From an uncultured Clostridia bacterium (GTDB lineage Bacteria; Bacillota; Clostridia; TANB77; CAG-508): a DNA stretch of 38,632 nt. The notes beneath the pieces were generated by a model. The model was not told where the DNA came from, did not search any database, and saw only the letters and a list, made by a program, of their open reading frames with translations. The stretch covers positions 1 to 38,632 of the forward strand of contig CAMIVO010000013.1 of NCBI GenBank assembly GCA_946401865.1, given 5' to 3'. Each line of letters opens with the position of its first letter. Within the stretch, counting starts at the first letter, position 1. A program made the translations under genes and the position numbers. Shown here in pieces: positions 1 through 38,632 of this stretch.

Positions 1-2
1 AA

Positions 3-830
3 GTTGGTGTTAAATATATCGTTGTTTACTTAAATAAATGCGATATGGTTGATGACCCAGAATTATTAGAATTAGTTGAAATGGAAGTTAGAGACTTACT
101 TTCAAGCTATGATTTCCCTGGAGACGAAATTCCAATCATAAAAGGATCTTCATTAAAAGTACTTGAAAGTACATCTACAGATCCTAATGATGAAGTTTAC
201 AAACCTATGAAAGAATTAATGGAAGCTGTTGATAGCTATATCCCAACTCCAGAAAGACCAACAGATCAACCATTCTTAATGCCAGTTGAAGACGTATTCA
301 CAATAACAGGACGTGGAACTGTTGCTACTGGTAGAGTAGAAAGAGGAACTGTTAAATTACAAGATAACGTAGAAATCGTAGGATTATCTACAGAAAGAAA
401 ACAAACAGTTGTAACTGGTGTTGAAATGTTCAGAAAACTATTAGATCAAGCTGAAGCTGGAGACAATATCGGTCTTCTATTAAGAGGTATTGATAGAAAA
501 GACATCGAAAGAGGTCAAGTTATAGCTAAACCTGGAACAATTCATCCACATACAAAATTCACAGCAGAAGTTTATGTTCTTACAAAAGAAGAAGGTGGAC
601 GTCATACACCATTCTTCAATGGATATAGACCACAATTCTATTTCAGAACAACAGACGTTACTGGTGTTATTGAATTAGCTGCTGGAACAGAAATGGTTAT
701 GCCAGGAGATAACGTATCAATGACAATCGAACTTATTACACCAATCGCTATAGAAAAAGGATTAAGATTCGCTATACGTGAAGGTGGTAGAACAGTAGGT
801 TCTGGTGTTGTTGCTGATATAATTGAGTAA
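3..830 (+). CDS. tuf: Elongation factor Tu, 3' part
   Basis: The gene enters the window already open; the frame is intact from base 3, and the ATG at 45 is internal, not a start. EF-Tu is the GTPase that delivers aminoacyl-tRNA to the ribosome. The window holds the end of the G domain (the NKCD guanine-specificity motif is encoded at about 33-44) and then domains 2 and 3: the segment around [18 protein letters not shown], the [11 protein letters not shown] segment, and the C-terminus [11 protein letters not shown]. About 275 residues are present of the usual roughly 395-400. A strong terminator follows 21 bases after the stop, so this is the last gene of its transcript. Identification is certain; whether a second tuf copy exists elsewhere cannot be seen. 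Confidence 0.98.
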
Positions 831-851
831 TAACTAAAAATTAATTTATAA

Positions 852-891
852 GGGGCTACAAATAATATTTATTTGTGGTACCCTTTTTTTT
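852..891 (+). terminator. Intrinsic terminator of tuf
   Basis: A GC-containing hairpin (arms GGGGCTACAAATA and TATTTGTGGTACCC, one mismatch region) is followed directly by a run of eight T. It closes the tuf transcript. Confidence 0.9.
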
Positions 892-973
892 ACTCTAGGA
901 ATAGTATTTTAACAATCTGTATAAAATAGTATATTATATACTTTTTTGATTTTCTGCTTACAAATATTAGCTA

Positions 974-1009
974 TTGACAAAAAAGAAAAAAAGTAATACA
1001 ATGTATTAC
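974..1009 (+). promoter_or_regulatory. Promoter and palindromic operator of the toxin-antitoxin pair
   Basis: TTGACA at 974-979 and TACAAT at 997-1002 are separated by exactly 17 bases. A perfect inverted repeat, GTAATAC-AAT-GTATTAC at 993-1009, covers the -10 box. Ribbon-helix-helix antitoxins normally repress their own operon through such palindromes, so this is the likely autoregulatory operator. The TTG of the -35 box could also be read as a start codon in frame with the antitoxin, but it lies upstream of transcription. Confidence 0.8.
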
Positions 1010-1024
1010 AGAGGGGTGATTATT

Positions 1025-1246
1025 ATGACTATTTCTATAAGACTAAATGAGGAGGATGCAAAATTGATAAAATCTTATGCAAAAATAAATAAAACAACAA
1101 TATCGGAGTTTGTTAGAAAGGCTGTATTGGAAAAAATAGAAGATGAATACGATCTAGAATGTTATTATAAAGCTATGGAAGAATTTAAGAAAAATCCAAA
1201 AACTTACACCCACGAAGAAGTTAAAAGGATGTTAAATATTGAGTAA
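1025..1246 (+). CDS. Ribbon-helix-helix antitoxin, RelB/DUF6290-like
   Basis: A 73-residue protein beginning MTISIRLNEEDAKLIKSYAK, the usual form of a small ribbon-helix-helix DNA-binding protein: an N-terminal beta strand (TISIRL), then two helices with TISEFVRKAVLEKIEDE, and a negatively charged tail that would wrap the toxin. The ATG at 1025 is chosen because GAGGGGTGA lies just upstream, and the earlier in-frame TTG at 974 is the promoter -35 box. It overlaps the downstream toxin gene by 8 bases, the usual antitoxin-first order. It should neutralise the toxin and repress the operon through the palindrome at 993-1009. Confidence 0.85.
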   Translation: MTISIRLNEEDAKLIKSYAKINKTTISEFVRKAVLEKIEDEYDLECYYKAMEEFKKNPKTYTHEEVKRMLNIE

Positions 1247-1511
1247 ATTTAAAGTTGAATATACACCCAAAGCAGTTAAGCAACTAACTAAATTAGACAA
1301 ATACACTAGAACTCTTATTTATGCGTGGATAGATAAGAATTTGCAAGATTGCGAAAATCCAAGAATACATGGAAAAGGGTTAACATCAAATAGGTCTGGA
1401 CAATGGAGATATAGAATAGGAGATTATAGACTTGTTTGTGAAATATATGATGAAAAAATTACAGTATTAGTTCTAGAAGTTGGACATAGAAAAAAAATAT
1501 ATAATAATTAG
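1239..1511 (+). CDS. RelE/ParE-family toxin
   Basis: A 90-residue basic protein starting at a TTG that overlaps the antitoxin stop; AAAAGGATG upstream can act as the ribosome binding site. It has the RelE/ParE fold signature: VEYTPKAVKQLTKLDK at the start, then HGKGLTSNRSGQWRYRIGDYRLVCEI and the final strand VLVLEVGHRKKIYNN. In RelE relatives the Arg of WRYRIGDYR and the residues near GHR are important for ribosome-dependent mRNA cleavage; ParE relatives poison gyrase. The GHR.K.IYN ending favours RelE-type RNase activity, but the two cannot be separated safely here. It ends directly in a terminator. Confidence 0.88.
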   Translation: MSKFKVEYTPKAVKQLTKLDKYTRTLIYAWIDKNLQDCENPRIHGKGLTSNRSGQWRYRIGDYRLVCEIYDEKITVLVLEVGHRKKIYNN

Positions 1512-1512
1512 A

Positions 1513-1543
1513 CATCAGATTTTATTCTGATGCCTTTTTATTT
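1513..1543 (+). terminator. Terminator of the toxin-antitoxin operon
   Basis: Perfect 7-bp stem CATCAGA/TCTGATG with a 6-base loop, followed by CCTTTTTATTTT, two bases after the toxin stop codon. Confidence 0.85.
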
Positions 1544-1551
1544 TATGAATA

Positions 1552-2097
1552 TTATAACTTACTAATACTAATTAGAATCAGAATTATGCCAGAAATTTTA
1601 GTCCATAAATTTTGTGGTATATTTTTCAAATTTAATAAATGTATTCCTAAAAAATTACCAATAGTTAAAAATAAGTATTGCAAAAATGCAACAAGCAGTG
1701 AAAAAATTAATATATTTGTTCCAAGAGCATAAGCTCCTATTCCAATACAAAAACTATCTAAGGAGAGAGCTAAACCAAGAAGTATAGCCTCTTTACAATC
1801 TATGTCTTTTGAATTATCTAAATCAAAAGTATATTCATTTTTATCATTTTTTAAAACTATAAAAAATCCCATAACTAACAAAATTAAAGAGCCTATTAGT
1901 TTGAAAATATTTTCATCAAAAATATTTCCTAAAAATTTTCCTATAAAAATCGAAAAAAAAGTAATTAAAATAGATATACAAAATAAAATAAGTTTATCCC
2001 ATTTTCTTAAATGAATTTTTTTTAATCCATAAGTAATACCAATTCCAAGTGAATCCATACTGCTTGAAATGGCTAAAATTAAGATATTTAATAACAA
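1552..2097 (-). CDS. ytaF: Sporulation membrane protein YtaF / MntP-like
   Basis: A 181-residue, very hydrophobic protein with about six membrane segments. The N-terminal ISSSMDSLGIGITYGLKKI and the repeated-half motif LALSLDSFCIGIGAYALG, each carrying an Asp inside a membrane helix, are typical of the MntP/YtaF fold (LysE-like superfamily). YtaF is the sporulation-associated branch; MntP exports manganese. The gene starts at TTG, preceded by AGAGGTGA seven bases upstream. It stands alone and is convergent with the toxin gene. A 0A-box-like sequence lies upstream, in keeping with a sporulation role. The transported ion, if any, is not known. Confidence 0.8.
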   Translation of the reverse strand: MLLNILILAISSSMDSLGIGITYGLKKIHLRKWDKLILFCISILITFFSIFIGKFLGNIFDENIFKLIGSLILLVMGFFIVLKNDKNEYTFDLDNSKDIDCKEAILLGLALSLDSFCIGIGAYALGTNILIFSLLVAFLQYLFLTIGNFLGIHLLNLKNIPQNLWTKISGIILILISISKL

Positions 2098-2126
2098 TTT
2101 AATTCACCTCTTATTAAAATATGAAT

Positions 2127-2135
2127 TTTGTCGAA
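2127..2135. promoter_or_regulatory. Possible Spo0A box upstream of ytaF
   Basis: TTTGTCGAA matches the Spo0A recognition sequence and sits about 30 bases before the ytaF start. A single short match in AT-rich DNA is weak evidence. I saw no clear sigma-A promoter for ytaF here. Confidence 0.3.
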
Positions 2136-2166
2136 AAAAGTGAATTTTAGTTACTATTTACAGAGG

Positions 2167-2260
2167 ATTATCAAAGTATATAATAAAATTGATTTAGAAA
2201 TTAGCGTTGATTGGCTGAAACCGAGCAAAATAAATAATTTTTATTATATACTTTGATAAT
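2167..2260. repeat. 94-bp inverted-repeat element
   Basis: Two perfectly complementary 22-bp arms (2167-2188 and 2239-2260) enclose a 50-base centre that is a little richer in GC than the arms and encodes no convincing ORF. It could form a long hairpin in DNA or RNA. It lies between ytaF and mraZ, just before a larger fold-back element. No transposase is present and I saw no clear target duplication. No second copy was found in the window. Confidence 0.75.
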
Positions 2261-2278
2261 ATGTCAAGAATTTTAATG

Positions 2279-2523
2279 GTTACAATTCACGGTTTACTAT
2301 AAATTAACCCTGCCTAAAGTTTATATATTTATTTTTACGCGTAAATCCCTTCTTTCTAACAAAAATGTAATCAAATATGGAATTTTTTAACGGAAGTCAA
2401 GCTTCCTAAAAATTCTCATATTTGAAAACATTTTGTAAGAAAGTGGTCCCCGCACAAGTTTACTTTAAAAATAAATATATAAACTTGGTGCGGGCTTTTA
2501 GCAATTTGACCGTGAATTGTAAC
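2279..2523. repeat. 245-bp fold-back element, copy A
   Basis: Non-coding element with 15-bp terminal inverted repeats (GTTACAATTCACGGT and its complement). Most of its length is also self-complementary: the left blocks AAGTTTATATATTTATT and CAAATATG reappear as complements in mirror order on the right, down to a small apex hairpin GGAAG-TCAAG-CTTCC near 2390-2405. The whole unit can therefore fold into one interrupted hairpin. A near-identical copy lies at 37500-37745 and a one-arm fragment at 27576-27635. It resembles a MITE or fold-back transposon end pair; no ORF is present. Confidence 0.85.
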
Positions 2524-2561
2524 CTTGTAATGAAAAAAATTAAATTTTTTTAAAAAAACTA

Positions 2562-2635
2562 TTGCAAATTTTATAAAAGTGTATTAAAATTTAATCGAAG
2601 TGGCAAAAAGTGGTATGAAGTGGTAAAGAAAGTGG
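2562..2635 (+). promoter_or_regulatory. mraZ promoter with MraZ-box repeats
   Basis: TTGCAA at 2562-2567 and TAAAAT at 2585-2590 with 17-base spacing. Just downstream are four direct AAGTGG repeats at 2598, 2608, 2618 and 2630, the first three at 10-bp period. MraZ proteins bind arrays of GTGG/TGGG repeats at this spacing and repress their own operon. The last repeat merges with the ribosome binding site. Autoregulation is inferred from family knowledge; the repeats themselves are plain in the sequence. Confidence 0.85.
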
Positions 2636-2649
2636 GGTGAAATTTAACT

Positions 2650-3075
2650 ATGCTAATGGGTGAATTTGAACATACTCTAGACACTAAGGGCAGAATTTCA
2701 ATGCCAGCAAAATTAAGAAAAGACATGGGAGAAACATTTATTTTAACTAAAGGTTTAGATGGATGTTTATTTGCTTTTTCTAGTGAAGAATGGTTAAATT
2801 TCGAATCAAAACTAAAATCACTTCCACTATCAGATAAAAATGCAAGAAATTTTGTAAGATTTTTCTTAGCAGGTGCGACAGAATGTGAAATAGATAAACA
2901 AGGAAGATTTTTAATTCCACAAAATCTAAGACAAGCTGGTTCTTTAGAAAAAGAAGCAGTAATCATAGGTGTAGGAACAAGACTTGAAATTTGGGATAAA
3001 TCAACATGGCAAGCTAAAGATGAAGAAATTTCAGCAGATGAAATTGCAGAAAATATGACAATGCTTGGTATATAA
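2650..3075 (+). CDS. mraZ: Transcriptional regulator MraZ
   Basis: A 141-residue protein, the usual MraZ size. It has two AbrB-like SpoVT swapped-hairpin halves: [20 protein letters not shown] at the start and [17 protein letters not shown] in the second half, each with the conserved D.KGR/DKQGR DNA-contact motif. MraZ forms a ring and represses the division/cell wall (dcw) cluster. The start ATG at 2650 follows TGGGGTGA; a second ATG two codons later is possible. It is followed by a 405-base gap before rsmH, longer than the near-contiguous arrangement usual in dcw clusters. Confidence 0.95.
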
Positions 3076-3480
3076 TCTTTTCATTTATGAAAAGTTTATA
3101 TAATAATCAAATTCTTAAAATAATAAGAATTGGTTATGTTAAGGGCAAAAGACAAATATACTGAAGATAAAAATAAAAAATGCAAAAGATAAGATAAAAA
3201 CAAAGGAAAAAGAAACAAATGAAAATAGTACAGAGGAAATCAAATATATAGTAAAAAACAAAAGAAAAAATTAAACTTAAGATTAAAGTACCGAAGAATG
3301 TAGACCAAAGATATAAACCAAAGAATAAATATTTAAAAGAAAATATACAATAGAAAAACAAAAGCTATATACTACAGAAAATTATACAAAAGATTTATAT
3401 ACATATGATTCAAGCAACTGGTATATACTTTTGTATTTTACCAGTTGCTTAAAATTATTCAGTTCAGTTAAGGAGTAAAT
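3076..3480. other. Gap between mraZ and rsmH
   Basis: No intact gene. It starts with a small palindrome (3077-3094) and an 8-bp inverted repeat (3110-3131). The stretch 3135-3365 is purine-rich on the plus strand; parts read as lysine-rich open segments in different frames (for example KIKVPKNVDQRYKPK and KIKTKEKETNENST) broken by stops, so it may be a decayed lysine-rich gene or just A-rich filler. A strong 12-bp hairpin lies at 3412-3450. Confidence 0.5.
3412..3450 (+). repeat. Hairpin before rsmH
   Basis: Perfect 12-bp stem AAGCAACTGGTA / TACCAGTTGCTT with a 15-base loop, 30 bases before the rsmH start. No T-run follows, so it is not a classical terminator; it could stabilise or process the rsmH transcript, or be protein-bound. 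Confidence 0.6.
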
Positions 3481-4413
3481 GTGGAATTTAAGCATAAACC
3501 AGTATTGTTAAAAGAAACAATAGATGGATTAAATATTAAAGAAGATGGAATATATGTAGATGGAACATTAGGTGGAGCTGGACATAGTAAAGAAATTTTA
3601 AAAAATTTAGATTCATCTAAAGGTATTTTAATAGGAATTGACAGGGATGAAGAGGCACTAAATGCTGCTAAACAAAACTTGTCAAAATATAGCAATGTTA
3701 TATATATTCATAATAATCATGACAATATTCAAGAAATTCTTAAAGAATTGAATATTGAGAAAGTAGATGGAATTCTTTTAGATTTAGGAGTTTCATCATA
3801 CCAATTGGATGAAAGAAATAGAGGATTTAGCTATTTAGGCTCAAATGATTTGGATATGAGAATGGATAAAACTCAAAGATTAACTGCACAAGAAGTAATC
3901 AATAATTATAGTGAAGAACATTTGGCAAATATAATATATGAATATGGAGAGGAAAAGTTTTCAAGACAAATAGCAAAAAATATTTGCATACAAAGAGCTA
4001 AAAATAAAATTGAAAAAACTGATGAATTAGTCAAAATAATTGAAAATTCTATTCCAAAATTTAATCCAAAAGAGGGACATCCTGCAAAGAGAACATTTCA
4101 AGCAATTAGAATTGAAGTAAATAATGAAATAAAACCATTAGAAGATACGATTTTAAAATCAATAGATGCTCTAAAATCAGGTGGAAGGTTATGTGTAATT
4201 ACATTTCATTCACTTGAAGATAGAGCAGTGAAAAATGCAATGAATAGAGCAAAAGGTGTTTGTACTTGTCCTAAAGATATTCCATATTGCGTATGTGGTG
4301 CAAAAGTTTTAGGAAAAGTAATAACTAAAAAACCAATTATTGCAAGTGATGAGGAGCAAAAAGAAAATACAAGATCTAAAAGTGCAAAACTCAGAATTTT
4401 TGAAAAGATATAA
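3481..4413 (+). CDS. rsmH: 16S rRNA (cytosine1402-N4)-methyltransferase
   Basis: A 310-residue protein of normal length for RsmH (MraW). It methylates N4 of C1402 in the 16S rRNA decoding site using S-adenosylmethionine. Diagnostic motifs: N-terminal HKPVLLKETIDGL, the SAM-binding DGTLGGAGHS at residues 27-36, ILLDLGVSSYQLDERNRGFS, HPAKRTFQAIRIEVNNE, and GGRLCVITFHSLEDRAVK, then a CxC-type cysteine-rich region near the C-terminus. The GTG start is preceded by AAGGAG with a 5-base spacer; the overlapping ATG at 3479 is out of frame. It lies between mraZ and an ftsL-like gene, as in dcw clusters. Confidence 0.97.
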   Translation: MEFKHKPVLLKETIDGLNIKEDGIYVDGTLGGAGHSKEILKNLDSSKGILIGIDRDEEALNAAKQNLSKYSNVIYIHNNHDNIQEILKELNIEKVDGILLDLGVSSYQLDERNRGFSYLGSNDLDMRMDKTQRLTAQEVINNYSEEHLANIIYEYGEEKFSRQIAKNICIQRAKNKIEKTDELVKIIENSIPKFNPKEGHPAKRTFQAIRIEVNNEIKPLEDTILKSIDALKSGGRLCVITFHSLEDRAVKNAMNRAKGVCTCPKDIPYCVCGAKVLGKVITKKPIIASDEEQKENTRSKSAKLRIFEKI

Positions 4414-4463
4414 AAGAAAAAACAAATAAATTACATAAAGGAAAAGAGGTGAACAAATAACTT

Positions 4464-4979
4464 ATGCCAAAGTACAATTATCAATATGAGACTAGTCCTA
4501 GAAAAGTCAAACCTGAATATGAAACAAAAAGAAAAAATAATCAAAGAAAAAGATATGAAGAACAAATAAAAATAAATGAAAAACAAAAAAAGGAAGCAAT
4601 GAAATTAGAAAAGAAAAAACATAACAAAAATGTAGCATTTATAATAGCAATATTTTTAATCTTATTAGCAGTAAGTTATAGGAGTTCACTTATAAACGAA
4701 AAGTTTAGTGCTATACAAAAAGATAAAGCAACACTTTCTGCTCTTCAAAAAACAAATGATCAATTAGAGGTTAGCATAGAAAGTAGTTTAAATTTAAAAA
4801 ATGTAGAAGAAGTAGCTAAAGAAAAACTTGGAATGCAGAAATTAGAAAATGAACAAAAGGTATATGTAAATTTAGATAAAAAAGATTATATTGAGACATC
4901 AACAGAAGATATAAAGATTTCAAAAAGTGAAAATACAAATTGGTTTATGAATATTTTAAATAAAATTTTTGGAAAATAA
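4464..4979 (+). CDS. ftsL: FtsL/DivIC-like cell division protein
   Basis: A 171-residue bitopic membrane protein: a long, highly basic cytoplasmic N-terminus (residues 1-56, many K/R), one membrane helix at about 57-74 (VAFIIAIFLILLAVS), then a heptad-like coiled coil (about 78-106) and a motif NVEEVAKEKLGMQKLENEQ typical of septum formation initiator/FtsL proteins. It should sit in the divisome with DivIB and septal synthases. AGAGGTGA lies 11 bases before the ATG. Position after rsmH supports FtsL. The usual next gene, a PBP2/SpoVD transpeptidase, is missing: a terminator and a convergent gene follow. Confidence 0.85.
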   Translation: MPKYNYQYETSPRKVKPEYETKRKNNQRKRYEEQIKINEKQKKEAMKLEKKKHNKNVAFIIAIFLILLAVSYRSSLINEKFSAIQKDKATLSALQKTNDQLEVSIESSLNLKNVEEVAKEKLGMQKLENEQKVYVNLDKKDYIETSTEDIKISKSENTNWFMNILNKIFGK

Positions 4980-5042
4980 AAAGTAAATAATTCTAATAAA
5001 AATATAAAGCTTGTAAAAATAAATAATATGAATTTTGCAAAC

Positions 5043-5085
5043 AAAATAGTATTTTAGGAGATAACCTAAAATACTATTTTTTCTT
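5043..5085. terminator. Bidirectional terminator, ftsL / O-antigen ligase-like
   Basis: Perfect 16-bp stem at 5043-5058 and 5065-5080 with a 6-base loop, flanked by T on both strands. It overlaps the last codons of the minus-strand gene and serves both convergent genes. Confidence 0.88.
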
Positions 5086-6492
5086 AGATATAACAATTGG
5101 TGTATTTAGCTTAATAAGTATTTTTTTAAAATATGGTATTAAATTCTTTTGTTCATTTCTTGTAAGAAGTAATCCCATAAGTATCCATTTATAAACAGCA
5201 ACATTTGTTACACTACTATTAAATAAAGCTTGAACAAAATATGCAAATACAGCAATCAAAAATGCTTTAGTTACATTAGATTGTGAATATTCATCACTTC
5301 CTTTTAATATTTTTATATAAGAAAAGATACAACAATATAAGACGAAAGCTAAGTAATTTATTCCTGAAAAAATTCCTTGAGTAACTAAAGTATGAATATA
5401 TTCGTTATGCCCTTTATTCTGCATTGAGAGACCATATTCAGGATTAATGAAAAAGGCAAAGCTATAGATATCAAAGCCAACTCCTGTAAATGGATATTTT
5501 TTTAAAGATTTAAGTCCAGCTAACCAAATTTTTCCTCTATTTGAACCAAAACGATTGAAACTATTGTAAGTATTAGAATTTTGTGCTCTATTTAAATATA
5601 TTTCTTGAAGTTCTTTTTTTGAATTTACTATGTCTTTTTTTAATTGTCCAGACAATGTACCAACTGTTAATATACAACATATAAAGCAAGTAAATAAAGT
5701 GAAAAATTTTCTTAAATGACCTTTTAATACTTTTTTATCTTTATGGCAAATATAGATTGAAATTTCTAAAACAAAAATTCCAAATAATATAGAAAAAATT
5801 CCAACAAAACCCATTCTTGTATAAGTAAACAATATACTCAAACAACAAACAACAGAAAATAACAAATTAAAAATTTTTTTCTTTTTTGTATTAGAATACA
5901 TGTATTTCATAGAATAAAGTGCGGTAAAAATAATAGCTAATGGTGCAAAAAAATTGCAATGCTGAGTAAAACCAAATGCTAAATGATCTCTAGTATGCCA
6001 TTGAGGATCAAAAAAAGAAGGTACAGGCCATAAACTAAAATTTTGCAAAAATGCAACAATTGCTTCAATTAAGCCAAGTATTAATAATGAAAGCAAAATA
6101 CTTTTTTTATTCTTTATATTTGAAATATTTGAACAAATAAAAAAAAGTCCAAAATAGCCTAATACTTGTAAAGGTGTTTCTGAGTAGTTTTTCATTCCTG
6201 TTAGAGAGCTTTTTATACTCTTAGAAAAAATGATAGAAATTATGCAAAAAATAATAGAAGTTATTATAAAAATATCACTTATTACAAATATTTTATTATT
6301 ATTTTTTTTATAAAAGAATACAATGTATATTAGTGTAAAAATTGTATATAAAACACCAATCAAACTTAAAAATTCTTCTTGTAAGAAGAAATCAATTTTA
6401 AAAATAATACCAATTGTCTGAAAGATTGGAAATGCAAAAATTGAGGCAATTATAAAAGCAGTATATATTTTTTCATTATAAATTTTTTTCAT
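5074..6492 (-). CDS. O-antigen ligase / Wzy-like polymerase membrane protein
   Basis: A 472-residue protein with about 10-12 membrane helices. In the second half it carries the Wzy_C/O-antigen ligase hallmarks: TYTRMGFVGIF after a helix, RGKIWLAGLKSLKKYPFTGVGFD, and GHNEYIHTLVTQGIFSG with the conserved HN.Y. Such enzymes polymerise or transfer lipid-linked glycans at the outer face of the membrane. Start ATG with AGGAG nine bases upstream. It stands alone on the minus strand, but plus-strand neighbours are also surface-glycan-type genes. In a Gram-positive it may polymerise capsule or a wall glycopolymer or glycosylate proteins; the acceptor cannot be told. Confidence 0.8.
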   Translation of the reverse strand: MKKIYNEKIYTAFIIASIFAFPIFQTIGIIFKIDFFLQEEFLSLIGVLYTIFTLIYIVFFYKKNNNKIFVISDIFIITSIIFCIISIIFSKSIKSSLTGMKNYSETPLQVLGYFGLFFICSNISNIKNKKSILLSLLILGLIEAIVAFLQNFSLWPVPSFFDPQWHTRDHLAFGFTQHCNFFAPLAIIFTALYSMKYMYSNTKKKKIFNLLFSVVCCLSILFTYTRMGFVGIFSILFGIFVLEISIYICHKDKKVLKGHLRKFFTLFTCFICCILTVGTLSGQLKKDIVNSKKELQEIYLNRAQNSNTYNSFNRFGSNRGKIWLAGLKSLKKYPFTGVGFDIYSFAFFINPEYGLSMQNKGHNEYIHTLVTQGIFSGINYLAFVLYCCIFSYIKILKGSDEYSQSNVTKAFLIAVFAYFVQALFNSSVTNVAVYKWILMGLLLTRNEQKNLIPYFKKILIKLNTPIVISKKK

Positions 6493-6632
6493 TAGAATTT
6501 ACTCCTGTCTCTCTAAATAACTATACTAAATAATTTTATCATTTAAATTTGTAAAAAACAAGTAAAAATGTTGTTTTTTTTTATTTTTTAATGTAAAATA
6601 AAAAAAGTTAATTATGAAAGGAAAAAACTAAA

Positions 6633-7148
6633 ATGAGCGAAAAATTAGTAAATACAATTATAGGATTATTTGGAGGCTTAACAGCTATAAAATTTGGAAA
6701 GGAAATATTGGTTTTTATTATTTCTTTAATGCCAATATTAGAACTAAGAGGGGGATTAATAGCAGCAGCTTTATTAAATTTAAGTCCGTTAAAAAGTTAT
6801 ATAATATGTATAATTGGCAATATTTTACCAGTTCCACTTATTTTGCTTTTAATTAATAAAATACTTTCTTGGATGAGAAATAGTAAACATTTTAATAAAA
6901 TAGCAAATTGGCTAGATAAAAAAGTAGAAAAACACAAAGGTCAAATTGAAAAATACGGATATTTAGGAATTGTTTTATTTGTTGGAATTCCTCTTCCTGG
7001 AACAGGAGCATGGACAGGATCACTTATTGCATCGGCATTAGAAATGGATAGAAAAAAAACATTTATTGCAGTATGCGCAGGTGTAATTATGGCAAGTATA
7101 ATAATGATGATATTATCTTTTGGAATTTTAGCTAATGTTGTTCATTGA
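6633..7148 (+). CDS. Small multidrug export family membrane protein (COG2426)
   Basis: A 171-residue integral membrane protein with about four helices. LMPILELRGGLIAA near the N-terminus and VGIPLPGTGAWTGSLIASAL in the second half are the two characteristic motifs of the COG2426 family, which is distantly like DedA proteins. Despite the family name, transport of drugs is poorly established. The start ATG follows AAAGGAAAAAAC. It ends 13 bases before the next membrane protein gene and is probably cotranscribed with it. Confidence 0.82.
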   Translation: MSEKLVNTIIGLFGGLTAIKFGKEILVFIISLMPILELRGGLIAAALLNLSPLKSYIICIIGNILPVPLILLLINKILSWMRNSKHFNKIANWLDKKVEKHKGQIEKYGYLGIVLFVGIPLPGTGAWTGSLIASALEMDRKKTFIAVCAGVIMASIIMMILSFGILANVVH

Positions 7149-7161
7149 AAGGTTATAAAAA

Positions 7162-9156
7162 ATGTTTAAAAAATATTTATTGAAAGTAATACTGATAGCA
7201 TTAATTCTTGAACTAACAATATTTAATATAAATTCTTATAGATTATTGTTTTCTAAATATGAAAAAAAAGAATATTTAATTAACGATTGTGAATTAAAAA
7301 ATGTTGAATATAAAGAAGAAACAAATTCATATGAACTTCTTGAAGATACAGCATATATATTGATAAATAAAACAGATTGTAGAATAGGGACAGTTTTTTT
7401 TGATGCAACCATATTACCAGATTTAAATGTGGATTTACCAATAAAATATGAAATAATATACACTGACGAAACAAGTAAAAATTTTAGAGAATTACCACCA
7501 AAATATTTACTGAATTCAATAAATGCTAGCAAATATACAACTTGTTATTTATCAGGGAAAAGTGAAAAAATTGGAATAAAAATAACTGCAACCAAGGGAA
7601 TGAATATCAAAATAAATTCAATTAGAATAAACAGTATTATTCCATTTAAATTTAATATTTTAAGAGTTTTATTAATTGTTGTAATATTTGCATTAATATA
7701 TAGCTTGAAACATTCAAAAGTTTTTAATCAAACATTTGAAGAAAATAAATCAACAGCATTAAAAATTATGATAACAACAATATTGTTTTTCATAATATTG
7801 AACACAATTATAGCAAAAAACACAATTTTAGAATATCCAGATTTTTATTGTAATGATTTTACTAAATCAATAATTAGTGGGAGTTTTCATTTAAAACAAG
7901 AGCCAAACAAACAATTACTTGAATTAGAAAATCCATATGACACAACACAAAGAGTTAGAAGTAGAGACGGTTGGGATATAGCTTTATTTAATGGTAAATT
8001 CTACGTTTATTTTGGTATTTTGCCAGAATTAATATTATTTGTACCATATATGTTAATTGAACATACCTTTTTACCATCTGGAGTGGGTGTATTAATTTTT
8101 TCAATTTTAACAATTATTGCACTAGGAATGCTTTTATTAGAAATATTAAAAAAATGGTTTATAAAAGTGCCTTTTAAATTATGGTTTTATAGCGAGGTAA
8201 TTCTTTTATCAGGGAGCATAGTATTTAACTTAATAGGTAGACCTGAGCTATATGAGGTTGTAACAGCTGCATCATTATGTTTTTCAATATATGGTATATT
8301 ATTTGCATTCAAATTTTTTGTTAATAATAGTCAAAAATACATTGATTTAATTGTTGCATGTGTTTTTTTAGCTTTATCAGTTGCATGTAGACCAACATCA
8401 TTATTAATTTCTTTAATTATAGTACCACCTATAATTAAACAATGTGTTAAAAATATAAAAGAAAAAAAGCATATAATAAATCTTATAATATGTGTAGCCA
8501 TTCCATATTTAACAGTAGGAATATTACTAATGATTTATAATTATATAAGATTCAAAAATATATTTGAATTTGGTGCTAAATATCAGCTTACAGTAAATGA
8601 TATGACTAATTTAAAATACAGACTAATGACTATACCAGTAGGGTTATATACAGCTTTTTTTAAAATACCACATTTTACATCAGAATTCCCATTTATAAAA
8701 AGAGATGGTACAACAATTCCATTTTTTGGATTTTTTTACACTGAAGATAATATAGGTGGATTGTTTGCATTAGTGCCAACTACTATAGCTATTTTTACAG
8801 CCAAAAAAACAAAGTTCAAAAATAAAGAAATAAAATATATGGTATATAGTTTTATTATAGTAGGTATTTTAATATCTGTTATTAGTATTATAAAAGCAGG
8901 TGTACTGCAAAGATATTTAGCTGACTATGCCTGGCTATTAATAATAGCAGGCTTAGTAATATTGCTTACAAAATACGAGAATTATAAGCATGTGGAAACA
9001 CAAAAAATAATGATTACTATAATTGGAATATGTGTTATTTTTACTTTTTTGGTAAATATTTTTTCTGGAGGAATTGTTGGAGAAAAAGAATATATGAGAA
9101 TATATAGTCCAAAAACTTACTATACTATTAGGTATACAATGTGTTTCTGGGAATAA
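7162..9156 (+). CDS. Polytopic membrane protein, GT-C glycosyltransferase-like
   Basis: A 664-residue protein: one N-terminal helix (about 5-25), an extracytoplasmic beta-rich domain (about 30-160), then 10 or more helices. The segment ENPYDTTQ, DGWDIALFNGKFYVYFG and ILPELILFVPYM resembles the loop-and-helix signature of GT-C (PMT/ArnT-like) glycosyltransferases that use lipid-linked sugars. Acidic residues in the loop after the second helix (EYPDFYCNDFTKS) fit that fold. It sits between a small membrane protein and an FAD oxidoreductase, in a surface-glycan setting. No specific substrate can be assigned; the family call is inference from overall form. Confidence 0.6.
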   Translation: MFKKYLLKVILIALILELTIFNINSYRLLFSKYEKKEYLINDCELKNVEYKEETNSYELLEDTAYILINKTDCRIGTVFFDATILPDLNVDLPIKYEIIYTDETSKNFRELPPKYLLNSINASKYTTCYLSGKSEKIGIKITATKGMNIKINSIRINSIIPFKFNILRVLLIVVIFALIYSLKHSKVFNQTFEENKSTALKIMITTILFFIILNTIIAKNTILEYPDFYCNDFTKSIISGSFHLKQEPNKQLLELENPYDTTQRVRSRDGWDIALFNGKFYVYFGILPELILFVPYMLIEHTFLPSGVGVLIFSILTIIALGMLLLEILKKWFIKVPFKLWFYSEVILLSGSIVFNLIGRPELYEVVTAASLCFSIYGILFAFKFFVNNSQKYIDLIVACVFLALSVACRPTSLLISLIIVPPIIKQCVKNIKEKKHIINLIICVAIPYLTVGILLMIYNYIRFKNIFEFGAKYQLTVNDMTNLKYRLMTIPVGLYTAFFKIPHFTSEFPFIKRDGTTIPFFGFFYTEDNIGGLFALVPTTIAIFTAKKTKFKNKEIKYMVYSFIIVGILISVISIIKAGVLQRYLADYAWLLIIAGLVILLTKYENYKHVETQKIMITIIGICVIFTFLVNIFSGGIVGEKEYMRIYSPKTYYTIRYTMCFWE

Positions 9157-9230
9157 TTTTTAATAAAAAATATTTAATAAAGGCAATTAATTAAATGATA
9201 GTATTTAGATAGAAGATTAGGTGAAATATT

Positions 9231-10745
9231 ATGAAAAAGGTTATAATAATAGGAGCAGGACCAGCAGGACTTACAGCTGCAGATAAATTATTAGAGTATA
9301 ATGAAGAATATGAAGTAACAATTTTAGAAGAAAGTCAAGATATAGGCGGAATTTCTAAAACTGTAGAATATAATGGGAATAGGATGGATATAGGTGGACA
9401 CAGGTTTTTTTCAAAAAACCAAGAAGTAATGGATTATTGGGAAGAACTAATGCCACTTCAAGATGAAAAATTGATTAATCCAGATACGCAGGATAATGTA
9501 ATGCTTATTCGTAAAAGGGTTTCAAGAATTTACTTTTTAAAAAAATTTTTCGATTATCCTATAAGCTTTAAACTTCAAACATTAAAAAATATAGGATTTA
9601 TAAAAACAATAAAAGTTGGATGTAGTTACTTAAAGGCTGTAGTGTTTAAGAGAAAAGAAACGACTCTTGAAGATTTTTATATAAACAGATTTGGAAAAGA
9701 ATTGTATAACATGTTTTTTAAAAACTACACAGAAAGACTTTGGGGAAGAAAAACAAAAGATATTTCTAGTGATTGGGGAGCCCAAAGAGTTAAAGGAGTA
9801 TCGATTACAGCAATAATAAAAGATATGATAAATAAAGTATTTAAAATAAAAAATAATAAAAATACTGAAACTTCTTTAATAGAGGAATTTTGGTATCCAA
9901 AATATGGACCTGGACAACTTTGGAACACATTAGCAAAAAGAATAGAAACAAAAGGTGGTAAGATATTAAAAGGATATAAGGTTGTAAATATTAATATAAA
10001 AAATAATAAGATAAAATCAGTTGAATGTACAACTTCAATTGGAAATTTTACTATTGAAGGAGATATATTTATATCTTCTATGCCAGTAAAGGATTTAGTT
10101 ACAGGTTTTAAAGGAGAACGAATACCTGAAAAAATACTTAATATCGCAAAAGGATTGCCATATAGAGATTTTATTACAGTAGGACTTTTAGTAAATAAAT
10201 TAAATTTAAAAAATGAAACAAATATAAAAACATTAGAAAATAGAGTTCCAGATTGTTGGATATATATACATGAGCCTAATGCAAAACTTTTAAGACTTCA
10301 AATATTTAACAATTGGTCTCCATATATGGTAAAAGATAATAAAAATACTGTATGGATAGGACTAGAATATACTTGTCAAGAAAATGATAAATACTGGAAT
10401 ATGGAAGACCAAGAATTTATAAACTTTGCAGCTAATGAATTGATTGAAATGGGAATAATTGAAAAGAGTAGTATATTAGATTCTCATAGAGAAAAAATAA
10501 AAAAAGCATATCCTGCATATTTTGATACATATAAAGATATGGATAAATTAGTAAAATACTTAGACAAATATGAAAATTTATATTGTATTGGAAGAAATGG
10601 ACAGCATAGATATAATAATATGGACCACTCTATGGTGACTGCATTTGAAGCTGTAAAAAATATTATTAATGGAACAAAAGACAAGACAAATATATGGAGT
10701 GTTAATACTGAAAAAGAGTATCATGAGGTTAATGTTAGAAAATGA
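9231..10745 (+). CDS. FAD-dependent oxidoreductase (amine oxidase / UDP-galactopyranose mutase-like)
   Basis: A 504-residue soluble protein with an N-terminal Rossmann FAD motif [13 protein letters not shown], ending in the acidic ILEES at the second strand, then [22 protein letters not shown], the GG..H signature of the protoporphyrinogen oxidase/UGM-like group (COG1232). The C-terminal [17 protein letters not shown] segment is the second FAD-contacting part of the fold. Members are often found with glycosyltransferases and polysaccharide genes, as here after a GT-C-like protein. It may act on a nucleotide sugar or lipid-linked sugar; the exact reaction is unknown. TTAGGTGA precedes the ATG. 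polA follows after 9 bases. Confidence 0.8.
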
Positions 10746-10754
10746 GGTTTTTTT

Positions 10755-13475
10755 ATGAGTAAAAGATTATTATTGATAGACGGAAATAGTATAATGAACA
10801 GGGCATTTTATGGAATTATGGGAAATAAAATGTTATCAAATAATGGAAAATATACAAATGCTGTATATGGCTTTTTAGCAATTTTATTTAAGAATTTAGA
10901 AGATTTAAATCCCGATTATATTGCTGTATCTTTTGATTTAAAAGCAAAAACAGCAAGACATAAATTATATGAAGGATATAAGGCAAATCGTCATGGAATG
11001 CCTGAAGAACTTGCTCAGCAAATGCCTATGATAAAAGAAGTTTTAAGAGCAATGAATATAGACATTGTTGAAAAAGAAGGATATGAGGGAGATGATATTT
11101 TAGGAACTTTAAGTAAATTTGGAGAAAAGCAGGGTCTTGATGTTACTATATTATCTGGAGATAGAGACACATTTCAACTTGCAACAGATAAAGTTACAAT
11201 AAGAATTCCAAGAACTAAACAAGGAAAAACAGAAGTTGATGAATATGACAGAAAAAAAGTAATTGAAGAATATGGTTTAGAGCCAAATGCTTTAATAGAA
11301 GTAAAAGGTTTGCAAGGAGATACTTCAGACAATATTCCAGGTGTTCCTGGAATAGGACCTAAAACTGCAATTGGGTTAATTCAAAAATATGGAACAATTG
11401 ATAATCTTTATAAAGCTATAGAAGAAGGAAAAGATGATTTAAAAGGGAAAAATAAAGAATCAATTATTGAAAACAAAGATATGGCAATACTTTCAAGAAC
11501 TTTAGGAGAAATAAATTGTAATGTCCCATTAGAAGATACATTAGAAAATTTAAAAACAGAAGAATGGGATAAGGCGAAAGTATTAGAATTATTTACTGAA
11601 TGGAATTTTAAAAGATATATTGAAAGATTTAATTTAGAAAATGAAAATGTTGTAAGTAATACTAAAACAGATTTATCTAACTTGTTTATAATAAAGCAAG
11701 ATGCTACAATAAGTGAGGTAGAAGAATTTTTAAATAAGCAAAATAAAATGGTATTTTACTTAGGTTTAGAAGATGATTTAAACCCAGAGTTAATTATAAA
11801 AAGTAAAATTACATCAATTTCAATTTTTAATAGTGAAAAAAATGAAGCATATTTTATAAAATCAACAGAAGCAGGATTTTTTGAATTTATAAAAAGAATT
11901 TTTGAAAATGAAAAAATAGAAAAATTTGGTTATGAATTGTCAAATACTTATATATTATTAAAACAAAAAAACATTACAATACAGAATATGAAGTATGATA
12001 TTGCTGTTGCAGCATATATTATAGATCCAAGTGTTGGGAAATATCCTATTGATGGACTAATAGAGCAATATTTAAACATTAACACAAGTAATTATTTATC
12101 AAAAAATGGAGTAACTAGTGAAAAAACAAAACAAATAACATTATTTGAAAATACAGAAAATAATATAGATGAAGCATTATATAGAAACACTTTTTATGCT
12201 TATGCAATTGATAAAATCTCAAATATTTTAACAGAAAAATTAAAAGAGCAAGAAGAAATAGAAGTATTTGAAACAATAGATATCCCAACAATTGAAGTTC
12301 TTGCTAGCATGCAGTTTAATGGAATGAAAATAAATGAAAATGATTTAATTGAATTCGGAAAAACTCTAAAAGATGGATTAACAGTATTAACATCAGAAAT
12401 CTATAATATAGCTGGCGAAGAATTTAATATAAATTCACCAAAACAATTAGGTGAAATTTTATTCGAAAAAATGAAATTACCTGTAATAAAAAAGACCAAA
12501 AGCGGATATTCTACTGCAGAAGATGTTTTAGAAAAATTAAAGTTTGAATCACCTATAATAGAAAAAATATTAGATTATAGACAACTTTCTAAACTAAATT
12601 CAACTTATGTAGAAGGAATGAGACCTTATATAAATCCAAAAACTGGAAGAATACACTCATTTTTTCATCAAACAATTACTGCTACAGGAAGAATAAGTTC
12701 AACAGAACCAAATCTTCAAAATATACCAACAAGAATTGAGTTAGGGAAAAGGTTAAGAAAAGTATTTACACCAGAAAATGGATGTGTATATATAGATGCA
12801 GATTATTCTCAAATAGAATTAAGAGTTTTAGCTCATATGTCAGAAGATTCGCATATGATAGAAGCTTTTAAAAATGGAGAAGACATTCATAAACAAGCAG
12901 CTTCAAAAGTTCTTCACAAGCCTATAGAAGAAGTTACAAAAGAAGAAAGAAGTAATGCAAAAGCAGTTAATTTTGGAATAGTTTATGGAATAAGTGATTT
13001 TGGACTTGGAGAACAACTAGGAATAGGAAGAAAAGAGGCAAAAGCATATATTGAGCAATACTTAGAAGAATATTCTGGAATAAAAAAATATATGGGAGAT
13101 GTGGTAGAAAAGGCACAACAAAAAGGATATGCAGAAACACAATTTGGTAGAAAAAGATATATTCAAGAGTTAAAATCAAATAATTATATGGTTAGAGAAT
13201 TTGGAAAAAGAGCAGCAATGAATACACCAATTCAAGGAACAGCTGCAGACATAATGAAAATTGCAATGATAAAAGTTTATAACGAAATAAAAAAGAGAAA
13301 TTTAAAGTCAAAAATAGTGTTACAGGTTCATGATGAAATGATGATAGAAGCACCAATAGAAGAAAAAGAACAAATAAAAGAGATTTTAAAACAATCGATG
13401 GAAACAGCAGTAACATTGAAAGTTCCGCTAATAGCTGATATATCTGAAGCAAGCAATTGGTATGATTGCAAATAA
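10755..13475 (+). CDS. polA: DNA polymerase I
   Basis: A 906-residue protein of full length. N-terminal 5'-3' exonuclease (about 1-300) with LLIDGNSIMNRAFYG, EGYEGDDILGTL, SGDRDTFQL and the GLQGDTSDNIPGVPGIGPK helix-hairpin-helix. The middle 3'-5' exonuclease-like domain (about 300-480) lacks the usual DxE and YxxxD acidic set, as in other Bacillota PolA, so it is probably inactive in proofreading. C-terminal polymerase: motif A DADYSQIELRVLAHMS, motif B RSNAKAVNFGIVYGIS, motif C VLQVHDEMMIE. It removes primers and fills repair gaps. It follows the oxidoreductase gene by 9 bases, and a REP-like repeat begins just after the stop. Confidence 0.98.
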   Translation: MSKRLLLIDGNSIMNRAFYGIMGNKMLSNNGKYTNAVYGFLAILFKNLEDLNPDYIAVSFDLKAKTARHKLYEGYKANRHGMPEELAQQMPMIKEVLRAMNIDIVEKEGYEGDDILGTLSKFGEKQGLDVTILSGDRDTFQLATDKVTIRIPRTKQGKTEVDEYDRKKVIEEYGLEPNALIEVKGLQGDTSDNIPGVPGIGPKTAIGLIQKYGTIDNLYKAIEEGKDDLKGKNKESIIENKDMAILSRTLGEINCNVPLEDTLENLKTEEWDKAKVLELFTEWNFKRYIERFNLENENVVSNTKTDLSNLFIIKQDATISEVEEFLNKQNKMVFYLGLEDDLNPELIIKSKITSISIFNSEKNEAYFIKSTEAGFFEFIKRIFENEKIEKFGYELSNTYILLKQKNITIQNMKYDIAVAAYIIDPSVGKYPIDGLIEQYLNINTSNYLSKNGVTSEKTKQITLFENTENNIDEALYRNTFYAYAIDKISNILTEKLKEQEEIEVFETIDIPTIEVLASMQFNGMKINENDLIEFGKTLKDGLTVLTSEIYNIAGEEFNINSPKQLGEILFEKMKLPVIKKTKSGYSTAEDVLEKLKFESPIIEKILDYRQLSKLNSTYVEGMRPYINPKTGRIHSFFHQTITATGRISSTEPNLQNIPTRIELGKRLRKVFTPENGCVYIDADYSQIELRVLAHMSEDSHMIEAFKNGEDIHKQAASKVLHKPIEEVTKEERSNAKAVNFGIVYGISDFGLGEQLGIGRKEAKAYIEQYLEEYSGIKKYMGDVVEKAQQKGYAETQFGRKRYIQELKSNNYMVREFGKRAAMNTPIQGTAADIMKIAMIKVYNEIKKRNLKSKIVLQVHDEMMIEAPIEEKEQIKEILKQSMETAVTLKVPLIADISEASNWYDCK

Positions 13476-13486
13476 CTTGTCAATGG

Positions 13487-13516
13487 GTGTCAATGGGGAC
13501 GGACCTTTTTGACAAC
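13487..13516 (+). repeat. REP-like 30-bp repeat after polA
   Basis: Contains GGGGACGGACCTTTTTGACA and begins with GTGTCAAT; the ends TGTCA/TGACA are inverted. A short duplicate of the first part (TTGTCAATGGG) precedes it at 13478. Same family as the copies at 25342-25372, 25443-25473 and 27653-27682. The usual place is right behind a stop codon. Confidence 0.85.
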
Positions 13517-13581
13517 CATTGATAATTCGTCAGTGACTGATTTCTTTAACAAGTATTTACATAGAGAGGAAATGTGAAATT

Positions 13582-14133
13582 TTGAAAAAACTATTAAGTA
13601 TTATATTAATAATTATAATTATAATATTTTGCATAAATTACAATAATATAAAAAATGCTGTATTAAAAAACATATATAAAATCGATTATTCTGAATATGT
13701 AGAAAAATATTCTAAAGAGTATAATGTTGACAAATATTTAATATATGCAACTATTAAAGCAGAAAGTAATTTTAACCAGTATGCTAAATCTTCGCAAGGA
13801 GCTCTAGGATTAATGCAATTATTATATTCAACAGCAGAAGAAGTTGCTCCAAAAGCAGGGATTAATGTTACAGAAGATAGTATATATGATGCTGAAATAA
13901 ACATAAATTTAGGCACAAAACTTCTATCGATTTTACTAAAGAAATATGAAAATACAGGACTTGCATTAGCAGCTTATAATGCAGGAAGCGGAAATGTCGA
14001 TAATTGGTTAAGCAAAGGAACTTTAAAAAATGATGGTTCAGATTTAGAAAACATTCCTTTTAAAGAAACAAATAATTATGTTAGAAAAATACTTAGGGAC
14101 TATGAAATATATTTGGAAATATATAATAATTAA
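13582..14133 (+). CDS. Membrane-anchored lytic transglycosylase (SLT domain)
   Basis: A 183-residue protein with an N-terminal signal anchor (about 4-19, a run of Ile) and a single SLT/goose-lysozyme-like domain. Catalytic Glu is in IKAESNFNQYAKSSQGALGL, followed by GLMQL, the NINLGTKLL helix and LAAYNAGSGNVDNWL, the standard order of family 1 lytic transglycosylases. It should cleave peptidoglycan strands at the outer membrane face, giving 1,6-anhydromuramyl ends. The TTG start is used because AGAGGAAA lies upstream and the nearby GTG frame stops at once. Confidence 0.92.
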   Translation: MKKLLSIILIIIIIIFCINYNNIKNAVLKNIYKIDYSEYVEKYSKEYNVDKYLIYATIKAESNFNQYAKSSQGALGLMQLLYSTAEEVAPKAGINVTEDSIYDAEININLGTKLLSILLKKYENTGLALAAYNAGSGNVDNWLSKGTLKNDGSDLENIPFKETNNYVRKILRDYEIYLEIYNN

Positions 14134-14211
14134 TGTTTCATTAAAAATATGATTTGAGATGTGTTAAAAATAAATTAAATTTTTATTATAAGAGATTGGA
14201 AAGTGATAAAA

Positions 14212-14733
14212 GTGGAAGCACCAGAGGTTACAGAAATAAAAAAAAATAACAATAATAAAGAATATGTATTAAATGCAGTAAGTGGTCAAGGAAAGCTTTT
14301 GGAATGGGTTTCAGATAATTTGAAAGATGATGAAGAAGTAGTAAAAAAGGCTTTAGAAAATGATGGGGAAGCAATGGAATTTGCAAGTGACAGATTAAAA
14401 GATAATAAAGAAATAATGCTTTTAGCTGTAAAAAATGCACCATGGACTGCTTGTTATGCATCTGAAAGACTAAAAGCTGATAAAGATGTAATTTTTGAAA
14501 GTGTAAAAAGTTATGGACAAACTTTGTATTTTGCCTCAGAGGAATTAAGAGATGATGAAGATGTGGTTAAGGCTGCAGTTTCAAATAAAGGGCTAATTAT
14601 TAAATATGCAAGTTACAGATTAAGAGATAATGAAGAAATTGCAAAAATTGCTGTTAGTCAAGATAAACGAGCAATACACTTTTTAAGCGAAAGATTAAAG
14701 AATGATGAAGAAATAAAAAAGCTGACAGAGTAG
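14212..14733 (+). CDS. DUF4116 repeat protein
   Basis: About 173 residues built from five to six copies of a unit of roughly 24-25 residues, of the form 'K..V..AV...G..L.yAS..Lr.D.E'. Visible copies include EWVSDNLKDDEEVV, EFASDRLKDNKEIM, CYASERLKADKDVI, YFASEELRDDEDVV and KYASYRLRDNEEIA. This is the DUF4116 helical-repeat pattern; function unknown, probably protein-protein interaction. GTG at 14212 is preferred over GTG at 14203 because GGAAAG lies eight bases before it. It ends before a bidirectional terminator. No signal peptide. Confidence 0.85.
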   Translation: MEAPEVTEIKKNNNNKEYVLNAVSGQGKLLEWVSDNLKDDEEVVKKALENDGEAMEFASDRLKDNKEIMLLAVKNAPWTACYASERLKADKDVIFESVKSYGQTLYFASEELRDDEDVVKAAVSNKGLIIKYASYRLRDNEEIAKIAVSQDKRAIHFLSERLKNDEEIKKLTE

Positions 14734-14791
14734 ATACTGTGCTATTAGTAATGAAGATTTTTGATAAAAAATGATTTGCCACGAAAAAAAT

Positions 14792-14824
14792 AAAAATCCA
14801 AGATTTATGAATCTTGGATTTTTT
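14792..14824. terminator. Bidirectional terminator between the DUF4116 gene and tRNA-Trp
   Basis: Hairpin with arms AAAATCCAAGAT / ATCTTGGATTTT and T/A runs on both sides; it ends both convergent units. Confidence 0.85.
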
Positions 14825-14828
14825 CACT

Positions 14829-14903
14829 TGGCAGGAGTAGAAGGATTCGAACCCTCACAAGCGGTTTTGGAGACCGATGTGCTACCATTGACACTATACT
14901 CCT
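14829..14903 (-). tRNA. trnW: tRNA-Trp (anticodon CCA)
   Basis: Minus-strand cloverleaf: acceptor AGGAGTA/TACTCCT, D arm with CAATGGTAGCAC, anticodon loop CTCCAAA (CCA anticodon), T arm GAGGGTTCGAATCCTTC, discriminator G, and an encoded 3' CCA. Confidence 0.95.
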
Positions 14904-14916
14904 ATGAACTCTGTAT

Positions 14917-14945
14917 ATAATAACACAAAAATCAAAATTTGGCAA
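14917..14945 (-). promoter_or_regulatory. Promoter of tRNA-Trp
   Basis: On the minus strand TTGCCA (14945-14940) and TATTAT (14922-14917) with 17-base spacing, ending 13 bases before the tRNA 5' end. Confidence 0.75.
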
Positions 14946-14963
14946 TAGGAAAAAAAGAAAAAT

Positions 14964-14984
14964 AAAAAAACGCTATTACTAGCG
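14964..14984 (-). terminator. Terminator of tRNA-Leu
   Basis: On the minus strand a CGCTA-GTAA-TAGCG hairpin followed by seven T, just after the tRNA-Leu CCA end. It separates the two tRNA units. Confidence 0.85.
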
Positions 14985-14991
14985 ATTTTTT

Positions 14992-15079
14992 TGGTGCAGA
15001 TGGCCGGAATCGAACCGGCACGGTTTATTCAACCGCAGGATTTTAAGTCCTGTGCGTCTACCAATTCCGCCACATCTGC
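14992..15079 (-). tRNA. trnL: tRNA-Leu (anticodon TAA)
   Basis: Minus-strand class II tRNA with acceptor GCAGATG/CATCTGC, D arm GAATTGGTAGACGCAC, anticodon loop CTTAAAA (TAA, reads UUA), a long variable arm, T arm CCGGTTCGATTCCGG, discriminator A and encoded CCA. 88 nt. UUA is the commonest leucine codon in this genome segment. Confidence 0.96.
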
Positions 15080-15114
15080 ATAATATTGGTAGATTTTGTC
15101 TAACGACAAATAGT

Positions 15115-15143
15115 ATTATAGTATGTGTTTTGTTTTTTGTCAA
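15115..15143 (-). promoter_or_regulatory. Consensus promoter of tRNA-Leu
   Basis: On the minus strand a perfect TTGACA (15143-15138), 17-base spacer and TATAAT (15120-15115), about 35 bases upstream of the tRNA. Confidence 0.88.
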
Positions 15144-15181
15144 GGGATATTTGAAAAAAAATTAAATTTTTGAATAATTAG

Positions 15182-15229
15182 TTGACAATAGAGTATAATT
15201 ATAATATAATGTTAGCCGAAACTAACATT
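15182..15229 (+). promoter_or_regulatory. Promoter and palindromic operator of the DtxR-family gene
   Basis: TTGACA at 15182-15187, 17 bases, TATAAT at 15205-15210: full consensus. An inverted repeat AATGTTAG-CCGAAA-CTAACATT at 15208-15229 overlaps the -10 end and the transcription start. The TTAG/CTAA half-sites are like DtxR/IdeR-type operators, so the regulator probably represses itself, and perhaps the SUF genes if they are cotranscribed. Confidence 0.85.
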
Positions 15230-15242
15230 CAAGGAGAAAAAT

Positions 15243-15683
15243 ATGATATCAAAATCACAAGAAGATTATTTAAAAGCAATGTATGTTTTAAAGATGAAAA
15301 ATGGAGAAATTAGAGTTACAGACATAGCACAATACTTAAACATATCTAAGCCAAGTGTAACAAAAGCAATAAATAATATGAAAGAAATGGGTCTTGTAAA
15401 TAATGAGACATATGGGAAAATCGAATTAACAGAGCAGGGAATAGATATAGCTAAAAAGGTATTAGAAGCTTACGATATAAGTTATGTTTTTTTAAAAGAT
15501 GTTTTAGGATTAGAAGAAGAAAAAGCTAAAAAAGAAGCAGAAAAACTTAAACTTACAATGGAAGATAATACTCTAAATTATTTAGCTAAATATGTACATA
15601 AAGTGCTTAACTTAAGTAGCTTAGACTGCGATTATAACATAGCAAATGAGAGATGTAGAACATGTGTCAGGAGAGAAAAGTAG
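15243..15683 (+). CDS. DtxR/MntR-family metal-dependent regulator
   Basis: A 146-residue protein of the DtxR family. N-terminal winged helix: SQEDYLKAMYVLK, then the helix-turn-helix VTDIAQYLNISKPSVTKAINNM and the wing GLVNNETYGKIELTEQG. Then a dimerisation/metal-binding domain (EDNTLNYLAKYVHKVLN). It lacks the SH3-like third domain of DtxR. The C-terminal cysteines (LDCDYNIANERCRTC) are unusual and could bind metal or sense redox state. AAGGAG precedes the ATG. The SUF genes begin 94 bases later with no terminator between, so Fe- or Mn-dependent control of Fe-S assembly is plausible. Confidence 0.85.
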   Translation: MISKSQEDYLKAMYVLKMKNGEIRVTDIAQYLNISKPSVTKAINNMKEMGLVNNETYGKIELTEQGIDIAKKVLEAYDISYVFLKDVLGLEEEKAKKEAEKLKLTMEDNTLNYLAKYVHKVLNLSSLDCDYNIANERCRTCVRREK

Positions 15684-15777
15684 ATGCTTTTAAATTGGAG
15701 ACAGGCTCATTTATGAAACAGGACATACTTTCATTCTGAAACACTTATAAAAAAATATAAAAAGAAGGGATTAAAAA

Positions 15778-16521
15778 ATGAAAAACGAATTATTACAAAT
15801 AAATAATTTACATGTAAATGCGGGAGAAAAGCAAATTTTAAAAGGTATAGATTTAAAAATAAATAAAGGAGAGGTTCATGTTATTATGGGACCAAATGGC
15901 TCTGGAAAAACAACTACAGCTAATGCAATATTTAATAATCCTGAGTATAAGAAAATAGAAGGAAATATCATATTTGAAAATGAAGATATTACAAATTTGT
16001 CACCAGATGAAATAGCAAGAAAAGGTATATTTATGTCTTTTCAACTTCCAGAAGAAATACCAGGAATATCTGTTACAAATTTTTTAAAAACAGCAAAAAA
16101 TAAAATCACAGGAGAACCTGTAAAAATTTTTAAATTCAAAGAAGAAGTTAAACAAAAAATGAATGAACTTCAAATAAAGCCAGAATATAGTGAAAGAGAT
16201 TTAAATGTTGGTTTTTCTGGAGGAGAAAAAAAGAAAAATGAAATTCTTCAAATGCTTGTTTTAAACCCTAAACTTGCAATACTTGATGAAACAGATTCGG
16301 GTTTAGATGTAGATGCAATAAATGTGGTATCTAAAGGAATAGAAATGTTCAAAAATAAAGATAATGCAGTACTAATTATTACACATAATGCAAAAATATT
16401 AAAAAGTTTAAAGGTTGATTTTGTACATGTTTTAGTGAATGGAAAAGTTGTAAAAACAGGTGGAGAAGAAATTATAAAAGATATAGAAGAAAATGGGTAT
16501 AAAAATTATAAGGGTGAGTAA
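15778..16521 (+). CDS. sufC: Fe-S cluster assembly ATPase SufC
   Basis: A 247-residue ABC-type ATPase without membrane domain. Walker A GPNGSGKTTTANAIF, Q-loop FMSFQLPEEIPG, signature LNVGFSGGEKKKNEILQM, Walker B LAILDETDSGLD and switch His in LIITHNAKIL. SufC binds SufB and SufD and drives Fe-S assembly on the SufBCD scaffold. The E-rich FSGGEKKK form of the signature is the SufC type, not a transporter. AGAAGGGA lies before the ATG. The stop codon is directly followed by the sufB start. Confidence 0.96.
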   Translation: MKNELLQINNLHVNAGEKQILKGIDLKINKGEVHVIMGPNGSGKTTTANAIFNNPEYKKIEGNIIFENEDITNLSPDEIARKGIFMSFQLPEEIPGISVTNFLKTAKNKITGEPVKIFKFKEEVKQKMNELQIKPEYSERDLNVGFSGGEKKKNEILQMLVLNPKLAILDETDSGLDVDAINVVSKGIEMFKNKDNAVLIITHNAKILKSLKVDFVHVLVNGKVVKTGGEEIIKDIEENGYKNYKGE

Positions 16522-17919
16522 ATGAAAACGAAATTAGAAGAAATAAATAGAAATATTTATGACATAAAAAATAAAGATGAATATGATTTTAAAATAAAAA
16601 AAGGGTTAACACCTGAAATCATAAAAGAAATTTCAAAACAAAAAAATGATCCTGAATGGATGAAAGATTTTAGATTAAAAGCGCTAGAAGTATACGAAAA
16701 ACTAGAACTTCCAACATGGGGACCAGATTTGTCTGAATTAAATATGGATGAAATTGCAACATATGTAAGACCAAAGTCCAAAATGACAGGAAATTGGGAT
16801 GAAGTTCCAGAAGATATAAAAAACACATTTGATAAACTTGGAATTCCAGAAGCAGAAAAGAAGTCTTTAGCTGGAGTTGGAGCACAATATGATTCAGAAG
16901 TTGTATACCATAGTATGAAAAATGAGCTTTTAGAACAAGGCGTTATTTATACAGATATGGAAACGGCTGTAAGAGAATATCCAGATTTAGTAAAAGCACA
17001 TTTTATGAAATGTGTTCCGGTATATGACCATAAATTTGTTGCACTTCATGGAGCTGTTTGGTCAGGTGGATCTTTTGTATATGTACCAAAAGGGGTAAAA
17101 GTAGAAATTCCAATTCAAAGTTATTTTAGGTTAAATTCTCCAGAATCAGGTCAATTTGAGCATACTTTAATAATAGTAGATGAAGGAGCTTCACTTCATT
17201 TTATAGAAGGATGTTCTGCACCAAAATATAATAAAGTAAATCTTCATGCAGGATGTGTAGAATTATATGTGAAAGACAACGCATATTTAAGATATTCAAC
17301 AATAGAAAATTGGTCAAAAAATATGTTAAACTTAAATACTAAAAAAGCAATTATCGGTAAAAACGCAAAGGTTGATTGGGTTTCAGGATCATTTGGCTCA
17401 AAAATATCTATGCTATATCCAATGAGTATACTAAATGGAGAAGGTGCAAAAACAGAATATACGGGAATATCTTTTGCAGGAAAAGGACAAAATTTGGACA
17501 CAGGATTTAAAGTTGTTCATAATGCTCCAAATACATCAAGTATTGTAAATTCAAAATCAATTTCAAAAAACGGTGGAACAGCAACTTATAGAGCATTAGT
17601 TAGAGTAAATGAAAATGCGAAAAATTCAAAAGTATCTGTTGACTGTGAATCTCTAATGTTAGATGATATATCAAGGTCAGATACAATTCCTGTAAATGAT
17701 ATAAAAACAGATGAAGTTGAATTTTCACATGAGGCAAAAATAGGGAAAATAAGTGATAAATCAATTTTCTATTTAATGACAAGAGGTCTAAGTGAAGAAG
17801 ATGCAAAAGCAATGATAGTTAGAGGATTTGCAGAACCAATTTCAAAGGAACTTCCAATTGAGTATGCAGTCGAGATGAATAATTTGATTAATCTAGAGCT
17901 TGAAGGAGCAATAGGGTAA
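16522..17919 (+). CDS. sufB: Fe-S cluster assembly scaffold protein SufB
   Basis: A 465-residue protein, normal SufB length. Recognised by GVGAQYDSEVVYHSMK, the beta-helix core with WSGGSFVYVPKGVKVEIPIQ, IEGCSAPKYN, NLHAGCVELYV, and the C-terminal SHEAKIGKISDKSIFYLMTRGLSE. SufB is the scaffold on which the nascent cluster forms. No spacing from sufC (TAA then ATG); the ribosome binding site is inside the end of sufC. In many Bacillota sufB is the last gene (CDSUB); here it follows sufC, and 1.25 kb of foreign-looking sequence separates it from sufD. Confidence 0.97.
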   Translation: MKTKLEEINRNIYDIKNKDEYDFKIKKGLTPEIIKEISKQKNDPEWMKDFRLKALEVYEKLELPTWGPDLSELNMDEIATYVRPKSKMTGNWDEVPEDIKNTFDKLGIPEAEKKSLAGVGAQYDSEVVYHSMKNELLEQGVIYTDMETAVREYPDLVKAHFMKCVPVYDHKFVALHGAVWSGGSFVYVPKGVKVEIPIQSYFRLNSPESGQFEHTLIIVDEGASLHFIEGCSAPKYNKVNLHAGCVELYVKDNAYLRYSTIENWSKNMLNLNTKKAIIGKNAKVDWVSGSFGSKISMLYPMSILNGEGAKTEYTGISFAGKGQNLDTGFKVVHNAPNTSSIVNSKSISKNGGTATYRALVRVNENAKNSKVSVDCESLMLDDISRSDTIPVNDIKTDEVEFSHEAKIGKISDKSIFYLMTRGLSEEDAKAMIVRGFAEPISKELPIEYAVEMNNLINLELEGAIG

Positions 17920-17933
17920 ACTAATTTAAATAA

Positions 17934-17964
17934 AAGAAAAAGAGCTGGCTCACTCGCCAGACTC
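17934..17964 (-). terminator. Terminator of the 47-residue peptide gene
   Basis: On the minus strand the hairpin GAGTCTGGC-GAGTGA-GCCAGCTC, one mismatch, followed by TTTTTCTTTT. It overlaps the stop codon of the small ORF. On the plus strand the run after the stem is not T-rich, so sufB readthrough is not clearly stopped. Confidence 0.8.
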
Positions 17965-18093
17965 CTCTTCTCCTACGCTTACTGACGCCTCGCTGGACGT
18001 CAGTTCGTAGATAGCCACTATCGCCGTAAAAATATTAGCGATAAGTGGCAACACATTTGACAGATTTTTGAATATTTTGATTATTTTTTTCAT
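17950..18093 (-). CDS. 47-residue membrane peptide, possible type I-like toxin
   Basis: Small ORF encoding MKKIIKIFKNLSNVLPLIAN followed by a hydrophobic stretch IFTAIVAIYELT and an acidic, serine-rich tail ending GEEESGE. Basic N-terminus plus one membrane helix (about 14-31). GGAGGGGG lies seven bases before ATG. It has its own consensus promoter (18160-18188) and terminator, all on the minus strand inside a plus-strand operon. The 5' leader contains TGTCCC that can pair with GGGACA around the ribosome binding site, hiding it. The tail-coding part is far richer in GC than its neighbours. Such a hydrophobic peptide with sequestered initiation suggests a toxin or small membrane regulator, but I do not recognise the family and see no clear antisense RNA. 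Confidence 0.7.
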   Translation of the reverse strand: MKKIIKIFKNLSNVLPLIANIFTAIVAIYELTSSEASVSVGEEESGE

Positions 18094-18159
18094 TTTTTGT
18101 CCCCCTCCGTGTGGGACAGGTCGTAAAAAACTTGGGCAACTTGCCCTGCTACTACTTTA

Positions 18160-18188
18160 ATTATACATCATTATTATTATTATGTCAA
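18160..18188 (-). promoter_or_regulatory. Consensus promoter of the 47-residue peptide gene
   Basis: On the minus strand perfect TTGACA (18188-18183), 17-base spacer, perfect TATAAT (18165-18160). Transcription would start near 18153 and give a 60-base leader. The leader carries GGGCA-AGT-TGCCC followed by AAGTTTTTT, an attenuator-like hairpin, then the hairpin that covers the ribosome binding site (about 18096-18117). Confidence 0.88.
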
Positions 18189-18269
18189 GAGGGTTTGTGG
18201 GTTTTGTAAACATAATATCAAAAAGTGGGAAATATGTCGAATTTTGCGATGAAAAAATCTTAATAAAGA

Positions 18270-18298
18270 TTGACATTTTTGAAAATTTGATGTATTAT
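18270..18298 (+). promoter_or_regulatory. Promoter of the antisense RNA (module A)
   Basis: TTGACA at 18270-18275, 17-base spacer, TATTAT at 18293-18298 on the plus strand. It fires toward the small-peptide gene. Confidence 0.8.
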
Positions 18299-18303
18299 AA
18301 ATA

Positions 18304-18369
18304 TGAAAACAATCTTAGAAGTTTTTCATAAATGTCATAAAAAACCCCACTATGCCGAGTGGGGTTTTT
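18304..18369 (+). ncRNA. Candidate antitoxin RNA of par/Fst-like module A
   Basis: Predicted RNA of about 66 nt from the promoter at 18270-18298 to the terminator at 18339-18369; no ORF. Bases 18311-18338 repeat, in direct orientation, bases 18429-18457, which encode the start region of the minus-strand peptide (24 of 26 positions identical over the core 18314-18338, with one gap and one mismatch). Because the two RNAs are transcribed from opposite strands, this direct repeat makes the antisense RNA complementary to the toxin mRNA around its start codon. The shared terminator gives a second fully complementary region. This is the RNA I/RNA II layout known from plasmid pAD1 par. Confidence 0.75.
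18339..18369. terminator. Shared bidirectional terminator of module A
   Basis: AAAAACCCCACT-ATGCCG-AGTGGGGTTTTT: near-perfect stem with A/T runs on both sides, placed between the convergent promoters at 18270 and 18527. Confidence 0.92.
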
Positions 18370-18382
18370 ACGTTTCTATGTA

Positions 18383-18448
18383 TTAATTATCAGATTTTGA
18401 AATCAAGAAAATTAATATCATAGCAACTAACCTTAGAAGTTTGTTCAT
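18383..18448 (-). CDS. 21-residue hydrophobic peptide, candidate type I toxin
   Basis: Peptide MNKLLRLVAMILIFLISKSD plus a final N. It has a basic N-terminus, about 11 hydrophobic residues and a short charged tail, as in membrane-acting type I toxins. AAAGGAGGTG at 18467-18458 lies nine bases before the ATG at 18448; an in-frame ATG at 18457 and a TTG at 18451 are other possible starts, the first too close to the ribosome binding site. The mRNA 5' end carries ACCTC (18492-18488) that can pair with GAGGT of the ribosome binding site, so translation is probably blocked until processing. The peptide lacks the PxxxG pattern of Fst, so if real it is a different toxin in the same kind of locus. Confidence 0.72.
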   Translation of the reverse strand: MNKLLRLVAMILIFLISKSDN

Positions 18449-18457
18449 CAATGTCAT
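18429..18457. repeat. Direct repeat shared with the antisense RNA (second copy of 18311-18338)
   Basis: Core CTTAGAAGTTT and AATGTCAT blocks occur in the same order and orientation at 18314-18338 and 18432-18457. The copy here covers the start codons of the peptide gene. Direct repeats of this kind mediate RNA-RNA pairing in par systems. Confidence 0.88.
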
Positions 18458-18498
18458 CACCTCCTTTATGAAAATACTCTCTAAAAAGAGGTAACATA

Positions 18499-18527
18499 AT
18501 TATATAACAGAATATACTACAAATCAA
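18499..18527 (-). promoter_or_regulatory. Promoter of the 21-residue peptide gene
   Basis: On the minus strand TTGATT (18527-18522), 17-base spacer, TATAAT (18504-18499). Start of transcription near 18492. Confidence 0.8.
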
Positions 18528-18593
18528 GAAAAAACGTTCGACAAAAGTCGACAATTATTGATAAAATAAATAAAAAGTAAAAAAATCCTAATA

Positions 18594-19040
18594 TTAGCCT
18601 AGCTCAGGACCATAATCAGGATGGAGATTATTATTATATTGTTTCATTAATAAATTAAGATCGTATATTAATTTATTAAGTCTAAAAGATAATTCTTCGA
18701 AAATCGGAATACAGTTTATTTTATTAAGGTCGATAATTGTAAAAAATAATGAAACAAGTTGGTCGCAAAAACTTATAATTTGGTTTGCTCTATTAATATT
18801 AATATCTTCGCAAGTAGTATATGTTAATAATTTTGCTTTTTGAGGAAATTCGTCTATGAAAACGTAAGAATTTGGTAAATTAATATTTAAAGAGTCAGCA
18901 AAGTTATTTGTAATTGCTTTAAATTTTTCTTGAATTGTAGCATCTATACTATATTTTGGGGAACTTATTGTATTAATGAATGATTTTATAAAAGAATTAT
19001 AATATACAATTTGCGTGCCTTTAATAGCTGAATTATCCAT
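18594..19040 (-). CDS. Unknown 148-residue protein between sufB and sufD
   Basis: Soluble-looking, mostly helical protein beginning MDNSAIKGTQIVYYNSFIKS. No signal peptide, no membrane segment, no motif I recognise; cysteines at CED, CDQ and CIP are scattered. AGGAG precedes the ATG. It is transcribed against the SUF operon and is part of the 1.25-kb block that separates sufB from sufD, next to the small-peptide loci. Base composition is like the genome. Function unknown; a cargo gene of an inserted block is possible. Confidence 0.7.
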   Translation of the reverse strand: MDNSAIKGTQIVYYNSFIKSFINTISSPKYSIDATIQEKFKAITNNFADSLNINLPNSYVFIDEFPQKAKLLTYTTCEDININRANQIISFCDQLVSLFFTIIDLNKINCIPIFEELSFRLNKLIYDLNLLMKQYNNNLHPDYGPELG

Positions 19041-19171
19041 AAAGATTCTCCTATTCTATATAATATGTAGAGTATAGCACAATTTTTTTTATTAGTAAAT
19101 AGTTTTAAAAATAATAGGTTTATAAGTAAATCCTTTAAAAAACTTAAAATTTAATTATAAGGATAAATATA

Positions 19172-20233
19172 ATGAATTTAGAATTTAATGAAACACCAAT
19201 TAGAACAGCAAAAAATTACAATATAAATAATATAAAATTAGAAAATATAGAAATACCAGAAAATATACAAGAATTTGGCGGTTTGAAGTTTTTAGGTGAT
19301 ATAACTGATTTTGAAATTCTAGAAATGAATAAATTCACAGAATTTAAGTATGGTAATGGAGAATTTTTAGAAAATCAAATTAAAGATAAATCAAATAAAA
19401 ATATAAATATTAATGCTATAAATAATGAAAATAAAGAGTTACAATTAGACTATAAATTTTCTAAAGATAATAAAAATTTAATTGAAAATATAGAAATAAA
19501 TCTAAAAGAAAAATCAAATTCTACTATAATATTAAAATATAAATCAATTGATAATACAGATGCTTATCAAAATTCTAAAATAAAAGTTATAGCAAATAAA
19601 GAAGCTAAAGCCCATATAATAATTCTAAATATGTTAAATAACAAATCAAATAATTTTATTGCAATTGAAAATGTTTTAGAAGAAAATGCAGATGTTAAAT
19701 ATACAATAATTGATTTTGGTGGGAAAAATTCTGTTACAAATTACTATGCAAATTTAAATGGAGACAATTCTAACAATTCTTTAAATACTATATATTTAGG
19801 AAATGAAGAACAAGTAATAGACTTAAATTACATTATGGAATGTTATGGAAAAAAAGCAAATGCAAAAATGGATGTAAAAGGTGCAATAGATGGAATTTGT
19901 AAAAAACATTTTAAAGGAACAATAGACTTCAAGAAAGGATGCAAAAAAGCAATAGGAGATGAAAAAGAATATTGTACAATTTTATCAGATACTGCAAAAT
20001 CAATTTCATTGCCAGTCCTATTATGCACAGAAGAAGATGTAGAAGGTAGCCATAGTTCTGCATGTGGAAAAATAGACCAAGAGGAGCTATTTTATTTAAT
20101 GACAAGAGGTCTAACAAAAACAGAAGCTCAAAAGCTAATAATAAGAGCTGGATTTAATGAAATAATTGAGGACATAGAAAATGAAAAAATAAAAAAGGAA
20201 ATTTTAGAACAAATAGATATGAAACTAGTTTAA
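19172..20233 (+). CDS. sufD: Fe-S cluster assembly protein SufD
   Basis: A 353-residue, divergent SufD. The N-terminal half is weakly conserved and rich in Asn/Lys, but the C-terminal beta-helix and end are clear: YTIIDFGGKNSVTNYYANL, the HFKGTIDFKKGCKKAIGDE region, LLCTEEDVEGSHSSACGKID with the conserved His, and ELFYLMTRGLTKTEAQKLII. It pairs with SufB in the SufBC2D scaffold and is needed for iron acquisition. TAAGGATAAATATA precedes the ATG. It is split from sufB by inserted sequence and may depend on readthrough or on a promoter I could not define. A short repeat follows the stop at 20232-20262. Confidence 0.9.
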   Translation: MNLEFNETPIRTAKNYNINNIKLENIEIPENIQEFGGLKFLGDITDFEILEMNKFTEFKYGNGEFLENQIKDKSNKNININAINNENKELQLDYKFSKDNKNLIENIEINLKEKSNSTIILKYKSIDNTDAYQNSKIKVIANKEAKAHIIILNMLNNKSNNFIAIENVLEENADVKYTIIDFGGKNSVTNYYANLNGDNSNNSLNTIYLGNEEQVIDLNYIMECYGKKANAKMDVKGAIDGICKKHFKGTIDFKKGCKKAIGDEKEYCTILSDTAKSISLPVLLCTEEDVEGSHSSACGKIDQEELFYLMTRGLTKTEAQKLIIRAGFNEIIEDIENEKIKKEILEQIDMKLV

Positions 20234-20272
20234 AAGTGGGAATATGTCGTTCGACAAAAATCGACAGAAAGG
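20232..20272 (+). repeat. Short repeat: AAAAGTGGGAATATGTCG and a TCGACA palindrome
   Basis: Intergenic repeat between sufD and sufS. Its left half (AAAAGTGGGAATATGTCG) recurs at 18222-18239 and its right half (TTCGACAAAAATCGACA) recurs at 18536-18552, on either side of module A. Some of it resembles a Spo0A box (TGTCGAA), but the palindrome TGTCG...CGACA suggests a REP-like unit. Confidence 0.6.
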
Positions 20273-20280
20273 GCTAAATT

Positions 20281-21505
20281 ATGAATATAGATGAAATAAA
20301 AAATGACTTTCCATTATTAAAAAATAGAAATATAGCTTATTTAGATAGTGGAGCAACAACTCAAAAGCCAAAACAAGTAATTGATGCAATTAAAGACTTT
20401 TATGAAAATTTTAATGCAAATCCACATAGAGGTGCATATTCTTTAAGCATGGAGGCAACTGAGAAATATGAAGACACAAGATCAAAAATTGCAAAATTTA
20501 TAAATACTAGACATTCGCATGAAATAATATTTACAAAAAATGCTTCAGAAGCTCTAAATCTAATTGCATATTCTTATGGTATGGAAAATGCAAAAAATGA
20601 AGATAAAATAGTGCTTTCTATTATGGAACATCACTCAAATTTAGTTCCATGGCAAAAAGTAAGTAAAGTTACTGGAGCTAAATTAGAATATATGTATATA
20701 AATAAAGATTTCGAAATTTCAGATGAAGAAATTGAATCTAAAATTACTGATAATACAAAAATTGTTGCAATTACACATGTATCAAATGTTTTGGGAACTA
20801 TTAATGATGTAAAAAAGATAATAAAATATGCACATAAAAAAGGTGCAGTTGTTGTGTTAGATGCATCTCAAAGTATTCCTCATATGAAAATAGATGTGCA
20901 AGATTTAGATTGTGATTTTTTAGTATTTTCAGGGCATAAAATGCTTGCACCACTTGGTATTGGCGTTTTATATGGAAAAAAAGAAATATTAAACAAAATG
21001 ACACCTTTTCTTATGGGTGGAGATATGATAGAATATGTTTATGAGCAAGAAACGACATTTGCACCACTTCCAAATAAATTTGAGGCAGGAACACAAAATG
21101 TAGAAGGTGTAATAGGCCTAGGGTCTGCAATTGATTATATTGAAAAAATAGGATATGATAAAATACAAGAAATTGAAAATGAAGTTGTGTTTTATGCAAT
21201 AGAAGAATTAAAGAAATTAGATTTTATTGATTTATATTTAACACCAAATTTAAACAATCATTCAAGTGTAATTTCTTTTAATATAAAAGGAGTTCACCCA
21301 CATGATGTTGCAAGTATATTAGATTCTGAAGGAGTATGTGTGCGTTCACGGAAACCATTGTGCACAGCCACTTTTAAGATATATGGGAATAGATTCAACA
21401 TGTAGAGCAAGTTTTTACTTTTATAATACAAAAGAGGATGCAGATAGATTAATACAAGCATTAAATAAGGCGTATAAGATGTTTGAAAGGTTTTTAAAAA
21501 GATAA
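20281..21505 (+). pseudogene. sufS: Cysteine desulfurase SufS, interrupted by a +1 frameshift
   Basis: Group II cysteine desulfurase (PLP enzyme that supplies sulfur for Fe-S assembly). The N-terminal part is intact: LDSGATTQKPKQVIDAI, NPHRGAYSLS, EHHSNLVPWQ, and the PLP lysine K220 in FSGHKMLAPLG. The open frame from 20281 ends at 21405. An extra C at about 21349 shifts the frame inside the active-site loop, after VCVRS. Dropping that base restores GNHCAQPLLRYMGIDSTCRA and a normal C-terminus to a TAA at 21503-21505 (408 residues). The catalytic Cys (C360 in the repaired frame) lies just after the shift, so the protein as read would lack it. The repaired loop has GNHC where GHHC is usual. 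Sequencing or assembly error is the simplest cause; a true lesion is possible. Confidence 0.88.
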
Positions 21506-21530
21506 AAGCCTTATAAATAAGGCTTTTATT
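21504..21530. terminator. Bidirectional terminator after sufS
   Basis: AAAAGCCTTAT-AA-ATAAGGCTTTT stem overlapping the true sufS stop and the stop codon of the convergent minus-strand gene. Its place supports 21505 as the real end of sufS. Confidence 0.85.
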
Positions 21531-21879
21531 GGATTAAATTATCTGGATCATCTGGAAGTTTTTGCATTGTTTCAGTTCTATTAGGTTCACATATAGATTT
21601 AATGTTAGCAAGCAAAGTATTTAGATTACCTAAAAATCCATATCTATTTTCATTAGATCTAATTTGTATATCATAAAGTGATGAAACATCTATAGGTAAA
21701 TCTGAAAGCATTTTTTTGAAGTCAGTAGATCTAGTATTTTCAGAGTAATCATATTGATTCATTAAATTATAAATTGTATCTATAATGGATAGTATACGTG
21801 CTGTATCAACCTGAGGACTATTTGTTGGAATTGGTGTATCAACTCTTGGAACAATAGGTTGCTGTTGCTCATTACTCAT
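21526..21879 (-). CDS. Unknown 117-residue protein between sufS and sufU
   Basis: Begins MSNEQQQPIVPRVDTPIPTN, a Gln/Pro-rich start, followed by a helical region (ARILSIIDTIYNLMNQYDYS...) and a short acidic end LPDDPDNLIQ. No motif I recognise, no signal or membrane segment. ATG at 21879 is chosen: TTAGGAGGTGATATAT lies directly before it, and the upstream GTG at 21888 is inside this ribosome binding site. It opposes the SUF genes, as does the gene at 18594-19040; the two are not clearly alike in sequence. Confidence 0.72.
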   Translation of the reverse strand: MSNEQQQPIVPRVDTPIPTNSPQVDTARILSIIDTIYNLMNQYDYSENTRSTDFKKMLSDLPIDVSSLYDIQIRSNENRYGFLGNLNTLLANIKSICEPNRTETMQKLPDDPDNLIQ

Positions 21880-21947
21880 ATATATCACCTCCTAACTACA
21901 ATTATATTATAATAAAAAATAAAAGTCAAATTTAGAAAGGATATCTT

Positions 21948-22382
21948 ATGGAAGACTTAAATAATATATATAATGAACTCATTATGGAACACAGTATGAA
22001 TTCATATAATAAAAAGAAATTAGGAAAAGCCGATTTATGTGATATAGGACATAATCCAAATTGTGGAGATGAAATCACTCTAGAAGTTAAAATGAATGGA
22101 AATGTTATAGAAGATATGGCGTTTTCTGGCCATGGTTGTGCAATTTCACAAGCCTCAACTTCAATTATGATAGATACTTTAAAAGGGAAAACAATTGAAG
22201 AGGCAAAAGAAATAATAAAAACCTTTATTTCTATGATAAAAAGAGAAGATGTAAAAGAAGAAGATTTAGAAAAATTAGAAGATGCTATTGCTTTTAAAAA
22301 TGTAGCAAATATGCCAGCAAGAGTTAAGTGTGCGCTTTTAGCATGGCACACTTTAGAAGATATGTTGCCTTCAGAAAAATAG
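21948..22382 (+). CDS. sufU: Fe-S assembly sulfur-transfer protein SufU
   Basis: A 144-residue IscU-like protein of the SufU type. The three ligand cysteines are in place: NPNCGDEI, SGHGCAISQAS and RVKCALLAWHT, with the SufU-type insertion between the second and third. SufU takes sulfur from SufS through a Zn site. GAAAGGATATCTT precedes the ATG. There is no terminator before mnmA, 71 bases downstream, so the two sulfur-transfer genes are probably cotranscribed. Confidence 0.95.
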   Translation: MEDLNNIYNELIMEHSMNSYNKKKLGKADLCDIGHNPNCGDEITLEVKMNGNVIEDMAFSGHGCAISQASTSIMIDTLKGKTIEEAKEIIKTFISMIKREDVKEEDLEKLEDAIAFKNVANMPARVKCALLAWHTLEDMLPSEK

Positions 22383-22453
22383 AGATTTACAAAAGCTAAT
22401 CGGACAGGTTTCACCCAGTTTAAAAAATGTATCAATAAAAGGAAAAAATATTT

Positions 22454-23503
22454 ATGAAAAAAGTATTGTTAGGAATGAGTGGAGGAGTAGACAGTTCAGT
22501 TTCTGCACTACTTCTAAAAGAACAAGGATATGAAGTTATAGGTTGTACATTAGAGCTATTTGTAGGAAGCAGTTGTTGTAATACAAATACATATTTAGAT
22601 GCAAAAAATGTATGTAATCAAATAGGAATTCCACACTTTATATTTAACTATAAAGATGAATTCAAAAAATATGTAATAGATGATTTTATTAAATGTTATG
22701 CAAATTGTAAAACACCTAATCCATGTATAGAATGTAATAAATATATGAAATTTGGACTTATGCAACAAAAAGCTAAAGAAATGGGAATAGATTATATTGC
22801 AACAGGGCATTATGCAAAAACGGAGTATAACAAAGAATTTAAAAGATGGACAATAAAAAAATCAAATGCTGGGAAAAAAGACCAAAGCTATGTACTTTGG
22901 AATATTCCAAAAGATATAATAGAAAAAGTCATATTTCCATTAGGAGATTTTGAAACAAAAGATGAAATTAGGAAAATTGCAAGTGACAATAATTTGAAAG
23001 TCGCAAATAAGCCAGATTCGGAAGATATATGTTTTGTACCAGATGGAGATTACAAAAAATTTTTAGAAAACAATTCTGACATAAAACCTAAAAAAGGTAA
23101 TATTGTAAATTCTAAAGGAGAAATACTTGGAGAACATACAGGACTATACAATTATACAATTGGGCAACGTAAAGGTCTTGGAATTGCTTATAAAGTTCCA
23201 CTTTTTGTTTTAGGCTTTAATAGCTTAAAAAATGAAGTCATAGTTGGAGAAGAACACGAACTTTACAAAAAAGAAGTAATTGTAGAAGATATTAATTTAA
23301 TATTAGTAGATGAAATAAAAACTCCAATTGAAGTCGAAGTAAAAACAAGGTATTCAACCAAACAAACAAAAGCAAAAATTATGCAAATTAACAATAATCA
23401 AATAAAAGTAGAATTTGATGAAGAAGTAAGAGCTTTAACACCTGGACAATCTGCTGTGTTTTATGTGGGAGATTATGTTTTAGGCGGGGGAAAAATATGT
23501 TAA
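22454..23503 (+). CDS. mnmA: tRNA-specific 2-thiouridylase MnmA
   Basis: A 349-residue protein, the usual length. ATP-pyrophosphatase motif GMSGGVDSSVSALLLKEQGY at the start, the catalytic cysteines in NPCIECNKYMKFG (first Cys region) and DSEDICFVPDGDY (second Cys), and the TIGQRKGLGIAYKVPLFV segment. It makes the 2-thio group of s2U34 in Lys, Glu and Gln tRNAs, using sulfur passed from a cysteine desulfurase, which explains its place beside the SUF genes. AAAAGGAAAAAATATTT precedes the ATG. Confidence 0.97.
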   Translation: MKKVLLGMSGGVDSSVSALLLKEQGYEVIGCTLELFVGSSCCNTNTYLDAKNVCNQIGIPHFIFNYKDEFKKYVIDDFIKCYANCKTPNPCIECNKYMKFGLMQQKAKEMGIDYIATGHYAKTEYNKEFKRWTIKKSNAGKKDQSYVLWNIPKDIIEKVIFPLGDFETKDEIRKIASDNNLKVANKPDSEDICFVPDGDYKKFLENNSDIKPKKGNIVNSKGEILGEHTGLYNYTIGQRKGLGIAYKVPLFVLGFNSLKNEVIVGEEHELYKKEVIVEDINLILVDEIKTPIEVEVKTRYSTKQTKAKIMQINNNQIKVEFDEEVRALTPGQSAVFYVGDYVLGGGKIC

Positions 23504-23507
23504 ATCA

Positions 23508-23536
23508 TTGAAATGTCGCAAAATGTATGTTACAAT
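23508..23536 (+). promoter_or_regulatory. Promoter of the 23567 gene
   Basis: TTGAAA at 23508-23513, 17 bases, TACAAT at 23531-23536, five bases after the mnmA stop. Confidence 0.7.
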
Positions 23537-23566
23537 ATATGTAAAATAATTTGAAAGGGGAAAATA

Positions 23567-24508
23567 ATGGAAGAAATTATTAAACAAAAAAAAGGAAAAA
23601 ATAATGTTTTATTTATAATTATAGCTATAATTGGAATCATATTTTTCGCATCAGGATTTTCTAGTTATAATAAAAAAGAAGAAGAAAAAAAGTGGTCAGA
23701 TGTAACTGAAATTGGAGAATATAGCTATATAGATGCACAATATTTAGAAGGACCATATGTTGAAGAAACAGCAGAAAATGGAACAAAAAAGGAATATTAT
23801 TTAGCAATAAATCAAAATACAGTAGTTGGATGTATTTTAATAAAGCAAAATTCAACAACAGAAATTCCAATAGTTACTTCAGAAGAAGAATATAATAATG
23901 CAATAGCTCAAGATCCAAAAAGAATGTATGGATATTCTAAAAATTTTGAAAACGAAGTATCAAAAATTTTCATAGAAGAAATTAATGAACAGCTTGAATC
24001 AAATGAGGTTAATTTTACAAATCTTTCGGAATATATAGGAAAATATTATTTAGATACAACTGCTAGTAATGAAGATAAAGGATTGGGCGCAGTATTAATG
24101 ATTTTTGGTGCAATAATGATATTATGTTTGCCACTTTCTTTATTAAAAAACAATAAAGAGTATAAAAAATCACAAAAAGAGATATTAGACTTAAAACAAG
24201 ATGGAAAATATGATATGTATGACAATGACATTAATTCATCAAATTCATATACAGAAAAGAAGTATTCAACTATAATAGGAAATTTGAATATTTATAATTT
24301 TGAAAAAGATCTATTAGTAATACCAATTAAAAAAATAACAAATGTATATAAATGTTCAATGGAAAATGGTCAGTTATCACAAAGAGATCATATATGTATT
24401 GAAACTAATGAGAACGAAATATATAATATTGCATTTAAGCTAAGAGATAAAAAAGATGAAAAATTTGATAACTTACTAAACCAAATCAAGCAAAGGATGG
24501 TGAAATAA
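23567..24508 (+). CDS. Unknown two-helix membrane protein
   Basis: A 313-residue protein with a basic start, one helix at about 13-31, an extracytoplasmic domain of about 135 residues (35-170), a second helix at about 172-193, and a C-terminal cytoplasmic domain rich in Lys/Asp. No catalytic motif recognised. GAAAGGGG lies before the ATG. The next gene, a zinc-ribbon protein, begins 2 bases after the stop, so the two form an operon with their own promoter and terminator. Function unknown. Confidence 0.85.
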   Translation: MEEIIKQKKGKNNVLFIIIAIIGIIFFASGFSSYNKKEEEKKWSDVTEIGEYSYIDAQYLEGPYVEETAENGTKKEYYLAINQNTVVGCILIKQNSTTEIPIVTSEEEYNNAIAQDPKRMYGYSKNFENEVSKIFIEEINEQLESNEVNFTNLSEYIGKYYLDTTASNEDKGLGAVLMIFGAIMILCLPLSLLKNNKEYKKSQKEILDLKQDGKYDMYDNDINSSNSYTEKKYSTIIGNLNIYNFEKDLLVIPIKKITNVYKCSMENGQLSQRDHICIETNENEIYNIAFKLRDKKDEKFDNLLNQIKQRMVK

Positions 24509-24510
24509 TT

Positions 24511-24750
24511 ATGGTAGTATTTTATAGTTATGGATCACATTTTAAAGCAGATAAAGATTTAGGAATTTCTAAATGTGAAAATTGTAATTATGAGGCTAAG
24601 AAGCTTTTAATAACAGAAAAATATAAAATAAAATTATTTTATGTATTTCCACTATTCTCTAAAGTAAAAAACAGGGGAATATTCTGTACTCATTGTGGTA
24701 ATATAGAACCATTATCAAAAAAAGAATATGATGAGATGAAGGCAAAATAG
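24511..24750 (+). CDS. Small zinc-ribbon protein
   Basis: 79 residues with two Cys pairs, KCENCNYE and FCTHCGNIEPLS, about 38 residues apart, as in zinc-ribbon proteins of the type starting MVVFYSYGSHFK. It probably binds one zinc; its partner is unknown. The ribosome binding site (GGATGGTGA) is inside the end of the upstream membrane protein gene, suggesting translational coupling. Confidence 0.85.
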   Translation: MVVFYSYGSHFKADKDLGISKCENCNYEAKKLLITEKYKIKLFYVFPLFSKVKNRGIFCTHCGNIEPLSKKEYDEMKAK

Positions 24751-24758
24751 AGAAAAAC

Positions 24759-24817
24759 AAAACAGACTAAGCAATTCCATGAAGTAAAGCTTCAAGAATT
24801 TGTTTGTCTGTTTTTTT
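24759..24817 (+). terminator. Terminator before the hydrogenase genes
   Basis: Long hairpin whose base AAACAGAC/GTCTGTTT and upper stem (AATTC...GAATT) enclose a small loop, followed by a run of T. Confidence 0.8.
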
Positions 24818-24827
24818 ATTTATCCTA

Positions 24828-24855
24828 TTGTTTTTTTTTATTATTTTGATATAAT
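24828..24855 (+). promoter_or_regulatory. Likely promoter of the hydrogenase genes
   Basis: TTGTTT at 24828-24833, 16 bases, TATAAT at 24850-24855; the -35 lies in a T-rich run so only the -10 is convincing. Confidence 0.55.
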
Positions 24856-24887
24856 TAGAATATAAATTTAGATAATGGAGGAAATAA

Positions 24888-25352
24888 ATGGAAGATAAAG
24901 AATTTATGAAAAAATTATGTAGTGAGTTTTTACCTGAAAAAGACAATTTAATACAAATGCTAAATGAAGTTCAAGAGCATTTCGGTTATGTTCCAAAAGA
25001 AGCACAACAAGAACTTTCAGAATATTTAGGAATACCAATGGCAGAAATTTATGGAGTAATTACATTTTATTCAAGATTTAGTTTAAAACCAAAGGGAAAA
25101 TATAATATTTCAGTATGTTTAGGAACAGCATGTTTTGTTAAAGGTTCACAAAAAATTATGGATAGATTACTAGAAAGATTAAAAATAGGAGTAGGAGAAA
25201 CAACTCCAGATGGTAAGTTTTCAATAGAAGAAACAAGATGTGTAGGAGCCTGTGGTTTAGCACCAGTTTTTACTGTAAATGGTGAAGTTTATGGAAAAGC
25301 AACTGTGCAGAAGCTAGATCAGGTGCTAGATGAGTTGATGAGTTGTCAATAG
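24888..25352 (+). CDS. hydC: NuoE-like [2Fe-2S] subunit of an NAD-linked hydrogenase
   Basis: A 154-residue thioredoxin-like ferredoxin protein. Start MEDKEFMKKLCSEFLPEKDN, then helix LIQMLNEVQEHFGYVPKEAQ and the four cluster cysteines in CLGTACFVKGS and ETRCVGACGLAPVF. It is the small subunit of the trimeric bifurcating [FeFe]-hydrogenases (also called HndA/HydC). GGAGGAAATAA precedes the ATG. The last two residues (CQ) and the stop codon come from a REP-like repeat at 25342, so the native C-terminus was probably reset by that insertion. hydB follows after 141 bases that are filled by an inverted repeat pair. Confidence 0.93.
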   Translation: MEDKEFMKKLCSEFLPEKDNLIQMLNEVQEHFGYVPKEAQQELSEYLGIPMAEIYGVITFYSRFSLKPKGKYNISVCLGTACFVKGSQKIMDRLLERLKIGVGETTPDGKFSIEETRCVGACGLAPVFTVNGEVYGKATVQKLDQVLDELMSCQ

Positions 25353-25473
25353 GGACGGACCTTTTTGACAACTTGTTAAGAATTAAAAAGTTGAAAAAGA
25401 ATAGGAAAAAAATTATTTATATTTTCTAGGATAATTTGGTAGGTTGTCAAAAAGGTCCGTCCCTATTGACAAC
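25342..25473. repeat. Perfect inverted pair of the REP-like repeat
   Basis: Two identical 31-bp units, 25342-25372 and 25443-25473, in opposite orientation around 70 bases of AT-rich sequence. Each unit has GTTGTCAA/TTGACAAC ends and a GGGACGGACC centre. The pair can form a long hairpin between hydC and hydB, like REPIN/BIME structures. Confidence 0.92.
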
Positions 25474-25493
25474 CAAGGAAAGGATATTAAGTT

Positions 25494-27350
25494 ATGAAAT
25501 CATTGGAAGAAATTCATAAAATTAGAGAGGAAAAGAAAAAAGAATTAGACTTAAGAATTAATACCAAAGCAGATACAAGAGAAAAACACATTTTAGTATG
25601 TCATGGTACAGGATGTACATCATCTAAATCTCCTCAAATTTTAGAAAATTTTAATAAAATAATAAAAGAAAAAAATATAGAAAATGTTAGAGTTATAAAA
25701 ACAGGGTGTTTTGGACTATGTGCAAAGGGTCCAATTGTAATTATAAGACCAGAAGATACATTTTATGCAGGTGTTACACCAGATGATTGTGAAGAAATAA
25801 TTCAAACTCATATTATCGAGGGAAACAAAGTAGAAAGATTATTGGCAAAAGACATAGATGGAACAAAAGTAAATAGTTTAGATGAACTTAATTTCTACAA
25901 AAAACAAAAAAGAATAGCACTAAAAAATTGTGGTGTTATTAATCCAGAAGAAATTGATGAATACATAGCTTTTGACGGATATAAAGCACTAGAAAAAGTA
26001 TTAAAAGAAATGAGCCCAGATGATGTTATAAAAACAATATCTGATTCAGGACTTCGTGGACGTGGTGGAGCAGGATTCCCTACAGGAAAAAAATGGGAGC
26101 TTACAAAAGCAGTGCAAGGTGAACAAAAATATGTAGTATGTAATGCAGATGAAGGTGACCCTGGAGCATTTATGGATAGAAGTATTCTAGAAGGAGATCC
26201 TCACGCTGTTTTAGAAGCAATGGAAATTGCAGGATATACAATAGGTGCAAATAAGGGATTTATCTATGTCAGAGCAGAATATCCAATAGCAGTTAAAAGA
26301 TTAAAAATTGCAATTGAACAAGCAAGAAAATATGGAATACTTGGAAAAAATATATTTGGAACAAATTTCAATTTTGACATAGAAATTCGTTTAGGGGCAG
26401 GTGCCTTTGTATGTGGGGAAGAAACAGCACTTTTAGAGTCTATTGAAGGAAAACGTGGTCAGCCAAGAGTAAAACCACCATATCCAGCAAATGCAGGTCT
26501 ATGGGGTAAACCTACTTTAATTAACAATGTTGAAACATATGCCAATATTGCTCAAATTATATTAAAAGGTTCTGAATGGTATTCTTCAATCGGAACTGAA
26601 ACTTCAAAAGGAACAAAAGTATTTGCATTAGGAGGAAATGTTAATAATATAGGTTTAGTTGAAGTACCAATGGGTACAACTTTAAGAGAAATTGTTTATG
26701 ATATTGGTGGTGGAATTCCAAATGGTCGTGAGTTCAAAGCAGCTCAAACAGGTGGACCTTCTGGAGGATGTATACCAAAAGAAAATTTAGATGTTCCAAT
26801 AGATTATGAATCTCTAAAACAAATAGGTTCTATGATGGGATCTGGTGGACTAATTGTAATGGATGATACAAAATGTATGGTAAGTTTAGCTAAATTCTAT
26901 TTACAATTTACAGTTAGCGAAAGTTGCGGAAAATGTACTCCTTGTAGAATTGGTACAAAAAGAATGCTTGAAATTCTAGAAAAAATTACAGAAGGAAAAG
27001 GAGAAGAAAAAGACTTAGAAAAATTAGATAAATTAGCTAAAAATATAATAAGAGCAAGTGTATGTGGTCTTGGTCAAACAGCACCAAACCCCGTATTAAG
27101 TACAATGAAATATTTTATGGATGAATATAAAGAGCATGTTTTCGATAAAAAATGTAGAACTAATGAATGTAAAAAATTAGCTAAAATTACTATTGATCCA
27201 CAAAAGTGCAAAGGTTGTGGATTATGCCAGAAAAATTGTCCAGTTGGTGCAATTAAAGGTGAAGGAAGAGATATTAGAGAAATTGATCAAACTAAATGTA
27301 TTAAATGCGGTACTTGTATTGCAAAGTGTCCTTTCCACGCAATAAGTTGA
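25494..27350 (+). CDS. hydB: NuoF-like NAD(P)H- and FMN-binding subunit of the hydrogenase
   Basis: A 618-residue multidomain protein. Residues about 30-120: thioredoxin-like [2Fe-2S] domain (CHGTGCTSSKSP, TGCFGLCAKGP). About 150-440: NuoF core with the glycine-rich GLRGRGGAGFPTGKKWE, NADEGDPGAFMDRS and GAGAFVCGEETALLESIEG, binding FMN and NAD(P)H. About 470-560: [4Fe-4S] domain SCGKCTPCRIGTKRM. C-terminal two [4Fe-4S] ferredoxin motifs, CKGCGLCQKNCPVGAI and CIKCGTCIAKCPFHAI. This is the HydB/HndC subunit where NADH oxidation and probably electron bifurcation occur. AAGGA before the ATG. Its stop is followed immediately by a palindromic repeat. Confidence 0.95.
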   Translation: MKSLEEIHKIREEKKKELDLRINTKADTREKHILVCHGTGCTSSKSPQILENFNKIIKEKNIENVRVIKTGCFGLCAKGPIVIIRPEDTFYAGVTPDDCEEIIQTHIIEGNKVERLLAKDIDGTKVNSLDELNFYKKQKRIALKNCGVINPEEIDEYIAFDGYKALEKVLKEMSPDDVIKTISDSGLRGRGGAGFPTGKKWELTKAVQGEQKYVVCNADEGDPGAFMDRSILEGDPHAVLEAMEIAGYTIGANKGFIYVRAEYPIAVKRLKIAIEQARKYGILGKNIFGTNFNFDIEIRLGAGAFVCGEETALLESIEGKRGQPRVKPPYPANAGLWGKPTLINNVETYANIAQIILKGSEWYSSIGTETSKGTKVFALGGNVNNIGLVEVPMGTTLREIVYDIGGGIPNGREFKAAQTGGPSGGCIPKENLDVPIDYESLKQIGSMMGSGGLIVMDDTKCMVSLAKFYLQFTVSESCGKCTPCRIGTKRMLEILEKITEGKGEEKDLEKLDKLAKNIIRASVCGLGQTAPNPVLSTMKYFMDEYKEHVFDKKCRTNECKKLAKITIDPQKCKGCGLCQKNCPVGAIKGEGRDIREIDQTKCIKCGTCIAKCPFHAIS

Positions 27351-27471
27351 GTCGAAAAATAATTACAATTTTAGCTGTGTTAAAATCTTACTTAAAAATG
27401 CTCATGTACAACACGTACACTCCGCTTTTTGCGTAAGATTTTGCCTTGCTAAAATTTAATTCTTTTTCGAC
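27351..27471. repeat. 121-bp palindromic element after hydB
   Basis: Begins GTCGAAAAATAATTACAATT and ends with the near-complement (GCTAAAATTTAATT then CTTTTTCGAC); an inner pair AAAATCTTAC/GTAAGATTTT follows. The centre has GTACAACACGTACAC. It begins one base after the hydB stop. No ORF. The T-rich ends could end transcription, which would separate hydA. Confidence 0.8.
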
Positions 27472-27504
27472 GGAGAACAATGTGCAGAATTAATTTTGCC
27501 TGCT

Positions 27505-27555
27505 GTGCATACTGACGCTGTAACTCACTAGTGTTCGAACAGCCTCAGCATAGCA
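27505..27555. repeat. Imperfect palindrome, GC-richer patch
   Basis: GCATACTGACGCTGT and the approximate complement of ACAGCCTCAGCATAG flank an 18-base centre. It lies between two other repeat elements and is richer in GC than the surrounding DNA. Not coding. Confidence 0.5.
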
Positions 27556-27575
27556 ATACTCGTTTTTGATTTGTT

Positions 27576-27635
27576 AAAAAAATAAATATATAAACTTTAG
27601 GCTGGGCTAAATTATAGTAAATCGTGAATTGTAAC
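27576..27635 (-). repeat. One-arm fragment of the 245-bp fold-back element
   Basis: On the minus strand it matches the left arm of copy A (2279-2340): GTTACAATTCACG at the end, then TTACTATAA, and AAAGTTTATATATTTATT, with several point differences. Only about 60 bases remain. Confidence 0.82.
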
Positions 27636-27652
27636 ATTGTGTCATGTGAAAG

Positions 27653-27682
27653 GTTGTCAAAAAGGTCCGTCCCCATTGACAC
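27653..27682 (-). repeat. REP-like repeat before hydA
   Basis: GTTGTCAAAAAGGTCCGTCC, then CCATTGACAC: a single unit in the orientation opposite to the polA copy. About 97 bases before the hydA start. Confidence 0.88.
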
Positions 27683-27778
27683 GATACAATACATCAACTG
27701 ATGAAATAGAAAGTTACAGAATAGAAGGTTATTTATTAGAAAAATAAAGCCCAAATGAGGCAAAAAAGGAGAAATTTT

Positions 27779-29530
27779 ATGGAAGAAAATCTAATTAATT
27801 TAACAATAGATAATCACAACATACAGGTTCCAAAGGGAACTACAATTCTAGAAGCTGCAAGAAAAGCAGGAATTGATATACCAACACTTTGTTTCTTAAA
27901 GGAAATAAATGAAGTTGGTGATTGTAGAATGTGTATTGTAGAAGTAGAAGGAAGACGTGGATTTGCTACTTCTTGTATTACAAAAGCCGAGGAGGGAATG
28001 GTAGTACATACAAATACACCAGCTGTAGTTGAAGCAAGAAGAGTTGTTTTAGATTTGATAGTTTCAAATCATAAAATAGAATGTCTAAAATGTATAAGAA
28101 ATGGAAATTGTGAACTTCAAGATTTATGCAAAAGATTTAATATTCAAGATATAGAATTTGAAGGAGAAATGCAAGAACATAAAGTAGATGATTTATCACC
28201 ATCAATTGTAAGAGATGCAGACAAATGTGTTTTATGTAGAAGATGTATAGCAGCTTGTAAAAATGTACAAAAAATAGGGGCAATTGATTGTATTAATAGA
28301 GGATTTGAATCTTGTATTTCAACTACAAATGAAAAATCTTTAAATGATGTAAATTGTACATTTTGTGGACAATGTATTGAAGCGTGCCCAACAGGAGCTT
28401 TACATGAAAAAGATACAACAGAAGAAGTATGGAAAAAGATACAAGATCCAGAAACTATAGTTATTGCACAAACTGCACCTGCTGTTAGAGTTGCTCTTGG
28501 TGAAGAATTTGGAATGGAAATAGGTACTAATGTAACAGGTAAAATGGTTACAGCTCTAAAAAGAATTGGATTTGATAAAGTATTTGACACAAATACTGGA
28601 GCAGATTTTACAATAATGGAAGAAGCAAATGAATTTATAGAAAGATTTACATCAAATGAAAATATTCCTATGATAACATCTTGCAGTCCTGGATGGATAA
28701 AATTTATTGAAATGAATTATCCAGATTTATTACCACATTTATCTAGTTGTAAATCACCACATCAAATGTTTGGAGCTTTAATTAAAACATATTATGCAGA
28801 AAAAGAAGAAATAGATCCTAAAAAAATATATATGGTTTCTGTAATGCCATGTATTGCTAAAAAGTTTGAAAGACAACGTGAAGAAATGGTTAATGACGGT
28901 TTATTTGATGTAGACAATGTAATTACAACTCGTGAGCTTGCAAGAATGATTAAACAAGCAAATATAGAGTTTACAGGCTTAGAAGATTCAGAATTTGATT
29001 CACCTATGGGAGAGGCAACAGGTGCCGCAGCAATTTTTGGAACAACAGGTGGAGTTATGGAAGCAGCTTTAAGAACAGCTCAGGATACTCTAACAGGAGA
29101 AGATTTACCAAAAATTAATTTTGAGCAAGTAAGAGGTGGAGAAGGAATTAAAAGAGCAACAGTAAATATTGCAGGAAAAGAGATTAAAGTGGTTGCAGCA
29201 AGTGGCTTAGCAAATGCAAGAGAAATATTAGAAGAAATAAAATCAGGAAAAGCAGATTATCAATTTGTAGAAATAATGGCATGTCCAGGAGGATGTGTAA
29301 TGGGTGGTGGTCAGCCAATAAAATCTTCTAAAATACGATCTGAAGTTGATGTAAGGGCATTAAGAGCAAATGCATTATATTCAATAGATGAAAAATCACT
29401 AATTAGAAAATCACATGAAAATCCAGTTGTAAAAAAGATATATGATGAATTTTTACAAAAACCAGGAAGTGAAATAGCAGAAAAATTGTTACATACAAAA
29501 TATACAAAAAGAGAAAAATACAATATATAG
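27779..29530 (+). CDS. hydA: [FeFe]-hydrogenase catalytic subunit of the trimeric NAD-linked enzyme
   Basis: About 583 residues. Order: N-terminal [2Fe-2S] ferredoxin (DIPTLCFLKEINEVGDCRMC), His-ligated [4Fe-4S] (HKIECLKCIRNGNCELQDLC), two [4Fe-4S] (CVLCRRCIAACKN, CTFCGQCIEACPTGAL), then the H-cluster domain: L1 TSCSPGW (residues 300-306), L2 MPCIAKKFE, L3 EIMACPGGCVMGGGQP, and a small-subunit-like tail KSHENPVVKKIYDEF. It makes or oxidises H2; with the NuoE/NuoF-like partners it most likely couples NADH and ferredoxin by bifurcation. Start ATG at 27779 (AAGGAG seven bases before); the ATG at 27755 has no ribosome binding site. L1 has Ser where the common motif is TSCCPxW. The maturases HydEFG are not in the window. 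Confidence 0.95.
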   Translation: MEENLINLTIDNHNIQVPKGTTILEAARKAGIDIPTLCFLKEINEVGDCRMCIVEVEGRRGFATSCITKAEEGMVVHTNTPAVVEARRVVLDLIVSNHKIECLKCIRNGNCELQDLCKRFNIQDIEFEGEMQEHKVDDLSPSIVRDADKCVLCRRCIAACKNVQKIGAIDCINRGFESCISTTNEKSLNDVNCTFCGQCIEACPTGALHEKDTTEEVWKKIQDPETIVIAQTAPAVRVALGEEFGMEIGTNVTGKMVTALKRIGFDKVFDTNTGADFTIMEEANEFIERFTSNENIPMITSCSPGWIKFIEMNYPDLLPHLSSCKSPHQMFGALIKTYYAEKEEIDPKKIYMVSVMPCIAKKFERQREEMVNDGLFDVDNVITTRELARMIKQANIEFTGLEDSEFDSPMGEATGAAAIFGTTGGVMEAALRTAQDTLTGEDLPKINFEQVRGGEGIKRATVNIAGKEIKVVAASGLANAREILEEIKSGKADYQFVEIMACPGGCVMGGGQPIKSSKIRSEVDVRALRANALYSIDEKSLIRKSHENPVVKKIYDEFLQKPGSEIAEKLLHTKYTKREKYNI

Positions 29531-29607
29531 TTTTTAATTGGGGTCAGACTTTAGTAAAAAATGTCGAATAAGCTCGAACGATTTTTAGATAAAATAATCA
29601 AAAAATA

Positions 29608-29704
29608 TTGCATATTTTTTGATTTGTTGTATAATAAATATAAAGATCTAGTCATATTATTAAATGGTCAAAAAAAAGCAGACATGTGCGAATGTCTGCT
29701 TTTT
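29608..29704 (+). ncRNA. Possible small RNA, or long 3' leader of the hydA terminator
   Basis: TTGCAT at 29608-29613, 16 bases, TATAAT at 29630-29635, then about 60 bases and a strong hairpin terminator (29670-29704: AGCAGACAT-GTGCGA-ATGTCTGCTTTTT). No ORF. It could be a short RNA of about 65 nt with its own promoter. The same terminator also serves hydA, 140 bases upstream. Confidence 0.4.
29670..29704. terminator. Strong terminator after hydA
   Basis: Perfect 9-bp stem with a 6-base loop and T on one side, A on the other (works in both directions). Confidence 0.9.
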
Positions 29705-29779
29705 GCTTAGTAATGAAATAATTTATAAATTTATTGAAAGTATTAAAACTCAAAAAATATTCAAAATGATAGTTCCCTA

Positions 29780-29808
29780 TTGAAATATGAATAAAAATAT
29801 AGTATAGT
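29780..29808 (+). promoter_or_regulatory. Promoter of the 35-residue peptide gene (module B)
   Basis: TTGAAA at 29780-29785, 17 bases, TATAGT at 29803-29808. The transcript would start near 29815 with an 80-base leader that contains a CTCGA/TCGAG hairpin (about 29860-29877) and ACCTC (29858-29862) able to pair with GAGGT of the ribosome binding site. Confidence 0.7.
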
Positions 29809-29894
29809 ATTTACTATAGAAAGTAAGTTAAAGCAAATGTGAGTGTGTTATCTCCAAACCTCGATTATTTGTCGAGAGTAAGGAGGTGATTATT

Positions 29895-30002
29895 ATGGTA
29901 AATTTTTTACTTTTCCTTATTATAGGTTTTATGTTTTCGTTAGCCATAAATGTCGCCTTATTGTGTATTATATACATAATGTGGACAGACAAACAAATAT
30001 AA
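29895..30002 (+). CDS. 35-residue membrane peptide, candidate type I toxin (module B)
   Basis: Peptide beginning MVNFLLFLIIGFMFSLAINV and ending IMWTDKQI: one long membrane helix and a short polar, charged tail with a Trp at the membrane border, a common look for type I toxins. AGGAGGTGATTATT precedes the ATG with good spacing. Its stop codon touches a hairpin terminator, and a consensus promoter faces it from the other side. I do not recognise the peptide family. Confidence 0.75.
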   Translation: MVNFLLFLIIGFMFSLAINVALLCIIYIMWTDKQI

Positions 30003-30090
30003 AAAAACACCACATTTAGCTTTGCCGAGCTGTGTGGTGTTTACCAAATATTATGAGGTAGCACACATTGTTTGTGGCTACTTACTTTCT
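30001..30090 (-). ncRNA. Candidate antitoxin RNA of module B
   Basis: Predicted minus-strand RNA of about 90 nt from the promoter at 30125-30097 to the hairpin at 30005-30042; no ORF. It folds a 5' hairpin (GTAGC...GCTAC, about 30058-30081) and overlaps the 3' end of the peptide mRNA through the shared hairpin. Between the hairpins it exposes CTACCTCAT, whose ACCTC can pair with the peptide's ribosome binding site, but only over about 6 bases. The first 14 bases are the same as the first bases of the peptide mRNA. Confidence 0.65.
30005..30042. terminator. Shared hairpin of module B
   Basis: 10-bp stem AAACACCACA/TGTGGTGTTT with an inner AGCT/AGCT pair and loop TTGCCG. The seven A at 30001-30007 give a strong U-run for the minus-strand RNA; the plus-strand run is only three T, so the peptide mRNA may read through into the antisense region. 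The GCCGAG in the loop also occurs in the terminator loop of module A. Confidence 0.82.
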
Positions 30091-30096
30091 ATATAT

Positions 30097-30125
30097 ATTA
30101 TATACATTTATTTTTATTTTGTCAA
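30097..30125 (-). promoter_or_regulatory. Consensus promoter of the module B antisense RNA
   Basis: On the minus strand perfect TTGACA (30125-30120), 17-base spacer, perfect TATAAT (30102-30097). It faces the peptide gene. Confidence 0.85.
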
Positions 30126-30178
30126 ATAAAACAATAAAATACTTAGAATTATATATTTTGAAAGGACAGAGAGTAAAA

Positions 30179-31081
30179 ATGGAAAATAAAATAACAAAAT
30201 TTTTAGCATATAACAAAAGAGTAGCTGTAATGTGTCTCGATACTACTGAATTAGTAGAAGAAATAAGAAAAATACATGATTTAACACCAACTACAACAGC
30301 AGTTTTAGGCAGAGTTGCAACAGTGTCAAGTATGATGTCACACTTAAATTTAAAAGAAACTTCTGACAATTTAACAATTCAAATAAAAGGAAATGGACCA
30401 ATGGGAACCATAGTTTCTATTTGTGAGTTAGAAGATTTAAGAACAGCAAATATTAAAATTTATGCGGATAACCCTAAAATTGAGCTACCATTAAAACAAA
30501 ATGGTAAAATAGATGTAGGTGGAGCAGTTGGGAATTTTGGATTTTTGAATGTAATTAGACAAAATGACATAACAAATGCGAAATATAATGGAATAATTCC
30601 TTTAGTTTCTGGAGAAATTGCAGAGGATTTTACGGAATTTTTTGCAAAATCTGAGCAAAAGCCAACAGCACTTGCACTTGGAGTTTTAGTTGATAAAAAT
30701 GGTGTTAAAAGAGCAGGAGGATATATAATAAATCCTTTACCAGATGCAACAGATGAAGATATAACAAAAATCGAACAAGCAATTTCAAATTCAAAACCAA
30801 TTTCAGCAATGCTAGATGAAAATATGACTTTAGAACAAATTGCAAAAACTGTTACTGGAGACGAAAATATTGAGGTATTAAAACAAGATCTAAGAGTGCA
30901 ATATAAATGCAATTGCTCAAAAGATAAATTTGAACGTGGTATAAGGTCTTTAGGTAAAGAAGAAATAAAAACAATACTTGAAGAAGATGGAAAAATAGAT
31001 ACAGAATGTAATTTCTGCCACAAAAAATATCATTTTAGTAAAGAAGAGTTAGAATTTTTCATTGGGGACAGTACAATTTAA
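30179..31081 (+). CDS. hslO: Redox-regulated chaperone Hsp33
   Basis: A 300-residue protein from ATG 30179, the usual Hsp33 length; the frame is open upstream to 30068, but that part overlaps module B and has no ribosome binding site. N-terminal MENKITKFLAYNKRVAVMCLDTTELVEEIRK, GNGPMGTIVSICE, then the linker and the C-terminal zinc-binding CNCSKDKF...ECNFCHKKYHF. Under oxidative stress the four cysteines form disulfides and the dimer binds unfolding proteins. GAAAGGACAGAG lies before the start. It stands alone. Confidence 0.95.
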   Translation: MENKITKFLAYNKRVAVMCLDTTELVEEIRKIHDLTPTTTAVLGRVATVSSMMSHLNLKETSDNLTIQIKGNGPMGTIVSICELEDLRTANIKIYADNPKIELPLKQNGKIDVGGAVGNFGFLNVIRQNDITNAKYNGIIPLVSGEIAEDFTEFFAKSEQKPTALALGVLVDKNGVKRAGGYIINPLPDATDEDITKIEQAISNSKPISAMLDENMTLEQIAKTVTGDENIEVLKQDLRVQYKCNCSKDKFERGIRSLGKEEIKTILEEDGKIDTECNFCHKKYHFSKEELEFFIGDSTI

Positions 31082-31107
31082 TACAATTAATAAATGTAAT
31101 TGTATTA
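31079..31107. terminator. Hairpin at the hslO stop
   Basis: Perfect 11-bp AT-only stem TAATACAATTA/TAATTGTATTA with a 7-base loop overlapping the stop codon. No good T-run follows, so termination is uncertain. Confidence 0.45.
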
Positions 31108-31165
31108 AATAAAAAACTAAAGTATTAAAATTGATTTGTTATTTAAGTAGAAATATGGAGGATAT

Positions 31166-31417
31166 ATGATTAAAAATAGAACAATTCAAGAAATTTCAAA
31201 AGCGGCAGTAGAGATTACTGAAATTATGAAATATGCACCATTTGAAATAAGATTAAAATATCCATATAAATATAGAGAATTTTTTAAAAAAATATTAGCT
31301 AAAGATTATGAATGGAAATATGATACTACTAAGAAGCTGTATGAACAAAAAATTTCTGATTTAACAAAAGAAATACTAATATATTTGAATAATAACTATT
31401 TTCAAAAAGGAAATTAA
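31166..31417 (+). CDS. Unknown 83-residue helical protein
   Basis: Starts MIKNRTIQEISKAAVEITEI; basic, aromatic-rich (YPYKYREF, EWKYDTTKKLY), no membrane segment, no motif I recognise. ATGGAGGATAT directly before the ATG is a good ribosome binding site. The secreted transglutaminase-like gene starts 5 bases after its stop, so they are surely cotranscribed. Confidence 0.75.
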   Translation: MIKNRTIQEISKAAVEITEIMKYAPFEIRLKYPYKYREFFKKILAKDYEWKYDTTKKLYEQKISDLTKEILIYLNNNYFQKGN

Positions 31418-31422
31418 TAAAA

Positions 31423-34185
31423 ATGAGATTTAAAAGTAAAGGTGTTTGGAAAAAAATTACTGCATTAGTTGCAACTGGAATATTAATGAGTTCAAGTAAG
31501 AGCACAATAAATGTTCAGGCAGTAGAACCAATAAAAAATGTTAGAGAAGCAAATTTTGCGGGTGGTGATATATTTAGTTTTCCAACAGGTAATAATGATA
31601 ATTTATTAGAAAAAATAAAAAATCCTAAAAATAAAGTTAATGAAAATCTAACATTAAAAATGTACAAGGGTTTAATAAAAGCTCAACTTGAAACACATAA
31701 TGTTGTAATTGGTAGTGGATTTAATGAATATATTTCTGGAATAATAATTGATGGAAGAAGTGTATTAGTAGAATTTAAAGACGGAGAAAAAATACAAGGA
31801 GATGCAGAAAGGCTAGAATTAAACGGATTAGTACTCGACAAATTATATATATATGATAGCGAATATCTTCATGATTATATAAATATGGATTATTTTGATT
31901 TAAAGGAAAAGTATAATAATCGTGAACGATTATATGTTACAATTAATAATACGTCAGTAACAAAAGAATTTAAAGCGAGTGATAAATATTTTCCAGATGT
32001 TTTTTTTAGGTGCAATTTTGATGAAGAACATTTAAATCTTAGTGAGTGCGAAAACATTTGGCTAGATAATTTCGAGTGGAGTGATATTGATAAGTATATA
32101 AATAGATGGAATTCAGCACAAAATATTATTCTAACTGATTTGTATGTAGATGATGAATATGCGAATAATATAAAAATAGAAAATGATAGTTTAAAAAATA
32201 TTATCATAGAACCTTTAATTTCTATTAGCTATATAGATTTATCGAGATGTGATAATTTAGAATATCTAATAGGTATAGGCCAAATAAAGCAAATAAAAGG
32301 AAATGTAAAAAACAATATACTAAAATTTTCAACTAGATGTTTGGATGATGATATATATGCTTTTTCTACAGAAGAAAAAATTCAACAATATATAATTAAG
32401 GATATCATGCAAGCAAAGGATTTAATAGAAAAACAGTTTAAAATGCAAGAAATAAATATAGACGGTAGATATAACCATTTTATCTCAGGAATAAAAATCG
32501 ATGGAAATAATGTTGAAGTAGAGTTTAGTGATAGAGAAAAAATAAATGGAGAGTGCTCAAAAATACAGATATTGGACATAGAATTAAAATATTTAACAGT
32601 ATATGATGGTGAGTATTTAAATAATGATTATATAGATTTAAATTATTTAGATCTTGAAATGGCACAAATTAAGGTGTTACAAGAGTTAAAAATATGCCCA
32701 ATAGGAACCATTTATGATAAATTGGTTGATTTTGAAAGTTCAATTGATATATCTAAGTGTAAAAACATTTGGTTGGATAGTGTAATAATAGACGATTTTA
32801 ATATTAGAGCTTTTAATAATGATACAGAACTTGAAAAACTAATATTAACAAATATTTATGGAGTTATAACATCAAAAGATTTATTAATAATAGAAAATGA
32901 TAACTTAAAAACTTTTATTATAAATTTTCATGAAGGCCCAACAAAATTTGATGATTTTGATTTAAATAGATGCAAAAATCTGACAACCTTTTCTGCTGGT
33001 ACTCATTTTGGAACAACCAATTTAAATGGGATTAAAGAGTGCAAAAATTTAAAAAATGTTGGATTTGGAGTACCAGGTTCCCGTATAAATAAATCTGATA
33101 TTGCTAATTTAAATTTTTATGAAGAAGAAATTAAGATTATTAGTGGATATGATACATCAGATAAGGCACTAGGAACAGTAGACAATAGCTTTATATCAGA
33201 TATGACAGCAATAATGAATAATCCTAGTATTGAAGTTCTTGACATTTCATTAGTTGAATTTGTCACTAGTGATCATTTTTTAGAAGTTGTAAAATCATTA
33301 CCCAATTTAAAAAGAATAGTGGGAAATGAAATAAATCAAGTTCCAATGTTTTCAGAAGAATTAATAGAATATTGTAATGAATTAGGAATTGAACATCCGT
33401 TTACAGAAAAAACTTTAGAATTAAAGAATTATATTAGAAATATCGTAAATTCAATTATAACTCCAGAAATGAGTGAGCTAGATAAAATACGAGCAATCTC
33501 AAAATATGTTATGGAAAATATGGAATATGATTATGAAGTTTATAATAAAATACTAAATAAAATACTAACACAAGAAGATATAATAAAAACATGGGGAGAG
33601 AATATTTGGTATAATTTTTTCCATGCTAAAGGTGTATGTGAGGGTTATACAGAGGTAGCTCAAAATTTAATGTTAGAAGCTGGTATAGAGGTATTTAATT
33701 GCAATATACCTGCTCATACTTATAATTTGGTAAAAGTAGGTGAAACTTACTATGAAATTGATTTGACAAATTTAGATTCGTATATAGAACTATTAGGATA
33801 TACGTATGATGATTATTCTTATGAGATTGATTCCTGGTTTTATATGGAGCCTGTTGGCGAAAAAATAAAACCTAATGTAGAGTTCTATATGGAACCTTCA
33901 GATTCAAAAAAACAAAGAAAAAAAAGAAGTTCAGAAATTTTTAATGTTGATGATTTTATTCATGAAGCTCCTAATGGAAATATAAAATTTTCTAGTCAAA
34001 ATAGTAAGAATACTACTCATATACCAAAAAAATTTGAAAATATAGCGAAATTACTAGGAATTTTAGTAGCTTTAGGAATTGCAAAAAAAATCTCAAGAGA
34101 AGAGGCTATTAACATTAATAACGATATAACATGGAATATTGGAGATTTAAAAAAATTAAAAGAGAATGAGAAAGATTTAAGATAA
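31423..34185 (+). CDS. Secreted transglutaminase-like protein with duplicated N-terminal modules
   Basis: A 920-residue protein with a signal peptide (about 1-32, KKITALVATGILMSS...NVQA). Two related modules follow: one starting NEYISGIIIDGRSVLVEF (about 100-330) and one starting NHFISGIKIDGNNVEVEF (about 345-560), each with KLYIYDSEYL/TVYDGEYL and Leu/Asn-rich ladders like leucine-rich repeats (LSECENIWLDN, SKCKNIWLDS). Residues about 655-810 form a papain-like transglutaminase domain: helix SELDKIRAISKYVMENMEYD, catalytic Cys in GVCEGYTEVAQNLMLEAGI, His in AHTYNLVKV, Asp in YYEIDLTN. It may cross-link or cleave at the cell surface. No LPxTG anchor was seen; the C-terminus has a weak hydrophobic stretch (about 880-892). 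Confidence 0.82.
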   Translation: MRFKSKGVWKKITALVATGILMSSSKSTINVQAVEPIKNVREANFAGGDIFSFPTGNNDNLLEKIKNPKNKVNENLTLKMYKGLIKAQLETHNVVIGSGFNEYISGIIIDGRSVLVEFKDGEKIQGDAERLELNGLVLDKLYIYDSEYLHDYINMDYFDLKEKYNNRERLYVTINNTSVTKEFKASDKYFPDVFFRCNFDEEHLNLSECENIWLDNFEWSDIDKYINRWNSAQNIILTDLYVDDEYANNIKIENDSLKNIIIEPLISISYIDLSRCDNLEYLIGIGQIKQIKGNVKNNILKFSTRCLDDDIYAFSTEEKIQQYIIKDIMQAKDLIEKQFKMQEINIDGRYNHFISGIKIDGNNVEVEFSDREKINGECSKIQILDIELKYLTVYDGEYLNNDYIDLNYLDLEMAQIKVLQELKICPIGTIYDKLVDFESSIDISKCKNIWLDSVIIDDFNIRAFNNDTELEKLILTNIYGVITSKDLLIIENDNLKTFIINFHEGPTKFDDFDLNRCKNLTTFSAGTHFGTTNLNGIKECKNLKNVGFGVPGSRINKSDIANLNFYEEEIKIISGYDTSDKALGTVDNSFISDMTAIMNNPSIEVLDISLVEFVTSDHFLEVVKSLPNLKRIVGNEINQVPMFSEELIEYCNELGIEHPFTEKTLELKNYIRNIVNSIITPEMSELDKIRAISKYVMENMEYDYEVYNKILNKILTQEDIIKTWGENIWYNFFHAKGVCEGYTEVAQNLMLEAGIEVFNCNIPAHTYNLVKVGETYYEIDLTNLDSYIELLGYTYDDYSYEIDSWFYMEPVGEKIKPNVEFYMEPSDSKKQRKKRSSEIFNVDDFIHEAPNGNIKFSSQNSKNTTHIPKKFENIAKLLGILVALGIAKKISREEAININNDITWNIGDLKKLKENEKDLR

Positions 34186-34197
34186 TAGGAGAACAAA

Positions 34198-34668
34198 GTG
34201 ATAATAGATAAAATAGAAGAATTTTTTTTGAAAATTGCAGAAAAAATAGGACTAAAAAAATTAGCTGATTTATATAGAGAACATAGAGAGGGTATGAGAT
34301 ATTTAGTGTTTGGAGCATTATCTACAGTAATTAATATTGTAGTATTTGCAATATGTGCAAAACTTGTTAATCTATCAACTGCTATAAGTAATACTATTGC
34401 ATGGATAGTTGCAGTACTCTTTGCTTATGTAACAAACAAAATATATGTTTTTAATTCTAAAACTTCAGAGCTAAGAAACTTAGTAAGAGAGATAATATCA
34501 TTTTTCAGCGCAAGAATAGTAACTCTTGTATTAGAAACGATTTTTTTGTGGATTGTAATAGACAAATTAGGATTTAATGATATTTTAATGAAAATAATTT
34601 CAAATATTATAGTTATTATTTTAAACTATGTTTTTAGTAAAATTTTTATATTTAAAAAAGAAAAATAA
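34198..34668 (+). CDS. GtrA-family membrane protein
   Basis: A 156-residue protein with four membrane helices. The GtrA motif is clear: EGMRYLVFGALSTVINIVVF, then AWIVAVLFAYVTNKIYVF and FFSARIVTLVLET. GtrA proteins are thought to help move lipid-linked sugars across the membrane. GTG start with AGGAGAACAAA before it, 12 bases after the transglutaminase-like gene, so probably the same operon. Confidence 0.92.
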   Translation: MIIDKIEEFFLKIAEKIGLKKLADLYREHREGMRYLVFGALSTVINIVVFAICAKLVNLSTAISNTIAWIVAVLFAYVTNKIYVFNSKTSELRNLVREIISFFSARIVTLVLETIFLWIVIDKLGFNDILMKIISNIIVIILNYVFSKIFIFKKEK

Positions 34669-34677
34669 TATTTTTTG

Positions 34678-34699
34678 CACTGGGGACACTCCCCAATGA
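34678..34699. repeat. Short palindromic fragment
   Basis: CACTGGGGACACTCCCCAATG: GGGG...CCCC palindrome, a short unit of the sort scattered through clostridial genomes, perhaps a decayed relative of the GGGGACGGACC repeat. It lies between the GtrA gene and the P-type ATPase gene. Confidence 0.45.
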
Positions 34700-34718
34700 A
34701 AAAAATGGAGGAAAGAAA

Positions 34719-37433
34719 ATGTCAAATTGGTTTAATAAAACAGTTGAAGAAGTAGCTAAAGAATTAGCTACAGATATTGAAAATGGTCTTGTTCAAGAAC
34801 AGGTTAATGAAAAATTAGAAAAGTTTGGACCAAATGAATTAAAACAAGAAAAGAAAAAATCTATATTTATTAAATTTTTAGAGCAATTTAAAGATTTTAT
34901 GATTATTATTTTAATAATTGCTGCAATTGTTTCAGGAGCTGTATCAATCGCACAAGGGGAAGCAATTACTGATTCTATTATAATTTTAGTAGTTGTTATT
35001 GCAAATGCAATTATTGGTGTTGTTCAAGAAGCAAGAGCTGAAAAATCGCTTGAGGCACTTCAAAAGCTTAGTGGACATGAAGCTAAAGTTTTAAGAAATG
35101 GAAGTGTTTTAGTTGTTCCAGCTTTAGACCTAGTTCCAGGAGATATTGTAGTATTAGATACTGGAGATTATGTTCCTGCAGATTTAAGAATAATAGATGC
35201 GGTAAATCTAAAAGCACAAGAAGCATCTTTAACTGGAGAATCTGTTCCTGTTGAAAAACAAGCTCAAAAAATAGACCAAGAAGAAGTTCCAATAGGAGAT
35301 AGAATTAATATGCTATTTTCTTCTAGCTTAATTACTTATGGTAGAGGAAAAGCAATAGTTGTAGAAACTGGTATGAATACTGAAGTTGGAAAAATAGCAG
35401 GAATGTTATCTTCAGGAAAAGAAAGAGAAACTCCTCTTCAAGCAAAATTAAATAGTTTAGGAAAAACACTTGGAATTGTATCTTTAATAATTTGTGCTGT
35501 AATATTTGCAGCAGGAATGCTTCAAGGAAGAGATGCAGTATCTATGTTTATGACAGCTGTAAGCTTAGCAGTTGCCGCAATTCCTGAAGGGTTAGCTGCA
35601 GTATCTACAATAGTTTTAGCAATTGGCGTTCAAAAAATGGTAAAGAGAAATGCAATTGTTAAAAATTTGCCAGCTGTTGAAACATTAGGTTCAGCAACAG
35701 TTATATGTTCAGATAAAACAGGAACTTTAACTAAAAATCAAATGACAGTTCAAAAAATGTTTGTTAATGACCATGTTTATGATATGGTAAATTTAGATGA
35801 TATTGTTAAATACGAAAATGCAAACCAAGAAGTAAAGCTACTTGTATATAATGGAATGCTATGTAATGATACTAAAATAGCAGATGACGGAACATTAACA
35901 GGAGATCCTACAGAAACCGCATTAGTTGATATTGCCTTTAAACTAGGATTTACTAAAAATTTATATAATACAATGCCAAGAGTAGATGAAATACCATTTG
36001 ATTCAGAAAGAAAACTAATGACTACAGTACATCAGGTAAATGAAAAATATTTAGTCTTCACAAAAGGTGGAATAGATGAACTTTTAGCAATTTGTAATTC
36101 TCATATAGAAGATGGAATAGAAAGTAATAATTTCAATGAATACAGATCAAGAATAAATGAAGTAAATGAAACAATGGCAAAAGACGCTATGAGAGTATTA
36201 GGATTTGCATATAAAGAGTTAGATTATAAACCAAATACTGAAGATTTAGAAAAAGAGCTAACTTTTGTTGGAATGTATGGAATGATAGACCCACCAAGAG
36301 AAGAAGCAAAAGTAGCTGTTGAAAAATGTAAAACAGCAGGTATAAAAACTGTTATGATTACAGGAGATCACAAAATTACTGCAACAGCAATTGCAAAACA
36401 ATTAGGTATTCTTGAAAACGAAAGTGAAGCAATAACAGGAACAGAATTAGATAAAATATCAGATGAAGATTTAAAGAAAAATATTAGAAATTATTCAGTA
36501 TATGCAAGAGTTGCTCCAGAACATAAAGTTAGAATTGTAAATGCTTGGCAATCACAAGGTGAAATAGTTGCTATGACAGGAGATGGAGTAAATGATAGTC
36601 CAGCTTTAAAACAAGCTGATATTGGATGTGCAATGGGTGTTGTTGGAACAGATGTTGCAAAAGAAGCAGCAGATGTTATATTAACAGATGACAATTTTGC
36701 AACAGTTGTAAGTGCAGTAGAAGAAGGAAGAAGAATATATGACAATATTTTAAAAGTAATACAATTTTTATTATCATCAAATATTGGAGAAATAGTTGTT
36801 TTATTGCTTGCAACACTTGGAACATCACTTTTTGCAAAATGGTTTGGAATAACAGATATATCACATTTAGAAATTTTAATGCCAATTCATATTTTATGGA
36901 TAAATCTTGTTACTGATTCACTTCCTGCTTTAGCATTAGCATTTGACCCTGCAAATAAGGATATTATGCAAAGAAAACCGCTAAAAACAAAAGGTATTTT
37001 TACAAAGTCAATGACTTATAGAATAGTATATCAAGGAATAATGATAGGAATTTTAACATTAGCAGCATTTATGATAGGATTAGCTACAACCACAGAGCCA
37101 ATACAAGGATTAACTCTTGATCAATCGAAAATAGAAGTAGGACAAACAATGGCTTTTATGGTTTTAGCATTTTCAGAATTAACACATGTATTTAATATAA
37201 GAGATAATAAAAAATCAATTTTTAAAACAAATATTTTTAATAATATGAAATTAATTGGAGCAATAATTCTTTCTGCAGCATTAATGCTAATAGTATTATT
37301 AGTTCCAGCATTAAGAACAATGTTTAGTATACCAATGCTTCCAGTTAATAATATTTTAGAAATACTAGGTTTAGTATTTGCACCAATTGTAATTGTTGAA
37401 ATATTTAAATTATTTAAAATAAATGGAAAATAA
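34719..37433 (+). CDS. Calcium-transporting P-type ATPase (SERCA/PMR1-like)
   Basis: A 904-residue P2A-type ATPase with about 10 membrane helices. Cation_ATPase_N domain at the start, actuator LTGESVPVE (about 172), phosphorylated Asp332 in SDKTGTLTKNQMT, nucleotide-domain KGG, TGDHKITATAIA and hinge MTGDGVNDSPALKQADIG. Ion-site residues fit SERCA site II: PEGL in helix 4 (P289), SSNIGE in helix 5, and N729/D733 in NLVTDSLPALALAFDP of helix 6. It should export Ca2+ (Mn2+ also possible). GGAGGAAAGAAA before the ATG. It is a single-gene unit; no regulator is seen. Confidence 0.93.
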   Translation: MSNWFNKTVEEVAKELATDIENGLVQEQVNEKLEKFGPNELKQEKKKSIFIKFLEQFKDFMIIILIIAAIVSGAVSIAQGEAITDSIIILVVVIANAIIGVVQEARAEKSLEALQKLSGHEAKVLRNGSVLVVPALDLVPGDIVVLDTGDYVPADLRIIDAVNLKAQEASLTGESVPVEKQAQKIDQEEVPIGDRINMLFSSSLITYGRGKAIVVETGMNTEVGKIAGMLSSGKERETPLQAKLNSLGKTLGIVSLIICAVIFAAGMLQGRDAVSMFMTAVSLAVAAIPEGLAAVSTIVLAIGVQKMVKRNAIVKNLPAVETLGSATVICSDKTGTLTKNQMTVQKMFVNDHVYDMVNLDDIVKYENANQEVKLLVYNGMLCNDTKIADDGTLTGDPTETALVDIAFKLGFTKNLYNTMPRVDEIPFDSERKLMTTVHQVNEKYLVFTKGGIDELLAICNSHIEDGIESNNFNEYRSRINEVNETMAKDAMRVLGFAYKELDYKPNTEDLEKELTFVGMYGMIDPPREEAKVAVEKCKTAGIKTVMITGDHKITATAIAKQLGILENESEAITGTELDKISDEDLKKNIRNYSVYARVAPEHKVRIVNAWQSQGEIVAMTGDGVNDSPALKQADIGCAMGVVGTDVAKEAADVILTDDNFATVVSAVEEGRRIYDNILKVIQFLLSSNIGEIVVLLLATLGTSLFAKWFGITDISHLEILMPIHILWINLVTDSLPALALAFDPANKDIMQRKPLKTKGIFTKSMTYRIVYQGIMIGILTLAAFMIGLATTTEPIQGLTLDQSKIEVGQTMAFMVLAFSELTHVFNIRDNKKSIFKTNIFNNMKLIGAIILSAALMLIVLLVPALRTMFSIPMLPVNNILEILGLVFAPIVIVEIFKLFKINGK

Positions 37434-37444
37434 TGTTGTTATGT

Positions 37445-37485
37445 TGTCACTGGTATGTCACTGGTACCGGAGATTTTTGACATAA
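37445..37485. repeat. Divergent REP-like unit after the ATPase gene
   Basis: TGTCACTGGTATGTCACTGG, then TACCGGAGATTTTTGACATA: the same layout as the repeat behind polA (doubled TGTCA.TGG, a GG-containing centre, TTTTTGACA end) but different sequence in the middle. TATGTCA/TGACATA at the ends pair. It lies 12 bases after the stop. Confidence 0.6.
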
Positions 37486-37499
37486 ATATATAATTAAAT

Positions 37500-37745
37500 G
37501 TTACAATTCATGGTTTACTATAAATGAACCCTGCCTAAAGTTTATATATTTATTTTTATACGTAAATTCCTTCTTTCTACAAAAATGAAATCAAATATGG
37601 AATTTTTTTTAACGGAAGTTAAGCTTCCTAAAAATTCTCATATTTGAAAACATTTTGCAAGAAAGTGGTCTCCGCACAAGTTTATTTTAAAAATAAATAC
37701 ATAAACTTGGTGCGGGCTTTTAGCAATTTAACCATGAATTGTAAC
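37500..37745. repeat. 246-bp fold-back element, copy B
   Basis: Near-identical to 2279-2523 and in the same orientation, with terminal inverted repeats GTTACAATTCATGGTT and complement. The terminal change C-to-T at one end (CACGG to CATGG) is matched by G-to-A at the other (CCGTG to CCATG), so pairing is kept. No ORF. Confidence 0.9.
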
Positions 37746-37838
37746 AGATAAAAATTAAATATTTTTCAATTTTAAACTTATTGTACCTAAATAAAAAAAT
37801 AATTGCATTTACATTTTTACTTCATTTTTATTTTATAT

Positions 37839-37889
37839 TTTGTCAATTATAAAAAACTAATTGACAAATATTTTTTTTTAGTATATAAA
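37839..37889 (+). promoter_or_regulatory. Promoter with palindromic operator
   Basis: TTGACA at 37861-37866, 17 bases, TATAAA at 37884-37889. A perfect 11-bp inverted repeat TTTGTCAATTA / TAATTGACAAA (37839-37849 and 37858-37868) covers the -35 box, a probable repressor or activator site for the following secreted protein gene. Confidence 0.75.
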
Positions 37890-37941
37890 AACATAAGAAG
37901 AAAAATTTATTATTTTTATTTAATTAAGGAGGATATTTTTA

Positions 37942-38632
37942 ATGAAAAATTTAAAAACAATAGTTGCAATAGTAATTGTTGCAATTATGCTATTAGTAGT
38001 TGCATTACCTATAAATGCAGCATTTGATGGAGTAACAATAACTATTACATCTAATGTAGGAAATGGTACAGAAGTAAAACCTGGAGATGAAATTATTTAT
38101 AATGTTAAAATGAAAAATACTTCTACAAATGATTATGTAGCACCTACAATTTTAGTAATTGCACCAGAACAAACTAAAATAACTGATATTGAAGTTGATC
38201 AAGATATTGAAGACGATATGAAACAATTGGAAGAAGATATGGCTGTATGTTCTGGATTATTATTACAATCAAATTCTGAAGTTAATTTTAAAGTAACTGT
38301 CAAAATCAATGAAGACGCCACAGGAGAAATTCAATTTGCAAATGTTACAGAAGATGATGAAGAACCATATGGACTTACACTTGCAATTTTAGTAGCAAGT
38401 GATGTTACAGATGAAGAAATGAATAATTTTACAAATGTTATGGATAATCTTGGTGAATATGACTCATTAGAAGAAGTTCAAAATGAATTAGGAAACAACT
38501 TTTATTTTGATATAGTTAAAGATGATCAATCAAATCCAATTAAAGAAATAAAAGCAGAAGAACCAAAAACAGAAGAGCCAAAAACAGAAGAACCAAAAAC
38601 AGAAGAACCAAAAACAGAAGAACCAAAAACAG
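37942..38632 (+). CDS. Secreted surface protein, 5' part, with EEPKT repeats
   Basis: Open to the end of the window (230 codons seen). AAGGAGG lies nine bases before the ATG. Signal peptide at about 1-27 (MKNLKTIVAIVIVAIMLLVV, then ALPINA). The mature part starts AFDGVTITITSNVGNGTEVK and continues PGDEIIYNVKMKN, a beta-sandwich-like, cohesin/DUF11-type adhesion module of about 115 residues, then an acidic helical part. From about residue 205 it is a tandem EEPKT repeat, a typical wall-spanning linker. A C-terminal anchor would be beyond the window. Function: surface or matrix protein, not further defined. Confidence 0.82.
   Translation, partial: MKNLKTIVAIVIVAIMLLVVALPINAAFDGVTITITSNVGNGTEVKPGDEIIYNVKMKNTSTNDYVAPTILVIAPEQTKITDIEVDQDIEDDMKQLEEDMAVCSGLLLQSNSEVNFKVTVKINEDATGEIQFANVTEDDEEPYGLTLAILVASDVTDEEMNNFTNVMDNLGEYDSLEEVQNELGNNFYFDIVKDDQSNPIKEIKAEEPKTEEPKTEEPKTEEPKTEEPKT
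38556..38632 (+). repeat. 15-bp tandem repeat coding for EEPKT
   Basis: At least five copies of GAAGAACCAAAAACA, nearly identical at DNA level and running off the window. The identity suggests recent slippage; copy number may vary between strains. Confidence 0.92.

Follow-up and report, generated by a model that had tools for sequence, protein, structure and literature searches.

A long palindromic repeat occurs twice in 38,632 nucleotides of DNA from an uncultured Clostridia bacterium (hereafter the window, i.e. the whole stretch that was analysed) and raises the question of what kind of element it is, how it spreads and why it lies where it does. The preliminary description of this DNA reported two copies in the same orientation together with a one-arm remnant. 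All three are present, the second copy being 94% identical to the first and one base pair longer:

2279–2523, + strand: full-length element, copy 1 (245 bp), delimited by sequence, genome matches and fold
37500–37745, + strand: full-length element, copy 2 (246 bp), delimited by genome matches
27576–27635, + strand: one-arm remnant corresponding to the right arm, delimited by sequence match

In the source genome (G000; 1.74 Mb, 90 contigs), BLAST returns 81 matches to the 245-bp repeat, a count in which this palindrome is scored on both strands. The end word TGAATTGTAAC has 65 exact sites, against 1 for a reversed control word, and 66 distinct element ends were collected, so that the count of copies proposed earlier reveals a family dispersed genome-wide. 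Many copies of the repeat are cut by contig ends, and the repeat has therefore broken the assembly.

The termini of the family read GTTACAATTCAC...GTGAATTGTAAC and form terminal inverted repeats of 12–14 bp with the consensus GTTACAATTCAC(A/G)G. At copy 1 of the window, the ends and their flanks are as follows:

2279–2292, + strand: left terminal inverted repeat, GTTACAATTCACGG, common to the family
2510–2523, + strand: right terminal inverted repeat, CCGTGAATTGTAAC, common to the family
2271–2278: left copy of an imperfect 8-bp target duplication, TTTTAATG, 7/9 with a one-base offset
2525–2532: right copy of this duplication, TTGTAATG, preceded by an extra C at 2524

Flanking target duplications, which had been suggested as a check, are indeed found. 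They measure 8 bp and are exact in eight full-length copies of the same genome (L002 (CTCTTTTT), L003, L005, L008, L009, L010, L013 and L015), match at 7/8 positions in L014, L020 and L021, and are absent from the flanks of copy 2 in the window. Elements with these ends are short (49–467 bp) and carry no transposase gene. Because inverted ends of 12–14 bp, 8-bp duplications, zero coding capacity and many copies occur together, the 245-bp repeat is a miniature inverted-repeat transposable element (MITE), a non-autonomous DNA transposon. It had been argued that a repeat encoding no protein must either be moved in trans or act as a structured RNA or DNA. The common ends, the exact duplications, the lack of coding capacity and the many scattered copies bear out movement in trans; selection on pairing is not supported.

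The repeat is certainly self-complementary from end to end, as first described. Copy 1 folds far beyond chance both as RNA (-86.9 kcal/mol, z -11.3) and as DNA (-56.8 kcal/mol, z -11.1), and none of 200 shuffled sequences folded equally well. Selection on pairing was assessed in ten unswapped full-length copies, with 90 consensus pairs. Pairs are lost in 30 of the changed cells and retained in 19, the latter comprising 13 G-U pairs, 2 one-sided Watson–Crick changes and 4 two-sided, that is compensated, changes; these four lie at 2 positions, and three of them represent a single change common to related copies. The replacement of CACGG/CCGTG by CATGG/CCATG, from which selection on pairing had been proposed, is real in copy 2 but atypical, since it is one of only two compensated pair positions. 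The preliminary description had itself named differences that destroy pairing as often as they keep it as the observation that would count against selection, and this is what the copies display. A structured RNA family with compensatory pairing was rejected on the same counts, and Rfam contains no family matching the 245-bp element.

Two types of end can be distinguished, A (...GGCAGGGCTAATTTATAATAAACCGTGAATTGTAAC) and B (...GGCGCGGGCTTTTAGCAATTTGACCGTGAATTGTAAC), and in L014, L015 and L028 they are found on the opposite arm or as hybrids. The break in the swapped copies is at a 21-bp perfect internal inverted repeat, located in copy 1 at:

2317–2337, + strand: left arm of the 21-bp repeat and site of the end-type swap (positions 39–59 of the query match 188–208 on the other strand)
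2466–2486, - strand: right arm of the 21-bp repeat, a self-match of the element

Inversion or conversion via this internal repeat accounts for the swapped and hybrid ends; short-read chimeras are a less likely source.

Only short weak matches to the interior of the 245-bp element were obtained in 54 related genomes. The same ends, flanked by 8-bp duplications, nonetheless delimit elements in this genus, in further genera of its family and in additional families of the order. These elements were read out from stretches around end-word sites in draft assemblies, mostly MAGs, and amount to 44 distinct insertions with 7/8 or 8/8 duplications, a selected number, since the element finder demanded such duplications, and one in which some insertions in different species may be orthologous. 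These insertions fall into 22 interior clusters. Nearly all elements of at least 95 bp are strong fold-backs, while those of 49–90 bp are barely more than two ends and lack an internal fold. As these short elements are mobile, movement does not depend on the long fold, and since they keep both ends and duplications, the mobile unit is the pair of ends. No element above 500 bp with a target duplication was found in the genomes searched, none of the elements with these ends encodes a transposase, and apparent 4-kb and 8-kb end pairs in G156 were resolved as short elements. Similarly, viral contigs with end words contained no element pair above 480 bp with target duplications, and a literature search for the end sequence returned nothing relevant. 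Among the IMG/VR contigs (L251–L325), 71 viral stretches contain GTTACAATTCACAGCT, compared with 4 that contain GTTACAATTCACAGTT; the former word probably belongs to a conserved phage gene without relation to the elements.

Diverged and composite forms were also observed in the source genome. A fold-back of 199 bp (L036 1061–1259; G000:C1:11560-11758) has the same ends, GTTACAATTCACAACTT...TTGTGAATTGTAGC, around an unrelated interior; a strong TTGACA/TATAAT promoter lies about 75 bp downstream of it. The repeat core GAAATTAGCGTTGATTGGCTGAAACCGAGC is present at three sites, namely 2150–2267 of the window, L017 1665–1753 and L046 at about 1584 (- strand). In L017 this core, with TAAATTGTAAC at its end, is joined to an arm of the 245-bp element, and elements can therefore be chimeric.

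Sigma-A promoters (TTGACA, 15–19 bp, TATAAT) were sought in the outward flanks of the elements using an ad hoc matrix and a threshold of our choosing, and all promoters discussed here are predictions. The source genome has 24 strong outward promoters within 100 bp of an element end, and in 15 of them the -35 box lies 36–41 bp from that end, compared with 0–2 when the origin is slid by 60–600 bp. The same was seen in congeners (13/21) and in a further set drawn mostly from other genera and families (24/43), slid controls again giving 0–2. In the pooled set, which comprises 252 ends of which only 67 (about a quarter) have any strong predicted outward promoter, 41 of these 67 promoters lie at 36–41 bp (expected 6%, p ~5e-33) and 35 at 38, 39 or 40 bp, with a mode of 39. 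Promoters pointing inward, into the element, show no spacing peak, and no promoter is predicted at the usual spacing on the right side of window copy 2 or at many other ends. Either end type, A or B, can face the promoter, and the flanking DNA is AT-rich, at 83% over the 30 bp next to the element. Judged from these predicted promoters, insertion appears to be aimed at a site about 38 bp upstream of sigma-A promoters. A spacing of 36–41 bp common to many unrelated MITEs is absent from the papers searched and hence apparently new; a survey of promoter-targeting transposons counted promoters only within 30 bp of the insertion (PMC3942029).

Copy 1 of the window illustrates this arrangement at mraZ, where an older element of the same superfamily adjoins it:

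2650–3075, + strand: mraZ (Pfam PF02381, E 6e-41), the gene downstream of the putatively targeted promoter
2562–2567, + strand: predicted -35 box of the mraZ promoter, TTGCAA, 38 bp from the end of copy 1
2585–2590, + strand: predicted -10 box of the mraZ promoter, TAAAAT
2150–2267, + strand: older element, 118 bp, starting with GTTACTATTTACAG, right end decayed
2142–2149 and 2268–2275: exact duplications, GAATTTTA, flanking the older element

Before copy 1 was inserted, 41 bp separated the older element from the mraZ -35 box, and this promoter has thus received two successive insertions, at 41 and then at 38 bp. Among 79 relatives in which the mraZ promoter was aligned, an element end is located exactly 38 bp from the -35 box in L210, L179 and L241. 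The elements of L210 and L241 belong to an interior cluster other than that of the window element, and inheritance among these three species is possible. In the nearest relatives (L163, L164 and L220), other sequence, palindromic in L164, stands between the same flanks upstream of mraZ and ends near the same position in CTAGTAAC or CTTGTAAC; these are possibly decayed elements of the same kind. Further upstream in the window, two small adjacent ORFs (974–1511), the second of which matches the ParE toxin (PF05016, E 3.5e-17), probably constitute a toxin–antitoxin pair.

We regard the 245-bp repeat, with a probability of roughly 0.8, as a MITE moved by a trans-acting transposase that makes staggered cuts 8 bp apart and lands 36–41 bp upstream of the -35 box of sigma-A promoters. 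Such an enzyme would recognise only the 12–14 bp ends, would generate the 8-bp duplications by its staggered cuts at the target, and would place the element end at this distance from an outward-pointing promoter. The tether would most simply be promoter-bound RNA polymerase, for example through its alpha C-terminal domains on AT-rich upstream DNA, or alternatively the structure of this AT-rich DNA might serve. An insertion site of this type would leave genes and core promoters intact, and a 1.7-Mb genome might for this reason be able to carry dozens of copies. For movement the long palindromic interiors are dispensable, and recombination at internal inverted repeats allows their arms to swap places or flip. 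Going further, we tentatively propose, at somewhat less than even odds, a transposase not yet described, whose gene may reside in the host genome or in a low-copy element. It would read host promoters from some two helical turns more upstream than TnGBS/ISLre2 does and would mobilise any DNA with 12–14 bp GTTACAATTCAC ends, so that independent amplification of unrelated palindromes would have taken place in many species of one order of gut Clostridia. By analogy with TnGBS, the enzyme would most plausibly be a Mutator-like DDE transposase that senses promoters through a module resembling the one in TnGBS/ISLre2/ISKra4, though from a lineage other than those searched for here.

Other explanations have to be weighed against a MITE aimed at promoters. 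Elements might insert at random in AT-rich DNA and persist only at harmless sites just upstream of promoters, as the AT-rich flanks and the largely intergenic location of the insertions examined would allow. This survivorship should leave a broad range of harmless distances past a minimum and is disfavoured by the tight spike at 38–40 bp, which makes it improbable. Even less credence can be given to a conserved structured regulator of RNA or DNA (leader, attenuator or insulator) kept for its hairpin. The very strong fold, the promoter-adjacent location, the two compensated pair positions and the recurrence of elements at one mraZ position in several species are what such a regulator would lead one to expect, but the excess of pair-breaking differences, the silence of Rfam, the short kin without a fold, the 22 interior clusters and the duplications, which show transposition, make it very improbable.

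The mover could also be a known promoter-targeting family, TnGBS/ISLre2 or ISKra4, whose gene is missing from the drafts. Duplications of 8–9 bp and sigma-A targeting are typical of these families (PMC3942029), and ISLre2 genes (PF06782) occur in 12 of 59 congeners, none being found in G000. Elements of the ISLre2 type, about 1.8 kb long, were seen in congeners at L138 1368–3153 (G057) and in L149 (G030:C91). In L138, the one fully delimited copy, the duplication is 8 bp long (ATATAGCA) and the distance to a TTGACA -35 box is 15 bp, as is known for this family. Local ISLre2 elements have ends unlike the present ones, and with this difference and the 15-bp spacing ISLre2 was rejected as the mover. 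The ISKra4 (p-MULT 4) model NF033572 found nothing above cut-off in 24 genomes, giving weak cross-matches to ISLre2 genes. We consider a known-family mover unlikely, if less so than survivorship. Scarcely credible, by comparison, is the notion of REP-like palindromes moved by a RAYT (Y1 single-strand) transposase, suggested by the palindromic, intergenic nature of the elements and by a RAYT-like neighbour of one of them. That gene (L082 434–1202, - strand, G075) lies between inverted copies of a GGGACAATTGGGGACGGTTCTTAATTG repeat, and a 244-bp element of the present kind is inserted upstream of it; this lone gene is outside the element and its duplications. To our knowledge, the REP/RAYT system produces no target duplication, as Y1 single-strand transposition makes none, and the 8-bp duplications contradict membership. 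A small inverted repeat (GTGTCA...TGACAC) with GGTCCGTCCCC, resembling the repeat beside the RAYT-like gene of L082, directly follows the one-arm remnant in the window (27636–27690).

The transposase gene with the same termini that the preliminary description proposed to look for did not turn up, and neither this gene nor a parental autonomous element was found in the genomes searched, which are drafts from which multi-copy elements may be missing. IS66 (PF03050) and IS256 (p-MULT 1, PF00872) were each above cut-off in 2 of 20 genomes, G000 not being among them, and no such ends were nearby; MULE models merely gave cross-matches to ISLre2 and IS256 genes.

Promoter targeting is known for few bacterial transposons. 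A second spacing (38–40 versus 15–17 bp), seen in dozens of insertions, would offer an independent system for studying how a transposase reads polymerase-bound promoters, and the elements may serve as a model for the tolerance of many mobile copies in small genomes. The spacing rule provides a simple way to find such elements and, in reverse, could mark promoters in uncultured genomes. In addition, because elements with common ends have unrelated interiors, the minimal mobile unit (two ends, 49 bp) lends itself to a direct test.

MITEs as a class and promoter targeting by TnGBS, ISLre2 and ISKra4 at 15–17 bp were already known. TnGBS/ISLre2 elements, which have Mutator-like DDE transposases (p-MULT 3), insert 15–17 bp upstream of the -35 box of sigma-A promoters, and contact of the transposase with the RNA polymerase initiation complex has been proposed for TnGBS (PMC3942029). 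Together with ISKra4, they share with the present elements 8–9 bp duplications (8 bp here), a constant distance to the sigma-A promoter downstream, and symmetrical ends that insert in either orientation; they differ in spacing (36–41 bp here), in their inverted repeats of 18–39 bp and other sequence, and in carrying a transposase gene (PMC3942029). Bacterial MITEs such as Correia, RUP, ERIC and Chunjie are likewise short, non-coding, multicopy fold-back elements with terminal inverted repeats and duplications, and inversion has been reported for Correia as well (PMC10969869). Unlike them, the present elements come without a parental insertion sequence in the genomes searched, have ends that span unrelated interiors across genera, and appear aimed at promoters at a fixed spacing. 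REP/RAYT sequences are also palindromic, intergenic and moved in trans, whereas the present elements are longer and possess 12–14 bp terminal repeats and 8-bp duplications.
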